Positions 1-61,218 of a DNA stretch of 61,218 bases are shown in pieces. How positions within the stretch are numbered: the first letter of the stretch is position 1; each line of letters starts with the position of its first letter. The stretch covers positions 1 through 61,218 of the forward strand of contig DWXI01000142.1 of the NCBI GenBank assembly GCA_019119265.1, given 5' to 3'. Source of the stretch: Candidatus Mediterraneibacter intestinigallinarum. Its GTDB lineage: Bacteria; Bacillota; Clostridia; Lachnospirales; Lachnospiraceae. Made by a program: the position numbers and the translations under genes. The notes below the pieces were generated by a model that was given only the letters and a program-made list of their open reading frames with translations, did not search any database and was not told where the DNA came from.

Positions 1-38
1 CAGGAACAAATGAAAAAAATTATAATATAGGAGGAAAA

Positions 39-1118
39 ATGAATATCAGAAAAACCAAAAAGAAAAAATCCAGAAATCAGTATGAACGCAGAGTCAGCCA
101 TAAGTATAAAGATACGTTGTTCCGGAAGATATTTTCGGACAGAAAAGATCTGCTGAGCCTCTACAACGCATTGAATGATACACAGTATACTGACGAAGAA
201 GAACTGACTGTCACGACATTGGAAGATGTGATTTACATTTCGATGAAGAATGACATTTCCTTTCTGATTGGCGGTACGATGAATCTGTACGAACATCAGA
301 GCTCTTATAATCCCAATATGCCGATAAGAGGACTGATGTATTTCGCGAGGCTGTATCAGAATTACATTGATAACAGTGAAATTAATGTATTCAGCTCAGT
401 CCTAAAACACCTGCCCAGGCCCAAATTTATCGTATTTTATAACGGATCAAAAGATGAGCCGGACCGGAAGCCGCTCAGACTTACCGATGCGTTTGCAGAA
501 GAGGGAATATCCGAAGAATCATGCCTGGAGTGCATTGCAACGATGGTAAATATCAATTACGGGCACAATTATGAATTGATGGAAAAATGCAGACGGCTTG
601 AGGAGTATTCTATATTTGTGGCAGAAGTGCGCAAGGCTCTGGAAGAGGGCGGCGATCAGAAACAGGCGGTGGATGATGCAATCGATATCTGCATTGAGAA
701 AGGTGTGCTGCAGAACATACTGATCCAAGAAAGGGCGGCGATTATGAATATGGTATTATCATGTACAGAGAAACAATATGAAAGACTCGTCCAGAAAGAA
801 TTAGAACAGCAGGAAAAACGGATAAAAGAGCAGGAGAAAAAACTGCGTGCCGGGAAGAAGAGACTTGAGGAGCAGGAAGACAGGATGCGCCGGCAGCAGG
901 GAAAAATCGAGGAGCAGGAAGACAGGATGCGCCAGCAGCAGGGGAAAATCGAGGAGCAGGACAGCCAGATGCGCCGGCAGCAGGAGACAATCCGGGATCA
1001 GGAGCGCCTCCTCGAATTAAACCGTATCCTGGTCCGGGAAAAGAAGTATGATCTTCTTGAACAGATACAGGACGATCCTGCACTGTGCGAAGAATTGATG
1101 GTTAAGTATGAAGTATAA
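39..1118 (+). CDS. Rpn-family (PD-(D/E)XK) recombination-promoting nuclease/putative transposase with C-terminal coiled coil
   Basis: YKDTLFRKIFSDRKDLLSLYNALN... and LYEHQSSYNPNMPIRGLMYFARLYQ are typical of the Rpn/PDDEXK_2 family; RBS upstream. Confidence 0.85.
   Translation: MNIRKTKKKKSRNQYERRVSHKYKDTLFRKIFSDRKDLLSLYNALNDTQYTDEEELTVTTLEDVIYISMKNDISFLIGGTMNLYEHQSSYNPNMPIRGLMYFARLYQNYIDNSEINVFSSVLKHLPRPKFIVFYNGSKDEPDRKPLRLTDAFAEEGISEESCLECIATMVNINYGHNYELMEKCRRLEEYSIFVAEVRKALEEGGDQKQAVDDAIDICIEKGVLQNILIQERAAIMNMVLSCTEKQYERLVQKELEQQEKRIKEQEKKLRAGKKRLEEQEDRMRRQQGKIEEQEDRMRQQQGKIEEQDSQMRRQQETIRDQERLLELNRILVREKKYDLLEQIQDDPALCEELMVKYEV
867..992 (+). repeat. Three tandem 42-bp in-frame repeats (14-aa EEQEDRMRRQQGKI units)
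   Basis: gaggagcaggaagacaggatgcgccggcagcagggaaaaatc repeated at 867, 909 and 951 (third copy diverged). Confidence 0.9.
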
Positions 1119-1139
1119 ACACAACAAAGGAGAGGCATC

Positions 1140-2018
1140 ATGATCAAAGTGATAGCGAGTGATATGGACGGCACCCTTCTGGGAGACGATCACAAGCCGG
1201 CGCCGGAGACGCTCGCGACCGTGAAAAGGGCATGTGATGCGGGAATCCGTTTTATGATAGCAACAGGGAGAAACTTTCCGGGGGCGATGGCTGAACTAAA
1301 AGATTCAGGGTTGGTATGTGATTATATTGTTGGCAGCGGAGCGGAGGTAAGAAACCCGCAGCAGCAGGTCGTAGCCGTGCATCCGATCAGTATGGAACTG
1401 TGCAGGGAAATCTATAAAGAGGTAAAAAATTATCCCTTGTCCGTGACATTCTGTACAGACGGGAATGACTATAAGATCGGAACTCCGGAGGAGATAGAGG
1501 AGAGTCTGATGCTTCAGATACATCTCTTCTTCTTAAATCTGCCGCGTGAAGAACTGGTCAGGACAGAGACGTATCAGCGTATTATAAAATCGACCAAAAC
1601 GGTTGCTGATATGGATGAACTGGAAGCTGCGAAAGCCCCCATTTATAAGTTATTCCTTTATTCAGAGGACAAAGAAATGCTGGACGAGCTGAAGATGCGT
1701 CTGGAGAAAAATAAGGATATTGCGGTGGCATCCTCTTTTCCTACGAATCTGGAGATCACGGATGTTAAAGCGCAGAAAGGGCCGGTACTCAAAGAATATA
1801 TTGAGTCGCTCGGGTATACGATGAATGAGGTGATGGTGCTGGGCGACAGTCTGAATGATCTCTCGATGATAGAGATGGATTTCGGTGCGACGGTGGCCAT
1901 GGCAAATGCCGATCCCGAGGTAAAGAGCGCGGCAAAGTATATTACGAAGTCTAATGCAGAGTTCGGCGTGGCATATGCAATAGAAGAACTGTTAAAGCGC
2001 CAGAAGACGGAAAAATGA
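1140..2018 (+). CDS. HAD-superfamily Cof-type phosphatase
   Basis: DMDGTLLGDDHKP motif I; GDSLNDLSMIEMDFGATVAMANADPEVK motif IV. Confidence 0.9.
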   Translation: MIKVIASDMDGTLLGDDHKPAPETLATVKRACDAGIRFMIATGRNFPGAMAELKDSGLVCDYIVGSGAEVRNPQQQVVAVHPISMELCREIYKEVKNYPLSVTFCTDGNDYKIGTPEEIEESLMLQIHLFFLNLPREELVRTETYQRIIKSTKTVADMDELEAAKAPIYKLFLYSEDKEMLDELKMRLEKNKDIAVASSFPTNLEITDVKAQKGPVLKEYIESLGYTMNEVMVLGDSLNDLSMIEMDFGATVAMANADPEVKSAAKYITKSNAEFGVAYAIEELLKRQKTEK

Positions 2019-2091
2019 TATGAATAGCCGGAAAAGGCAGCCCTTGCCATTGAGCGGGATTTCACGTATAATATCCCCCGTGAGAAGGACT

Positions 2092-2182
2092 GTGACAGCT
2101 CAGCCGCGCCATTCGTAAAACCGCACTTCGTGCTTATTGTGGCTTCCGTCACTGTTTTACTCATTCCCGATGGCTGAACTGT
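2092..2182. repeat. Dispersed palindromic intergenic repeat, copy A
   Basis: CAGCTCAGCC...GGCTGAACTG inverted ends; shares GCCATTCGTAAAACCGCAC core with copy B (7390-7452, opposite orientation). Confidence 0.65.
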
Positions 2183-2212
2183 AAAAAAATAGATAAAGAG
2201 TTGGTATGAACA

Positions 2213-3565
2213 ATGAGATTAAGAAGTAAATTAGCGATCAGGGCCGCGAAACTGACGAGCATTCTGATCAAAAAGATGAAAAGAGGAAGCGGGGTTACAC
2301 TTCCGGGATATGTAGCGCGCCGGATCGATCCTAATATTTTAACCGCCATGGCGGAACAGATCAGAGGTAAGATCATCGTCACCATGGGAACAAACGGAAA
2401 GACGACGACCAATGCGATCCTGTGCAGAGCGCTGGAGTCTGAGGGCAGGAAAGTTATCATCAACCGGACCGGGGCAAATATGCTCAACGGTATTATTTCG
2501 GCGTTTGTCCTCGCCACAGACAGAAAGGGAAGGCTGGATGCGGATTTTGCCTGCATCGAGGTAGATGAAATCTCCTCGGTTGGCGTACTCCCGAAGCTTA
2601 AGCCTGACTGTGCGCTGCTTACCAATATTTCCAGAGACCAGCTGGACCGCTTCGGTGAAGTGGATATTACTTATAATAAACTGCTGACTGCAGTAAAGAG
2701 TGTTCCGGATACGACACTTATCATTAACTGCGACGATATTCTGTCTTATTCTCTTGCAGAAGAGAGTGGAAATAAGTTCGTGACATGCGGGATCAGTGAA
2801 CAGATCTTTGATGATATTTCCCGTTCCGAGATACGGGAGAGTATCTTCTGCCGTAAATGCGGGAAGAAGCTGGAATATGATTTCTTCCACTACGGACAGC
2901 TTGGCATCTATCACTGCCCAAACTGCGGCTGGGAGCGGCCGGAACCGGCTTATACAGCTCAGAATATCGAGCTTCAGGACGAAGTATATTCTTTTGATCT
3001 GGACGGAAGGCATATTGATTCTACAGCACGCACACCATACAATATCTACAATACACTTTCGGCCTATACGGCGCTGAAGACGATGGGGGCGGGATACGCC
3101 GGATTTAAAGAGATGATCGAGGCTTTCGACTACGGCAATAACAGAGAGAGCATTTTCAATATCGACGGGGCAAGGGTGCAGCTTCATCTGGCGAAGAACC
3201 CGATCGGATTCCAGCAGAAGATTTCTCTCGTACTTAAAGACGAGAAGCCGAAGGATATTATCATTCAGATCAACGACACGGCTCAGGACGGCAGGGATAT
3301 CTCATGGCTGTGGGATGTGGACTTCCAGTACCTTGCAGACAGCAATGCAGGCAGGATCATCACGGCGGGAACACGCCGGTATGATATGGGGCTGCGGCTG
3401 AAATACGAGGACATCCCCTGTGAGACGACGACGGATCTGAAAGCGGTCGTGGCGGACTGTGCGAAGAACGGTACGAAGAACCTGTATGTGATCGTGAATT
3501 ATTCCGGCCTGTACCGGACCAACCATATGCTCACAGAACTGGAGAAAGGAGGAGCGGAAGAGTGA
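2213..3565 (+). CDS. murT: Lipid II isoglutaminyl synthase subunit MurT
   Basis: Mur-ligase P-loop MGTNGKTTTNAIL; zinc-ribbon insert CRKCGKKL...CPNCGW; adjacent gatD. Confidence 0.9.
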   Translation: MRLRSKLAIRAAKLTSILIKKMKRGSGVTLPGYVARRIDPNILTAMAEQIRGKIIVTMGTNGKTTTNAILCRALESEGRKVIINRTGANMLNGIISAFVLATDRKGRLDADFACIEVDEISSVGVLPKLKPDCALLTNISRDQLDRFGEVDITYNKLLTAVKSVPDTTLIINCDDILSYSLAEESGNKFVTCGISEQIFDDISRSEIRESIFCRKCGKKLEYDFFHYGQLGIYHCPNCGWERPEPAYTAQNIELQDEVYSFDLDGRHIDSTARTPYNIYNTLSAYTALKTMGAGYAGFKEMIEAFDYGNNRESIFNIDGARVQLHLAKNPIGFQQKISLVLKDEKPKDIIIQINDTAQDGRDISWLWDVDFQYLADSNAGRIITAGTRRYDMGLRLKYEDIPCETTTDLKAVVADCAKNGTKNLYVIVNYSGLYRTNHMLTELEKGGAEE

Positions 3566-4323
3566 TGAAACTGACGATCGGACATTTATACCCGGATCTC
3601 CTGAACCTGTACGGCGACAGAGGAAACATCCAGTGTTTCCGCAAACGGCTTGAATGGCGCGGGATCGAAGCAGAAGTGATCCCGTTTCTGTCGGGAGATG
3701 AGATCGACTTTACAAAGCTCGACATCGTTCTGCTCGGGGGCGGCTCTGACAGAGAGCAGGAACTGGTCTGCGGATTCCTGCAGAACATCAAAGACGATTT
3801 CAGAAAATATGTAGAGGACGGCGGCGTCGTGCTGGCAGTGTGCGGCGGATACCAGCTTCTCGGGAAATATTATAAAACGGACAAGAAAACCATAGAAGGA
3901 CTGGGCGTGCTGAATATCACAACAGACTGGGAGCCGGAGCGTCTCATCCGTGATATCGTACTGGACAGTCCGCTGTTTGATCGCCCGGTAGTGGGATTTG
4001 AAAACCATGGAGGGCGTACGGAGATCGGAAATCATGCTCCTTTCGGTAAGGTGACCTACGGTTTTGGAAATACCGGGAAGTCCGGATGTGAGGGCGTCGT
4101 ATATAAAAATGTGATCGCCACTTATCTGCACGGACCGCTCTTGCCGAAGAATCCCCACGTGTGCGATTATCTTCTGGAACGCGCGCTGAAGCAGAAATAC
4201 GGCGAAGACGCAGTGTTGGAGCCGCTGCCGGATGAAATGGAGCAGAAAGCGAATGATTATATCGTAGAACGGTATAATGATAAGAAATATATTCTGAAAG
4301 AAACGATCAAACGTCACACCTGA
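3562..4323 (+). CDS. gatD: Lipid II isoglutaminyl synthase glutaminase subunit GatD
   Basis: LYPDLLNLYGDRGNIQCFRKR; AVCGGYQLLGKYY nucleophile motif; overlaps murT stop. Confidence 0.9.
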   Translation: MMKLTIGHLYPDLLNLYGDRGNIQCFRKRLEWRGIEAEVIPFLSGDEIDFTKLDIVLLGGGSDREQELVCGFLQNIKDDFRKYVEDGGVVLAVCGGYQLLGKYYKTDKKTIEGLGVLNITTDWEPERLIRDIVLDSPLFDRPVVGFENHGGRTEIGNHAPFGKVTYGFGNTGKSGCEGVVYKNVIATYLHGPLLPKNPHVCDYLLERALKQKYGEDAVLEPLPDEMEQKANDYIVERYNDKKYILKETIKRHT

Positions 4324-4355
4324 GCTGTTATGACTTTGGAAAAGGCGGTGGAGTT

Positions 4356-5036
4356 ATGGGGCGTACTTATGTTATGTCCGACATTCACGGAATGGCGGAT
4401 CTTTTCAAACGGATGCTGGAGCAGATCGGTTTCACCGATGAGGATACTCTGTATATCCTTGGAGACATGATCGACAGAGGACCGGATCCTGCGGGAATTC
4501 TGGATATTGTTATGAAGCACAGGAACATCATCGCCTTAAGGGGAAATCACGAGGACAGTTTTGCAGACTGGTATGAGAATACAGAGGACAAAGTTCACCA
4601 GAGATATTACTACAATACGTACGACGTCCTGATGGATTGTGAATCGACGAGAAAGAGACTTCCCGAATACGTACGTTTCATGAAAAATCTCCCGCTTTAT
4701 CAGAAGGTAAAGATGAACGGAAAATGTTATCTGATGGCGCATGCATCCACGGAGGAAATCCTTCACATCTGGAAACGAAAGGATCGGCTGATATGGGATA
4801 CATCGCTGATTGACAGGCAGAGAGGAATACCGGGATATGTCTCCGTTGTGGGGCATGTTCCGACTTTTATTATCCGGGGGTATCCTGAAGCACCGGCGTC
4901 TGTCTGGTACAGTCCGGACGGGCGCATCATAGATGTGGACTGCGGAGCTGCATTTGAGGATATGGGCGGACAGCTCGGCTGTCTCTGCCTTGACACGGGA
5001 GAGGAATATTATGAAAGTTCATTACAGACTCGTTAA
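4356..5036 (+). CDS. Metallophosphoesterase / serine-threonine protein phosphatase family
   Basis: MSDIHGMADLF, LGDMIDRGPDPAGI, RGNHEDSF motifs. Confidence 0.9.
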   Translation: MGRTYVMSDIHGMADLFKRMLEQIGFTDEDTLYILGDMIDRGPDPAGILDIVMKHRNIIALRGNHEDSFADWYENTEDKVHQRYYYNTYDVLMDCESTRKRLPEYVRFMKNLPLYQKVKMNGKCYLMAHASTEEILHIWKRKDRLIWDTSLIDRQRGIPGYVSVVGHVPTFIIRGYPEAPASVWYSPDGRIIDVDCGAAFEDMGGQLGCLCLDTGEEYYESSLQTR

Positions 5037-5988
5037 TGAGGGGATTGAGATCGTACGGTGCTTCGGCACGGATTCGGAGATCACAGTTCCGGAGGAAATC
5101 GACGGCAGACCGGTAAAGCGTATGAGTCCATACGCTTTTTCTGAGCGATACACCGGGCAGGCAGACGCTGATATCTTTGTCTATGAGGAGGACGCTGACC
5201 GGATGTTCTGCAGTGAGGAAAAGATTCTGGCAGGAGATGCGGTGGAGAAGGTAACGCTGCCGGATACACTGGAAGAAATCGGACGATATATTTTCTATGG
5301 CTGCAGGAAGCTTAAGGCACTTTGCTTTTCGGAACGGTTGAAAAACATCGGCAGCGGTGCGTTTACCGGGTGCCGAAGTCTTTCAGAACTTCACGTGCGT
5401 CTGCTTGACGGAACATGTTCCTGCGTGCCGGACATTCTCGGGGATCTGTGGCAGCGGATAGATGTGACATTTTATGAGAAAGGTAAAGACATGGAAGAGG
5501 AGAAAATATCGGCCCGGCTCGTCTTCCCCGAACATTATGAAGAAGCTGTGGAAAATACACCGGCCCGGATTCTTTTTACGCAGCATCACGGTTCCGGAAA
5601 CAATTACAGGCAGTGTTTCTACAATAAGGCGATCGACTTCAGGAAGTACGACAGTCTGTTTTATTCGGCGCGGGCGCAGGAGAAAACGGATGTGATCGCG
5701 GATCTTGTATTTTCAAGACTGCTGTATCCTGCCGGACTGACGGAAGAGGCCAGGCAGACATACGAAGATTATATCAGAGAGCATGTGCGTCAGACGGCAG
5801 AATATCTGATTAATGTGGAAGATATATCGGCGTTGAAGGAATTCACTGCAAGGAGATTCTGGACGGCTGAGACTCTGGGCAGAGCGGTGGAGTATGCGGC
5901 CTGGCAGGGGAAAAGAGAAGTCCTGGCTTTTCTTATGAACGAAAAGCATCGCCTGTTCCCTGAGAAAAAGAAAAAATATGAACTGTAA
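5011..5988 (+). CDS. BspA-type leucine-rich-repeat domain protein
   Basis: EEIGRYIFYGCRKLKALCFSERLKNIGSGAFTGCRSLSELHV; ATG at 5011 overlaps upstream gene. Confidence 0.75.
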   Translation: MKVHYRLVNEGIEIVRCFGTDSEITVPEEIDGRPVKRMSPYAFSERYTGQADADIFVYEEDADRMFCSEEKILAGDAVEKVTLPDTLEEIGRYIFYGCRKLKALCFSERLKNIGSGAFTGCRSLSELHVRLLDGTCSCVPDILGDLWQRIDVTFYEKGKDMEEEKISARLVFPEHYEEAVENTPARILFTQHHGSGNNYRQCFYNKAIDFRKYDSLFYSARAQEKTDVIADLVFSRLLYPAGLTEEARQTYEDYIREHVRQTAEYLINVEDISALKEFTARRFWTAETLGRAVEYAAWQGKREVLAFLMNEKHRLFPEKKKKYEL

Positions 5989-7393
5989 AACAGCAGAGAA
6001 GGCAGCGGTTAAAATGACAGAAAGAACATTTTGCAAAACAGCGGATGAAATAGAAAAAAGAACGTCAGAAGAGACGGCGTGTCGGCTGGATCAGATAGGA
6101 AGAGAGATTTTGGGGATCTGCCGGGACGAGTTATATTTTTCCATGCGTTTTCTGGATGTGGCGCTGAGCAGCTTTGTCTATGTGATGGATTCCGGAGTAA
6201 GCCCTTTCGGAACAGACGGGTATCATATGTATTTTCATCCCCGGGAGATGGGTGGAATGTACCGGGAGAACCGTATTCTTGTAAACCGGGGATATCTCCA
6301 TATGGTTTTGCACTGTATCTTCCGGCATATATGGAAAGCGGAAGGGGTGAGCATGAAGACAGACAGTCTGACAGCAGGAAAAGAAAAACGATTCTGGAAT
6401 CTGAGCTGCGATATTGCGGCTGAGCACATCATCGACGGCTGCGACCTGCGGCCGGTCCGGTTTTCCAGAAGCCTGCTCCGGCGGGAGACTTACCGGAAGC
6501 TGGAACTCTCCGGGCATGTGCTCAACGCGGAGAGAGTATGCAGTCTGCTGGCCGAATGGAAGCTGACAGATAAAGAGCTCAACATGCTGGAAGAAGAGTT
6601 CCGCGTGGACGACCACAGGTATTGGGAAAAAGATGGACAGAAACGTCCGCCGGATCAGCAGATGCAGCGGAAATGGAAAGACATTGATGAAAAGATGGAG
6701 ACAGATCTGGAGACATTTTCCAAAGAGGCGGCGGACAAAAACGGTGATTTTCTGGGCGGGCTTCGCGTGGAGAACAGGGAGCGCCATGACTACAGAGAAT
6801 TTTTGAGGAAATTTTCTGTATTCCGGGAAGAGTTAAAAGCCGACCCTGATACGTTTGACTATGGCTTTTACAGTTACGGCATGTCACTGTATGGAAATAT
6901 GCCGCTGATCGAACCGCTGGAGACAAGGGAAGAGCACCGGATTGAAGAATTTGCTGTTGTGATCGACACTTCCATGTCCTGTTCCGGCGAGCTGATCCGG
7001 AAGTTTTTGGAAGAGACATACAGTGTTCTGACGGAAAATGAAAGTTTCTTCCAAAAAGTAAACGTCCATATTATACAGTGTGATGAGAAAGTGCATCAGG
7101 ATGTGAAGATCACCTCTGGGGAAGAGCTTGAGGATTACATGGAATATTTTCAATTATACGGCGAGGGAGGCACCGACTTCCGGCCGGCTTTTGAATATGT
7201 GGAAGAACTGCGGCAGAACAGAGAGTTTACGGATCTGAAAGGCATGATTTATTTTACGGACGGATACGGAATCTATCCGGAGAAAATGCCGGCGTGGCGG
7301 ACCGCGTTTGTGTTTCTGGAAGAGGATTACCGGGACGTGGATGTGCCGCCGTGGGCGATCAAACTTATTTTAAGCGAAGAAGATACGGAATAA
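5978..7393 (+). CDS. VWA-like / DUF2201-type putative metallopeptidase-domain protein
   Basis: EEFAVVIDTSMSCSGELIRKFLEE VWA-like MIDAS; paired with a downstream MoxR ATPase; start may be the internal ATG at 6014. Confidence 0.75.
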   Translation: MNCKTAEKAAVKMTERTFCKTADEIEKRTSEETACRLDQIGREILGICRDELYFSMRFLDVALSSFVYVMDSGVSPFGTDGYHMYFHPREMGGMYRENRILVNRGYLHMVLHCIFRHIWKAEGVSMKTDSLTAGKEKRFWNLSCDIAAEHIIDGCDLRPVRFSRSLLRRETYRKLELSGHVLNAERVCSLLAEWKLTDKELNMLEEEFRVDDHRYWEKDGQKRPPDQQMQRKWKDIDEKMETDLETFSKEAADKNGDFLGGLRVENRERHDYREFLRKFSVFREELKADPDTFDYGFYSYGMSLYGNMPLIEPLETREEHRIEEFAVVIDTSMSCSGELIRKFLEETYSVLTENESFFQKVNVHIIQCDEKVHQDVKITSGEELEDYMEYFQLYGEGGTDFRPAFEYVEELRQNREFTDLKGMIYFTDGYGIYPEKMPAWRTAFVFLEEDYRDVDVPPWAIKLILSEEDTE

Positions 7394-7452
7394 CAGTTCG
7401 GCCATAGTAAGCGCGTGGTGCGGTTTTACGAATGGAGCGGGCCGAACTGTTA
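7390..7452. repeat. Dispersed palindromic intergenic repeat, copy B
   Basis: CAGTTCGGCC...GGCCGAACTG perfect 10-bp inverted ends; internal core is the reverse complement of copy A. Confidence 0.7.
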
Positions 7453-7469
7453 CTATAAGGAGGAGCATT

Positions 7470-8984
7470 TTGGATATTAAACGAGCAAAACAGGAGATTA
7501 AAGACGCTGTAGAAGCATATCTTTTAAAGGACGCCTTCGGGGAGTACCGGATTCCGGCGATCAGGCAGAGGCCGATCCTTTTGATGGGACCGCCGGGAAT
7601 TGGAAAGACCCAGGTCATGGAACAGATTGCAAAGGAGATGAAGATCGGGCTTGTTTCTTACACGATCACTCATCACACGAGACAGAGTGCAGTGGGCCTG
7701 CCGTTTATCCGGGAGAAAGAATACGGCGGCAGGGCATATTCTGTGACCGAATATACGATGAGCGAGATTATAGCGTCCGTCTATGATAAGATGGAACAGA
7801 CCGGAAATCAGGAGGGGATTCTGTTCCTCGATGAGATCAACTGTGTATCTGAGACGCTGGCGCCTGCTATGCTCCAGTTCCTCCAGGGAAAGACGTTCGG
7901 CACTCATAAGCTGCCGGACGGCTGGATCATTGTGGCGGCGGGTAATCCGCCGGAGTACAATAAATCGGTTCGGGAGTTTGATGTTGTTACGCTGGACCGT
8001 CTGAAGAAGATCGATGTGGAGGCGGATTTCCCTGTGTGGAAAGAGTACGCCTACCGTCAGGGGATCCATCAGGCCGTGATATCTTATCTGGATGTGCGCA
8101 GGGAGAATTTTTGCCGTATTGAAAATACAGTGGACGGGAAGCGGTTTGCCACGGCAAGAGGCTGGGAAGACCTCTCGAGGCTGATCCAAGTCTATGAGAT
8201 GCTCGGCAAGACGGCGGACAGAGAAGTGATCTTCCAGTATATCCAGCACCGGACAATTGCGAAGGATTTTGCAAATTATCTGGAGCTCTACTATAAATAC
8301 AAAACAGATTATAACATCGGGGAACTTCTGGAAGGAAAGTGGAGCTCGGCGGCTCTTCAGAAGATACGGACAGCTGCATTTGACGAGCATCTGAGTATTA
8401 TCAGTCTCTTAAACGGCAAGCTTGGAGGTATGTTCCGGGAGTGTTTCCTTCAGGATGCATATGTGGCGAAACTGTATGAATATCTGATTTATTATAGAGA
8501 TAGTCAGTCCGTTATGATGTTGGATGATGTACGTGCCATGGCGGAGAAAGATCTTGAAGAGCAGAAAAGAGCAGAGCAGCTTACCCGTGAGCAGGAACAG
8601 ATCCAGCACCGTGTGATCGAGACGCTGAACCGGTTTTCGCTCGAGATAAAGGGAGAGATCTTTGTTGGAGACGGTGCCCTGGATGAGGTGCGGGAAATGT
8701 TCGGAAGGGAAAAGGAAGAGCTTGAGCGGATGACAGAGCATACGTCCGACGCCCTTGACAATGCATTCCGTTTTCTCGAGGATGCGTTCGGGGAGAGCCA
8801 GGAGATGGTGGCTTTTGTTACAGAACTGAATGCAAATTATTACAGTGTATGGTTTATCAATGAGAACGGGAACGATCTGTATTACCGGCATAACAAAGGG
8901 CTGCTCTTTGAAGCGCGGCATGAGAATGTCGTAAAGCAGATGGAAGAAGCTGAAAATATGTTAAACAGTGTACTGAAATCATAA
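7470..8984 (+). CDS. MoxR-type AAA+ ATPase
   Basis: LLMGPPGIGKTQVMEQIAKE Walker A; FLDEINCVSETLAPAMLQFLQ Walker B; TTG start. Confidence 0.85.
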   Translation: MDIKRAKQEIKDAVEAYLLKDAFGEYRIPAIRQRPILLMGPPGIGKTQVMEQIAKEMKIGLVSYTITHHTRQSAVGLPFIREKEYGGRAYSVTEYTMSEIIASVYDKMEQTGNQEGILFLDEINCVSETLAPAMLQFLQGKTFGTHKLPDGWIIVAAGNPPEYNKSVREFDVVTLDRLKKIDVEADFPVWKEYAYRQGIHQAVISYLDVRRENFCRIENTVDGKRFATARGWEDLSRLIQVYEMLGKTADREVIFQYIQHRTIAKDFANYLELYYKYKTDYNIGELLEGKWSSAALQKIRTAAFDEHLSIISLLNGKLGGMFRECFLQDAYVAKLYEYLIYYRDSQSVMMLDDVRAMAEKDLEEQKRAEQLTREQEQIQHRVIETLNRFSLEIKGEIFVGDGALDEVREMFGREKEELERMTEHTSDALDNAFRFLEDAFGESQEMVAFVTELNANYYSVWFINENGNDLYYRHNKGLLFEARHENVVKQMEEAENMLNSVLKS

Positions 8985-9131
8985 CATCTCAGCCCGGACG
9001 GCTGCATAGCTGAACTGTTTTTTGCAATTTAGACATAACATATGATATAATGATTGCGCTAAGCGCAGTCCGAAGCGATGAAATTGCTTCGCAACTTTGG
9101 CGTTTGATTCTATGAAAGTGAGGTCGTTGTG

Positions 9132-9767
9132 ATGGATGTAAGGCAGATGAGAAACGAGGCTCTCGGAAAACGTGTCGTAAAAGCACTGGAGTCGAGAAAT
9201 ATGGAAGCTTATTATGCGGCTGATAAGGAAGAGGCCGTTAAAAAGGCTCTTGAGCTGATCGCCAAGGGAAGTACGATTAATATGGGCGGGTCATCGTCTG
9301 TCCGTGAAGTGGGGCTGATCGACGCCATCAATGCAGGAAATTATGTGTTTTACGACAGAGATCAGGCGGCAACGCCGGAGGAACGTCATGAGATTGCTCT
9401 GAAAGCATTTACGTGCGATTGGTTCCTGGGAAGCGTTAATGCCATGAGCGAGGACGGTGTATTTGTAAATATAGATGGGAATGCAAACCGTGTGGCGGCT
9501 TATGCATTTGGTCCGAAGAATGTTCTTCTTATCGTAGGAATGAATAAGATCGTCAAGACGGAAGAGGACGCCATGCACAGGGCGAGAAATGAAGCGGCGC
9601 CGATCAACACACAGAGATTCGGAATTGATACGCCGTGTGTGAAAAACGGAAGCTGCTTTGACTGCAAGAGTCCGGACTGTATCTGCTGCCAGATCATGGT
9701 TACAAGATTCAGCAGGATCCCTAAACGCTTTAAGATTATTCTTGTGGATGAGAATCTCGGTTTTTAA
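9132..9767 (+). CDS. LUD-domain (lactate utilisation/DUF162) protein
   Basis: TINMGGSSSVREVGLIDAI; FLGSVNAMSEDGVFVNIDGNANRVAA; GMNKIVKT. Confidence 0.85.
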   Translation: MDVRQMRNEALGKRVVKALESRNMEAYYAADKEEAVKKALELIAKGSTINMGGSSSVREVGLIDAINAGNYVFYDRDQAATPEERHEIALKAFTCDWFLGSVNAMSEDGVFVNIDGNANRVAAYAFGPKNVLLIVGMNKIVKTEEDAMHRARNEAAPINTQRFGIDTPCVKNGSCFDCKSPDCICCQIMVTRFSRIPKRFKIILVDENLGF

Positions 9768-9805
9768 AATATCGATTATGACAGAATTCGAAAGGAATTA
9801 ACAGA

Positions 9806-10690
9806 ATGGGTACAGGCGGAGAAAGAAAGCCCGGAACCGGCAGGAAAAGGAGAAAAGTACGCAGCAGGAGCGTGCGCCGGAGAGAACAGCAAAAGGAACG
9901 GCAGGCGGCTGCGCCGAACGAGGGAAGGAACGGGAAGAAGAAAAAACAAAAAAGGGCTGCGTTTGACATCCTTTCAGGTACAGTATTGATCGTGGCGGTC
10001 TGCGTTTTTGTATTCTCGCTCTATCAGCTTGTTATGATGCTGGTCCCGTATTATACAGGGGGGAAGGAATACGACGAGATCCAGGATCTGGCTGTTGAGG
10101 CAGACGGAGATGGAACCGGATTCAGTGTGGACTTTGATGCGCTGCTGGAGATCAATCCCGATACAATTGCATGGATCAGATTCGATGAGCCATCGATCAT
10201 TAACTATCCTGTTGTGAAAAGCGCGGACAACAACGAATATCTTACGAAGACATTTGCAGAGAACGACAATAAGCTCGGCGCAATCTTCATGGATATGAGA
10301 AACAACAGCGATTTTTCAGACAGAAATACGATCATATACGGACATCATCTCAATGTAAGTCCTGATATGTTTTCAAGGCTTCATCTGTATGAAGATGAAG
10401 AGTTCTGTCAGGAACATCCGGATTTTTATATTTATACTCCGGACGGAAAAGTGCGGACTTATACTGTGTTTTCCGCCGGCGTTGTAAATGCTTCGGCTGA
10501 TAATTATGACATTGAATTTGCGTCGGATGAGGAATTTGAACAGTACATAGAAATCTGCCGGGAATCTTCCAATTATCAGGTGGATGTAGAAGTGGATGCG
10601 CAGTCGCAGATCGTGAGTCTCTCCACTTGTACGGGAGACCGGCGAGATGAGCGTTTCCTGCTTCAGGGAGTCCTCACGGCGGTAGACTGA
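9806..10690 (+). CDS. srtB: Class B sortase
   Basis: N-terminal TM; TIIYGHHLNVSPDMFSRLHLY (catalytic His region) and VSLSTCTGDRRDERFLLQGVL (TCT Cys and Arg). Confidence 0.9.
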   Translation: MGTGGERKPGTGRKRRKVRSRSVRRREQQKERQAAAPNEGRNGKKKKQKRAAFDILSGTVLIVAVCVFVFSLYQLVMMLVPYYTGGKEYDEIQDLAVEADGDGTGFSVDFDALLEINPDTIAWIRFDEPSIINYPVVKSADNNEYLTKTFAENDNKLGAIFMDMRNNSDFSDRNTIIYGHHLNVSPDMFSRLHLYEDEEFCQEHPDFYIYTPDGKVRTYTVFSAGVVNASADNYDIEFASDEEFEQYIEICRESSNYQVDVEVDAQSQIVSLSTCTGDRRDERFLLQGVLTAVD

Positions 10691-10738
10691 TCATACGATG
10701 ATCCTGGCGCGACAAGAATGCGTTGGACAGTGATTTCA

Positions 10739-10969
10739 ATGAAGAAAGAGAAAGAAGATATGGCGGACAGATTTGATGTGGGAGATATCATTAAAATGAA
10801 AAAGGCTCATCCCTGCGGAAGCCACGAATGGGAAATCCTGCGGACAGGAGCGGATTTCAGGCTGAAATGTATGGGATGCGGTCATCAGATCATGGTATCG
10901 AGAAAACTGGTAGAGAAGAATACAAGACAGATCACCAAGAAGGAGCAGCAGGATGGGGCTGCTAACTGA
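10739..10969 (+). CDS. DUF951-family small protein
   Basis: FDVGDIIKMKKAHPCGSHEWEILRTGADFRLKCMGCGHQIMVSR. Confidence 0.85.
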   Translation: MKKEKEDMADRFDVGDIIKMKKAHPCGSHEWEILRTGADFRLKCMGCGHQIMVSRKLVEKNTRQITKKEQQDGAAN

Positions 10970-10993
10970 CGGAAAGACATGGGAGATGAAACG

Positions 10994-11410
10994 ATGAAGG
11001 TCCTGATTATTGACGGACAGGGCGGAGGACTCGGGCGCCAGCTCGTGAGCGCTGTAAAGGAATATGATCGGAATATCGAGGTACTGGCCGTGGGAACGAA
11101 CAGCGCGGCTACAAATACTATGCTCAGAGCCGGGGCGGATCAGGCGGCTACAGGAGAAAATTCCGTGGTTGTTGCTTCGGCACGGGCTGATGTGATCATG
11201 GGGCCGGTAGGAATCGTGATCGCAGACTCCATGTTGGGAGAGATTACCCCGCGCATGGCTGTGGCGGTGGGCCAGAGCAGTGCAAAGAGAATATTGATTC
11301 CGGTCAACCTATGTGATAATATTGTTGTGGGCGTATCTGATGCGTCCATGGGAAAAAATGTACAGAATGCAATAGAAGCACTGGCGTGTTTTACCCGTAA
11401 GATCGAATGA
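10994..11410 (+). CDS. DUF3842-family protein
   Basis: MKVLIIDGQGGGLGRQLVSAVKE...GTNSAATNTMLRAGADQAATGENS. Confidence 0.8.
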   Translation: MKVLIIDGQGGGLGRQLVSAVKEYDRNIEVLAVGTNSAATNTMLRAGADQAATGENSVVVASARADVIMGPVGIVIADSMLGEITPRMAVAVGQSSAKRILIPVNLCDNIVVGVSDASMGKNVQNAIEALACFTRKIE

Positions 11411-11551
11411 AAGACCGTAACGGCAGGAAGCCGGCGGAAGCGGCAGAAGCCGATGTGATCGATCCGGGCGGACGTCAGTATTTTGTATGAGATATCAGGA
11501 AGGTATCTGCTTTCGGGAGAAGGCAGGTACTTTCTTTTTGTGCGATAAGCC

Positions 11552-11604
11552 CGGAGAGCGGACGCATGGAGGGTCAGGCTTGCCTGAACGCCCATGCGGA
11601 CATT
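11552..11604 (+). repeat. 53-bp direct repeat, copy 1
   Basis: Identical to 11654-11706; contains TCAGGCTTGCCTGA palindrome and GCATGG/CCATGC arms. Confidence 0.95.
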
Positions 11605-11653
11605 CAACGGGCAACGGTCAGCGAGGAACGTAGTTCCGAGCTGAGCGGTACAG

Positions 11654-11706
11654 CGGAGAGCGGACGCATGGAGGGTCAGGCTTGCCTGAACGCCCATGCG
11701 GACATT
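11654..11706 (+). repeat. 53-bp direct repeat, copy 2, ending just upstream of larE
   Basis: Identical to copy 1 at a period of 102 bp. Confidence 0.95.
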
Positions 11707-11725
11707 TGGCGAGAGGAGTGAAGAT

Positions 11726-12487
11726 ATGACATTGAAAGATTTTTTTGAACAGGTGCCAAAGGCGGCGGCTGCATTTTCTGGAGGAACAGATTCAGCGTTT
11801 GTCCTCTGGGCGGCGAAAAAATATGGCTGCGATGTTCACGCCTACTATGTAAGGACTGCGTTCCAGCCAGAGTTTGAGCTTGAAGACGCACGGCGTTTGG
11901 CAGAGGAACTGGATATTCCAATGACTGTAGTAGACATGGATATCCTTTCTGTTCCAGAGGCGAAAGAAAACGGTGCGGAACGCTGCTATTACTGTAAGCG
12001 GGCAATTTTTACACATCTGTGGGAAGCAGCCAGATCTGATGGTTATTCTGTCCTTCTGGATGGAACGAATGCATCGGACGATGCGGGAGACCGGCCGGGC
12101 ATGAGGGCGCTGAGAGAGATGGAAGTCCGCTCGCCTCTCCGGGAATGCGGCATTACGAAGGAATGGGTGAGAGAACAATCGAAAGAAGCAGCTCTTTTTA
12201 CATGGGATAAACCTGCATATGCCTGTCTGGCAACGCGCATTCCTGTAGGAACCCCGATTACAGCAACTGATCTAAACCGGGTGGAACAGGCGGAGAATGT
12301 CATGGCTGCACTGGGATTTCGGGATTTCCGTGTTCGTATGTACGGAACCGGGGCCCGGATTCAGGTTACGGAGGATCAGATGCAGCTTGTGATGGAGAAT
12401 AGAAAACAGATCTATGAAAAACTGGGGGGCTTGTTTTCGGCGGTGTTCCTTGATCTGGAGGAAAGGAGAGTAAGTAATGGACAATAA
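11726..12487 (+). CDS. larE: ATP-dependent sulfur transferase LarE
   Basis: AFSGGTDSAFVLWAA PP-loop; ERCYYCKRAIF and PAYACLATRIPVGT motifs; followed by larB and larC. Confidence 0.9.
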   Translation: MTLKDFFEQVPKAAAAFSGGTDSAFVLWAAKKYGCDVHAYYVRTAFQPEFELEDARRLAEELDIPMTVVDMDILSVPEAKENGAERCYYCKRAIFTHLWEAARSDGYSVLLDGTNASDDAGDRPGMRALREMEVRSPLRECGITKEWVREQSKEAALFTWDKPAYACLATRIPVGTPITATDLNRVEQAENVMAALGFRDFRVRMYGTGARIQVTEDQMQLVMENRKQIYEKLGGLFSAVFLDLEERRVSNGQ

Positions 12488-13241
12488 ATACGATATTTTA
12501 CAATTGCTGCGGAGTGTGGCAGACGGTACGACTTCACCTGAGGATGCGCTTCTGAATTTAAAAGAGGAACCATTTGAAGATCTGGATTATGCCAAGATCG
12601 ATTACCACAGGAGTATCCGGCAGGGGGCGTCTGAGGTGATCTACGGCGCAGGAAAGACGCCGGAACAGATTAAGGGAATTGTCACCGCCATGGGAGAGCG
12701 GGGATGCAGGAATATACTTGTTACACGGATCGGACAGAAAGCTGCCGATATTCTATGTCAGGCAGTTCCGACAGAGTATTATCCTCTTCCGAAACTTGCT
12801 GTCGCATATCCTGAGAAACAGGCGTGTCGCGGCAATATCGTCGTGGCGACAGGCGGCACGAGCGATATGCCGGTGGCGGAAGAAGCCGCCCTGACTGCTG
12901 AGACAATGGGGAATAAAGTTACCCGCCTCTATGACGTGGGAGTAGCCGGACTTCACCGTCTGCTCTCAAATCTGGATTCTCTTATGAGCGCCCGCTGCGT
13001 AGTGGCGGTGGCAGGTATGGAAGGGGCTCTTGCCTCGGTGATCGGAGGACTGGTGGACTGCCCTGTGATCGCGGTGCCGACAAGCGTTGGATACGGCGCA
13101 AGCTTCGGAGGACTGTCAGCGCTTTTGTCCATGCTTAATTCATGTGCTTCCGGATGCAGCGTCGTCAATATAGACAACGGATTCGGAGCGGGGTATCTGG
13201 CGAGCATGATCAATCAGATGGAAGGTATAAAGGAGAATTAG
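12477..13241 (+). CDS. larB: Nickel-pincer cofactor biosynthesis protein LarB
   Basis: PurE-like C-terminal region VVATGGTSDMPVAEEAALTAETMGNKVTRLYDVGVAGLHRLL. Confidence 0.92.
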   Translation: MDNKYDILQLLRSVADGTTSPEDALLNLKEEPFEDLDYAKIDYHRSIRQGASEVIYGAGKTPEQIKGIVTAMGERGCRNILVTRIGQKAADILCQAVPTEYYPLPKLAVAYPEKQACRGNIVVATGGTSDMPVAEEAALTAETMGNKVTRLYDVGVAGLHRLLSNLDSLMSARCVVAVAGMEGALASVIGGLVDCPVIAVPTSVGYGASFGGLSALLSMLNSCASGCSVVNIDNGFGAGYLASMINQMEGIKEN

Positions 13242-13244
13242 GAT

Positions 13245-14606
13245 ATGAGAACACTTTATATAGAGTGCAATATGGGAGCGGCAGGCGATATGCTCATGTC
13301 CGCTCTGTATGAATTGATGGATGAGGAACAGAAGGAAGAGTTTATGAAACGCATGAACGGACTGGGGCTGCCCGGTGTTAAGATCACACCCCGTAAGGCT
13401 GTTACATGCGGCATATCCGGCACACATATGGAAGTGACTGTGTACGGGGAGGAAGAACATGAACCGGGAGGAGAGCATAGAGCACCGCATCCCGGCCATC
13501 ACGGGCATAGCCATGCGGAAATGCATGGAGATCATCACGGACATGCTCATCCCGGGCATGCAGGACATCATCACCATGCGGATCCCCTGCATATTGCAGA
13601 AATGATCGGCGGGCTGGATTTGCCGGAGGAGGTGCGCGTTAATGCAGGACAGGTCTACGATGCGATCGCGGACGCCGAGGCAAAGGCTCACGGGTGTCCG
13701 GTGGAACAGGTACATTTTCATGAGGTAGGCGCGCTGGATGCAGTGGCCGACGTTACAGGAGTGTGTTATGCCATATATCTGCTGAAGCCAGAGCGCATCG
13801 TGGTATCTCCCATCCATGTAGGCAGCGGAACTGTGCGCTGCGCCCACGGGATCATGCCGGTGCCGGCTCCTGCCACGGCAAATCTGCTGGCTGATGCGCC
13901 GATATACGGCGGCGGCATCCGTGGAGAACTGTGTACGCCCACAGGTGCGGCGCTGCTTATACACTTTGCGGATCATTTTGGAGATATGCCGGTCATGGAA
14001 AAAACGAGTGTGGGCATTGGAGTTGGAACGAAGGAATTTGAGCAGGCAAACTGCGTGAGAGTATTTTGGGGCGAAACGCAGACAATGAAAACGATGGCTG
14101 GAACGGAAACTTCGGGAAAGCAGATGCAGAACGCAGGTTCAGGAAACGGATGCATAGCAGAACTGGTATGTAATATCGATGATATGACTCCGGAAGCTCT
14201 TGCATTTGCCAAGGCAAGACTGATAGAGCTTGGCGCTCTGGATGCGTATACAGTGGCGGGTACCATGAAGAAAGGCCGACCGGGATGGGAGCTTACGGTG
14301 CTCTGTGAGGCCGACCGGATCGATGCAACTGCACGGAATATCATGAGAGAGACAACCACCAATGGAGTCAGGGCACGTCTCTGTGAGAAATATTTCCTTA
14401 CACCCGGTATTGAAACAGTACAGACAGAGTATGGGCAGATGCGGATCAAGACGGCGGAAGGTTTCGGGATCCGGCATGAGAAGCCGGAATATGAAGATAC
14501 GGCGGATTATGCGCGAAAAGCTCAGATGTCCTACAGGGAAGCGTATGAGCGGGTGCTTGCTCTCAGAAAAGAGCAGACACGGAAAACAGAGCGGGAAGGA
14601 GATTAG
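13245..14606 (+). CDS. larC: Nickel-pincer cofactor biosynthesis nickel insertase LarC
   Basis: MRTLYIECNMGAAGDMLMSAL; His-rich segment HPGHHGHSHAEMHGDHHGHAHPGHAGHHHH; FHEVGALDAVADVTG. Confidence 0.93.
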   Translation: MRTLYIECNMGAAGDMLMSALYELMDEEQKEEFMKRMNGLGLPGVKITPRKAVTCGISGTHMEVTVYGEEEHEPGGEHRAPHPGHHGHSHAEMHGDHHGHAHPGHAGHHHHADPLHIAEMIGGLDLPEEVRVNAGQVYDAIADAEAKAHGCPVEQVHFHEVGALDAVADVTGVCYAIYLLKPERIVVSPIHVGSGTVRCAHGIMPVPAPATANLLADAPIYGGGIRGELCTPTGAALLIHFADHFGDMPVMEKTSVGIGVGTKEFEQANCVRVFWGETQTMKTMAGTETSGKQMQNAGSGNGCIAELVCNIDDMTPEALAFAKARLIELGALDAYTVAGTMKKGRPGWELTVLCEADRIDATARNIMRETTTNGVRARLCEKYFLTPGIETVQTEYGQMRIKTAEGFGIRHEKPEYEDTADYARKAQMSYREAYERVLALRKEQTRKTEREGD

Positions 14607-14608
14607 TA

Positions 14609-16225
14609 ATGAGAAAACGATGGATTTCTGTATTGCTCGTATTTGCCGTGTCAGTATCGGTCCTTGCAGGATGTCAGGGGAACAATTCGGAAAACCAGTT
14701 GGCAGTACAGCAGAGAATAGCAGACTCTTCAGTAGTGATCGCCATGGACCCCAATTCCGAGCCCGAGGCGGGATTTGATCCGGCCTATGGCTGGGGAGCC
14801 GGTGAACACGTCCATGAGCCACTGATTCAAAGCACGCTCACAGTGACGAACACAGATCTGACGATCGGGTATGATCTGGCGACAGATTACACAGTCAGCG
14901 AAGACGGACTGACCTGGACGGTAACCATCCGCGATGATGTGAAGTTTACCGACGGGGAGCCGCTGACCGCGGAAGATGTTGCTTTTACGTACAACATAGT
15001 AAAAGAGTCCAGCTCAGTCAATGATTTTACAATGTTGGACTATGCGGAGGCTGCAGATGCGACCACGATTGTGTTTCACATGATACGCCCGTTTTCCATA
15101 TGGCCGTATACTATGGCGATCGTAGGGATCGTGCCGGAACACTCTTACGACAGCGCCACTTACGGTTCCAATCCCATCGGCTCGGGCAGGTATATCCTGA
15201 AGCAGTGGGATCGGGGGCAGCAGGTGATCCTTGAGGCGAACCCGGATTATTATGGCGAGGCGCCAGAGATGCAGCGGGTTACGATTCTGTTCATGGAAGA
15301 GGATGCGGCATTTCTTGCGGCTCAGGCAGGAGAGGTGGATCTGGCATATACATCAGCCACCTATTCGGATCAGGAGATTGACGGGTATGATCTTGCCGCA
15401 TATGCAAGTGTGGACAACAGAGGGTTTAACCTTCCTACTGTGGAGGAAAGCACGGATTCAGAGGGGCACACAGAGGGAAATGACTTTACTTCTGACGTGC
15501 TGGTTCGTCGTGCCATCAATATCGGCATCGACCGGCAGGAGATGATCGACAATGTATTAAATGGATACGGCAGTCCGGCCTACAGTGTCTGCGATCAGCT
15601 CCCGTGGTACAATGAAGCCTCGGAAGTAGAGTATGATCCCGAGGAAGCGGCGGCGCTGCTGGATGAGGCGGGCTGGATCGTGGGAGACGACGGCGTCCGC
15701 GAGAAAGACGGAAAAAAAGCAGAACTAAACCTTCTCTATTCTACCGGGGATTCGGTTCGCCAGGCTCTTGCCGCAGATTCTGCAGACCAGCTCGGGGAAC
15801 TGGGAATTTCCTGCACTCTTGAGGGTGTAGGCTGGGATACGGCGTATGACCGCGCCCTTTCAGATCCGCTGATCTGGGGCTGGGGAGCCCATACTCCAAT
15901 GGAACTCTACAACATTTACCACACCATCGAAGGAACGGATTCAGCACAGTATTCACCGTATTCAAACAGTGCGGTGGATGCATATATGGATCAGGCGCTT
16001 GCTGCCAATGATCTGGAAGAATCCTACGGGTTGTGGCAGCAGGCGCAGTGGAACGGAACCACGGGCGTGACGCAGGACGGAGACATTCCGTGGGTATGGC
16101 TTGTCAACATCGATCATCTCTACTGGGTGAGAGACGGTCTGAATGTAGCGGAGCAAAAGATCCACCCTCACGGACACGGATGGTCCATCGTTAATAATGT
16201 AGATCAGTGGAGTTGGAAAGGATGA
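14609..16225 (+). CDS. ABC transporter substrate-binding lipoprotein, nickel/peptide family (NikA/OppA-like)
   Basis: Lipobox VSVLAGCQG; SBP_bac_5-like DGLTWTVTIRDDVKFTDGEPLTAEDVAFTYN. Confidence 0.88.
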   Translation: MRKRWISVLLVFAVSVSVLAGCQGNNSENQLAVQQRIADSSVVIAMDPNSEPEAGFDPAYGWGAGEHVHEPLIQSTLTVTNTDLTIGYDLATDYTVSEDGLTWTVTIRDDVKFTDGEPLTAEDVAFTYNIVKESSSVNDFTMLDYAEAADATTIVFHMIRPFSIWPYTMAIVGIVPEHSYDSATYGSNPIGSGRYILKQWDRGQQVILEANPDYYGEAPEMQRVTILFMEEDAAFLAAQAGEVDLAYTSATYSDQEIDGYDLAAYASVDNRGFNLPTVEESTDSEGHTEGNDFTSDVLVRRAINIGIDRQEMIDNVLNGYGSPAYSVCDQLPWYNEASEVEYDPEEAAALLDEAGWIVGDDGVREKDGKKAELNLLYSTGDSVRQALAADSADQLGELGISCTLEGVGWDTAYDRALSDPLIWGWGAHTPMELYNIYHTIEGTDSAQYSPYSNSAVDAYMDQALAANDLEESYGLWQQAQWNGTTGVTQDGDIPWVWLVNIDHLYWVRDGLNVAEQKIHPHGHGWSIVNNVDQWSWKG

Positions 16226-17224
16226 TTGAGTTTGAAACATCGTCTTCAGTTTACCGGAAAAAAATTAATTCGCATGGCATTACTTCTTCTGGGCGTCAGT
16301 ATCGTCACCTTTCTTCTGATGTGTGCATCTCCGCTTGATCCACTTCAGACAAATATAGGGCAGGCGGCGCTGGGAACCATGAGTTCCGAGCAGATTGCAA
16401 AACTGCAAGCATACTGGGGCGTGGATACGCCTCCGCTTACCAGATATCTGGGCTGGCTTACGGATGTGCTGAAAGGGGATTTCGGTACGTCCCTTCTCTA
16501 CCGACAGCCGGTGCTTACTGTCATTGGTCAGCGCCTTATCAGTTCGTTCTGGCTGCTATTGTCCGCATGGGTGATTTCGGGCGTGCTTGGATTGACGATG
16601 GGTGTGATTGCGGGGGCATGCCGGGGCAGATGGCCGGACCGGCTGATCAGAGGATACTGTCTTCTGATCTCTAGTACACCGGCTTTCTGGCTGGCTATCC
16701 TGCTGCTTTTGATCTTTGCGGTATGGCTGGGCTGGCTGCCCGTCGGACTTTCGGTACCGGCCGGGGTGGAGGCGGCGGCAGTTACAGTCGCAGACCGGTT
16801 CCGTCATGCCATCCTTCCCGCTTTGACCTTAAGCATTACCGGCGTGGCAAATATCGCGCTCCATACAAGGGAGAAGATGATCAATGTCATGGAGTCGGAT
16901 TATGTACTCTTCGCCCGGGCGCGGGGAGAATCGGAAATATCCATCATCCTGCGCCACGGATTGCGCAATGTGGCGCTCCCGGCGATCACACTGCAGTTTG
17001 CCTCTGTCAGTGAGATCATCGGAGGATCTGTGCTGGTGGAACAGGTGTTTTCCTATCCGGGCCTTGGTCAGGCGGCAGTCACGGCGGGGCTTGGAAGTGA
17101 TCTGCCCCTTCTTCTGGGGATCACGATCGTCACGGCGGCGATTGTATTTGCCGGAAATCTCATCGCAGACCTGCTTTACGGCGTGATCGACCCGAAGATT
17201 CGAAAGGGGGCGGCGAGAGGATGA
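16226..17224 (+). CDS. ABC transporter permease (NikB/DppB-like)
   Basis: Multiple TM segments; EQVFSYPGLGQAAVTAGLGSDLPLLLG. Confidence 0.88.
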   Translation: MSLKHRLQFTGKKLIRMALLLLGVSIVTFLLMCASPLDPLQTNIGQAALGTMSSEQIAKLQAYWGVDTPPLTRYLGWLTDVLKGDFGTSLLYRQPVLTVIGQRLISSFWLLLSAWVISGVLGLTMGVIAGACRGRWPDRLIRGYCLLISSTPAFWLAILLLLIFAVWLGWLPVGLSVPAGVEAAAVTVADRFRHAILPALTLSITGVANIALHTREKMINVMESDYVLFARARGESEISIILRHGLRNVALPAITLQFASVSEIIGGSVLVEQVFSYPGLGQAAVTAGLGSDLPLLLGITIVTAAIVFAGNLIADLLYGVIDPKIRKGAARG

Positions 17225-18111
17225 ATAATATGGCGGCGAAAGATATGAGAATCGGTAAAAAACGGACAAAAGCGGGCAGAAGATATCAGTCAGAAACGAA
17301 TCAGCGACTTCGGACTGTCATTTTTCTGATCGTGACAGTGGTGATACTTGCTGCGGTGACAGCTGCCGGTATCCTGACCGAAGGATATGCTGTGGAGACG
17401 GACTTTTCCCAGAGAAACTTAAGCCCCGGCCTGCAGCATCTCTTTGGCACGGACTGGATGGGCCGGGATATGCTGGCCCGCACATTATCAGGGCTGTCTC
17501 TGAGCATCCGGATCGGTATCATGACAGCGGTGGTCAGTGCTGCGGTGGCCCTGGCCCTCGGAACGGCTTCTGTCGTACTCGGACGGAAAGCTGATGTTGT
17601 GATCTCGTGGTGTATCGATCTCGTTATGGGAATCCCCCATATCCTGCTTGTTATGCTGATCTCACTGGCGTGCGGGCGAGGATTTATCGGTGTGGTGGCA
17701 GGAGTGTCTTTGAGCCACTGGCCGTCACTGGCAAGGGTGATCCGCGGAGAGCTGATGCAGCTTCGACAGGCGCCGTATATCCTTGTGGCAGAGAAGATGG
17801 GAGTATCAAAATTCCAGAATGTAAAACGGCATATGCTGCCTCATCTCCTGCCGCAGTTCCTTACAGGGCTGATCCTCCTGTTTCCTCATGCAATCCTGCA
17901 TGAGTCCGGCGTAACATTTCTGGGGTTCGGGCTTTCGTCGGAACAGCCTGCCATTGGCGTGATCCTTTCAGAGAGCATGCAGTACCTGACCACCGGAAAA
18001 TGGTGGCTGGCCCTTTTCCCCGGACTGGCCCTTGTTCTGGTAGTCGTATTATTTGCCCTTCTCGGAGAGCGGGTAAGGCGTCTGCTCGATCCGTCAAGCG
18101 TACATGAGTAA
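17221..18111 (+). CDS. ABC transporter permease (NikC/DppC-like)
   Basis: LFGTDWMGRDMLARTLSGLSLSIRIG; ESGVTFLGFGLSSEQPAIGVILSES. Confidence 0.9.
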   Translation: MNNMAAKDMRIGKKRTKAGRRYQSETNQRLRTVIFLIVTVVILAAVTAAGILTEGYAVETDFSQRNLSPGLQHLFGTDWMGRDMLARTLSGLSLSIRIGIMTAVVSAAVALALGTASVVLGRKADVVISWCIDLVMGIPHILLVMLISLACGRGFIGVVAGVSLSHWPSLARVIRGELMQLRQAPYILVAEKMGVSKFQNVKRHMLPHLLPQFLTGLILLFPHAILHESGVTFLGFGLSSEQPAIGVILSESMQYLTTGKWWLALFPGLALVLVVVLFALLGERVRRLLDPSSVHE

Positions 18112-18120
18112 GGAGATAAT

Positions 18121-19089
18121 ATGGAACCAATATTAAAGATTGAACATTTATCCGTCTATTTTACTCAATATGAGCAAGGTTTCCGCTTTTTCGGCTTTCA
18201 GAAGAGGCAGCTTGCTGCGGTAAAGGATCTGTCACTTGAGATAGAACCGGGCCAGATCGTCGCCGTGGTGGGAGCAAGCGGTTCGGGGAAGAGTCTGCTC
18301 GCCCACAGTATCCTCGGAATCCTCCCATATAATAGCCACATGGAAGGAAAGATACAATATGACGGAGAACCCCTGACGGAAAAGCGGGCGAAGAAATTAC
18401 GGGGGAGAGAAATATTCCTGATCCCACAGGGGGTTACTTATCTTGATCCGCTTATGAAAGTAGGAGCACAACTGAGCAAAGGGAAAAAGGATCCTGACAC
18501 GAAACAGCGCTGCAGAACAGCTCTTGAGCGGTATGGACTTGGAAGGGAAACGGAGGAGATGTATCCGTTTGAACTCTCCGGCGGGATGGCCCGCCGGGTG
18601 CTGATTGCTTCGGCGGTGACGGAGAAACCGAGGCTCGTCATAGCGGATGAACCGACGCCGGGGCTGGATGCACGTGCGGCAAAGCGGATCCTGAGCCATT
18701 TTCGGGAACTGGCGGACGAAGGGGCGGGAATGCTGTTTATCACCCATGATCTGGAACTGGCTCTCTCTGTCGCGGATGAAGTGGCAGTTTTCTATGCGGG
18801 AGAGACGATCGAGAAAGCAAAGGCAGAGGAGTTTAGCGATGTAGATAATCTGCGGCATCCGTATACCCGGGCGCTATGGCATGCCATGCCGGAGCACGGG
18901 TTCAAGGTGTCAGAGGGTACCCAGCCTTATGCCGGAAATGTCAGGAAAGGATGTTCCTATGCCGGACAGTGCCCTGTATGCAGGGAAGAATGCCGCACAA
19001 AAGATCAGATTCCTCTGATGAAATACCGGGATGGTGAAGTCCGGTGCCTGTATCCGGATGAGATAATGAAAAGTGGAGCAGAGCTATGA
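18121..19089 (+). CDS. ABC transporter ATP-binding protein (NikD/DppD-like)
   Basis: VVGASGSGKSLLAHSILGIL Walker A; ELSGGMARRVLIASAV; C-terminal Cys cluster CSYAGQCPVCREEC. Confidence 0.9.
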   Translation: MEPILKIEHLSVYFTQYEQGFRFFGFQKRQLAAVKDLSLEIEPGQIVAVVGASGSGKSLLAHSILGILPYNSHMEGKIQYDGEPLTEKRAKKLRGREIFLIPQGVTYLDPLMKVGAQLSKGKKDPDTKQRCRTALERYGLGRETEEMYPFELSGGMARRVLIASAVTEKPRLVIADEPTPGLDARAAKRILSHFRELADEGAGMLFITHDLELALSVADEVAVFYAGETIEKAKAEEFSDVDNLRHPYTRALWHAMPEHGFKVSEGTQPYAGNVRKGCSYAGQCPVCREECRTKDQIPLMKYRDGEVRCLYPDEIMKSGAEL

Positions 19090-19691
19090 TACTGGAAGCA
19101 CATAATCTTACGTTTTATTATCGGAATCGGAAGAAAAATCCGATCATTGACAGATTTGAACTGACGATATCGTCCGGAGAGCGCGTCGGGCTCAAGGGCC
19201 CCAGCGGCAGGGGAAAGACGACGCTTTGCAGGCTGCTGGCGGGATATGAACGTCCGAAGCAGGGGGGAGTACTTCTGGACGGCAGACCGATCAGGGAATA
19301 CCGCGGCGCCTGTCCGGTACAGATGGTGTGGCAGCATCCCGAGACGGTAGTGGATCCGCTGCTGAAGCTGAAGGAAACCATGGCAGAGGCGGGAGATATA
19401 GAAGGGCGGCTTATGGAGAAGCTTCATATAGAGAAGGAATGGCTGGACCGCTATCCGGCCGAACTTTCCGGCGGAGAACTGCAGCGCTTCTGTCTTGCCA
19501 GAGCCCTCCGGCCTGAGACAGAGATCTTGCTGTGCGATGAGATCACAGCTATGCTGGATCTCGTGACGCAGGCGCAGATATGGGAATTTTTGCTGGAAGA
19601 GGCGCGGAGGAGGAAGATGGGGATGCTGGTCGTGAGCCACAGCGAGGCGCTGCTGGAGAAAGTGTGTACAAGAATTATTACTTTTGACTGA
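19086..19691 (+). CDS. ABC transporter ATP-binding protein (NikE-like)
   Basis: LKGPSGRGKTTLCRLLAG Walker A; ELSGGELQRFCLARALRPETEILLCDEITAMLD. Confidence 0.9.
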   Translation: MILEAHNLTFYYRNRKKNPIIDRFELTISSGERVGLKGPSGRGKTTLCRLLAGYERPKQGGVLLDGRPIREYRGACPVQMVWQHPETVVDPLLKLKETMAEAGDIEGRLMEKLHIEKEWLDRYPAELSGGELQRFCLARALRPETEILLCDEITAMLDLVTQAQIWEFLLEEARRRKMGMLVVSHSEALLEKVCTRIITFD

Positions 19692-19770
19692 AAGCAGTTC
19701 AGCCGCGCCATTGGCAAAGACGCACTGGCGTGCTCATCGCGGCTGCACCGCATCTTTGCTCATAAAAAAA
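19691..19770. repeat. Dispersed palindromic intergenic repeat, copy C
   Basis: CAGTTCAGCCGCGCCATTgGcAAAgaCGCACT resembles copy A; AGCCGCG/CGCGGCT arms. Confidence 0.5.
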
Positions 19771-19854
19771 CACTTGAAATTTCAATTTCCTTATGGTATC
19801 ATAAATAACCGTGACATACTGTCGGATTATATCTGAACAGTTTCATAAATTCCT

Positions 19855-19877
19855 TGCTCCCGCGTGAGGACGGGGGC
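19855..19877 (+). promoter_or_regulatory. Candidate rpsF leader hairpin (S6:S18-type autoregulatory leader)
   Basis: gctcccgcgtgaggacgggggc hairpin 27 nt upstream of rpsF. Confidence 0.4.
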
Positions 19878-19903
19878 CAGAGACCATAAGGAGGTGCAAG
19901 ACC

Positions 19904-20191
19904 ATGAATAAGTATGAATTAGCTGTTGTTGTGAGCGCAAAACTCGAAGACGAAGCAAGAGCAGACGTGATCGAGAAAGTTAAAGCTCTTATCACACGTT
20001 TCGGCGGCAACGTGACAGACGTGGATGAGTGGGGCAAGAGAAGATTCGCTTACGAGATCCAGAAAATGACAGAAGGATATTACTACTTCGTACACTTCGA
20101 GGCTGAGCCGACGGTTCCGGGCGAAGTGGAACAGCGTATCCGCATTATGGACAACGTGCTCAGATATTTATGCGTGAAACAGGAAGCATAA
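19904..20191 (+). CDS. rpsF: 30S ribosomal protein S6
   Basis: MNKYELAVVVSAKLEDEARAD...VDEWGKRRFAYEIQKMTEGYYYFVHF. Confidence 0.96.
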   Translation: MNKYELAVVVSAKLEDEARADVIEKVKALITRFGGNVTDVDEWGKRRFAYEIQKMTEGYYYFVHFEAEPTVPGEVEQRIRIMDNVLRYLCVKQEA

Positions 20192-20207
20192 GCGGAAAGA
20201 GGTATAT

Positions 20208-20651
20208 ATGAATAAGGCAATATTAGTAGGACGGTTGACAAGAGATCCTGAAGTCAGATATTCACAGGGAGAGAATGCGACGGCAGTTGCGAGATATACA
20301 GTTGCCGTTGACCGCAGATTCAAGAGAGACGGAGAGCCGACAGCAGATTTCATTCCGTGTGTCGTGTTCGGACGTTCCGCAGAGTTTGCAGAGAAATATT
20401 TCCGTCAGGGAATGCGCGTTTCCATTTCCGGCCGTATCCAGACCGGAAGCTACACGAACAAAGACGGCGTGAAAGTATACACAACGGAAGTGATCGTGGA
20501 AGAACAGGAATTCGCAGAGAGCAGAGCTGAGAGCGAGGCAAACAGAGCATCCTACCAGCATTCTGCACCGGCACCGGCGCCGAGCGCACCGGCTGGCGAC
20601 GGATTTATGAATATCCCGGATGGCATTGATGAGGAGTTACCGTTCAATTGA
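20208..20651 (+). CDS. ssb: Single-stranded DNA-binding protein
   Basis: MNKAILVGRLTRDPEVRYSQGENATAVARYTVAVDR; acidic tail DEELPFN. Confidence 0.96.
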   Translation: MNKAILVGRLTRDPEVRYSQGENATAVARYTVAVDRRFKRDGEPTADFIPCVVFGRSAEFAEKYFRQGMRVSISGRIQTGSYTNKDGVKVYTTEVIVEEQEFAESRAESEANRASYQHSAPAPAPSAPAGDGFMNIPDGIDEELPFN

Positions 20652-20707
20652 CCGGAAACACTTAGTGAGTGCAAGGCGTAGACGCAGCGCGAATTTAGTG
20701 TGAGGTC

Positions 20708-20752
20708 GTTCAATTTCTTTGGTGAGGTGTTTTCGAGCCTAGGAAATTGAAC
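20708..20752 (+). other. 10-bp perfect inverted repeat between ssb and rpsR
   Basis: GTTCAATTTC...GAAATTGAAC with a 25-nt loop. Confidence 0.7.
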
Positions 20753-20780
20753 TTCATTGTGAAGAAAGGAGATAACCATC

Positions 20781-21047
20781 ATGGCTTACGAAAAGGGAAG
20801 CAGACCGGAAGGCGGTTTTAAGAGAAGAGGACCGGCTCGCAGAAGAAAAAAAGTCTGCGTGTTCTGTGGTAAAGAGAATAACGAGATCGATTACAAGGAC
20901 GTAGCAAAGCTTAAGAAGTATATTTCCGAGAGAGGAAAAATCCTTCCGAGAAGAATCACAGGAAACTGTGCAAAGCATCAGAGAGCTCTTACAGTAGCAA
21001 TCAAGAGAGCAAGACACATTGCGCTGATGCCGTACGTTCAGGACTAA
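20781..21047 (+). CDS. rpsR: 30S ribosomal protein S18
   Basis: [48 protein letters not shown]. Confidence 0.96.
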
Positions 21048-21060
21048 TTGAGAATAACAG

Positions 21061-21097
21061 GAGACTGTCGCCAGAGTGCGATGGTCTCTTTTTTTCA
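21061..21097 (+). terminator. Rho-independent terminator after rpsR
   Basis: gagactgtcgc-cagagt-gcgatggtctc followed by ttttttt. Confidence 0.85.
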
Positions 21098-21115
21098 TAC
21101 AAATTAAAAACATTA

Positions 21116-21143
21116 TTGACATATGTTCATAACGTAGTATACT
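21116..21143 (+). promoter_or_regulatory. Sigma-A promoter (TTGACA-N16-TATACT)
   Basis: ttgaca at 21116 and tatact at 21138 upstream of the DUF134 gene. Confidence 0.75.
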
Positions 21144-21182
21144 TATAGTCAGAGCTATAAAAACAGAAGGGAGGAGAAGATC

Positions 21183-21572
21183 ATGGCAAGACCGCAGAAG
21201 CAGAGGTGTATCTGTTCGCTTCCACAGGTGGCCGGTTTTGGTCCGCAAGGCTGCGAGTCATCCGGAAGTATTAACCTTACATATGACGAGTACGAAGTGA
21301 TCCGTCTGCTGGATCACATGCAGATGACGCAGGAACAGTGCGCGAAGAGGATGCAGATCTCCCGCCCGACTGTGACGCGGATCTACGACGAGGCGCGCCG
21401 GAAGATGGCGGATATGCTTGTGAATGGCAAGACTCTTACGATCGGTGGAGGCGATGTCTTTGTCTGCCCGGCAATGCGGCCGGAGTGTGCAGGGGAAGAG
21501 CACTGCTGTCATAAGAATCCGGATCTGTCGCGGGGCGTCAGGACGCTTGAAGATGACTCGGCGGATGAGTGA
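21183..21572 (+). CDS. DUF134-family Cys-rich DNA-binding protein
   Basis: MARPQKQRCICSLP...INLTYDEYEVIRLLDHMQMTQEQCAKRMQISRPTVTRIYDEARRK. Confidence 0.88.
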   Translation: MARPQKQRCICSLPQVAGFGPQGCESSGSINLTYDEYEVIRLLDHMQMTQEQCAKRMQISRPTVTRIYDEARRKMADMLVNGKTLTIGGGDVFVCPAMRPECAGEEHCCHKNPDLSRGVRTLEDDSADE

Positions 21573-21626
21573 AAACGGCAGAGGGCTCAGTGTCAGGAAT
21601 TTGAAAAAGAAGAGAGGTAAAAGAAG

Positions 21627-24209
21627 ATGAAGGTACTTATCATCGGCGGTGTCGCTGCCGGAACAAAAACTGCGGCTAAATTGAAGCGCGAAGACAGAAG
21701 TATCGAAGTGACCGTTATTACGAAAGATCAGGATATCTCTTATGCGGGGTGCGGACTTCCGTATTATGTGGGCGGATTTATTGAGAGCAGGGATGAGCTG
21801 ATCGTAAATACGCCTCAGAAGTATTCCGGGCTTACAGGCGTTGAGGTGCGCACTGGAAAAGAGGCGGTTGCCCTCGATGCGGACAAAAAAGAAGTGACTG
21901 TAAAAGATGTACAGACCGGAAATACAGAAGTCTGTCCTTATGATAAGCTAGTGCTCGCAGTCGGTGCATCCGCGGCAGAGCTTCCAATCGACGGAAAAGA
22001 TATTCCGGGCGTATTCAAGATGAGAACTCCGGATGACGCAGAAGCTATCCGTACATATGCAGAGAATAACGGTGTGAAGAAAGCAGTCGTGATCGGCGCC
22101 GGATTTATCGGCCTTGAGGCAGCGGAGAATCTGCATGCCAGAGGAATCAATGTGACGGTGATCGATTTTGCGTCCCAGATCCTGCCAAATATTCTGGATC
22201 CCGAGATGGCTGCTTATGCAAAGAAACATCTCCTGAACAGCGGGATCCGCGTGATCACCGGGACGAGTGCGGAGAAAGTGCTCGGAACAGATAAAGTAAC
22301 TGGCGTAAAAACATCAGCGGGTACACTGTCCTGCGAGATGCTGATCATGGCTGCAGGTATCCGTCCGAATACCGGATTTCTTGAGAATACAGGGATCGAG
22401 ATGTTTAAAGGAACCATCCTTGTGGACGGACAGATGAAGACGAATCTTGAAGATGTCTATGCGGCAGGAGACTGTGTGATGGTGACAAACCGGATCACGG
22501 GAAAGAGACAGTGGTCACCTATGGGCTCCTCTGCCAATATGGAAGGGCGTACTCTGGCGCAGGTGCTCGCAGGCGGGCAGAAGACGTATCCGGGCGTGCT
22601 TGGTACCGGTGTTGTAAAACTTCCGGGATTGAATATAGGGCGCACCGGTCTTACAGAGGCGCAGGCAAAAGAGGCGGGATACGACGTCATTACCGCGCTT
22701 GTGCCGACAGACGACAAGGCGCATTACTATCCGGATGCATCGTTCTTTATTACAAAGGTGATCGCGGACAAGACGACGAGAAAGCTGCTCGGAGTTCAGG
22801 TGTTCGGACCGGGCGAAGTGGACAAGATGGTAGATATCGCGGTCATGGGCATCAATATGGATGCAAAACTCGACGACTTTGAGAATGCGGACTTCGCATA
22901 TGCTCCGCCGTTCTCCACCGCAATCCATCCGTTTGTGCAGGCGGTTTATGTACTGATGAACAAGATTGACGGTACATTTGTGAGCATGACGCCGGCGGAA
23001 TATGCAGCAGGTGCCGCAGAAGGATACCGTGTAGTGGACGTACAGCCTGAGCCGGCCATACGCGGAGCATTCTTTGTAAATCTGGGTCAGGTCAACGGTG
23101 AGATCGAAGGTCTCGGCAAAGATGAGAAACTCCTGCTTGTGTGTGCAAAGGGAAAGAGAGCATATTTCCTGCAGAACAGAATGCGTTATTACGGTTATGA
23201 GAACACTGTTGTACTTGAAGGCGCTACATTCTTTAACGATGTAAAAGTTAAAAATGCCGGAATTGAGGTCTCGAAAGAAGAGGAGACGAGAGTAAAGGCG
23301 CTCGGATTCCTGAAAGACAAGAGAACGCCGGATAAATTCAACGGCCGTGTGATCACAAGGAATGGTAAGATTACGGCAGATGAGGCTAGGGCGATCGCTG
23401 AGGCTGCTGAGAAGTTCGGAAGCGGTGAAGTGACGATGACTTCCCGTCTGACTATGGAGATCCAGGGAGTGCCGTTTGACAATATCGAGCCTTTAAGAGA
23501 ATACCTGATGCAGGCGGGGCTTGAGACAGGAGGAACGGGTTCCAAAGTTCGTCCGGTTGTATCCTGCAAGGGAACAACCTGCCAGTACGGACTGATCGAT
23601 ACATTTGCACTGTCAGAGGAAATTCACGAGAGATTCTATCATGGATACCGTGAAGTGAAGCTGCCGCATAAGTTCAAGATCGCTGTCGGAGGATGTCCGA
23701 ATAACTGTGTGAAACCGGATCTGAATGATCTCGGCATTATCGGTCAGAGAGTTCCCCGGATCGATCTGGAGAAGTGCCGCGGCTGCAAGGTCTGCCAGAT
23801 TGAGAACAATTGTCCGATCAGTGTGGCGAAGATGACTGACGGGAAGATCACCATCGATGAGACTGCATGCAATCACTGCGGACGCTGTGTCGGCAAGTGT
23901 CCGTTCCATGCAATTGAAGATTATACGAACGGATACCGCCTCTATATCGGCGGGCGCTGGGGCAAGAAAGTGGCTCAGGGAAGATATCTGGATAAAGTGT
24001 TTACGGATAAAGAAGAAGTCCTCGCGATCGTTGAGAAAGCGATCCTGCTGTTCCGCGAGCAGGGGATTACAGGCGAGAGATTTGCCGATACCGTAGCACG
24101 ACTTGGATTTGAGAATGTGCAGGAACAGCTCCTCAAGGATGATCTGCTGGCGAGAAAAGATGACAATCTGAAAGCACAGAAACACATGAAAGGCGGGGCA
24201 ACCTGCTAG
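21627..24209 (+). CDS. Fusion: CoA-disulfide reductase-like FAD/NAD(P) oxidoreductase + rhodanese + siroheme sulfite/nitrite reductase-like domain + ferredoxin
   Basis: ISYAGCGLPYYVGG (CoADR Cys); LVCAKGKRAYFLQNRM rhodanese loop; CKGTTCQYGLIDT...GGCPNNCVKPD siroheme/4Fe4S motif; CRGCKVCQIENNCP and CNHCGRCVGKCP ferredoxin. Confidence 0.88.
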   Translation: MKVLIIGGVAAGTKTAAKLKREDRSIEVTVITKDQDISYAGCGLPYYVGGFIESRDELIVNTPQKYSGLTGVEVRTGKEAVALDADKKEVTVKDVQTGNTEVCPYDKLVLAVGASAAELPIDGKDIPGVFKMRTPDDAEAIRTYAENNGVKKAVVIGAGFIGLEAAENLHARGINVTVIDFASQILPNILDPEMAAYAKKHLLNSGIRVITGTSAEKVLGTDKVTGVKTSAGTLSCEMLIMAAGIRPNTGFLENTGIEMFKGTILVDGQMKTNLEDVYAAGDCVMVTNRITGKRQWSPMGSSANMEGRTLAQVLAGGQKTYPGVLGTGVVKLPGLNIGRTGLTEAQAKEAGYDVITALVPTDDKAHYYPDASFFITKVIADKTTRKLLGVQVFGPGEVDKMVDIAVMGINMDAKLDDFENADFAYAPPFSTAIHPFVQAVYVLMNKIDGTFVSMTPAEYAAGAAEGYRVVDVQPEPAIRGAFFVNLGQVNGEIEGLGKDEKLLLVCAKGKRAYFLQNRMRYYGYENTVVLEGATFFNDVKVKNAGIEVSKEEETRVKALGFLKDKRTPDKFNGRVITRNGKITADEARAIAEAAEKFGSGEVTMTSRLTMEIQGVPFDNIEPLREYLMQAGLETGGTGSKVRPVVSCKGTTCQYGLIDTFALSEEIHERFYHGYREVKLPHKFKIAVGGCPNNCVKPDLNDLGIIGQRVPRIDLEKCRGCKVCQIENNCPISVAKMTDGKITIDETACNHCGRCVGKCPFHAIEDYTNGYRLYIGGRWGKKVAQGRYLDKVFTDKEEVLAIVEKAILLFREQGITGERFADTVARLGFENVQEQLLKDDLLARKDDNLKAQKHMKGGATC

Positions 24210-24249
24210 GTATCTGTATAAGATATTTGACAAAAGAACGGTTACATAG

Positions 24250-24291
24250 GCCGGACAGAACGGGAGAGATACCTGTGCTGTCCGGCGTTTT
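24250..24291 (+). terminator. Rho-independent terminator
   Basis: GCCGGACAG...CTGTCCGGC followed by gttttt. Confidence 0.8.
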
Positions 24292-24423
24292 TAGATTATA
24301 CAGTGGCATAATCCATGAAAAAATGGTATAATAAGTCGTTAGCATTTAGAAGAAGGCTAAGTGTTTCTTTTATAATAAGCGTTATGCGCTGCCTGCAGAC
24401 AGGTGCGGATGAGGTGAAATGAT

Positions 24424-26472
24424 ATGAAGAAGAAAAACAGAATGCGTTTGAAAGGACAACTCAGGATGTACATGAGCTGGCCGCTGATCATGACAATCCT
24501 GCTGGCGGCAGTGGATATATGGGTCTATGTGATTGATAAGAGAGCCGGTTTTATCATGACTGTCTTTATCCTGATCTATCTGGGGATCGCGGGAGGACTG
24601 TATTTTTATAACCGTTCTCTGATCCTTGCGGATCTGATCCAGTTTTCAGCGCAGTATAAGGGTATCGAGCATACTCTGCTGAAGGAACTTGCGGTTCCCT
24701 ATGCCATTACGCTCGAGGACGGGCGTATCCTGTGGATGAACGATGCTTTTGCGTCTCTTATGGACAGTCCGCGCAAAGAAAAGTATCTGAACCGGATGAT
24801 TCCCGAATTGAATACCGGTGTGTTCCCGAAAGAAGATATGGAACACGTAGAGCTGGAAGTGAGCTACCATGACCGCGATTACCAGGCGGAGCTGCGCCGG
24901 GTGTCTCTTCAGGGGTTCAGCCAGAAAGAAGAACTTCTTCAGATACCCGAGGAAGAAGAATACTTTGTAGCGGTTTCCCTTCAGGATGTGACAGAGTTAA
25001 ATGCTTACATCCGGGAGAATGAAGATCAGCGTATGATCGCCGGACTGATCTATATCGATAACTATGACGAGGTGATGGAGAGCGTTGAAGAAGTCCGTCA
25101 GTCGCTTCTTGTTGCTCTGATTGACAGGAAGATCAATAAATATATCGGCGACGTAGACGGTATTGTGAAGAAGATGGAGAAGGACAAGTATTTTGTCGTT
25201 ATCCGTAAGTCCAGTTACCGTCAGATTGCCGAAGATAAATTCTCTATTTTGGAAGAAGTCAAGCAGGTCAATATCGGAAATGCACGTTCAGCAACTCTGA
25301 GTATCGGACTGGGTCTTAATACTGCCACGTATGCCCTCAGTTATCAGTTCGCGCGTGTGGCCATTGATCTTGCGCTGGCGCGAGGCGGCGATCAGGCGGT
25401 GATCAAGGACTGCAACGGTATTACGTATTTCGGCGGGAAGAAAGAGCAGACGGCAAAGAATACCCGCGTAAAAGCACGCGTTAAGGCAGAGGCTTTAAGA
25501 GAGTTCATTGTGACAAAAGATCAGGTCATCGTCATGGGCCATAAGCTTGCAGATCCGGATTCGTTCGGCGCATGTATGGGTATCTATAGAGCGGTAGTGA
25601 GTCTTGAGAAAAAGGCCCATATCGTGATCAATACAGTGACAGAGTCTGTACGCCCTCTATATGACGAGATAGCTGAGAGCCCGGCGTATGAGGACGATAT
25701 CTTCCTGACGTCGGATCAGGTACTGGATTATATTACGGACAGTACCATGGTTATCGTGGTCGATACGAACAAACCGCAGATGACAGAGTGTCCGGAGCTG
25801 TTGAAACGATCCCGGATGACCGCTGTGCTTGACCATCATCGTCAGGGAAGCAATATAATTGAAAATGCAGTACTGTCATATATTGAGCCATATTCGTCAT
25901 CAACATGTGAGATGGTGGCGGAGGTGCTCCAGTATATAGCGGATGATATCAAGATCCCGTCTGTGGAGGCGGATTGTCTGTATGCAGGAATCATGATCGA
26001 CACGAGAAACTTCATGAACCGGACAGGTGTGCGCACATTTGAGGCTGCCGCGTTTTTAAGAAGATGCGGAGCGGACATTACCCGTGTGCGTAAGATGTTC
26101 CGCGATGATATGGCGTCTTACAGGGCCAAGGCGGAGGCTGTCCGCATGGCGGAAGTATACCGGAAAGAATTTGCCATTGCTCAGTGCCCGGGTAATATAG
26201 ACAGTCCGACAGTACTGGCGGCTCAGGCGGCTAATGAGCTACTGGATATCAGTGGAATCAAAGCGTCGTTTGTCCTGACTGTCTATGACGGAAAGATTTA
26301 TTTGAGCGCACGGTCCATCGATGAAGTAAACGTGCAGATTATTGCAGAGAAATTGGGCGGAGGAGGACATATCAATTCCGCGGGCGCGCAGTTTGACCAT
26401 ACGAATATGGATGAGGCTGTCAAAGCGCTGAAGGCAACGATAGACCAGATGATAGAGGAAGGAGATATATAG
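24424..26472 (+). CDS. gdpP: Cyclic-di-AMP phosphodiesterase GdpP (PAS/degenerate GGDEF/DHH-DHHA1)
   Basis: [48 protein letters not shown]. Confidence 0.92.
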
Positions 26473-26474
26473 AA

Positions 26475-26924
26475 ATGAAAGTAATATTATTACAGGATGT
26501 AAAGTCTCTCGGGAAAAAGGGAGAAATCGTAAATGTAAACGACGGATATGCAAGAAACTTTATCCTGCCGAAGAAGCTCGGGGCAGAGGCTACGGCAAAA
26601 AACCTTAATGATCTGAAGCTTCAGAAGAACAATGAAAAGAAAGTTGCCCGGGAGAACCTGGACGCTGCAAAAGAGCTTGCAGCAGAGCTGGCTGCCGGGA
26701 AAGTAGAACTTGCGATCAAAGTGGGCGAGGGCGGCAGGACATTTGGTTCTGTGTCCAGCAAGGAAATCGCGGCAGCAGTCAAAGAACAGATGAAGCTGGA
26801 CGTAGATAAGAAAAAGATCGTTCTCAAGGAGAATATCAAAACACTCGGCACACATATCGTGAATGTAAAGCTTCATCCGGAGGTTACGGCGGAGCTGAAG
26901 GTAGTCGTAAAAGAAGAAGCATAG
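26475..26924 (+). CDS. rplI: 50S ribosomal protein L9
   Basis: [36 protein letters not shown]. Confidence 0.97.
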
Positions 26925-26937
26925 AGGAGACTTCTTT

Positions 26938-28284
26938 ATGGAAAACATAGAAGCGGCAATGAAACGGATACCGCCCCACAGCATAGATGCCGAGCAGGCC
27001 GTGCTGGGGGCGATGTTAATGAATAAAGATGCGGTTATGACCGCATCAGAGATTCTCACGGGAGAAGATTTCTATCAGACTGCGTACGGGATCATATTCG
27101 ACTGTGTAGTCAATCTTTTCAAAGCCGGAAAGCCGGTCGATCTGATCACGCTTCAGGAACAGTTGAAAGAAGAAAATGTTCCCCCGGAGATCAGCAGTAT
27201 GGAGTTTGTGAAAGACCTTCTGGAAGGAACGCAGACTTCGGCAAATGTAAAATATTATGCGGAGATTGTCCGCGATAAGTCTATCCTGCGTAAACTGATC
27301 AGGATCAATGAAGAGACGGCAAATACGTGTTATCTGGAGAATCAGCCGCTCGAGGAGATCCTGGAAAAGACAGAGAAGCAGGTATTTGAGCTGGTGGAGC
27401 ATGGAAATTCCCAGGAGTATGTGCCCATCAGACAGGTCGTGCTAAACGCCCTTGACGTGATTGAGAAAGCGTCTAAGACTAAGGGAAATGTCACCGGAAT
27501 CCCGACAGGATTTAGCGACCTTGATTATAAGCTTTCCGGACTGCAGCGGTCGGATCTTGTGCTGATCGCGGCCAGACCGTCCATGGGAAAGACCGCATTC
27601 GTGCTGAACATTGCGCAGCATGTTGCGTTTCGCCAGAACCTGGCTGTTGCAATCTTCAGTCTGGAGATGTCAAAGGAACAGCTCGTGAACCGTCTCTTTT
27701 CATTGGAGTCCCATGTGGATGCACAGGTGTTAAGAACAGGTAATCTCTCGGATACGGACTGGGAGAAGCTGATCGAAGGCGCGGGAACAATCGGAAATTC
27801 CCGGATGATCATTGATGATACATCAGGTATATCCATCTCGGAAATGCGTTCGAAATGCAGAAAATATAAGCTGGAGATCGGACTTGACCTGATTATTATC
27901 GATTATCTGCAGCTGATGAGCGGGAGCGGCGGCCGGAAAAACGAGAGCCGTCAGCAGGAAATTTCAGAGATCTCTCGCTCTCTGAAAGGACTTGCGCGTG
28001 AACTGAACGTGCCTGTTATCGCGTTGTCACAGCTGAGTCGTGCAGTGGAGCAGAGGACCGATAAAAGACCTATGCTTTCAGACCTTCGAGAGTCCGGAGC
28101 TATCGAGCAGGATGCGGATGTGTGTATGTTCATCTACAGGGATGATTACTATAATCCTGATACAGAAGATAAAAATATTGCGGAGATCATCATTGCGAAG
28201 CAGAGGAACGGTCCGATCGGAACTGTCCGGCTAGCATGGATGCCGCAGTACACACGTTTTGGAAATGAACTGCGGCAGCAGTAA
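26938..28284 (+). CDS. dnaB: Replicative DNA helicase DnaB
   Basis: PHSIDAEQAVLGAMLMN; AARPSMGKTAFVLNIAQ; IDYLQLMSG. Confidence 0.97.
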   Translation: MENIEAAMKRIPPHSIDAEQAVLGAMLMNKDAVMTASEILTGEDFYQTAYGIIFDCVVNLFKAGKPVDLITLQEQLKEENVPPEISSMEFVKDLLEGTQTSANVKYYAEIVRDKSILRKLIRINEETANTCYLENQPLEEILEKTEKQVFELVEHGNSQEYVPIRQVVLNALDVIEKASKTKGNVTGIPTGFSDLDYKLSGLQRSDLVLIAARPSMGKTAFVLNIAQHVAFRQNLAVAIFSLEMSKEQLVNRLFSLESHVDAQVLRTGNLSDTDWEKLIEGAGTIGNSRMIIDDTSGISISEMRSKCRKYKLEIGLDLIIIDYLQLMSGSGGRKNESRQQEISEISRSLKGLARELNVPVIALSQLSRAVEQRTDKRPMLSDLRESGAIEQDADVCMFIYRDDYYNPDTEDKNIAEIIIAKQRNGPIGTVRLAWMPQYTRFGNELRQQ

Positions 28285-28311
28285 AATATATATAAAACTC
28301 CATACGAGGAT

Positions 28312-28989
28312 TTATGTAAAGATTTTTCTGAGTTTCATGATGGGATTTGCTTTGGCGGACTCTTTGCGGTTTGCCTGTTGCTGGCGTATCAGAGCGTCCA
28401 GCTTGCGGAAATGCTCTTCCTGCTGGCGATCCTTTGCCTGAAGAAGAAAATCCATTTCATGCATGACATCAGTGGTCACGGTACTGCTGATGTCTTTTTT
28501 TAATACATCGTTATTTTCACTTAAGACTTCACGGAAGACATCCCCGAACAATGTACGGATCTGGTCTAGCTTTTCCAGAGGAATCACAACCTCGGACTGT
28601 TCCGGCGCGGCGTCAGACACAGCGGATGTGACCGGAGAAAGCGAAGCAGACGGAGTGTCGTGAATGATGCCTTTCGTTGAGGCTGTTTCATTTGCTTTTG
28701 AATTTCTAGCAGCCTCAGAAGGATTTTCCGGGGGTTCTGCTGTTTTTAGTTTCAGACGTGTCGCTTTCAGTTCAGGTATAAGAGGCTTTAAGTCTCTTAA
28801 CAACATTCCCTCATCTTTGAGTTTTTTAATACAGCGGAAGAGCTGGATATCGTCATTTGTATAATATCGATGGCCCATTTCTGTCCTGCCGATCGTCAGG
28901 CCAAGTTCTTCTTCCCAGTATCTGAGCACATGGGATTCAACGTCAACCTGCTTTGCAGCTTCAGAAATCATGAATCTGACTTCACCCAT
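28312..28989 (-). CDS. MerR-type helix-turn-helix regulator
   Basis: MISEAAKQVDVESHVLRYWEEELGLTIGRTEMGHRYYTNDDIQLFRCIKKLKDEG. Confidence 0.85.
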   Translation of the reverse strand: MGEVRFMISEAAKQVDVESHVLRYWEEELGLTIGRTEMGHRYYTNDDIQLFRCIKKLKDEGMLLRDLKPLIPELKATRLKLKTAEPPENPSEAARNSKANETASTKGIIHDTPSASLSPVTSAVSDAAPEQSEVVIPLEKLDQIRTLFGDVFREVLSENNDVLKKDISSTVTTDVMHEMDFLLQAKDRQQEEHFRKLDALIRQQQANRKESAKANPIMKLRKIFT

Positions 28990-29196
28990 TAATATTTATA
29001 CCTCCTTATATCAGCCTCAATATGCTGAGAGCGGATGTAAAATGCTCTCAACTTTAATGATATTATAGCACAGACAGTCAGGAACTCCCCAAACAATCGT
29101 TCGTCAAATTATTACCCTATTCCACAATAATAATACGTGTTTGTTCCAGAGATTATGTGGTATTTCGGACAGAAAATATCAGATCAAAAAAAGGAC

Positions 29197-29382
29197 GCAA
29201 AAAAGGCGGAACTGCATCGCCATGCCGGCCCGCTCTACCTCAAAGATTTGAATGGATGTAACGGGGAAGGGAAATGCTCGTTCATTGGAACTCCCATTTT
29301 CCTTCGCCTAACATCCAGAACAAATGCTTTTCGGAACGCTCCTGCCTTAATGCATGGCTCACGCAGTTCCGCCTTTTTTTGC
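29197..29382 (+). ncRNA. Structured module, copy 1 (candidate novel RNA/repeat)
   Basis: Closing stem GGCGGAACTGC/GCAGTTCCGCC; GCCATGC/GCATGGC; ATTTG-AAT-GGATGT / ACATCC-AGAA-CAAAT; conserved loop CTCGTTCATTGGAACTCC. Confidence 0.55.
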
Positions 29383-29432
29383 TGGTTCATCCGATCAATA
29401 GATTTTCCATCCGATAATCGCAAGAATCTCTG

Positions 29433-29514
29433 AACAAATACTCATAGAAACGGGAAGAGATCGGAGCCGAATCGATAAAGTGTCCATTTCTTCCCGTTTT
29501 TATGAATGTTTGTT
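29433..29514. repeat. Central hairpin of the palindromic element
   Basis: AACAAATACTCATAGAAACGGGAAGAGAT...ATTTCTTCCCGTTTTTATGAATGTTTGTT imperfect inverted repeat. Confidence 0.7.
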
Positions 29515-29562
29515 TATAGAATATTCTGCGAATGCCCAGAAAATCTGACGTCTGATGCACCT

Positions 29563-29749
29563 GCTGCGAGAAACGGATACTGTATAAGCCATGCATTAAG
29601 GCAGGAGCGTTCCGAATACACCTGGTTCTCCCTGTTAGGGAAAGGAAATGGGAGTTCCAATGAACGAGTATTTCTTTTCCCGTTACAGGGATTCCAGGGG
29701 ATGAGGTAAAGCGGGCTGGCATGGCGTTACAGTATCCGCTTCTCGCAGC
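29563..29749 (-). ncRNA. Structured module, copy 2, inverted (candidate novel RNA/repeat)
   Basis: Closing stem GCTGCGAGAAGCGGATACTGTA/TACAGTATCCGTTTCTCGCAGC; GCCATGC/GCATGGC; CCTGG-AAT-CCCTGT / ACAGGG-AGAA-CCAGG; same conserved loop. Confidence 0.55.
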
Positions 29750-29814
29750 ATTCGTAGTTCAGTCCGTTTTTCTGTTATCTACAGAATAATCTATACAACA
29801 AACACGTATTAAAA

Positions 29815-29856
29815 AGAGACACTGCAGCGGGAATTTCTCCTGCATACAGTGTCTCT
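29815..29856 (-). terminator. Terminator hairpin downstream of the ferredoxin gene
   Basis: AGAGACACTG...CAGTGTCTCT; on the minus strand followed by tttt. Confidence 0.75.
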
Positions 29857-29888
29857 TCTGCTTGTGATCACTTTGCGATTTTCTATTA

Positions 29889-30059
29889 TTACTCTGCTGA
29901 GATAGCGCCTGTAGGACATGCAGCTTCACATGCTCCGCAGTCTACACAAGCTTCAGCATCGATCTCATATTTGCCATCGCCTTCAGAGATAGCGCCTACT
30001 GGACATTCACCTTCGCAAGAACCACAGCTTACGCATTCATCACTAATTACGTGTGCCAT
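29889..30059 (-). CDS. 2[4Fe-4S] ferredoxin, 56 aa (absent from the supplied ORF track)
   Basis: Translated by hand: MAHVISDECVSCGSCEGECPVGAISEGDGKYEIDAEACVDCGACEAACPTGAISAE. Confidence 0.95.
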   Translation of the reverse strand: MAHVISDECVSCGSCEGECPVGAISEGDGKYEIDAEACVDCGACEAACPTGAISAE

Positions 30060-30294
30060 AGTATGTACCCTCCTTTTTTGATTTTCGAAAAAGTATTCTC
30101 CTTTTTCGCTATCCCCATTTTAATACAATAAAAGTGAATATACAAGTGATTTGCGTGTTCTAATTTTAGTACTTATTAGAAAATTTAGAAAAAAATCACT
30201 TTATTTTTCAGAATTTTGGTGTATGATAAAACAATGGTATGAAGTGTTATGACGTAACACTCAGATAAGATGTTTGTATATATGGAGGCATATT

Positions 30295-31572
30295 ATGAGA
30301 AAGAGATCAGTTATGGCGGCTTTGCTTGCGCTGTGTTTGACAGCGGGAACCTGCGGCTGCAGTTCTTCGGATGACGAAGAAGTTTTTACGGGGAATACGC
30401 CGGAAGTTCCTGAATGGCAGGCCTGCCTTGATGCTATCTCACCGGATGTATATGCGGATATCGGGGATCTGGATCTGGAGCCGGGCACGTATATTTCGGT
30501 GATTGGAAAAACGGAGAATTCTTCCTACTGGAAGCAGGTCGCGGCGGGAGTCCAACAGGCTGCAGATGATATAAACGAAAGACTCGGATACAGCGGTTCA
30601 GATGAGGTGAGGGTATTGTTCAACGCTCCTGCCGACGGTGAAGATATTGATGAGCAGGTCAATATTCTGGATGAGGAGATGGCAAGATACCCTGATGTGA
30701 TCGCCATTGCCAGTATAGATGAAAATGCATCGGAAGTACAGTTTGACCTCGCAATAGAAAATGGTATACCGATTGTGGCGTTTGATTCCGGAAACAGTTA
30801 TCAGGGGATTCAGTGCACCTGTATGACAGATAACGCGGAAGCAGCGGCTACAGGGGCGGACAGGCTCTGTGCAGCAATTGAAGAGAACGGCGATGTTGTC
30901 CTGATAGTGCCGGATTCTGTTTCGGGGAATGCTAAAGACAGAGTGGACTCTTTTAAAAAGGAAATATCAGATAATCATCCCGGAGTATCGCTGGTTGAAA
31001 CGCTTTATATGGATCAGATCGATCAGTTGAAACGGACGGCGGCGGCAGAACAGCTCGGCGTAACTGCAGAAGAGCTTGAAACATGGACCACGCAAGCGGC
31101 AGGCGGAGAAGAGGAAAGTGCAAACGGAAACAGTGAAACGGATGGAGAAGAAAGTAATATCTCTGAAGAAGCCAGAACCCGCCTGGAAGATATTGATTCT
31201 ATCGCCGATGGGATGAGCGATGAGGATGCGGTTGTATATTATCTTGAAAAACACCCGAATCTGAAAGGATGTTTCGGAACGAACGATGAGACTGTCCTGT
31301 TAGGAGCACGTGCGCTTGAACAGATGGAGAAGACGGATGAGGTTGTCATGATGGGATTTGATGCGGGGAAAGACCAGCTGGACGCTCTTGAGAGCGGAAG
31401 CATTGATGGTCTGGTGGTGCAGAATCCTTTCGGAATGGGATATGCAGCGGTTGTAGCCGCCGCGCGGACGGTGCTGGAGATTGGAAATGAAGCGCAGGTA
31501 GACACCGGTTTTATATGGGTAGATGCAGACAATATGGAAAATGAAAACATACAGGCTATGCTGTATGAATAA
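30295..31572 (+). CDS. Sugar-type (periplasmic-binding-protein/LacI fold) substrate-binding lipoprotein
   Basis: Lipobox LTAGTCGCSS; GIPIVAFDSGN; VMMGFDAGKDQLDALESGSIDGLVVQNPFGMGYAAV. Confidence 0.85.
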   Translation: MRKRSVMAALLALCLTAGTCGCSSSDDEEVFTGNTPEVPEWQACLDAISPDVYADIGDLDLEPGTYISVIGKTENSSYWKQVAAGVQQAADDINERLGYSGSDEVRVLFNAPADGEDIDEQVNILDEEMARYPDVIAIASIDENASEVQFDLAIENGIPIVAFDSGNSYQGIQCTCMTDNAEAAATGADRLCAAIEENGDVVLIVPDSVSGNAKDRVDSFKKEISDNHPGVSLVETLYMDQIDQLKRTAAAEQLGVTAEELETWTTQAAGGEEESANGNSETDGEESNISEEARTRLEDIDSIADGMSDEDAVVYYLEKHPNLKGCFGTNDETVLLGARALEQMEKTDEVVMMGFDAGKDQLDALESGSIDGLVVQNPFGMGYAAVVAAARTVLEIGNEAQVDTGFIWVDADNMENENIQAMLYE

Positions 31573-31577
31573 TTAAA

Positions 31578-31613
31578 ACACCAGTTCAGCTGCAGCGCAG
31601 GCTGAACTGGTGT
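31578..31613. terminator. Bidirectional terminator between convergent genes
   Basis: ACACCAGTTCAGC/GCTGAACTGGTGT 13-bp perfect stem. Confidence 0.85.
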
Positions 31614-31619
31614 ATTTGT

Positions 31620-33029
31620 TTACATGACTCTGCTCAGTGAAAAGATAAATTCAGTGCCTACTCCTTCGGTGCTGATGACATTTATATGTTCGTCATGAGC
31701 CTGAATAACTTCTTTTACTATTGACAGGCCAAGGCCTGTTCCTTTTTTGTCTTTTCCACGGGAAAGATCGGATTTGTAAAAACGCTCCCAGATCTTGTTG
31801 AGGTCTTTGCGGGGAATCCCGATTCCGTGGTCTTTTACTGAAATAAAGATTTTGTCGTTCTTCTCACTTACTTCGATGGTGATAGAAGACTCGTTTTCAC
31901 TGAATTTGATGGCGTTGTCAATTAAGTTGTAGAGAACCTGCTGGATTTTCCGCTTATCCGCGTAGGCAACGACAGATTCAGGCATCAGGAGAAGTTCGAT
32001 AGAGATATGCTTTGGCGTGCATACGGCTTCAAACGACTCGGCGGTACCTTTGATAATATCCTGGATGTCAAACTCTGTCTTATCCAGCATAAGTTCTTTT
32101 GTATCGAATTCGTTCAGCGTCAGAAGATCTCCGGTCAGATCGGTAAGTCGTTCTGTTTCAAACAGGATGATATTCAGATATTTTTCGTAAAGTTCAGGCG
32201 GAATTGTTCCGTCTGCCATGGCTTCCACATATCCTTTTATGGAAGTGAGAGGGGAGCGGAAGTCATGGGAGACATTCGCCACGATCTTTTTTTGGTAGTC
32301 ATCCATGTCTTTCAGCTGGGCGGCCATATAGTTGAGAGAGGCGGAAAGATATCCCATCTCGTCATGTGTGTGGACAGGAATCTCATATTCCAGATTCCCC
32401 AGGGCATACTGTCGGGCAGCTTCCGATATCTGCCTCAGCGGCCGGTAGACAAAGAACTGAAATCCCAGCAGGAAGATAAAGGAGAGAAGGAAGATAACGC
32501 CCAGTGATATATATACAGGAACCATGATGGGTTGACAACGCTCTTCGATATTGGCGACCGGACTGTGGATGAGGAGATATCCTTTTGTGGAAAATCCTAC
32601 TGTTACAGGAGCCATGACAGTAATAACCTCCTCGTCGAAATATCCGTGATATGTTCCGGAAATATACTGGTTTCCTCCGATTTCCGCCGGATTAAAGTTT
32701 TCAATGGCGTCTTCCGGCGATGAGGTACCTTCCAGATTGGAGGAGGTGATCAGGTTGCCGGAGGCGTCTACGAACCACAGTGAGGATTCCAGATACAGCC
32801 GCATTGCGGCAAGCTGTGACTGAACCGCATATAAGGAGGAGTCTTCGGAAAAGTAGGATGGAAGATAGTCACTGGCTATCAGAGTGGCTTCTCTGTAAAG
32901 CGTCTGCGACGTGTCTTCCATAAGCCGGTTCGTTACAAGTTGTGTGGTGAGCGTAGCGGTCGTGAACAGGCAGAGAAAACCAAATATAATATATAATGCG
33001 ATGAATTTCAGATGTAGTATACTTTTCAT
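31620..33029 (-). CDS. Sensor histidine kinase (HAMP, HisKA, HATPase_c)
   Basis: KKIVANVSHDFRSPLTSIKGYVEAM H-box; KGTGLGLSIVKEVIQ G-box; start set at MKSILHLKF. Confidence 0.92.
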   Translation of the reverse strand: MKSILHLKFIALYIIFGFLCLFTTATLTTQLVTNRLMEDTSQTLYREATLIASDYLPSYFSEDSSLYAVQSQLAAMRLYLESSLWFVDASGNLITSSNLEGTSSPEDAIENFNPAEIGGNQYISGTYHGYFDEEVITVMAPVTVGFSTKGYLLIHSPVANIEERCQPIMVPVYISLGVIFLLSFIFLLGFQFFVYRPLRQISEAARQYALGNLEYEIPVHTHDEMGYLSASLNYMAAQLKDMDDYQKKIVANVSHDFRSPLTSIKGYVEAMADGTIPPELYEKYLNIILFETERLTDLTGDLLTLNEFDTKELMLDKTEFDIQDIIKGTAESFEAVCTPKHISIELLLMPESVVAYADKRKIQQVLYNLIDNAIKFSENESSITIEVSEKNDKIFISVKDHGIGIPRKDLNKIWERFYKSDLSRGKDKKGTGLGLSIVKEVIQAHDEHINVISTEGVGTEFIFSLSRVM

Positions 33030-33042
33030 AGTGCTCCGTCCG

Positions 33043-33750
33043 TTACTTTGTCTCAAATTTATATCCGATACCCCATACTGTACTCAGACTCCAGTGGGGA
33101 TGATCTTTGATCTTCTCCCGGAGGCGCTTGATATGTACGTCAACCGTTCGGGTGTCTCCTACGTATTCATATCCCCAGATCTGATCAAGAAGCTGTTCTC
33201 TGGTAAAAACCTGATTCGGGGATGCGGCGAGGCAATAGAGTAGTTCCAGTTCCTTTGGCGGCATCTCGATATGCCTTCCGTCGCATATGACAGAATAGTT
33301 TGTCAGATTGATCTCCAGATCGTCATATTCTACACGCTTTGTCTTATCCTTGGGATCAGGATCGGACTTGACCGGCTGATATCGTCTCAGTACTGCCCGT
33401 ACCCTTGCAACCATCTCTTTTGAATCAAAGGGCTTCATGATATAATCATCGGCGCCAAGTTCCAGCCCCAGCACCTTGTCGAAGACTTCGCCTTTTGCGG
33501 AGAGCATGATGATCGGAGTGGAGGATCGCGCACGTATTTCGCGGCAGACCTGATATCCGTCGATGCCCGGAAGCATAAGATCAAGAAGAATCAGATTCGG
33601 CTGATATGTGTCAAATGCTGTCAGGGCATCCTCTCCATTATAAACGATTCTTGTATCAAAGCATTCTTTACTGAGATAAAGCGAGAGCAGTTCAGCTATG
33701 TTTTCATCGTCATCTACAATAAGGATCTTCTGTTTACCAATCATTTTCAT
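33043..33750 (-). CDS. OmpR/PhoB-type response regulator
   Basis: ILIVDDDENIAELLSLYL; LILLDLMLPGIDG; C-terminal winged helix TREQLLDQIWGYEYVGDTRTVDVHIKRLREKI. Confidence 0.95.
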   Translation of the reverse strand: MKMIGKQKILIVDDDENIAELLSLYLSKECFDTRIVYNGEDALTAFDTYQPNLILLDLMLPGIDGYQVCREIRARSSTPIIMLSAKGEVFDKVLGLELGADDYIMKPFDSKEMVARVRAVLRRYQPVKSDPDPKDKTKRVEYDDLEINLTNYSVICDGRHIEMPPKELELLYCLAASPNQVFTREQLLDQIWGYEYVGDTRTVDVHIKRLREKIKDHPHWSLSTVWGIGYKFETK

Positions 33751-33759
33751 ATACCTCCT

Positions 33760-36135
33760 CTATTTCAGTTCTACGATCGTCACTCCGGCATCACCTTCTC
33801 CGTATTCTGCAAGGTGATATGATTTGACATGTTTCTGGCGTCTCAGATATTCATGGATGCCCTTCCTCAGTGCGCCGGTTCCTTTTCCGTGAACCACTCT
33901 CACTGTATTCAGATGAGAAAGGATGGCGTCATCGAGATATTTGTCCAGTTCGGCCACTGCTTCGTCTACGGTTTTTCCGAGCAGGTTGATCTCCGGACTG
34001 ACGGAAAGGGATTTGCTCATACCAATCCTGCCTTTTGAAGTACGGTTCAGCTTCTTTGGAGTATATGCAGACGGTTCTTCTATGATCTCAAGGTCGGCGA
34101 TGTTTACCTGGGATCGCAGAATACCCATCTGTACTGTGACGTTGCCCCGTGAGTCAGGCAGTGACTGGATGGTTCCGGTAAGGTTCATGCTCAGTACTTT
34201 TACGGATTCACCCAGTTTAAAATCTTCCGGTTTATATTGCTTTTTCGCCTTGCGGGTATTTGCCGGCGATGAGGGGGAAGTGTCTTTTATTTTTTTTCTC
34301 AGACGTTCCCGTTCTTTTTCCATTTCCGCGGCGGAAATGTTTTCTTTTCCGAATTTGTGGAAATTTCGGATCGTCTCGTCAGCGACTTCTTTCGCTTCCC
34401 GCAGGATGGCGTTGGCTTTTTCATTGGCTTCGCGCAGAATGCGGTCGCGCTGTTCCTCCAGCTTTTCACGACGTTTTTCGGCCTGTTGTTTTAGAGCCTC
34501 AGTTTCCCGCCGGTAGGCTTCAATTTCCTGCCTTTCTTTCTCAATGGTACGGCGGCTCGTTTCCAGATCGGTAAGCAGATCTTCAAAAGAGACGTCCTGT
34601 TCACTCAGAAGTTTTCGGGCATCTTCGATAATGAAATCCGGAAGCCCCAGTTTGCCTGAAATTGCAAATGCGTTGCTCTTTCCGGGAATGCCAATGAGAA
34701 GCCGGTAAGTCGGACGCAGGCTTTCCACGTCGAATTCACAACAGGCATTCTCTACACCCGGAGTAGAGAGTGCGTAGACTTTCAGTTCACTGTAATGGGT
34801 TGTGGCCATAGTGCGTATGTTTCTCTTATGGAGATATGAGAGAATGGCAGTGGCAAGGGCGGCGCCTTCCGTGGGATCCGTGCCGGCTCCCAGTTCATCG
34901 AAGAGTACAAGAGACTGTTCGTCTGTTTTTTTCAGGAAGGAAACGATATTTGTCATATGGGATGAAAACGTACTGAGGCTCTGCTCAATGCTCTGTTCAT
35001 CTCCGATATCGGCGTACACCTGGTGGAATACGGCCAGTTCTGAACGGTCACCGGCGGGGATGTGGAGCCCTGCCTGCCCCATCAGCGTGAACAGTCCTAC
35101 TGTCTTCAGGGAGACAGTCTTGCCTCCTGTATTAGGACCGGTGATGATGAGCAGGGTAAAATCTTCGCCCAGCGATACGGTGATCGGAACAACGGTCTTT
35201 TCATCCAACAGAGGATGCCGCCCTTCTCTGATATGGATCCGTCCCTCTTCATTCAGGATCGGGCGGCTGCCCCGCATGGAAAGTGCCAGCGCGCCGCGGG
35301 CAAATATGAAGTCGAGATCTGTCATTGCCCGGTAGTCTTCCCGGATTTCTTCAATATACTGTGCGGTCTCTTCGCTTAATCGGGCCAATATTACCTGAAT
35401 TTCTTCCTGCTCTTTGGCGTAAAGTTCTTTGAGATCGTTATTCAGTTTTACCACTGCCATCGGTTCAATGAACAGGGTGGAACCGGTGGAGGACTGGTCG
35501 TGGATCAGGCCCTGTACCTGTGAACGATATTCTGCTTTAACCGGAATACAGTATCTGTCGCCGCGCATAGTGATGATGGGATCCTGCAGATAAGTTCTGA
35601 GGGATCCGTTGACCAGACCGTTTAACGTAGCGTGGATACGGTCGTTTATTGAACCCATGCTGCGGCGTATATGCTTCAGCGTACTGCTGGCGTCGTCACT
35701 GATCTCCTCCTCGGAAATGATGCATCTTTCGATTTCATTTGAAAGCGTTGTGAGAGGTTCCAGCTGTTCAAAGTAAGCGTCCAGACAGTCAGCTGCGTCT
35801 TCCTGCGTATCGTGGCGTCCGTAGGACTTCGCCCGCGCAGCGTTGGCCAGCAGCCTGCAGATGCGGAGCAGTTCAGAGGCGCTTAAAGAACCTCCGATCT
35901 CCAGTCTTTTCATGGATTCTTCCACGGGAGCTGCATCAGAGAAAGAAATCCTGCCCTTTCTGACAATACGGGTAAATGCCGCGGCGGTCTGTTCCTGAAA
36001 TGTATTGATCCTGTCCAGATCCGTCATCGGTTTCAGACGACGACAGAGCTGCCGGCCCCTGAAAGATCCGGCCTCTTCCTCCAGGCGTGAGATGATTTTG
36101 TCATATTCAAGTTTTGTAAGTGTTTTCTGATTCAT
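33760..36135 (-). CDS. mutS2: Endonuclease MutS2
   Basis: ITGPNTGGKTVSLKTVGLFTLM Walker A; Smr domain EINLLGKTVDEAVAELDKYLDDA...VRVVHGKGTGALRKGI. Confidence 0.95.
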   Translation of the reverse strand: MNQKTLTKLEYDKIISRLEEEAGSFRGRQLCRRLKPMTDLDRINTFQEQTAAAFTRIVRKGRISFSDAAPVEESMKRLEIGGSLSASELLRICRLLANAARAKSYGRHDTQEDAADCLDAYFEQLEPLTTLSNEIERCIISEEEISDDASSTLKHIRRSMGSINDRIHATLNGLVNGSLRTYLQDPIITMRGDRYCIPVKAEYRSQVQGLIHDQSSTGSTLFIEPMAVVKLNNDLKELYAKEQEEIQVILARLSEETAQYIEEIREDYRAMTDLDFIFARGALALSMRGSRPILNEEGRIHIREGRHPLLDEKTVVPITVSLGEDFTLLIITGPNTGGKTVSLKTVGLFTLMGQAGLHIPAGDRSELAVFHQVYADIGDEQSIEQSLSTFSSHMTNIVSFLKKTDEQSLVLFDELGAGTDPTEGAALATAILSYLHKRNIRTMATTHYSELKVYALSTPGVENACCEFDVESLRPTYRLLIGIPGKSNAFAISGKLGLPDFIIEDARKLLSEQDVSFEDLLTDLETSRRTIEKERQEIEAYRRETEALKQQAEKRREKLEEQRDRILREANEKANAILREAKEVADETIRNFHKFGKENISAAEMEKERERLRKKIKDTSPSSPANTRKAKKQYKPEDFKLGESVKVLSMNLTGTIQSLPDSRGNVTVQMGILRSQVNIADLEIIEEPSAYTPKKLNRTSKGRIGMSKSLSVSPEINLLGKTVDEAVAELDKYLDDAILSHLNTVRVVHGKGTGALRKGIHEYLRRQKHVKSYHLAEYGEGDAGVTIVELK

Positions 36136-36216
36136 AGATTCCCCTTAAAAATACACGTGGACTGTAAATATCATTCTACCCCATTCTTGGAATAAAGAAA
36201 AGTCTTTTCCAAATGA

Positions 36217-36245
36217 TTGAACTATCTAACTGAATCGGTTATACT
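36217..36245 (+). promoter_or_regulatory. Sigma-A promoter (TTGAAC-N17-TATACT)
   Basis: Overlaps the over-extended 5' end of the ORF-track entry; supports translation start at 36268. Confidence 0.75.
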
Positions 36246-36267
36246 AGAATCCGGAGGAATAAAGTCC

Positions 36268-37551
36268 ATGCCCAATGATAGAGATCAGAATCTAAGTCCG
36301 GAGGAGCCGGAAGAAAAGAAGTATTCTTTTTTACAGGAGACGATCAAACCGAAACCAATCAGCAGGCAGCAGCTTGCACAGCAGCTTGTACGGATCGCTA
36401 TATACGGAGTGATCCTTGGAGTCTTTGCCTGCCTTGGTTTTTTTGCGCTTAAACCATGGATGCAGGATATATTCCGCGGCGATCTGGAGACCGTGTCTAT
36501 TCCTGAAGATGAAGATCCGGCAGAAACAGATGAAGCTGTTTCAGAAGAAGAACCACAGTCAGATGAAGACGCAACTGTGAATGCAGACAGTTATGAGAAA
36601 ATGATGGCTTCTATGAATGAAAGAGCTGTTGAAGCTGAGAAAGGAATTGTGTCTGTTCAAGCTGTTACGGGAGAAATGGACTGGGACGCTCAGATGACAG
36701 GGATCAGTACAAGTGTGACAGGAGTAATCGCGGCGGATAACGGACAGGAGCTGCTGATCCTGGCTGACAGTTCAATTTGTGAGAATGCGAAAAAATGGTC
36801 CGTCACATTCGAGGACGGAGCCAGCTATGACGCAGCGTTAAAGAAAAGGGATCTTAATACCGGACTTGCTATGTTCAGCGTAAGCCGGGGAAACATAACA
36901 GACGCGACATGGTCCGCTATAAAAGTGTCTGTCCTGGGAAATTCAAATCTGGTCAAACAGGGTGATGTAGTCATGGCCCTGGGAAATATGTTCGGCTATC
37001 CTGACGGGATGAGCTACGGAATAGTAAGTTCGACGGATTACAGAGCGGCATTTTATGATGGAGAGTGCGATGTGCTTTCTACAGATATAACATATGAGTC
37101 AGGCGGCACAGGCGCATTGTTCAATATGGAGGGCGAGGTGGTCGGAATTGTCTCTTCGTCTGTATGGGAAACAGATGAGCAGAGCGGTTTGAGTGCATAC
37201 GCTGTCTCCGATCTGAAAACTATCATAGAAATCATGGCGAATGGAGAGAGCGTGCCATATATCGGAATACACGGAACTACAGTGACCCAGGCGCTCAAAG
37301 ACGAGCAGGGAATGCCTTCCGGCGTCTATGTGGTAGATGTGGATCCGGATTCGCCTGCAATGGAAGCGGGGATTCAGAGCGGTGATGTTATCTGTCAGGT
37401 GGACGGGAAAGATGTGGGCAGTATCTCTACTTATCAGAGCGCTGTGCTGGAGACGGCAGCCGGCAGAGTTATCCATCTTCAGGGCAGGCGTCTCGGGGCC
37501 GACGGATATGTAGAAATAGACTTCTCTGTGACAGTGGGAAGTAAGGAGTAG
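36268..37551 (+). CDS. HtrA/DegP-like (S1C-fold) membrane-anchored protein with PDZ domain, probable loss of catalytic triad
   Basis: GDVVMALGNMFGYPDGMSYGIVSS...GGTGALFNMEGEVVGIVSS; PDZ: PAMEAGIQSGDVICQVDGKDVGSISTYQSAVL; ATG at 36268 preceded by ggagg. Confidence 0.8.
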   Translation: MPNDRDQNLSPEEPEEKKYSFLQETIKPKPISRQQLAQQLVRIAIYGVILGVFACLGFFALKPWMQDIFRGDLETVSIPEDEDPAETDEAVSEEEPQSDEDATVNADSYEKMMASMNERAVEAEKGIVSVQAVTGEMDWDAQMTGISTSVTGVIAADNGQELLILADSSICENAKKWSVTFEDGASYDAALKKRDLNTGLAMFSVSRGNITDATWSAIKVSVLGNSNLVKQGDVVMALGNMFGYPDGMSYGIVSSTDYRAAFYDGECDVLSTDITYESGGTGALFNMEGEVVGIVSSSVWETDEQSGLSAYAVSDLKTIIEIMANGESVPYIGIHGTTVTQALKDEQGMPSGVYVVDVDPDSPAMEAGIQSGDVICQVDGKDVGSISTYQSAVLETAAGRVIHLQGRRLGADGYVEIDFSVTVGSKE

Positions 37552-37595
37552 CCTTCGGGTGAAACGAAAATGAGAGATAGAGAAAGAGGAATGAC

Positions 37596-38552
37596 ATGAG
37601 ATATATAAACGGATTACATGAAGGCGAGACAATAAGGAACGTTTATCTTTGCAAGGGAAAGCGCTCTGCGGAGACGAGAAACGGAAAACCTTATGACAAT
37701 CTGCTGCTTCAGGATAAAACAGGAATACTCGACGGAAAAGTATGGGATCCAAATTCCCAGGGAATAGCTGATTATGATGAAAAAGATTTTATCGAAGTCT
37801 ACGGCGATGTGATCAGCTATAACGGCAATTTGCAGATCAACATAAAACAGATCAGAAAGGCGGCGGAAGGAGAGTATGATCCTGCGGATTATATGCCCAC
37901 CACTGATAAAAATGTGGAGCGGATGTATTCCGGCCTGACAGCGTATATCGGGAAGATATCCGATCCGTGGCTGAAACAGCTGCTGGAATATTATTTTGTA
38001 AAAGATGAAGATTTTATCAGAAAGTTTAAAGGACATTCGGCTGCCAAGACTGTACATCACAGCTTCTCGGGAGGACTTCTGGAGCATACATTGAGTGTCC
38101 TTCATATGTGTGATTATTTTGCGGGAGCATATCCGATTCTGAACCGTGATCTGCTCTTTGCGGCGGCAATCTGCCACGATATCGGAAAAACCAGGGAATT
38201 GTCCTCTTTCCCGGATAATGACTATACAGATGAAGGACAGCTCATCGGTCATATCGTGATCGGTGTGGAGATGGTGGACGAGGCAATCCGGTCCATCCCG
38301 GATTTTCCGGAACGTCTGGCAAATGAGCTGAAGCACTGTATTATCGCCCACCACGGAGAGCTGGAGTACGGCTCGCCGAAGAAACCGGCGCTGGCGGAGG
38401 CGCTGGCGCTCAATCTGGCGGATAATGCAGATGCCAAGATGCAGACGCTGACAGAAATCTTTAAGGGGAAGACAGGAACAGAGTGGCTTGGTTATAACAG
38501 ATTATTTGAATCCAATCTGAGGAGAACGTCGGAGAAAAATGCAGAAAAATGA
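37596..38552 (+). CDS. yhaM: YhaM-family 3'-5' exoribonuclease (OB + HD domain)
   Basis: NGKPYDNLLLQDKTGILDGKVWD; HHSFSGGLLEHTLSVLHMCDYFA; AAICHDIGKTRELS. Confidence 0.88.
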   Translation: MRYINGLHEGETIRNVYLCKGKRSAETRNGKPYDNLLLQDKTGILDGKVWDPNSQGIADYDEKDFIEVYGDVISYNGNLQINIKQIRKAAEGEYDPADYMPTTDKNVERMYSGLTAYIGKISDPWLKQLLEYYFVKDEDFIRKFKGHSAAKTVHHSFSGGLLEHTLSVLHMCDYFAGAYPILNRDLLFAAAICHDIGKTRELSSFPDNDYTDEGQLIGHIVIGVEMVDEAIRSIPDFPERLANELKHCIIAHHGELEYGSPKKPALAEALALNLADNADAKMQTLTEIFKGKTGTEWLGYNRLFESNLRRTSEKNAEK

Positions 38553-40242
38553 TACTGCGGTCATAGAGATTACGGATATAGGAACAGATGGAGCGGGAAT
38601 CGGGAAAGCAGACGGCTACACACTTTTTGTGAAAGACGCTGTGATCGGCGATATAGCGGAAGTGAAAGTTATGAAGGCGAAGAAAAACTACGGATACGCA
38701 AGACTGATGAAAGTAGTCGAGCCGTCGAAATACCGTGTGCAGCCCCGGTGCGCCTTCGCACGCCGGTGCGGAGGATGCCAGATACAGGAGATGTCTTATG
38801 ACAGGCAGCTTGTATTTAAGGAACAGAAAGTACGGGGAAACCTGGAGCGGATCGGCGGATTCAGTCTGGAATTCATAGACAGCGTTATGGAGCCTGTCGC
38901 AGGTATGGAGCATCCTTTTGGATACCGTAATAAAGCACAGTTCCCTTTCGGAACAGATAAGGAGGGAAATCCGGTTGTCGGATTTTACGCAGGCCGGACT
39001 CATGATATCATTGCGAATACGGATTGTGCCCTTGGCGTACCGGTGAATCAGGAAATCCTGGAGATCATTCTGAAATTCATGAAGGAGAACAGTATCCCGG
39101 CGTATAATGAAAAGACAGGCCAGGGCCTGATTCGCCATGTGCTGATACGATATGGCTTTTCAACGAAAGAGATCATGGTATGTCTTGTCATAAACGGAAC
39201 AAGGATCCCTCATGCAGAAAAACTGATCGGAGCTCTGACGGAACTTCCCGGAATGACAAGCATTACAATAAGCGCGAATACACGCAGGGATAATGTGATC
39301 ATGGGGAATACATGTGTCGTACTATGGGGGCAGGGATATATTACGGATTATATCGGAGATATTAAATATCAGATTTCGCCGCTGTCGTTCTACCAGGTTA
39401 ATCCGGTGCAGACAGAGACGCTGTATTCACTGGCTCTGGAGTATGCGGAACTTAGCGGCAGCGAAACTGTATGGGATCTTTACTGCGGGATCGGAACGAT
39501 CTCGCTTTTCCTTGCAAAACAGGCAGAAAAAGTGTACGGTGTGGAGATCGTTCCCCAGGCCATTGAGGACGCTAGAACGAATGCGAAAATTAACGGCATC
39601 GGGAACGCCGAGTTTTTTGTCGGGAAAGCAGAGGAAGTGCTCCCGGCTTATTATGACCGTTATGCTCAGGAGCATAACGGAGAGACGGCAAGAGCTGATG
39701 TGATCGTAGTGGATCCGCCCCGGAAAGGCTGCGATGCGGCGCTTTTGGATACGATTGTCAGGATGGAGCCGGAAAAGGTGGTCTATGTGAGCTGTGATCC
39801 CGCTACATTGGCAAGAGATCTTAAGATACTGTGTGAGAATGGATATGAGCTGAAGAAAATAAGGGCGGTGGATATGTTCCCGATGACGGTACATGTTGAG
39901 ACGGTAGTACTGCTTTCCCACAAAAAACCTGACAGCACAATCAGCGTAAAAGTGGAGTTTGGCGAGGGAGAGGGCAAAGTACCGCTTGATAATATCTCTA
40001 AAAGAGCCGAGGCGTACAAGCCGAAAGAGCGAGTTACCTACAAAATGATAAAGGAATACATAGAAGCGAAATATGGCTTCAAGGTACATACTGCTTATAT
40101 AGCGGAGGTAAAGAGAAGTTTGGGCTTGCCAATGTATGATGCCCCTAATGCGGTAGAAGAATTGAAACAGCCGAGAAAACATCCGACAGCAGAGAAGGCG
40201 GAAGCGATTAAAGACGCTTTGAAACATTTTGAGGTTATCTAA
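38539..40242 (+). CDS. rlmD: 23S rRNA (uracil-5-)-methyltransferase RlmD/RumA with element-derived C-terminal extension
   Basis: TRAM-like N-terminus; CGGCQIQEMSYDRQLVFK; DPPRKGCDAALLDTI; SCDPATLARDLK; about 105-aa extra tail after FPMTVHVETVVLLS. Confidence 0.9.
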   Translation: MQKNDTAVIEITDIGTDGAGIGKADGYTLFVKDAVIGDIAEVKVMKAKKNYGYARLMKVVEPSKYRVQPRCAFARRCGGCQIQEMSYDRQLVFKEQKVRGNLERIGGFSLEFIDSVMEPVAGMEHPFGYRNKAQFPFGTDKEGNPVVGFYAGRTHDIIANTDCALGVPVNQEILEIILKFMKENSIPAYNEKTGQGLIRHVLIRYGFSTKEIMVCLVINGTRIPHAEKLIGALTELPGMTSITISANTRRDNVIMGNTCVVLWGQGYITDYIGDIKYQISPLSFYQVNPVQTETLYSLALEYAELSGSETVWDLYCGIGTISLFLAKQAEKVYGVEIVPQAIEDARTNAKINGIGNAEFFVGKAEEVLPAYYDRYAQEHNGETARADVIVVDPPRKGCDAALLDTIVRMEPEKVVYVSCDPATLARDLKILCENGYELKKIRAVDMFPMTVHVETVVLLSHKKPDSTISVKVEFGEGEGKVPLDNISKRAEAYKPKERVTYKMIKEYIEAKYGFKVHTAYIAEVKRSLGLPMYDAPNAVEELKQPRKHPTAEKAEAIKDALKHFEVI

Positions 40243-40248
40243 AATTGC

Positions 40249-40282
40249 GAGCATACCATTAGTAATCGTGGTATGCTCTTTT
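40249..40282 (+). terminator. Rho-independent terminator after rlmD fusion
   Basis: GAGCATACCA-TTAGTAATCG-TGGTATGCTC-TTTT. Confidence 0.85.
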
Positions 40283-40343
40283 CGTAGAAATTTTATGGGA
40301 GTAAGATAGATACATTTAAATGGAATTGCAATGGGAGGAAAAG

Positions 40344-41642
40344 ATGAAACGAATTACGGAGATAACGAAGCGAGATATTTTGGACTTATTCCGAAATGGA
40401 TTGGAAATAAATGAATTTTTTGATACTAAGACAGTTATTTATCATTATTTTGGTAGGATTGAAGAAATAGCTTTTCTTAAAAGGATGTATGATTTAGGGA
40501 ATATGCCAAGCACTGATTCGAGATATGAAAATGCAGAGCAGGATATATGGCAACATACAGTTAACAACGATGATTATCCGTATTGTTGGGTTTTTGAAGA
40601 TGAACGGTTTGGTTTACAGAATGGCGAAGATGAGATATATCTGAAATTTCTTTGTGAAGTATTTCATCCTGCTGTTAGATATGAAAAGGGTTACTGGAAA
40701 GAATTTTTGGCAGAGATCAATAGGCTATTGCAAAATGATGGATATGAACTTTATCCTGCTAATAAGGTATCTAATCGAGATGTTTATGGATGGAGAGTAT
40801 ATCAGAAAGAAGAAAACGCTTTGTTTATTCCATATTCTCAACGTCATGCAAAAGAAATAAAAGAAAAAAAGATAACATTATCCATAAAGAAAAAAGCCAG
40901 AAATCAGATTTATCAGTTTTTGGAACGAAATAATATTGAATATCAAGCAACTACTGAGACGGGATGGAACTATAATACTACAGTAGCAGTAGATGTTTTT
41001 GATGATATAAGGCAGTTTTATATACCAAAATGCTATAATTCCAAGAACGAATACATTGAAACTGCTGATTTGCACGATTTTATTCTGGCTAATTCTCCGT
41101 TTTGTGTTTTGGATGCAATAGAGTTTTTTTATAGGCATAGAAGTTCTGATGATTTTGAAAGTCAAATAAATTCAATATTGAGATTAAATGAATTGCCTCT
41201 AAAACTTGAAAGTGGAAAGATTTCTAATGTAATTGATATTCAGATGAGTAAAAACTCACTTTTGTCTGTTCAAGAAGCAGGATTAAAAGAATTGTTGCAA
41301 GAAGCAACAAAATACTATGATGAGAATAATTTGCAAATAGCGGTAGAAAAACTTTGGGATGCTTTTGAGAGATTAAAGACATATTACTGCTCTCCAACCA
41401 TAGATAAAAAGAAGTCTGCGAATAAAATTGTAATGGATATGAGCAATAATCAACAGCCATTTATAGATTTATTTGGGAAAGAGTTTCATGAGCTTACTTT
41501 GCTTGGTAATAATTTTAGAATTAGGCATCATGAAACGACAAAAACAGATATTCAGGATAAAAGGCATTATAAGTATTTTTACAAACGATGTTTAGCATTG
41601 GTTTCGACAGCTATTCAGTATTTGGATGGAGGAAGTTTATAA
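40344..41642 (+). CDS. AbiJ_NTD3/HEPN-like abortive-infection-type protein (candidate phage defence cargo)
   Basis: MKRITEITKRDILDLF...YHYFGRIEEIAFLKRMYDLGNMPSTDSRYENAEQDIWQHTVNNDDYPYCWVFED resembles AbiJ N-terminal domain; C-terminal LGNNFRIRHHET; AT-rich; gggagg RBS. Confidence 0.6.
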   Translation: MKRITEITKRDILDLFRNGLEINEFFDTKTVIYHYFGRIEEIAFLKRMYDLGNMPSTDSRYENAEQDIWQHTVNNDDYPYCWVFEDERFGLQNGEDEIYLKFLCEVFHPAVRYEKGYWKEFLAEINRLLQNDGYELYPANKVSNRDVYGWRVYQKEENALFIPYSQRHAKEIKEKKITLSIKKKARNQIYQFLERNNIEYQATTETGWNYNTTVAVDVFDDIRQFYIPKCYNSKNEYIETADLHDFILANSPFCVLDAIEFFYRHRSSDDFESQINSILRLNELPLKLESGKISNVIDIQMSKNSLLSVQEAGLKELLQEATKYYDENNLQIAVEKLWDAFERLKTYYCSPTIDKKKSANKIVMDMSNNQQPFIDLFGKEFHELTLLGNNFRIRHHETTKTDIQDKRHYKYFYKRCLALVSTAIQYLDGGSL

Positions 41643-41767
41643 TAGATTTAGTTTCTTGTAATAAAGCAGCTTTGAAAATATTAGAGGGAACTTCTTACCA
41701 AGATTGCACATTTGAGCTGCTTTCCGTTCCCACATATAATGAAAGTGAAGAAACGGAGGTGGCTCGT

Positions 41768-41959
41768 ATGAGAGAACAGAAATTCCACATTTATCTGGAT
41801 AGCCACGAAAGGACAATTCTGCTACATAGCCTTGTGGAACTGAAAAACCAACTCCTTGCGCAAGGCAGATATGCGGACTGCGTTGACGAACTGATTTTTA
41901 AGGTTATGGGCGCACCGCTTAAAAAACTCAAAGTACAACACGATTGTGGGAGGGTATGA
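41768..41959 (+). CDS. Small conserved ICE protein (63 aa)
   Basis: MREQKFHIYLDSHERTILLHSLVELKNQLLAQGRYADCVDELIFKVMGAPLKKLKV; acggagg RBS. Confidence 0.6.
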   Translation: MREQKFHIYLDSHERTILLHSLVELKNQLLAQGRYADCVDELIFKVMGAPLKKLKVQHDCGRV

Positions 41960-42297
41960 TGGATGGCATAGAATTTAAAGAACTGTTCAAGGTAGCTGTG
42001 GAAACACTGAGGGAAAAGACAATCACACCGCTGTTGGAAGCAGACGCAACCTATCAGGAGGACTCTGATAATGAGGGGATTGCGGAAATGCACTATCTCC
42101 AGTTGGATTTGACGGAGGAACAGCGGAAAGTCTGTAACCGCCTGCTTGAGTGCCGGGACAAGCAAGATATTGAGTATGCTACCCACGCATATACCGCAGG
42201 TCTGTATGACGCTTTCCGCATAATGGCGGTATTGTTCCCTGATAAATGGGACACAGACGATATACGGGAGCTGCTTGCAGCAAAGGTCAACAACTGA
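41956..42297 (+). CDS. Small conserved ICE protein (about 113 aa)
   Basis: MDGIEFKELFKVAVETLREKTITPLLEADATYQEDSDNEGIAEMHYLQLDLTEEQRK; ATGA overlap with upstream ORF. Confidence 0.65.
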   Translation: MMDGIEFKELFKVAVETLREKTITPLLEADATYQEDSDNEGIAEMHYLQLDLTEEQRKVCNRLLECRDKQDIEYATHAYTAGLYDAFRIMAVLFPDKWDTDDIRELLAAKVNN

Positions 42298-42308
42298 ATA
42301 TTGAAGAT

Positions 42309-42395
42309 TTTACATAGCCGATTGGTATCAAAGCCAGTCGGATTTTTTGCGTTCTGCGGAACTTTACATAGCCACCCTGACAAAGTGGCTAAATT
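42309..42395 (+). promoter_or_regulatory. Tandem TTTACATAGCC-hairpin leader upstream of parA
   Basis: TTTACATAGCC at 42309 and 42363; hairpin 1 CCGATTGG/CCAGTCGG followed by TTTTTT; hairpin 2 AGCCAC/GTGGCT. Confidence 0.6.
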
Positions 42396-42420
42396 TATGC
42401 GAAAGGAGGACGCATCTATG

Positions 42421-43245
42421 TCAAACTGCAAAGTGATTGCTCTGACAAACCAGAAAGGCGGTGTCGGCAAGACCACCACAGCGGTCAATCTGGGCGTGGG
42501 ACTGGCACAGCAGGGGAAAAAGGTGCTGCTCATCGACGCCGATGCGCAGGCAAACCTTACAATGGCGTTGGGATATAACCGTCCTGACGACCTGCCCTTT
42601 ACCCTCTCCACCGTGATGCAGGACATCATCGACGATAAAACAGTTGATGTCTCGCAGGGGATTATCCATCACAAGGAAGGCGTTGATCTTATCCCGTCCA
42701 ACATTGAGCTGTCCGGTCTGGAGGTAAGGCTGATCAATGCCCTGAGTCGTGAGAGTGTCCTGAAAACCTATGTGAATGAGGTCAAAAGGGATTACGACTT
42801 TGTGCTGATCGACTGTATGCCGAGCTTGGGAATGATAACCATCAATTCTCTGGCGGCGGCTGACAGCGTGGTTATCCCGACGCAGCCCCACTATCTTTCT
42901 GCAAAAGGTCTGGAGCTGTTGCTTCGCACAGTGTCAAAGGTCAAGCGGCAGATAAACCCCAGACTGCGGATCGACGGTATCCTGATGACGATGGTCATGC
43001 CACGGACAAATATCTCCAAAGACATCATCTCATCCGTCAAGAGCGCATACGGACAGAAAATTAAGGTGTTTGATACCCAGATACCCCACTCCGTCCGTGC
43101 TGTGGAAGCCACCGCAGAAGGCAAGAGTATTTTTGCCTATGACAAAGGCGGCAAGGTTGCCGCTGCCTATGAGCAATTCGCAAAGGAGGTGGTAGAGATT
43201 GGCGAGAAGCAGAGGAAACAAAATCGAGCTGACCGCTTACGATGA
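42421..43245 (+). CDS. parA: ParA-family ATPase
   Basis: MSNCKVIALTNQKGGVGKTTTAVNLGVGLAQQGKKVLLIDADAQANLT. Confidence 0.93.
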   Translation, partial: SNCKVIALTNQKGGVGKTTTAVNLGVGLAQQGKKVLLIDADAQANLTMALGYNRPDDLPFTLSTVMQDIIDDKTVDVSQGIIHHKEGVDLIPSNIELSGLEVRLINALSRESVLKTYVNEVKRDYDFVLIDCMPSLGMITINSLAAADSVVIPTQPHYLSAKGLELLLRTVSKVKRQINPRLRIDGILMTMVMPRTNISKDIISSVKSAYGQKIKVFDTQIPHSVRAVEATAEGKSIFAYDKGGKVAAAYEQFAKEVVEIGEKQRKQNRADRLR

Positions 43246-44137
43246 CCTCTTTGAAACAGACGAAAGTCGTGCGGAGGCTGCCTTAAGCAAGATACGGGAA
43301 ATTCCCATATCGGAGATTGACGAGTTCCCAGACCATCCGTTTAAAGTCTTAATGGATGAAGATATGGAGCAGCTTGTTGAGAGTGTCAAGCGAAATGGCG
43401 TAATGACCCCGGCGACTGTCCGGCTCAAGGAGGACGGACGGTATGAGCTTATCAGCGGACACAGGCGTAAAAAGGCGTGTGAGCTTGCGGGACTGGAAAC
43501 CTTGAAATGCGAGGTCAAGGAGCTGACCCGTGATGAAGCAATCATCATTATGGTAGAGAGCAACCTGCAACGCTCCACGATCCTGCCAAGTGAGAAAGCC
43601 TTTGCCTACAAAATGCGGCTTGAAGCGATGAAACGTCAGGCAGGCAGACCCCCGAAAGAAAATTCGTCCCCAGTGGGGACACATTTACGGAGCGATGCCG
43701 AGCTTGCTGAAAAGGTTGGAGAAAGCCGCAATCAAATTCAAAGGTATATCCGCCTGACAGAGCTTGTCCCTGAAATCCTGCAAATGGTTGACGAAAGGCA
43801 GATGGCGTTCCGCCCTGCGGTGGAAATCTCCTATCTGTCCGAGGAACAGCAGTACACTCTGCTCGAAGCGATGGAATACAACGACGCTACCCCGTCACTG
43901 GCGCAGGCTATCAAAATGAAGAAATTTATGCAGGACGGAAAGCTCACAGATGAGGTTATCCAGTCCATCATGCAGGAGGAAAAGCCAAACCAGAGGGAAA
44001 AGCCCGCTTTCCGTGATGAACGGATCACCAAGCTCATCCCTAAGACTGTCCCTAAAGGGCAGGAAACCGACTTTGTGGTCAAGGCGTTGGAGTTCTACAA
44101 CCGACACTTGCAGCGGAGCAAAGACCGTGAACGATAG
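43199..44137 (+). CDS. parB: ParB/Spo0J-like partition protein (TTG start)
   Basis: IPISEIDEFPDHPFKVLMDEDMEQLVESVKRNGVMTPATVRLKEDGRYELISGHRRKKACELAG; overlaps parA. Confidence 0.92.
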   Translation: MARSRGNKIELTAYDDLFETDESRAEAALSKIREIPISEIDEFPDHPFKVLMDEDMEQLVESVKRNGVMTPATVRLKEDGRYELISGHRRKKACELAGLETLKCEVKELTRDEAIIIMVESNLQRSTILPSEKAFAYKMRLEAMKRQAGRPPKENSSPVGTHLRSDAELAEKVGESRNQIQRYIRLTELVPEILQMVDERQMAFRPAVEISYLSEEQQYTLLEAMEYNDATPSLAQAIKMKKFMQDGKLTDEVIQSIMQEEKPNQREKPAFRDERITKLIPKTVPKGQETDFVVKALEFYNRHLQRSKDRER

Positions 44138-44254
44138 CCACACACCGAGGGCGAGGTCTGTCCATTGGAGGATAGCCATTTTTTCCGCTTCCCCCTCTCC
44201 ACACCTCTCCCCCTTAACTACTGCCAGTTACTGTCCGAAGAAAGAAAACTATTG

Positions 44255-44277
44255 AGCTGCCATAAGGCGGCTTTTTC
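44255..44277 (+). terminator. Terminator upstream of adhesin gene
   Basis: GCTGCC-ATAA-GGCGGC-TTTTT. Confidence 0.7.
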
Positions 44278-44318
44278 TCGGTTAGTAAGGCATATTCAAT
44301 CAAAATCAGGAGGTAACT

Positions 44319-47300
44319 ATGAAATTCCCTAAATTATTCAAAAGGGCTGCGGCTGTTCTGATGGCTGCGGTCACAACGCTGTCCGTACTGCCTGCGACCA
44401 CGGCGTTTGCTGCGGGAGATATAGGCACGATTTCCTTTAGCCACACTTACGACAGGAACGGGAACGCCATACGGTACAATTCCAGTGATGTATTCAACGG
44501 ATATACCGCCGGAGGCGCAGGGAAATACCACTACCGCATGTATGTGGATGGCGATACAGCGTTCTGTATTCAGCCGGGTGTCCCCTTAAGAACGGGAAAC
44601 ACCCTGCAGAAAAATTCATCGGAGACTTGGAACGCTCTCTCCGCCAACCAGAAAAAAGCAGTGGGGCTTGCCCTGCTCTATGGGTATCAGGGCAACCGGG
44701 GCAGTCTTCCCGGCAGTGACGATGAAAAGTGGCTTGCCACGCAAACTCTTGTGTGGGAGTTTGTGACGGGATGCAGGGAGTCCACCGGCTCCTATCAGCA
44801 GACAAGCCAGAAGATTTATAATGTCAACTTTGGCTCGAATTACCCTAACAGCGGTGCTGTTGAGGTCTACAACCAGATCGTGTCCCTGATGAGCAGGAAC
44901 AACACCATACCGAGCTTTATGTCGGGCGGCGCAAATGACATCACAAAAGAGCTGTCCTATCAGGATGGGAAATACACGCTGACCCTGACTGACAATAACG
45001 GTGTGCTGTCCGAGTATTCCTTTGCTTCTTCCGACAGCAAGGTAAGCGTGGCGAAGTCCGGCAATCAGCTCATCATCACATCGGAAACCGCTTTTGACGG
45101 GTCGGTGCGTATCACTGCCACAAGGAGCAATGTGCCGACCGTCAGCAGCAGCGCAAAGATGATTGCCTATGGCGACCCCAACCTGCAGGATGTGGTCACG
45201 GGCGTGGAAAATGCCGACGCTGTGCGGGCATACCTGAATGTGGAGACGCCCACTGGCACGATTGCCCTGAAAAAGACTTCCGAGGATGGCGTTGTTGCGG
45301 GCATCTCCTTTGTCATCAAGGGCGAAAAGAACTTTAACAAGACAGTTACCACGGACGAAAATGGCAACATTACCGTGGAGGGCTTATTCCCCGGCACTTA
45401 CACCGTGACGGAGCAGTCCATCGACAAATACGAGCCGCAGGAAACCCAGACCATCACGCTCATCGGCGGCAAGACTACCACGGTCAACTTCAATAACACC
45501 TTGAAGCGTGGCAGCCTTGAGGTGGTAAAGACTTCCGAGGACAGCCTTGTGGAAGGCGTGACCTTCCATCTGTACGGGACTTCCTTAAGCGGGCTTGCGG
45601 TGGATGAGTACGCTGTGACCGATGCGGATGGAGTCGCAAGATTTGAGAATGTCCTCATCAGCGGCAACACCCCGTATGTCCTTGAGGAAGTGGATACCGC
45701 TGTCCGCTATGTCGTTCCCGCATCCCAGACCGCACCCATTGAGTGGAACAAGGTCACGGAGCGCAGCTTTACCAACATCCTCAAGAAATTCAATGTGACC
45801 GTGACAAAGACCGATGCGGAAACGGGAACGCCGCAGGGCGACGCTTCCCTTGCGGGCGCAGTTTACGGTATTTATAAAGGCGAGGAACTGATTGACACCT
45901 ACACCACGGACGAGAACGGGCAGTTTACCACCGACTATTATGTGTGCGGCGACGACTGGAGCATCCGTGAAATCAGCCCGTCCGAGGGATATTTGCTCGA
46001 TGAGACGATCCACCATGTGGGCGCAGAGCCGGAGCTTTACACGGTGGAACGGAATACCACGAAAAATGATGTGAATGAGCAGGTCATCAAGGGCAATATC
46101 GCTGTCATCAAGCACACGGATGACGGGGAAACCCAGATTGAGACACCCGAAGAAGGCGCAGTTTTTGAAGTCTTTTTGAAATCCGCAGGCAGCTATGGGG
46201 ACGCAAAGGAAAGCGAGCGTGACATCCTGACCTGCGACGAGAATGGTTTTGCCCAGACGAAAGACCTGCCTTACGGTATCTATACCGTGAAGCAGACTTC
46301 TGGATGGGAAGGTCGTGAGCTGATGAAACCATTTGATGTGTTTATCAATTCTGACGGTCAGACCTACCGCTATCTGATCAATAACGCCAACTTTGAAAGC
46401 TATATCAAGATTGTGAAAAAGGACGCCGAAACGGGCAACACCATCCCCTATGCCGGGGCAGGCTTCCAGATTTATGACCCCAATGGCGAGCTTGTGACGA
46501 TGACCTACACCTACCCCGAAGTGACGACCATTGACACTTTCTATACCACAGCGGACGGTGACCTTATCACGCCCCAGACCCTTGAATACGGGAAGGGATA
46601 TTCTCTTGTAGAGGTGCAGGCTCCGTATGGATATGTGCTGAACTCCGAGCCAGTCTATTTTGATGTGGTGCAGGAGGACTCCGCTGAGGAAAGCGGCATC
46701 ACAGTTATTGAAGTGGTACGGGAAAATGTGGCGCAGAAAGGCACGATTACCGTGGAAAAGACGGGCGAGGTATTCTCAACCGTGTCAGGCGATAAGGGGC
46801 TGTATCAGCCAATCTTTTCCGCCAGTGGGCTTGAGGGAGCTGTCTATGAGATTACCGCAGCCGAGGACATCTATACTCTGGACGGGACACTCAGGGCTTC
46901 TAAAGGCGAAGTCGTGGACACGATTACCACAGATGCGGACGGTACAGCAAAGAGCAAGGAGCTGTATCTTGGCAGATATGAAGTCAGGGAAACCAAAGCC
47001 CCGTATGGAATGGTGCTGAATGAGGAAACGCATACCGTGGAGCTTGTGTACGCAGGTCAGGAGGTTGCGGTCACAGAAACTTCTACGAGCTTCTACAATG
47101 AGAGACAGAAGGTGGAAATCGACCTCATCAAAAGCCTTGAGGTGGACGAAGCCTATGGCGTAGGCAATAACGGGGAAATCTTTGATGTTTCCTTTGGGCT
47201 TTACGCTGCGGAGGAACTGACAGCCGCCGACGGTACTACAATTCCCGCTGACGGTCTGATTGAGGTCATTACTCTTGACGAGAACGGTCACGGGAAAGCC

Positions 47301-48464
47301 ATCAGCGACCTGCCGATGGGCAGCTACTATGTGCAGGAAATCAGCACGAACTCCGCTTATCTGAAAGACGATACCAAATACCCTGTTGTCTTTGAGTACG
47401 CAGGTCAGGAAACCGTACTGGTGTCCATCACTGCCAACGAGGGAGAAGCCATTGAAAACGACCTGATCTATGGCTCAGTCAGTGGTAAGAAGTACGATGA
47501 GGACGGGAACGCTTTAGGCGGTGCGCTCATCGGTATCTTTAAGACAGGTACGGAGGAATTTACAGCCGAAACAGCGATCCAGACTACCACATCAGCAGAT
47601 GACGGTAGTTTTTCTTTTGAGAAAGTGCCTTACGGGACTTGGATTATCCGTGAGATCGAAAGCCCGACAGGTTTTGTACTCTCCGATGAGGAAATCCCCG
47701 TGACCATTGGAAGCGTGGACGAAGTTGTGGAGGTCGAGCTTGTCAACGAGTTCATCACGGGCAGCATCGAACTGACAAAGGTGGACGAAGACTATCCCGA
47801 CAACAAGCTGACGGGTGCGGTCTTTGAAGTCTATGCCGACAAGAACGGAGACGGAAAACTGGACGATGGCGACGAGTTGCTCGGAGAAATGGCGGAGCTT
47901 GGCGGTGGCGTGTACCAGATGAGCGACCTGCGCTATGGCAAGTATCTTGTCCGTGAGACAAAAGCTCCCGAAGGCTTCCTGCTCGATACAAATGTCTATC
48001 CTGTATCCATTGAGGAGGACGGAAAGACTTATACGGTTGAGAATGAGGCAGGCGTCGGCTTTATCAACGCAGCCCAGAAAGGCTCTTTAAAGATCGTCAA
48101 GACTTCCTCTGACGGTAAGGTGGAGGGCTTCTCTTTCCGAGTGACTGGAAAAGATTATGACCAGACCTTTAAAACGGATACCAATGGCGAAATCCTCATT
48201 GAAGGCTTGCGCATTGGCGAATACACCGTGTCCGAGGTCAGCGATGATGCTTCCGCAGGCTATATCCTGCCCGCCGAAAAGCAGGCAACCGTTAAGACCG
48301 ATGCCACAACGATTGTGGAGATGCACAATGAGCTGAGGAAAACCCCGAAAACAGGCGATGACTTCAACCCTGCGCTCTGGGCAGGTCTGGCGGCTGTTTC
48401 CGTGATCGGCGCAGGCGTTTTAGGCTTTGTAGGCTTTAAGAACAGAAAGAAAAAGGAGGACTAA
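44319..48464 (+). CDS. Sortase-anchored surface protein: signal peptide, thioester domain, about 10 Cna-B/SpaA repeats, TPKTG sorting signal
   Basis: MKFPKLFKRAAAVLMAAVTTLSVLPATTAFA; WLATQTLVWEFVTG thioester-like motif; repeated G(S/T)(L/I)xxxKTxxDG; RKTPKTGDDFNPALWAGLAAVSVIGAGVLGFVGFKNRKKKED. Confidence 0.9.
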   Translation: MKFPKLFKRAAAVLMAAVTTLSVLPATTAFAAGDIGTISFSHTYDRNGNAIRYNSSDVFNGYTAGGAGKYHYRMYVDGDTAFCIQPGVPLRTGNTLQKNSSETWNALSANQKKAVGLALLYGYQGNRGSLPGSDDEKWLATQTLVWEFVTGCRESTGSYQQTSQKIYNVNFGSNYPNSGAVEVYNQIVSLMSRNNTIPSFMSGGANDITKELSYQDGKYTLTLTDNNGVLSEYSFASSDSKVSVAKSGNQLIITSETAFDGSVRITATRSNVPTVSSSAKMIAYGDPNLQDVVTGVENADAVRAYLNVETPTGTIALKKTSEDGVVAGISFVIKGEKNFNKTVTTDENGNITVEGLFPGTYTVTEQSIDKYEPQETQTITLIGGKTTTVNFNNTLKRGSLEVVKTSEDSLVEGVTFHLYGTSLSGLAVDEYAVTDADGVARFENVLISGNTPYVLEEVDTAVRYVVPASQTAPIEWNKVTERSFTNILKKFNVTVTKTDAETGTPQGDASLAGAVYGIYKGEELIDTYTTDENGQFTTDYYVCGDDWSIREISPSEGYLLDETIHHVGAEPELYTVERNTTKNDVNEQVIKGNIAVIKHTDDGETQIETPEEGAVFEVFLKSAGSYGDAKESERDILTCDENGFAQTKDLPYGIYTVKQTSGWEGRELMKPFDVFINSDGQTYRYLINNANFESYIKIVKKDAETGNTIPYAGAGFQIYDPNGELVTMTYTYPEVTTIDTFYTTADGDLITPQTLEYGKGYSLVEVQAPYGYVLNSEPVYFDVVQEDSAEESGITVIEVVRENVAQKGTITVEKTGEVFSTVSGDKGLYQPIFSASGLEGAVYEITAAEDIYTLDGTLRASKGEVVDTITTDADGTAKSKELYLGRYEVRETKAPYGMVLNEETHTVELVYAGQEVAVTETSTSFYNERQKVEIDLIKSLEVDEAYGVGNNGEIFDVSFGLYAAEELTAADGTTIPADGLIEVITLDENGHGKAISDLPMGSYYVQEISTNSAYLKDDTKYPVVFEYAGQETVLVSITANEGEAIENDLIYGSVSGKKYDEDGNALGGALIGIFKTGTEEFTAETAIQTTTSADDGSFSFEKVPYGTWIIREIESPTGFVLSDEEIPVTIGSVDEVVEVELVNEFITGSIELTKVDEDYPDNKLTGAVFEVYADKNGDGKLDDGDELLGEMAELGGGVYQMSDLRYGKYLVRETKAPEGFLLDTNVYPVSIEEDGKTYTVENEAGVGFINAAQKGSLKIVKTSSDGKVEGFSFRVTGKDYDQTFKTDTNGEILIEGLRIGEYTVSEVSDDASAGYILPAEKQATVKTDATTIVEMHNELRKTPKTGDDFNPALWAGLAAVSVIGAGVLGFVGFKNRKKKED

Positions 48465-48467
48465 GGA

Positions 48468-48560
48468 ATGGACGCTAAGACCATCATTGCCATCGTGCTT
48501 GTGGTTTTTATCGTAGGCGCAGCCATATGGCTCAATATCCGTAACAGAAAGAAGAAGTAA
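48468..48560 (+). CDS. 30-aa single-TM basic-tailed peptide
   Basis: Hand translation: MDAKTIIAIVLVVFIVGAAIWLNIRNRKKK; aaaggagg RBS; absent from ORF track. Confidence 0.7.
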   Translation: MDAKTIIAIVLVVFIVGAAIWLNIRNRKKK

Positions 48561-48565
48561 GTGCG

Positions 48566-48599
48566 AAAGGGGCGGCGTTTTCATGCCGCCCCTTTTCCA
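48566..48599 (+). terminator. Rho-independent terminator after adhesin/TM peptide
   Basis: AAAGGGGCGGC-gttttcat-GCCGCCCCTTT 11-bp perfect stem. Confidence 0.85.
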
Positions 48600-48615
48600 T
48601 ATATGGAGGTCAAAA

Positions 48616-48918
48616 ATGAGATACCTGAAAACCATTGAACGAAAGGTCAGGACGATTTTGGCGCAGAACGAGGATGCCCGTAATGACGATATGGTACTGT
48701 ACCTCGTACTGTGCAATGCTTGCCTGAAAGATGCGGGAGCTTTGCCCTTTGCGGAGATTATGACGCAGTACAAATATCTGGGACTTCCGAGCTTTGAGAG
48801 CGTCAGCAGGACAAGGCGGAAATTGCAGGCACAGCATCCAGAGCTTACGGGGAGCCGCCCCGTGCGCAAAAAACGCAGCGCAGGCGAACACGATCACCGC
48901 AGATACGCCAAAGAATAA
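48616..48918 (+). CDS. Conserved ICE hypothetical protein
   Basis: MRYLKTIERKVRTILAQNEDARNDDMVLYLVLCNACLKDAGALPFAEIMTQYKYLGLPSFESVSRTRRKLQAQHPEL. Confidence 0.7.
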   Translation: MRYLKTIERKVRTILAQNEDARNDDMVLYLVLCNACLKDAGALPFAEIMTQYKYLGLPSFESVSRTRRKLQAQHPELTGSRPVRKKRSAGEHDHRRYAKE

Positions 48919-48929
48919 GGAGGCTGCCT

Positions 48930-49205
48930 ATGGATGAAGAAAAACGCATGAATGGCGGTTATGAAATCATGGAGAGTTGTACGATCGGGAACAACGAGCT
49001 TGTCATCGGGCATAATGCCAAAGCCCCCAACCCGTATGTGTGTTGGTATTGTAAGGACGGATCGGATTATTTCTGGGGATATTACTGCAATCAGCTATCC
49101 GAAGCAAGGGAAAAGCTGATAGAGCGATACCAGACAGAGTGCCGCCTGCCCTATAACAATCCCCCGTTTCAGAAAACAAAAAGCGGTGATGATCGTGAGC
49201 GATAA
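48930..49205 (+). CDS. Conserved ICE hypothetical protein
   Basis: MDEEKRMNGGYEIMESCTIGNNELVIGHNAKAPNPYVCWYCKDG; aaggaggc RBS. Confidence 0.65.
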   Translation: MDEEKRMNGGYEIMESCTIGNNELVIGHNAKAPNPYVCWYCKDGSDYFWGYYCNQLSEAREKLIERYQTECRLPYNNPPFQKTKSGDDRER

Positions 49206-49341
49206 GAAACGATATGACTGTACGACCTGCCCTTATCCCCGATACAAGGACGGGTCTGTTATCTTCTGCGATGTTTGTATGCGCAGGATTTTAGACGAGC
49301 AGAAAGCAAAAAAGCAAAGAAAGGAGCAGCGGGATGAGTGA
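49189..49341 (+). CDS. 50-aa CxxC...CxxC mini-protein (zinc-knuckle-like)
   Basis: Hand translation MIVSDKKRYDCTTCPYPRYKDGSVIFCDVCMRRILDEQKAKKQRKEQRDE; absent from ORF track. Confidence 0.6.
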   Translation: MIVSDKKRYDCTTCPYPRYKDGSVIFCDVCMRRILDEQKAKKQRKEQRDE

Positions 49342-49936
49342 AGAAAAACGGATGGTTGGCTCTTATGAGGTGGAGCAGAGCGTCTTTATCGGAGAAAAAG
49401 AAGTGCTGTTTGGTGTCAGCCAAAAGGAAGAATATCCCTTTATGGTCTGCTACTGCGATTATAACAATCCCCTCTCTGCCCCGTGGTTCACGGAAGCAGT
49501 CGGGACGGATGATTATCTGGAAGCGATGGAGCTTTTCTGTGACCGGGTGCAGGCGCAGATTGTTCTGACCCGCAGTGAGCAGGAGAAATTTAAGTTTGAC
49601 CGAACACCTTTTACTGCCGCTGACTGTATCCCGGATAAGAAGAACGAAAGCATCATCGGAAAAGTCGTCGTGATAGACGCAAAGCCAAAACGATATGAAT
49701 ACCAACACGCCGCCTATCAGCTCATCCTTGCCGATGGCGGCAACGGTGCATCTGGTGGCAGAGGTCAGGCGGTCTTTGGGACTTGCCTTGCCACGGGCGA
49801 GCGCAGCCGATGGGAACGGTATGATGTCCTCGGAGAAATCCGCCCGGAGCGTATGCCGCAGTGGGCAAAGGAAGCTCTGCACGCCATAAAAAATCAGGAA
49901 AAGGCAAAAAAGCCTCACAGCAGGGAGGAACGCTGA
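49334..49936 (+). CDS. Conserved ICE hypothetical protein (related to 48930 ORF at N-terminus)
   Basis: MSEEKRMVGSYEVEQSVFIGEKEVLFGVSQKEEYPFMVCYCDYNNP. Confidence 0.65.
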   Translation: MSEEKRMVGSYEVEQSVFIGEKEVLFGVSQKEEYPFMVCYCDYNNPLSAPWFTEAVGTDDYLEAMELFCDRVQAQIVLTRSEQEKFKFDRTPFTAADCIPDKKNESIIGKVVVIDAKPKRYEYQHAAYQLILADGGNGASGGRGQAVFGTCLATGERSRWERYDVLGEIRPERMPQWAKEALHAIKNQEKAKKPHSREER

Positions 49937-49937
49937 T

Positions 49938-50633
49938 ATGGAGATACGCCCTCTAACTTTATCTGAACAGAAATACACCTATGCCCAGAGTATGCAGATC
50001 AGCGGGCAGACGGGAAATATCGGACATCTCCGTGGCGATTTTGCATATACAGGCTATGGCTTTTATACTACTTGGTTTGACAACCGGGCGCAGTGGAAAA
50101 CAGACGAGTTTAAGTCCGTGCTTGATACAGTCATCAACGGACTGCGGGAGGACAAGATGCCCTTGCATAACCGCTATGATATGACCGACTTTTGCAGGCA
50201 GCATAAAGACAGTGCTTTTCAGGGGAATTACTGCACGGAATATGGTTTCCGTGTGGATACAGAAAGACATGCTTTCCTCTTGCGGTGCAATCCCTCAAAG
50301 GGCGATTACAATTTTTACTGTTTCTGCTATGTGAGGGAATGGCTTGACAAGCATATTGAAAAAGCCGAGCCGGGTATCCGCTTTATCGACCCTAATTACA
50401 AGGAGCTGTTTCGCATCCCTGATGGCGGGAAAATCGTCATCACGACTTCGTGGGGAGAAAAGATGGAGCGTACCTGCCGCTTTATTGACGAGTACCATAC
50501 GGAAATCGGCGGCAACCTCTACCATATCTGTGAGTTTGCCGAGCGTATGGCACACAACGGGGCAACCTATGAGCCGAAGCAGGCAGATGCGCTGCCCCAG
50601 AAAGGACTAAAACACAAAGATTATGAACGATAA
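49938..50633 (+). CDS. Conserved ICE hypothetical protein (possibly large-polyvalent-protein-associated domain)
   Basis: FIDPNYKELFRIPDGGKIVITTSWGEKMERTCRFIDEYHTEIGGNLYHICEFAERM. Confidence 0.6.
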   Translation: MEIRPLTLSEQKYTYAQSMQISGQTGNIGHLRGDFAYTGYGFYTTWFDNRAQWKTDEFKSVLDTVINGLREDKMPLHNRYDMTDFCRQHKDSAFQGNYCTEYGFRVDTERHAFLLRCNPSKGDYNFYCFCYVREWLDKHIEKAEPGIRFIDPNYKELFRIPDGGKIVITTSWGEKMERTCRFIDEYHTEIGGNLYHICEFAERMAHNGATYEPKQADALPQKGLKHKDYER

Positions 50634-50646
50634 GGAGGATAGAAAA

Positions 50647-50853
50647 ATGGCAGTCAACCCGAAAGCCATTAAGGTCTTGAATAAGGTCTTGGATGCAGGC
50701 TTTACTGATGAGAAAGCCATTGCCGCCATGACGATTGACGACATTCTAAAGATGCAGGGCGTCACGGTCACGGACATCGGTATTATCAATGAGCTGCAGA
50801 AAAGCATTAAGGCGAACAAGGTCGTTGCCTTTCTGGGAGGTGGCGGACAGTGA
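50647..50853 (+). CDS. Small conserved ICE protein
   Basis: MAVNPKAIKVLNKVLDAGFTDEKAIAAMTIDDILKMQGVTVTDIGIINELQKSIK; aaggagg RBS. Confidence 0.65.
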   Translation: MAVNPKAIKVLNKVLDAGFTDEKAIAAMTIDDILKMQGVTVTDIGIINELQKSIKANKVVAFLGGGGQ

Positions 50854-51308
50854 GTACGGAGCTGATCAACCGTATTACCGTCAAAAAAGACGGTGTTTAT
50901 CTTTCCTCACACAGCTCCAATGACACTGCCCCTTTCCACGCTTGGCGGTGTGATAGCCTATCCGATATTTATGCCGCCGAGGGACGGAAAGGTCTTGACC
51001 GTGAGATTATCCGTATGCTCTATGAGTATGCTGAGCTTCGAGGGCGGCACAAGAGCCTTGACCGTTACCGCTATGCGAAGGACGCCCCGGAGGCTCTTGC
51101 CATATATAAACAATATACTGACCAGATAGATGACCGCTATGAGCAGTTGGATCAGGCAGACCAAGACAGCGTGTGGTATAAACCCACCGAAAAAGCAAGG
51201 GCGTTCAACGCCTATGAGCGCAGGATGCGGGATGAGATGTACTCGGTCATCGCTGCCCGCTGTGAGGAATATGACCAAAAGCAGAAAAGCCGGGAATTAG
51301 AACGATAA
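50850..51308 (+). CDS. Conserved ICE hypothetical protein
   Basis: MSTELINRITVKKDGVYLSSHSSNDTAPFHAWRCDSLSDIYAAEGRKGLDREIIRMLYEY; overlaps upstream stop. Confidence 0.6.
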   Translation: MSTELINRITVKKDGVYLSSHSSNDTAPFHAWRCDSLSDIYAAEGRKGLDREIIRMLYEYAELRGRHKSLDRYRYAKDAPEALAIYKQYTDQIDDRYEQLDQADQDSVWYKPTEKARAFNAYERRMRDEMYSVIAARCEEYDQKQKSRELER

Positions 51309-51322
51309 GGAGGTGCAGATAA

Positions 51323-54300
51323 ATGGCTGCGAAGTATCAGCTCATCACGGAGCTGTATCAGCGTACAAGCGCAGGTATTGCCAGAAATGCTCAGGCGTGG
51401 CAGGACTTTTTAGACTCTGCCTGCCGCAATTATAAGTGCCGCTTTGACGAACAGGTTCTGATTTATGCGCAGCGTCCTGACGCCACTGCTGTCGCAAAAC
51501 TGGAGACTTGGAATACCATGTTTAGGCGGTGGGTCAACAAGGACAGCAAGGGCATCGCTGTATTCGACCCGAAGGGACGCAGGAATACGCTGAAATACTA
51601 TTTTGATATTTCCGATACCCACGAAGGCTATTATGGCAGCCGCCCCGTTCCCATCTGGCAGATGGATGAGCGATACGAGCAGGCTGTTATCGAAAGGCTC
51701 TCTGACCGATTTGGGGATATTGAGGGAAGCGACCTCGCTTCTGCCCTGATGGAGACAGCAAAGAACGCTGTGGAGGATCACCTGCCCGACTATCTGGCAG
51801 AGCTTAAGAACTGGAGGACGGACAGCTTTTTAGAAGAACTGGACGACCTCAATCTGGGGGTCAGTTACAGAAGGCTTGCCGAAAACAGCGTTGCTTTTAT
51901 GCTGTTTACCCGCTGTGGTCTGGATACGGAGCTGTTCTTTGAACGGGAGGACTTTGCGGACATTGTAAATTTCAATACGCCCGCTACCATCAATGCCATA
52001 GGCATTGCCACGAGCGATATAGCGGAAATGGCACTGCGGGAGATCTCCCTGACCATCCGAACTGTGCAATTAGAAGAAAGACAGCAAAACCGCACATTTG
52101 CAGACCCCGGACAGAGCCGCTATGATAGAAGCAGGAAACAACCCGAAAGGAGCGATGATAATGAACGAAATCACTTACAGCAGGGAGGGCGATTATCTTA
52201 TTCCCGACCTTACATTACCGACAGAGCCAGAAATTCCGCTTGGCAGATACGCTATGATGTATCGGGATTATCTGGAGCAGCACAGACGGGTAACTTATCT
52301 CAATCTGCTGACCTCGAACAGCCTGAACAGCCACTTGCACGAAGTGGAACAGACCGCACTGGCGAGACTGGAGCTTCTGACGAAGCAGCTCTGCAGGGAG
52401 CAGGGCGTGACCGAGGAACTGAAAGAGAAAGCACCGATGCAGTGGGTCGGGCTGATGAACAGCATCCGCAGTCAGGCGGAGGAAGTCATCTTGAGCGAAC
52501 TGATTTACGCCTGACACCGCAGGAAACTGAGCCTTCCGGGGACAGTCAGGAAAGTGTTGCCAATGAGGAAGAAGTCAGGGCAAATCTCCCCACCGTAGAG
52601 GAACAGATGGACGCAATAGCGCAGGCAGAGGACGAAACATCCTCTGCCTTTTCCATTTCTCAGGAGGATATAGACGATGCGCTCCAAAGCGGCAGCGGAT
52701 ATGCGGACAGCAAGTACCGCATTTACCGCCAACTGACCCGGAACGGGGATAAGAAAGAAAACATTGCTCTGTTAAAAGAAATCTATGGGAATGGTGGCGG
52801 CAGCTATACTTTTCCCGATGGCGTCAGCGGTCACATCACATACCGGGGCAACGGAATTACCCTTGACCGAAGCGACAGTGACCAAGCAATTACCCTGAGC
52901 TGGTCTAAGGTGGAAAAGCGTCTGCGGGAGCTGATCAAGGCAGACCGCTACCTCAACCCCAAAGAAGAAGACCACTATGCCGATTATCTGGAGCGCATCG
53001 AAGCCCCACAGTATGAGGTGGACAGCCAGAGGAAAATGGCAAGGCAGCGTTTTATCGAAAGCAAACGGGAACTGCCCCCTGCGGATAAGCGGGACAGCCT
53101 TGCCCTGCGGCTTTCCGATTTTATCCGTGACCTTGACCGATACGAAAAAGACCTGCTCGATGAAGTGAGCCGCCCCGATCTTGCCGATATGACCGAAGCG
53201 CAGATGGAGCAGGCTCTTTCAGAGCCTTCCACCGTGCAAAACCTCATCGACTTCCTTGCTCTGGTACAGCGTAAGACTGCCAGTGTTTACAGCCGCAGCA
53301 ACGGGTATCGGTTTTCGCAGGAACTGACGGAGCTGTACCCCATCCGCTATGTGTTCCATGAGGATGACCGGGTATTCCTCGGCGCAGATGAGTATGAGGT
53401 CATGGCGTTCTCCGAGGACGCTGTTTCTTTGCGTAATGTGGAGTTCCCGCTGTTTGGCAAGGAAATGAGCCGGACGGATTTTGAGGAAAAGCTCAGGGAA
53501 AACCCTGCCAACGACCATCTGAAAGTCATCGTGACCGAGAGCCAGAAAAGAGAGAAGCCCGCCGAAAATCAGCCGGACAGCCTTACCTTTTCCATAGGTT
53601 TTTCCGAACACCCTGCCTTCTATGACCGGGAACTGAATGACCGCTATACGGATTTGAGTTTTGCCCTCGGAAACCGTCTGCTCGGTATTCTGGACGAAAA
53701 GCAGCACTGGGAAAGACAGGACGAAAGCAAGGAGGTTGGTTGGTATCATAAGACCGACTTTGCAATCAAAGCAGTCATTGATGGAGAGGAATTTAACTAT
53801 GATGGACGCTTTGACATTGGCGATGGCGAAGGCGACCTGATCGCCCATATCCGAAACTTTTACGAATACTCCCTCTCCCCTGACTGCCCCTTTATCCCGG
53901 AGTGGAAACGACAGGGCGAGGATTACTACCGGGAGCATATGGAAAGCCTGCGGTGGGGACGGGATGTGTTCATCCCCTATTTGGAGCAGCATACGGAGTT
54001 ATCCCAAGAGGATGAAAAGCTGCTTGCTGAGATTATGGCGACAGAGGGCGAATGGTTTAGAGTCCCGGAGGATACGGAAACCGACCTTGAGCCGCCACAG
54101 CCGGAACAGCCGACCAATGACGACCTGATCGGGGCGGAGCTTACGATAGACAACCGCCGCTACCGCATTGAAAGCGTGGGAGAAATCAGCGGCGATGTGT
54201 CCATGCGTGACATCACATTCCAGAATGAGGCAGGCTTCCCCGTCAACCGTGTGGAGAAAATCAGCTATATCCGCAGGCTTTTAGAGCAGGCGAAGCCGCA

Positions 54301-57300
54301 GGAAGAGTGGATGCATCAGGCGAAAGACCTGATTGACGCTTTTGTCCGTGAGGAATATGACAGCGATGTGGGGGCAGATTACCATAACCTGTCCCGTGTG
54401 GATATTGCCTATACCACTTCTTCTGACGATGTGCATGAGCTGCAAATCAGCGCAGACCTGCTCCATTTCAGACTGGACACCTATATCGACAACCGTCTGT
54501 CTGCGAGTAAGCAGTACCAAAGCCTTGAGGATATGGTAAAAAATTGCCTGCCCCATCTGGACTTTAGCGAGATGGTTGCCGATGCGGAAATTCTGGCAGA
54601 GGCGTTGGAACAGAAAGAAGCGCAGGCACAGTTACCATCCGAAAAAGAAAAAGCGGGGACGCCTGCCGATCTGCGCAGGAATTACCGCATTACTGACGAC
54701 GCTTTAGGTGTTGGCAGCGCAAAAGAAAAGTTCCGCAATAACATGGCGGCTATCCGGCTTTTGCATGAGCTTCAGATTGAAAACCGCCATGCCACGCCGG
54801 ATGAGCAGGAAGTCCTCGTAAAGTATGTAGGCTGGGGCGGGCTTTCTATGGCATTTGACGAGCATAATGGGGCATGGGCGGCGGAATATCAGGAGCTGAA
54901 AGCCGAACTGTCCGATGCGGAATACCGTGCCGCTATGGAGTCTACCCTGACTGCCTTTTATACCCCGCCTGTGGTCATCAAAGGAATGTATGAAGCCCTT
55001 GACCGTCTGGGATATGCAAAAGGAACGATCCTTGAGCCTTCCTGCGGGACGGGCAATTTTTTTGGACTGCTTCCTGAAAGTATGGGAGCAAGCAGGCTGT
55101 ACGGTGTGGAGCTTGACCCACTGACGGGCGAAATTGCGAAGCAGCTCTACCAGAGAGCGAGTATTGCAGTGGAGGGCTTTGAAAAGACCAACCTGCCTGA
55201 TGACCACTTCGATGTTGTCATCGGCAATGTCCCCTTTGGGGAAATCCGGGTCAATGACAGCCGCTACAACGCCCATAAATTCCTTATCCATGATTACTTT
55301 TTCGCAAAAGCTCTGGATAAGGTACGCTCCGGCGGCGTGGTGGCGTTTATCACTTCTAAGGGAACAATGGACAAGGCAAGCCCGGAGGTACGGAAGTATA
55401 TTGCCCAGAGAGCCGAGCTTTTAGCGGCGGTCAGACTGCCGGACAACACTTTTAAGGCAAACGCAGGCACGGAGGTCACGAGTGACATCCTCTTTCTGCA
55501 GAAGCGTGACCGTGTGGCGGATGTGGAGCCGGACTGGATTTATCTGGATACGGACGAGAACGGTATCACGATGAACAGCTATTTTGTGCAGCACCCGGAA
55601 ATGGTACTTGGCACGATGCGGATGGAAAGCTCCCGGTTTGGTATGGACTCCGTCTGCAAAGCGGACAGCGACAGACCGTTGTCCGAGCTTCTTGCGGAAG
55701 CAGTACAGCGGATAAATGGGGAGATCACAGAGCCAGAAAACGGGATTGACGAAATCTCAGATGAGCAGGACGCTTCTATCCCCGCCGACTCGAATGTGCG
55801 CAATTTCTCCTTTGCCCTTGTGGACGGAAAGGTCTACTTCCGAGAAAATGACCGTATGCACCCTGCCAATCTTTCCATGACCGCAGGCAACCGTGTCCGG
55901 GGGCTTGTGGAAATCAGGGATTGTGTGCGCAGACTTATCGAATACCAGACCGAGGACTATCCAGAGGAAATGATCCGCACCGAGCAGGAAAACCTGAACA
56001 GACTGTACGACGCTTACACGGAAAAGTACGGGCTTATCAATAACCGGGGGAACTACCTTGCCTTTGCGTCGGATGAGAGCTACTTCCTCTTATGCTCCCT
56101 TGAGGTATTGGATGACGAAGGGAATTTCAAGCGGAAAGCAGATATGTTTACGAAGCGGACGATTAAGCCCCACCGTGAGGTGGTGTCCGTGGAGACTGCC
56201 AGTGAAGCCCTTGCCCTCTCTATCGGGGAGAAAGCCCGTGTTGACCTTCCCTATATGGAGCAGCTTACGGGCAGACCGCAGGAGGAACTTATCGGGGACT
56301 TGCGGGGCGTCATCTTCAAAGTGCCGAACACCGAGCCTGCCCGCTATGTGACCGCAGACGAATATCTTTCCGGCAATGTGAGGTACAAGCTGACCGCCGC
56401 AAGGATAGCGGCAAAGGCAGACCCGGAGCTTTCCATCAATGTGGAAGCTCTGGAAAAGGTCATCCCGAAAGACCTGCCCGCCAGTGAAATCGCTGTCCGT
56501 CTGGGGACGACTTGGATACCGCAGGAGGATATTCAGCAGTTTATGATGGAGCTTCTGACCCCGTCAAGCTATGCGGCGCAAAGGCTGAAAGTGCGTTACA
56601 CCCCGATGAATGGCGATTGGTTTATCGAAAATAAGAACTCAGATGTTGGAAATGTCAAGGCGGACAGCACTTACGGTACGAAACGGGCATCCGCCTACCG
56701 TATCATTGAGGACACCTTAAACTTAAAGGACACCCGTATCTTTGACTATATTTATGACGAACACGGGAACAAAAAGGCGGTATTCAACGCAAAGGAAACC
56801 ACAGCGGCGCAGGCAAAGCAGGAAGTCATCAAGCAGGCGTTTGCCGACTGGATATGGAAAGATGCGGAGCGCAGGAGCCGCCTGACCCGTTACTACAATG
56901 ACACCTTTAACAATACCCGTCCCCGTGAGTATGACGGAAGCCACATCGTGTTTGGCGGTATCAGCCCTGAAATCACGCTGCGTCCCCATCAGGTCAATGC
57001 GATTGCCCATATCCTATATGGCGGGAACACGCTCCTTGCCCATAAGGTAGGCGCAGGGAAAACCTTTGAGATGGTAGCCGCCGCACAGGAAAGCAAGCGG
57101 CTTGGGCTTTGCCAGAAGTCCATGTTTGTCGTGCCAAATCATCTTGTCGGGCAGTGGGCGTCGGAGTATTTGCGGCTCTATCCGAGTGCCAATATCCTTG
57201 TGACCACCAAGCAGGATTTTGAAACGGGAAACCGAAAAAAGTTCTGTGGCAGGATCGCCACGGGGGATTACGATGCGGTCATCATCGGACACAGCCAGTT

Positions 57301-59449
57301 TGAAAAGATACCGATGAGCATTGAAAGGCAGGAACAGCAGCTCATGCGTCAGCTTGACGACATCGAGCGTGGTATTGATGAGGTGCAGTCGTCCCACGGG
57401 GAGCAGTTTACCGTCAAACAGCTCATGAAAACCCGCAAGGCGATTATGACAAAGCTCGAAAAGCTTAATGACACCAAGCGCAAGGATACGGTCATCGACT
57501 TTGAACAGCTTGGCGTTGACCGTCTCTTTATCGACGAGAGCCATTTTTACAAGAACCTGTATCTCTACACCAAGATGCGAAATGTCGGCGGGATTGCCCA
57601 GACCGAAGCCCAGAAGTCCAGTGACCTTTTTATGAAATGCCGCTATCTGGATGAGATAACGGGCAACCGGGGCGTGATTTTTGCCACAGGGACGCCGATC
57701 TCTAATTCAATGGTGGAGCTGTATTCTGTGCAGCGATATTTGCAGTACGACACCCTTCTTAGGAATGGTCTGCAGCATTTTGATGCGTGGGCTTCCACCT
57801 TTGGGGAAACCATTACCGCACTAGAGCTTGCCCCGGAGGGGACGAATTACCGGGCAAAGACACGGTTTGCCAAGTTCCACAACCTGCCGGAGCTGATGTT
57901 AATGTTCCGTGAGATTGCGGATATACAGACCGCTGATATGTTAAAGCTGCCCGTGCCGAAAGTGAATTACCAAAATATCAAGGTAGCCCCCAGTGACATC
58001 CAGAAAGAAATGGTGGCTTCCCTTGCCAAACGAGCCGAGAAAGTCAGGGCGAGGGCTGTGGAGCCGCAGGTTGATAATATGCTCAAAATCACGAACGACG
58101 GGCGGAAACTGGCACTCGACCAGAGGCTGATTGACCCGATGCTGCCGGACGATGCGGGGAGCAAGGTCAACGCCTGCGTGGACAATATGTACCGTATCTG
58201 GGAGGAACATGCTGACACAAGGGCGGCGCAGCTTTTATTCTGTGACCTCTCCACGCCGAAGGGTGACGGGACTTTCAATGTTTATGACGATATACGGGAG
58301 AAACTCATACAGCGTGGCATCCCCGCTGAGCAGATACGGTTTATCCACGAAGCGGCTACCGATGCCAAGAAAAAGGAGCTGTTCGCAAAGGTACGAAGTG
58401 GCGAGGTGCGCATCTTCTTAGGCTCGACCCAGAAGATGGGCGCAGGGACAAATGTGCAGGACAGACTCATCGCTATCCACAATTTAGACTGCCCGTGGCG
58501 TCCCTCTGACCTTGAACAGCGACAGGGGCGCATCGAAAGACAAGGCAATATGTTCCCGGAGGTGGAGGTTTACCGTTATGTGACGGAGCAGACCTTTGAC
58601 GCATACCTCTATCAGTTGGTGGAGTCCAAACAGAAATTTATTGCTCAGGTTATGACGAGCAAAAGCCCTGTGCGCTCCGCCGAGGATGTGGACGAGGTGG
58701 CGTTATCCTTTGCAGAGGTCAAGATGCTTGCCACTGGCGATGAGCGTTTTAAGGAAAAAATGGACTTGGATATTCAGGTGTCCAAGCTGAAAGTGCTGAA
58801 ACAGAGCTACCTTTCCGAGCATTACGACCTTGAGGATAAGATACTGAAATACTATCCGAAGCAGGTCAAAGAATATGAGGAATATATCGAGGGATACTCG
58901 CAGGATGTAAAACTTGCCGGGCAGCATCAGGCGGCAGGCGAGGAAAAGTTCTGCCCGATGACGCTGAAAGGCGTGGTCTACACTGAGAAAGCGGACGCAG
59001 GCGAGATGCTCCTTGCGGTGTGCAAGGAAAATCCTCTGTCCGCACCCGTGGAGATCGGCAGCTACCGGGGCTTTCGTATGGAGGTCTACTATGATACTCT
59101 AAACGCCCACTACTGCCTAAACTTATGCGGAAAGATGAAGCATACCGTTTCATTAGGCACGGACGCTCTGGGAAATCTGACCCGAATAGAAAATGAGATT
59201 GCCAAGTTCCCTGCCAGACTGGACGCCGCCAAGACAAAAAAGGCGGAGACACTGGAGCAGATCGAGAACGCAAACGCCGAATTTGCCAAGCCTTTTCCCT
59301 ATGAAGCGGAGCTGAAAGAAAAGACGGAAAGGCTCAATGCCCTGAATATCGAGCTGAATTTGGACGAAAAAGACACGCCCGTGATGGACGCAGAACCTGA
59401 GCAAAGCGAGGAACAGCCCGAAAAAAGAAGTCCTGCTCATGTCCGCTGA
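51323..59449 (+). CDS. Giant ICE protein: N6-adenine methylase-like plus SNF2/DEAD helicase (2708 aa)
   Basis: EPSCGTGNFFGLLPE SAM motif; IGNVPFGEI motif IV; LLAHKVGAGKTFEMVAAAQE Walker A; IDESHFYKN; GSTQKMGAGTNVQDRL...DLEQRQGRIERQGN helicase VI. Confidence 0.92.
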   Translation: MAAKYQLITELYQRTSAGIARNAQAWQDFLDSACRNYKCRFDEQVLIYAQRPDATAVAKLETWNTMFRRWVNKDSKGIAVFDPKGRRNTLKYYFDISDTHEGYYGSRPVPIWQMDERYEQAVIERLSDRFGDIEGSDLASALMETAKNAVEDHLPDYLAELKNWRTDSFLEELDDLNLGVSYRRLAENSVAFMLFTRCGLDTELFFEREDFADIVNFNTPATINAIGIATSDIAEMALREISLTIRTVQLEERQQNRTFADPGQSRYDRSRKQPERSDDNERNHLQQGGRLSYSRPYITDRARNSAWQIRYDVSGLSGAAQTGNLSQSADLEQPEQPLARSGTDRTGETGASDEAALQGAGRDRGTERESTDAVGRADEQHPQSGGGSHLERTDLRLTPQETEPSGDSQESVANEEEVRANLPTVEEQMDAIAQAEDETSSAFSISQEDIDDALQSGSGYADSKYRIYRQLTRNGDKKENIALLKEIYGNGGGSYTFPDGVSGHITYRGNGITLDRSDSDQAITLSWSKVEKRLRELIKADRYLNPKEEDHYADYLERIEAPQYEVDSQRKMARQRFIESKRELPPADKRDSLALRLSDFIRDLDRYEKDLLDEVSRPDLADMTEAQMEQALSEPSTVQNLIDFLALVQRKTASVYSRSNGYRFSQELTELYPIRYVFHEDDRVFLGADEYEVMAFSEDAVSLRNVEFPLFGKEMSRTDFEEKLRENPANDHLKVIVTESQKREKPAENQPDSLTFSIGFSEHPAFYDRELNDRYTDLSFALGNRLLGILDEKQHWERQDESKEVGWYHKTDFAIKAVIDGEEFNYDGRFDIGDGEGDLIAHIRNFYEYSLSPDCPFIPEWKRQGEDYYREHMESLRWGRDVFIPYLEQHTELSQEDEKLLAEIMATEGEWFRVPEDTETDLEPPQPEQPTNDDLIGAELTIDNRRYRIESVGEISGDVSMRDITFQNEAGFPVNRVEKISYIRRLLEQAKPQEEWMHQAKDLIDAFVREEYDSDVGADYHNLSRVDIAYTTSSDDVHELQISADLLHFRLDTYIDNRLSASKQYQSLEDMVKNCLPHLDFSEMVADAEILAEALEQKEAQAQLPSEKEKAGTPADLRRNYRITDDALGVGSAKEKFRNNMAAIRLLHELQIENRHATPDEQEVLVKYVGWGGLSMAFDEHNGAWAAEYQELKAELSDAEYRAAMESTLTAFYTPPVVIKGMYEALDRLGYAKGTILEPSCGTGNFFGLLPESMGASRLYGVELDPLTGEIAKQLYQRASIAVEGFEKTNLPDDHFDVVIGNVPFGEIRVNDSRYNAHKFLIHDYFFAKALDKVRSGGVVAFITSKGTMDKASPEVRKYIAQRAELLAAVRLPDNTFKANAGTEVTSDILFLQKRDRVADVEPDWIYLDTDENGITMNSYFVQHPEMVLGTMRMESSRFGMDSVCKADSDRPLSELLAEAVQRINGEITEPENGIDEISDEQDASIPADSNVRNFSFALVDGKVYFRENDRMHPANLSMTAGNRVRGLVEIRDCVRRLIEYQTEDYPEEMIRTEQENLNRLYDAYTEKYGLINNRGNYLAFASDESYFLLCSLEVLDDEGNFKRKADMFTKRTIKPHREVVSVETASEALALSIGEKARVDLPYMEQLTGRPQEELIGDLRGVIFKVPNTEPARYVTADEYLSGNVRYKLTAARIAAKADPELSINVEALEKVIPKDLPASEIAVRLGTTWIPQEDIQQFMMELLTPSSYAAQRLKVRYTPMNGDWFIENKNSDVGNVKADSTYGTKRASAYRIIEDTLNLKDTRIFDYIYDEHGNKKAVFNAKETTAAQAKQEVIKQAFADWIWKDAERRSRLTRYYNDTFNNTRPREYDGSHIVFGGISPEITLRPHQVNAIAHILYGGNTLLAHKVGAGKTFEMVAAAQESKRLGLCQKSMFVVPNHLVGQWASEYLRLYPSANILVTTKQDFETGNRKKFCGRIATGDYDAVIIGHSQFEKIPMSIERQEQQLMRQLDDIERGIDEVQSSHGEQFTVKQLMKTRKAIMTKLEKLNDTKRKDTVIDFEQLGVDRLFIDESHFYKNLYLYTKMRNVGGIAQTEAQKSSDLFMKCRYLDEITGNRGVIFATGTPISNSMVELYSVQRYLQYDTLLRNGLQHFDAWASTFGETITALELAPEGTNYRAKTRFAKFHNLPELMLMFREIADIQTADMLKLPVPKVNYQNIKVAPSDIQKEMVASLAKRAEKVRARAVEPQVDNMLKITNDGRKLALDQRLIDPMLPDDAGSKVNACVDNMYRIWEEHADTRAAQLLFCDLSTPKGDGTFNVYDDIREKLIQRGIPAEQIRFIHEAATDAKKKELFAKVRSGEVRIFLGSTQKMGAGTNVQDRLIAIHNLDCPWRPSDLEQRQGRIERQGNMFPEVEVYRYVTEQTFDAYLYQLVESKQKFIAQVMTSKSPVRSAEDVDEVALSFAEVKMLATGDERFKEKMDLDIQVSKLKVLKQSYLSEHYDLEDKILKYYPKQVKEYEEYIEGYSQDVKLAGQHQAAGEEKFCPMTLKGVVYTEKADAGEMLLAVCKENPLSAPVEIGSYRGFRMEVYYDTLNAHYCLNLCGKMKHTVSLGTDALGNLTRIENEIAKFPARLDAAKTKKAETLEQIENANAEFAKPFPYEAELKEKTERLNALNIELNLDEKDTPVMDAEPEQSEEQPEKRSPAHVR
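52161..52514 (+). CDS. tnpV: TnpV-like transposon protein encoded out of frame within the helicase ORF
   Basis: MNEITYSREGDYLIPDLTLPTEPEIPLGRYAMMYRDYLEQHRRVTYLNLLTSNSLNSHLHEVEQTALARLELLTKQLCREQGVTEELKEKAPMQWVGLMNSIRSQAEEVILSELIYA; AAAGGAG about 10 nt upstream of ATG. Confidence 0.8.
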   Translation: MNEITYSREGDYLIPDLTLPTEPEIPLGRYAMMYRDYLEQHRRVTYLNLLTSNSLNSHLHEVEQTALARLELLTKQLCREQGVTEELKEKAPMQWVGLMNSIRSQAEEVILSELIYA

Positions 59450-59527
59450 CTTTACTGTTTGCACATTTGTCATGTGAAAATCTGGGCAGTATAATAAGGT
59501 AGGAAAGAACAATCGGAGGTGGAAAGG

Positions 59528-59857
59528 ATGTCGGATGCTTTTAGATTTGAAACATTTGTGGATGTGCATAGCAATATCTTTGAAGAATATCTAAGCTCGG
59601 TTATAGGAAAACTGCCAAAGGACAATGAGGACTATCGTGCTGTTTGCGATAAGATACAAGCCATTTATGAGCAGTATCCGAGGGTGTTTGCGGTCTTTGA
59701 TACGGAAAAAGCGTCGGATTTGACAAAGGAAGAATGTCAGGCTCTTATAGAAGTGTTGGAGCTGAAAAATAAGCTGACGGATATGGAGATGCAGACGGTG
59801 TACTTCCGGGGCTGCTATGACGGTGTAGGATACTTGAAAAAGGCAGGAATTTTATAG
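59528..59857 (+). CDS. Conserved small protein (DUF6664-like/unknown)
   Basis: MSDAFRFETFVDVHSNIFEEYLSSVIGKLPKDNEDYRAVCDKIQAIYEQYPRVFAVFDTEKASDLT; ggaggtggaaagg RBS. Confidence 0.5.
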   Translation: MSDAFRFETFVDVHSNIFEEYLSSVIGKLPKDNEDYRAVCDKIQAIYEQYPRVFAVFDTEKASDLTKEECQALIEVLELKNKLTDMEMQTVYFRGCYDGVGYLKKAGIL

Positions 59858-59872
59858 AGGACTGACCGAGAA

Positions 59873-59908
59873 AAAGGCGGCGTTGGCGTGAGTGCTGATG
59901 CCGCCTTT
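59873..59908 (+). terminator. Rho-independent terminator
   Basis: AAAGGCGGC...GCCGCCTTT. Confidence 0.8.
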
Positions 59909-59981
59909 ACATATATGGGTATCAGTTATGGAGTTTTCTGTAGGAAACTGATATAATTATAAAAATGAGAGGAGGTAAAAT

Positions 59982-61218
59982 ATGGTCAATAATGTGTTTA
60001 TTCAGTGTAATGCTTGTAAAATGAAGATAAATCTTCGGGTTCAAATTGGATTATTTGATATTCCTTTTCATGTCCGTTGTCCAAAGTGTCATTCTACTAT
60101 ATATGGAAAAGTTTTTGTAGAAGATAATAATATCGATGTTGAAAATGCCAATATTGTACAATGTGATGATGAGGAATTTTACTCGGTTGAATTATCAGCC
60201 GAATTCCCTACCAGAAAAGCAACCCGCAAAAAAATATATGAAATTGAGCTTTCTCCATATATGCGAAATCTTTTACTTTACGGGAGTAATGAAAAGGCAA
60301 TAGAGGAAACGCAAAAAACCATGTATTTTGCTAATTTTGTTAAGTCTGGATTGAGTGAGATGAAACAAAATTTTGAGTTGTTTTGGAATAATCAAGATAA
60401 GATACTCTTTGCAAGGGTTACGGACATGATTAAACAGTACCCGTATATTCCTTTTTCAGAAGTAAACAACTACTTTGATGCGGCAGTAGCATTACACCAA
60501 CTTTTGCTAACCACAACAGGCATCTCAAGCATTATTGGAAAAGATACTTTAGGAGAGTATACGAAAATAGGGAAATTAGTAATTGAGGATAGAAATCATC
60601 TTACTCAGATTAGAGAATTTATTGCTAATAGCAGAATTGATTTTAACAGCATTGAAATAAAAGGGTTCAAACTAATTGAGTTATTTGCTAAGGTATATGA
60701 GCAATTAATTCCCGTAATAGCTCTAAAAAATGGAGATTGTCTTGAAAATGTTGATAAAAATCAATTTGGCATTATGACGGCTAATTTTGACGAGCTGACA
60801 GATTTTTATGCCAAAAGTTATGAGTGGATATTTGATAATCTTAAAGTGATTTTGGGGCTTAATAACATTTTTGTTCGGAATGATTCAACAAAGTGTGCTA
60901 ATGGCAAGACCTATCAAGATTTTATTAGGGAATCTAACGGAAATAAAATGAAAAATGGATATGTAGACGAAAAAGAACCGTTTGGAAAACCTATTAGCAG
61001 TTTGAATAACCGAGTTAGAAACGCCATCCAACATTTTGATATTGATATTGACTATGAAACACAATTGATTACTTTCAAAGACAGAAATAAGTCTGTTGAT
61101 TTGTATTTAATAGATTTTGCGGATTTATGTATAGAAAATTTCCGCATTATATTTTATGTATTAGAGTTAGTATATAACTTGAGAAAATTAGATTTTATAC
61201 AAAAGGGGATTGCTCCGA
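59982..61218 (+). CDS. Zinc-ribbon protein with C-terminal HEPN-like RNxxxH motif; runs off the window, absent from ORF track
   Basis: Hand translation: MVNNVFIQCNACKMKINLRVQIGLFDIPFHVRCPKCHSTIYGKVF...SSLNNRVRNAIQHFDIDIDYETQ...; aggaggtaaaat RBS; AT-rich. Confidence 0.7.
   Translation, partial: MVNNVFIQCNACKMKINLRVQIGLFDIPFHVRCPKCHSTIYGKVFVEDNNIDVENANIVQCDDEEFYSVELSAEFPTRKATRKKIYEIELSPYMRNLLLYGSNEKAIEETQKTMYFANFVKSGLSEMKQNFELFWNNQDKILFARVTDMIKQYPYIPFSEVNNYFDAAVALHQLLLTTTGISSIIGKDTLGEYTKIGKLVIEDRNHLTQIREFIANSRIDFNSIEIKGFKLIELFAKVYEQLIPVIALKNGDCLENVDKNQFGIMTANFDELTDFYAKSYEWIFDNLKVILGLNNIFVRNDSTKCANGKTYQDFIRESNGNKMKNGYVDEKEPFGKPISSLNNRVRNAIQHFDIDIDYETQLITFKDRNKSVDLYLIDFADLCIENFRIIFYVLELVYNLRKLDFIQKGIAP

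Follow-up and report, generated by a model that had tools for sequence, protein, structure and literature searches.

The extragenic palindromes of Enterobacteria and Pseudomonas known as REPs, BIMEs and REPINs are the described repeats closest to the element reported here. REPs are simple hairpins of 20-40 bp that carry GTAG or CGTC tags and are linked to RAYT genes, and the wider group has proposed roles in termination, at mRNA 3' ends and in supercoiling. Folded single-stranded DNA serves as a substrate in several such systems, REPs being recognised by RAYTs, IS200/IS605 ends by Y1 transposases and attC sites by the integron integrase. Repeats at the 3' ends of convergent genes are known mainly from enterobacterial REPs. 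Palindromes of this group also occur between convergent ORFs (PMC3733652).

In this study we analyse a 681-bp element at 29131-29811 of a 61,218-nucleotide stretch of DNA (the window) from Candidatus Mediterraneibacter intestinigallinarum. It belongs to a repeat family found across the genus, with a preference for convergent gene ends and a conserved core. On balance we take it to be, probably, a giant BIME/REPIN-like and non-autonomous 3'-end cassette between convergent genes, and its family is a testable system for the way in which repeats come to lie at convergent 3' ends in common gut bacteria.

Architecture and distribution of the element

The element is an inverted heterodimer of two modules, A and B, bounded by TIRs. 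An earlier note on this DNA had described a TIR-bounded inverted dimer with shared sequence blocks, and both its coordinates and its blocks check out; repeat finding pairs the modules with each other at 29298-29367/29579-29648 (80%) and 29211-29273/29671-29733 (75%). The features of the locus, including the two flanking ORFs, are as follows.

28312-28989, minus strand: flanking MerR-type regulator ORF from the ORF list, assigned by eye, its 5' end towards the element
29131-29156, plus strand: left TIR (A side), TAATACGTGTTTGTTCCAGAGATTAT, 26 nt, 88% complementary to 29786-29811 by repeat finding
29137-29441, plus strand: half-element A, one unbroken imperfect hairpin of ~305 nt in the fold of 29131-29455
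29199-29379, plus strand: module A, from the P1 stem GGCGGAACTGC/GCAGTTCCGCC to the apical hairpin; match to covariance model R1 at 29202-29371, 174 bits
29446-29508, no strand assigned: central hairpin AAACGGGAAGA...TCTTCCCGTTTTT, separate from both halves and terminator-like on the plus strand in our own scan, which allows longer loops
29562-29750, minus strand: module B, from the fold; match to R1 at 29575-29742, 168 bits
29786-29811, minus strand: right TIR (B side) from repeat finding, pairing with the left TIR
29890-30060, minus strand: flanking 2[4Fe-4S] ferredoxin-like ORF, read by eye

The arms are longer than the earlier note described, the TIR itself being part of the half-A hairpin, which begins with P0 (the TIR and an inner copy, AATCTCTGAACAAATAC) and continues from P1 to P5. 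Module A folds at -85.4 kcal/mol (z -8.1) and module B at -92.4 kcal/mol (z -10.7), and 0 of 200 shuffles were equally low for either. A consensus terminator tool with a loop limit of 8 listed nothing at 29446-29508. An Rfam search of the whole window gave zero matches at gathering thresholds and, at relaxed E-values, only implausible sub-threshold matches, in keeping with the earlier note, which had recognised no named RNA family and had proposed this search.

The source genome holds nine full-length copies (674-685 bp), the other eight being 84-89% identical to the window copy, and more than 15 further partial copies. The TIR motif AATTYGTGTTTGTT is found there at 35 sites with at most one mismatch, mostly paired at the ends of copies, against a single site for the reversed control, and the TIR-bounded partial copies measure ~180 to 510 bp, several of them with interior deletions. 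One 234-bp element (L031 positions 228-461; G000:C8:827-1060) has the same TIRs around an unrelated interior. By blastn, related DNA occurs in 42 of 58 Mediterraneibacter genomes and in 0 of 298 other genera of Lachnospiraceae. The covariance-model search across Lachnospiraceae that the earlier note had called for was run with R1, made from an alignment (A1) of 25 diverse modules, and it places modules in 44 of the 58 Mediterraneibacter genomes and in 2 of the 298 other genera, where the core lies mostly 9-71 nt past a stop codon. Module number is highest, at 66, in the complete 2.7-Mb genome G315, and a collection of viral contigs gave no match to the core pattern. We therefore regard the element as one copy of a repeat common across Mediterraneibacter and perhaps without prior description; a literature search of limited extent found no account of it, which does not prove its novelty.

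Watson-Crick covariation of the stems and constancy of the loops

The divergence of the stems under preserved pairing, and the constancy of the loops, both put forward earlier from the two modules in the window, are real across the genus. In A1 double changes occur at 34 of 44 stem pairs while the internal loops stay constant, 96% of cells are paired (37-43% in registers slid by one to three columns), and 281 cells are double-changed against 90 +/- 10 in shuffles. The further suggestion that structure is under selection holds in one part, in that constant loops imply constraint. Selection on RNA is not supported, being weakened by the composition of the pairs, and selection on ssDNA, the other form named there, may still apply.

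A selected RNA helix is expected to tolerate G-U and not A-C. Among the roughly 5000 cells of 116 distinct modules we counted 4788 Watson-Crick, 75 G-U and 130 A-C combinations, so that G-U makes up 1.5% of pairs and does not exceed A-C mismatches, and a second set agrees. The SRP RNA of the same genus, used as a control, has 450 G-U (20%) and 2 A-C (225:1), and 43 and 1 respectively in close pairs. Between the members of 74 independent close module pairs we counted 40 double changes and, among one-sided changes, 65 to A-C and 33 to G-T. Because G-U is rare and not above A-C, unlike in the SRP control, we conclude that what is maintained in the stems is Watson-Crick complementarity of DNA, with none of the tolerance of G-U that an RNA would show. 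A choice of strand from the excess of A-C over G-T (p 0.0016) was dropped, the polarised counts of 27 to 18 being not significant. Stem changes of this extent would be accepted as proving a new RNA family, yet their signature here is the opposite one, with Watson-Crick changes only, no excess of G-U and some loops overwritten. Comparing G-U with A-C, with an RNA from the same genus as control, is a simple safeguard when new RNAs are sought by covariation.

These counts bear most directly on the reading that the modules are 3'-UTR domains of a functional structured RNA, with internal loops that bind protein or RNA and a selected RNA fold. It is favoured by stems that covary very strongly throughout the genus around constant loops, by the slow evolution of the core loops and of P2/P3 (below), by the position directly past stop codons and by the detection of the core at similar positions in two other genera. 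We nevertheless judge it quite unlikely, given the G-U content set against that of SRP RNA, the 65 to 33 split between A-C and G-T in independent close pairs and the lack of a strand preference in co-directional contexts.

Some modules preserve direct traces of upkeep at the DNA level. In 7 of 182 the sequence of an internal loop has given way to a complementary copy of the opposite arm: in L003, L004, L013, L145, L172 and L200 the P3/P4 internal loop now carries, on its 5' side, the complement of its 3' side, and in L010, where the apical region is also a near-perfect palindrome, the copying ran in the reverse direction. The overwritten loops are a footprint of template switching, one arm having been copied from the other in some copies, and are a second reason to place the upkeep of pairing in DNA. 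Template switching has been proposed to create and maintain hairpins, with compensatory changes arising from arm copying in replication (Monttinen and Loytynoja 2022, PMC8794818). Since arm copying yields such changes without selection, it weakens the reading of selection on RNA. The double changes among close relatives are mostly isolated and cluster only weakly (p 0.02-0.03), so we do not claim template switching for all of them; as their sole cause it is not established, and selection on the DNA hairpin is the main alternative. Arm-to-arm templating, selection on the DNA hairpin or both would then maintain the pairing.

The rate of change is very uneven along the element. Pairwise differences among 19 full-length copies from two sister genomes reach 0.26-0.33 in the spacers, ~0.2 in the centre and 0.13-0.25 in the P4 stems, against 0.007-0.05 in most core-loop blocks and 0-0.035 in P2/P3, so that most core loops evolve 5-40 times more slowly than the spacers; loop 1 of B (0.127) and the apical block (0.11-0.15) are less constrained. 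Because loops tend to be lost when one arm is copied from the other, the fact that they survive speaks for a function, and we consider the constant internal loops putative protein sites. The two sister species have ~11 sites in common. In the five shared pairs compared, the copies at one site generally resemble each other no more than they resemble copies elsewhere, a pattern that fits either a burst not long before the two species separated or homogenisation at a later time. At one shared site (L009 and L424) the copies are 99.4% identical, compared with ~12% difference elsewhere, and one flank is 93% similar, which suggests recent transfer. The flanks of two other copies (L008/L010 vs L433/L423) are swapped between the sister species, as if the copies had recombined.

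Placement at convergent gene ends, proposed role and mobility

Among 48 distinct dimers, the stop codon of a long sense ORF lies within 130 nt on both sides in 32, on one side in 13 and on neither in 3, and 30 of 52 classifiable solo modules lie between convergent genes; in the window, by comparison, neighbouring ORFs form 44 pairs of which 6 are convergent, a small background sample. Distances from stop codon to element have two peaks, 30-45 nt and 60-79 nt, the second corresponding in TIR-type copies to a stop codon that abuts the TIR (for example [TAA]ATTCGTGTTTGTT), and contact between the two is the usual state in such copies. The neighbours inspected are intact genes, among them, as named by eye, tryptophan synthase alpha, PurD, a DegV-type gene and methionine aminopeptidase. 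The window copy is an exception, lying between the 5' side of the MerR-like ORF and the terminator-like hairpin of the ferredoxin-like ORF (~29815-29858), which ends right at the right TIR. At L142-L145, also convergent loci, the modules of a dimer stand ~1-1.8 kb apart around variable genes, read by eye as a DUF2000-like gene, a CPBP-like protease, a toxin-antitoxin-like pair and a cell-wall-anchored-like protein.

An inward-facing dimer between convergent genes is always 'sense' on both sides, so its orientation is no evidence for a role of the sense strand. The solo modules in co-directional contexts are unbiased in orientation (12 sense, 9 antisense), and orientation was rejected as evidence for such an RNA role.

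The 3' end of the methionine aminopeptidase gene carries the element in G000 and G351, in opposite orientations, a different hairpin family in several species and, by eye, an ordinary hairpin-plus-T-run terminator in most others. This second giant-hairpin family, seen past the methionine aminopeptidase stop codon at L318, L319, L321, L323, L331 and L342 and also at L252 and L267, differs in sequence and has constant loops of its own (TTAAA/TTAAC, AACTCG...CTCAAACAA and CCGAAGTCGCC) between variable stems, with double changes at 46 of 64 pairs and few G-U; Rfam gave no match in the loci searched. In four further loci from four species (L325, L327, L334, L338) a near-perfect and possibly repetitive palindrome, GGGACGTAGTAAAATTGAATTTTACTACGTCCC, directly follows the same stop codon. 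A broader proposal, which we think unlikely, is that at least two giant-hairpin families with fixed internal loops, in Mediterraneibacter and some relatives, are put at convergent stop codons by a novel targeting mechanism and that a dedicated host factor recognises them in the form of folded DNA (or RNA) strands.

Placement and divergence also bear on whether the family could be a decaying MITE free of host function, left at convergent sites because it does least harm there and paired as the relic of a perfect palindrome subject to template switching. TIRs, multiple copies, partial derivatives and, between the two species, a star-like divergence of copies that a single old burst could explain are what such an element would leave behind. 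It is a highly improbable account of core loops that differ by ~0.01-0.05 beside spacers that differ by ~0.3, of stop codons that abut the ends so precisely and so repeatedly, and of a second, different hairpin family at the same site in other species.

Of 44 dimers, 33 have a centre that is terminator-like in one direction or both, and 13 have one that is so in both (16% and 0.5% in shuffles); taken with the location, this suggests a cassette that gives convergent genes a 3' end in common. We infer this role rather than observe it, because 11 of the 44 centres have no terminator and because in one group of orthologous loci, L078-L082, an ordinary terminator separates module B from the stop codon; the P1 stem on the B side has no T-run. 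In the element, two imperfect palindromes of ~305 nt, A and B, face each other across the terminator-like central hairpin; as a cassette it would fill the space between convergent genes, starting at their stop codons and forming their common 3' end. Transcription from either side would run into a large hairpin first and into the central terminator after it, arm-to-arm templating, possibly with selection on the DNA hairpin, would generally keep the arms paired, and a transposase would have moved the element in bursts. The cassette may thus act in termination or in 3'-end protection.

Transposition is implied by the TIRs, the dispersed copies and the expansions specific to species. No target-site duplication was seen when flanks were compared by eye, a comparison made without a true empty site from the same species, and no long TIR pair that could mark an autonomous partner was found in the source genome (258 contigs, 88.5% complete). 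IS630 was rejected as partner, since the IS630-type transposase in two G315 copies (L191, L192) is inserted in the centre and not at the ends. Rpn-type (PF04754) genes lie within or next to G315 dimers at L190, L193, L196 and L200; they were rejected as mobilisers because they do not track module number.

Many genomes of Mediterraneibacter have a RAYT, a REP-associated tyrosine transposase (NF047646, below its cut-off; L388-L396, for example G000:C240:10240-11004), with glyS, the gene for glycyl-tRNA synthetase, on one side and an aminopeptidase gene on the other. It is present in 38 of the 58 genomes of the genus and absent from G315, no modules occur within ~1.5 kb of the gene, and its frequency (~29 of 44 genomes with modules, ~8 of 14 without) is not clearly higher where modules are present; with no association to the modules, it was rejected as their mobiliser. 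A transposase or recombinase that recognises the folded modules as single-stranded DNA would explain stems and loops alike through selection for a Watson-Crick hairpin with fixed bulges. Covariation that is purely Watson-Crick around conserved internal loops, an arrangement in inverted heterodimers like that of REPINs, the failure to see target duplication, amplification that differs between species and a RAYT resident in the genus are consistent with this reading, which we hold to be doubtful, with some chance of being right: the RAYT is distributed as just described, missing even from G315 with its 66 modules, perfect TIRs are atypical of Y1 elements, and the core is still constrained in copies mostly at sites common to two species.

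Comparison with known systems

Like REPs, BIMEs and REPINs the element consists of extragenic palindromes arranged as inverted dimers, REPINs also being often heterodimers with different stems, and we liken its proposed action to the roles suggested for those repeats. Its units, in contrast, measure ~180-305 nt and have several conserved internal loops and TIRs, and its ends read AATTYGTGTTTGTT in place of a GTAG or CGTC tag, and it shows no RAYT association. With MITEs it shares short, non-autonomous, TIR-bounded, multi-copy structure with interior deletions and only short ORFs; it differs in its constrained, structured interior, its placement at the stop codons of convergent genes and the lack of a target duplication seen by eye or of a partner transposase found.

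The centre at 29446-29508 looks similar to a bidirectional intrinsic terminator, a hairpin with a T-run between convergent genes, but is set in a cassette, between giant hairpins whose loops are conserved, and has spread as a repeat. Compensatory changes and perfect arms produced by arm copying recall the hairpins maintained by template switching (PMC8794818), although that paper covers RNA genes and the helices here are without the G-U signature of RNA. Structured RNA in general requires tolerance of G-U far above A-C, which the modules do not have, and unlike attC sites in the one-directional cassette array of an integron the modules are convergent and form no directional array. The element thus resembles a BIME or REPIN in its proposed way of working and departs from them in size, tag and RAYT linkage, and it has the ends of a MITE with neither a known partner nor a visible duplication.
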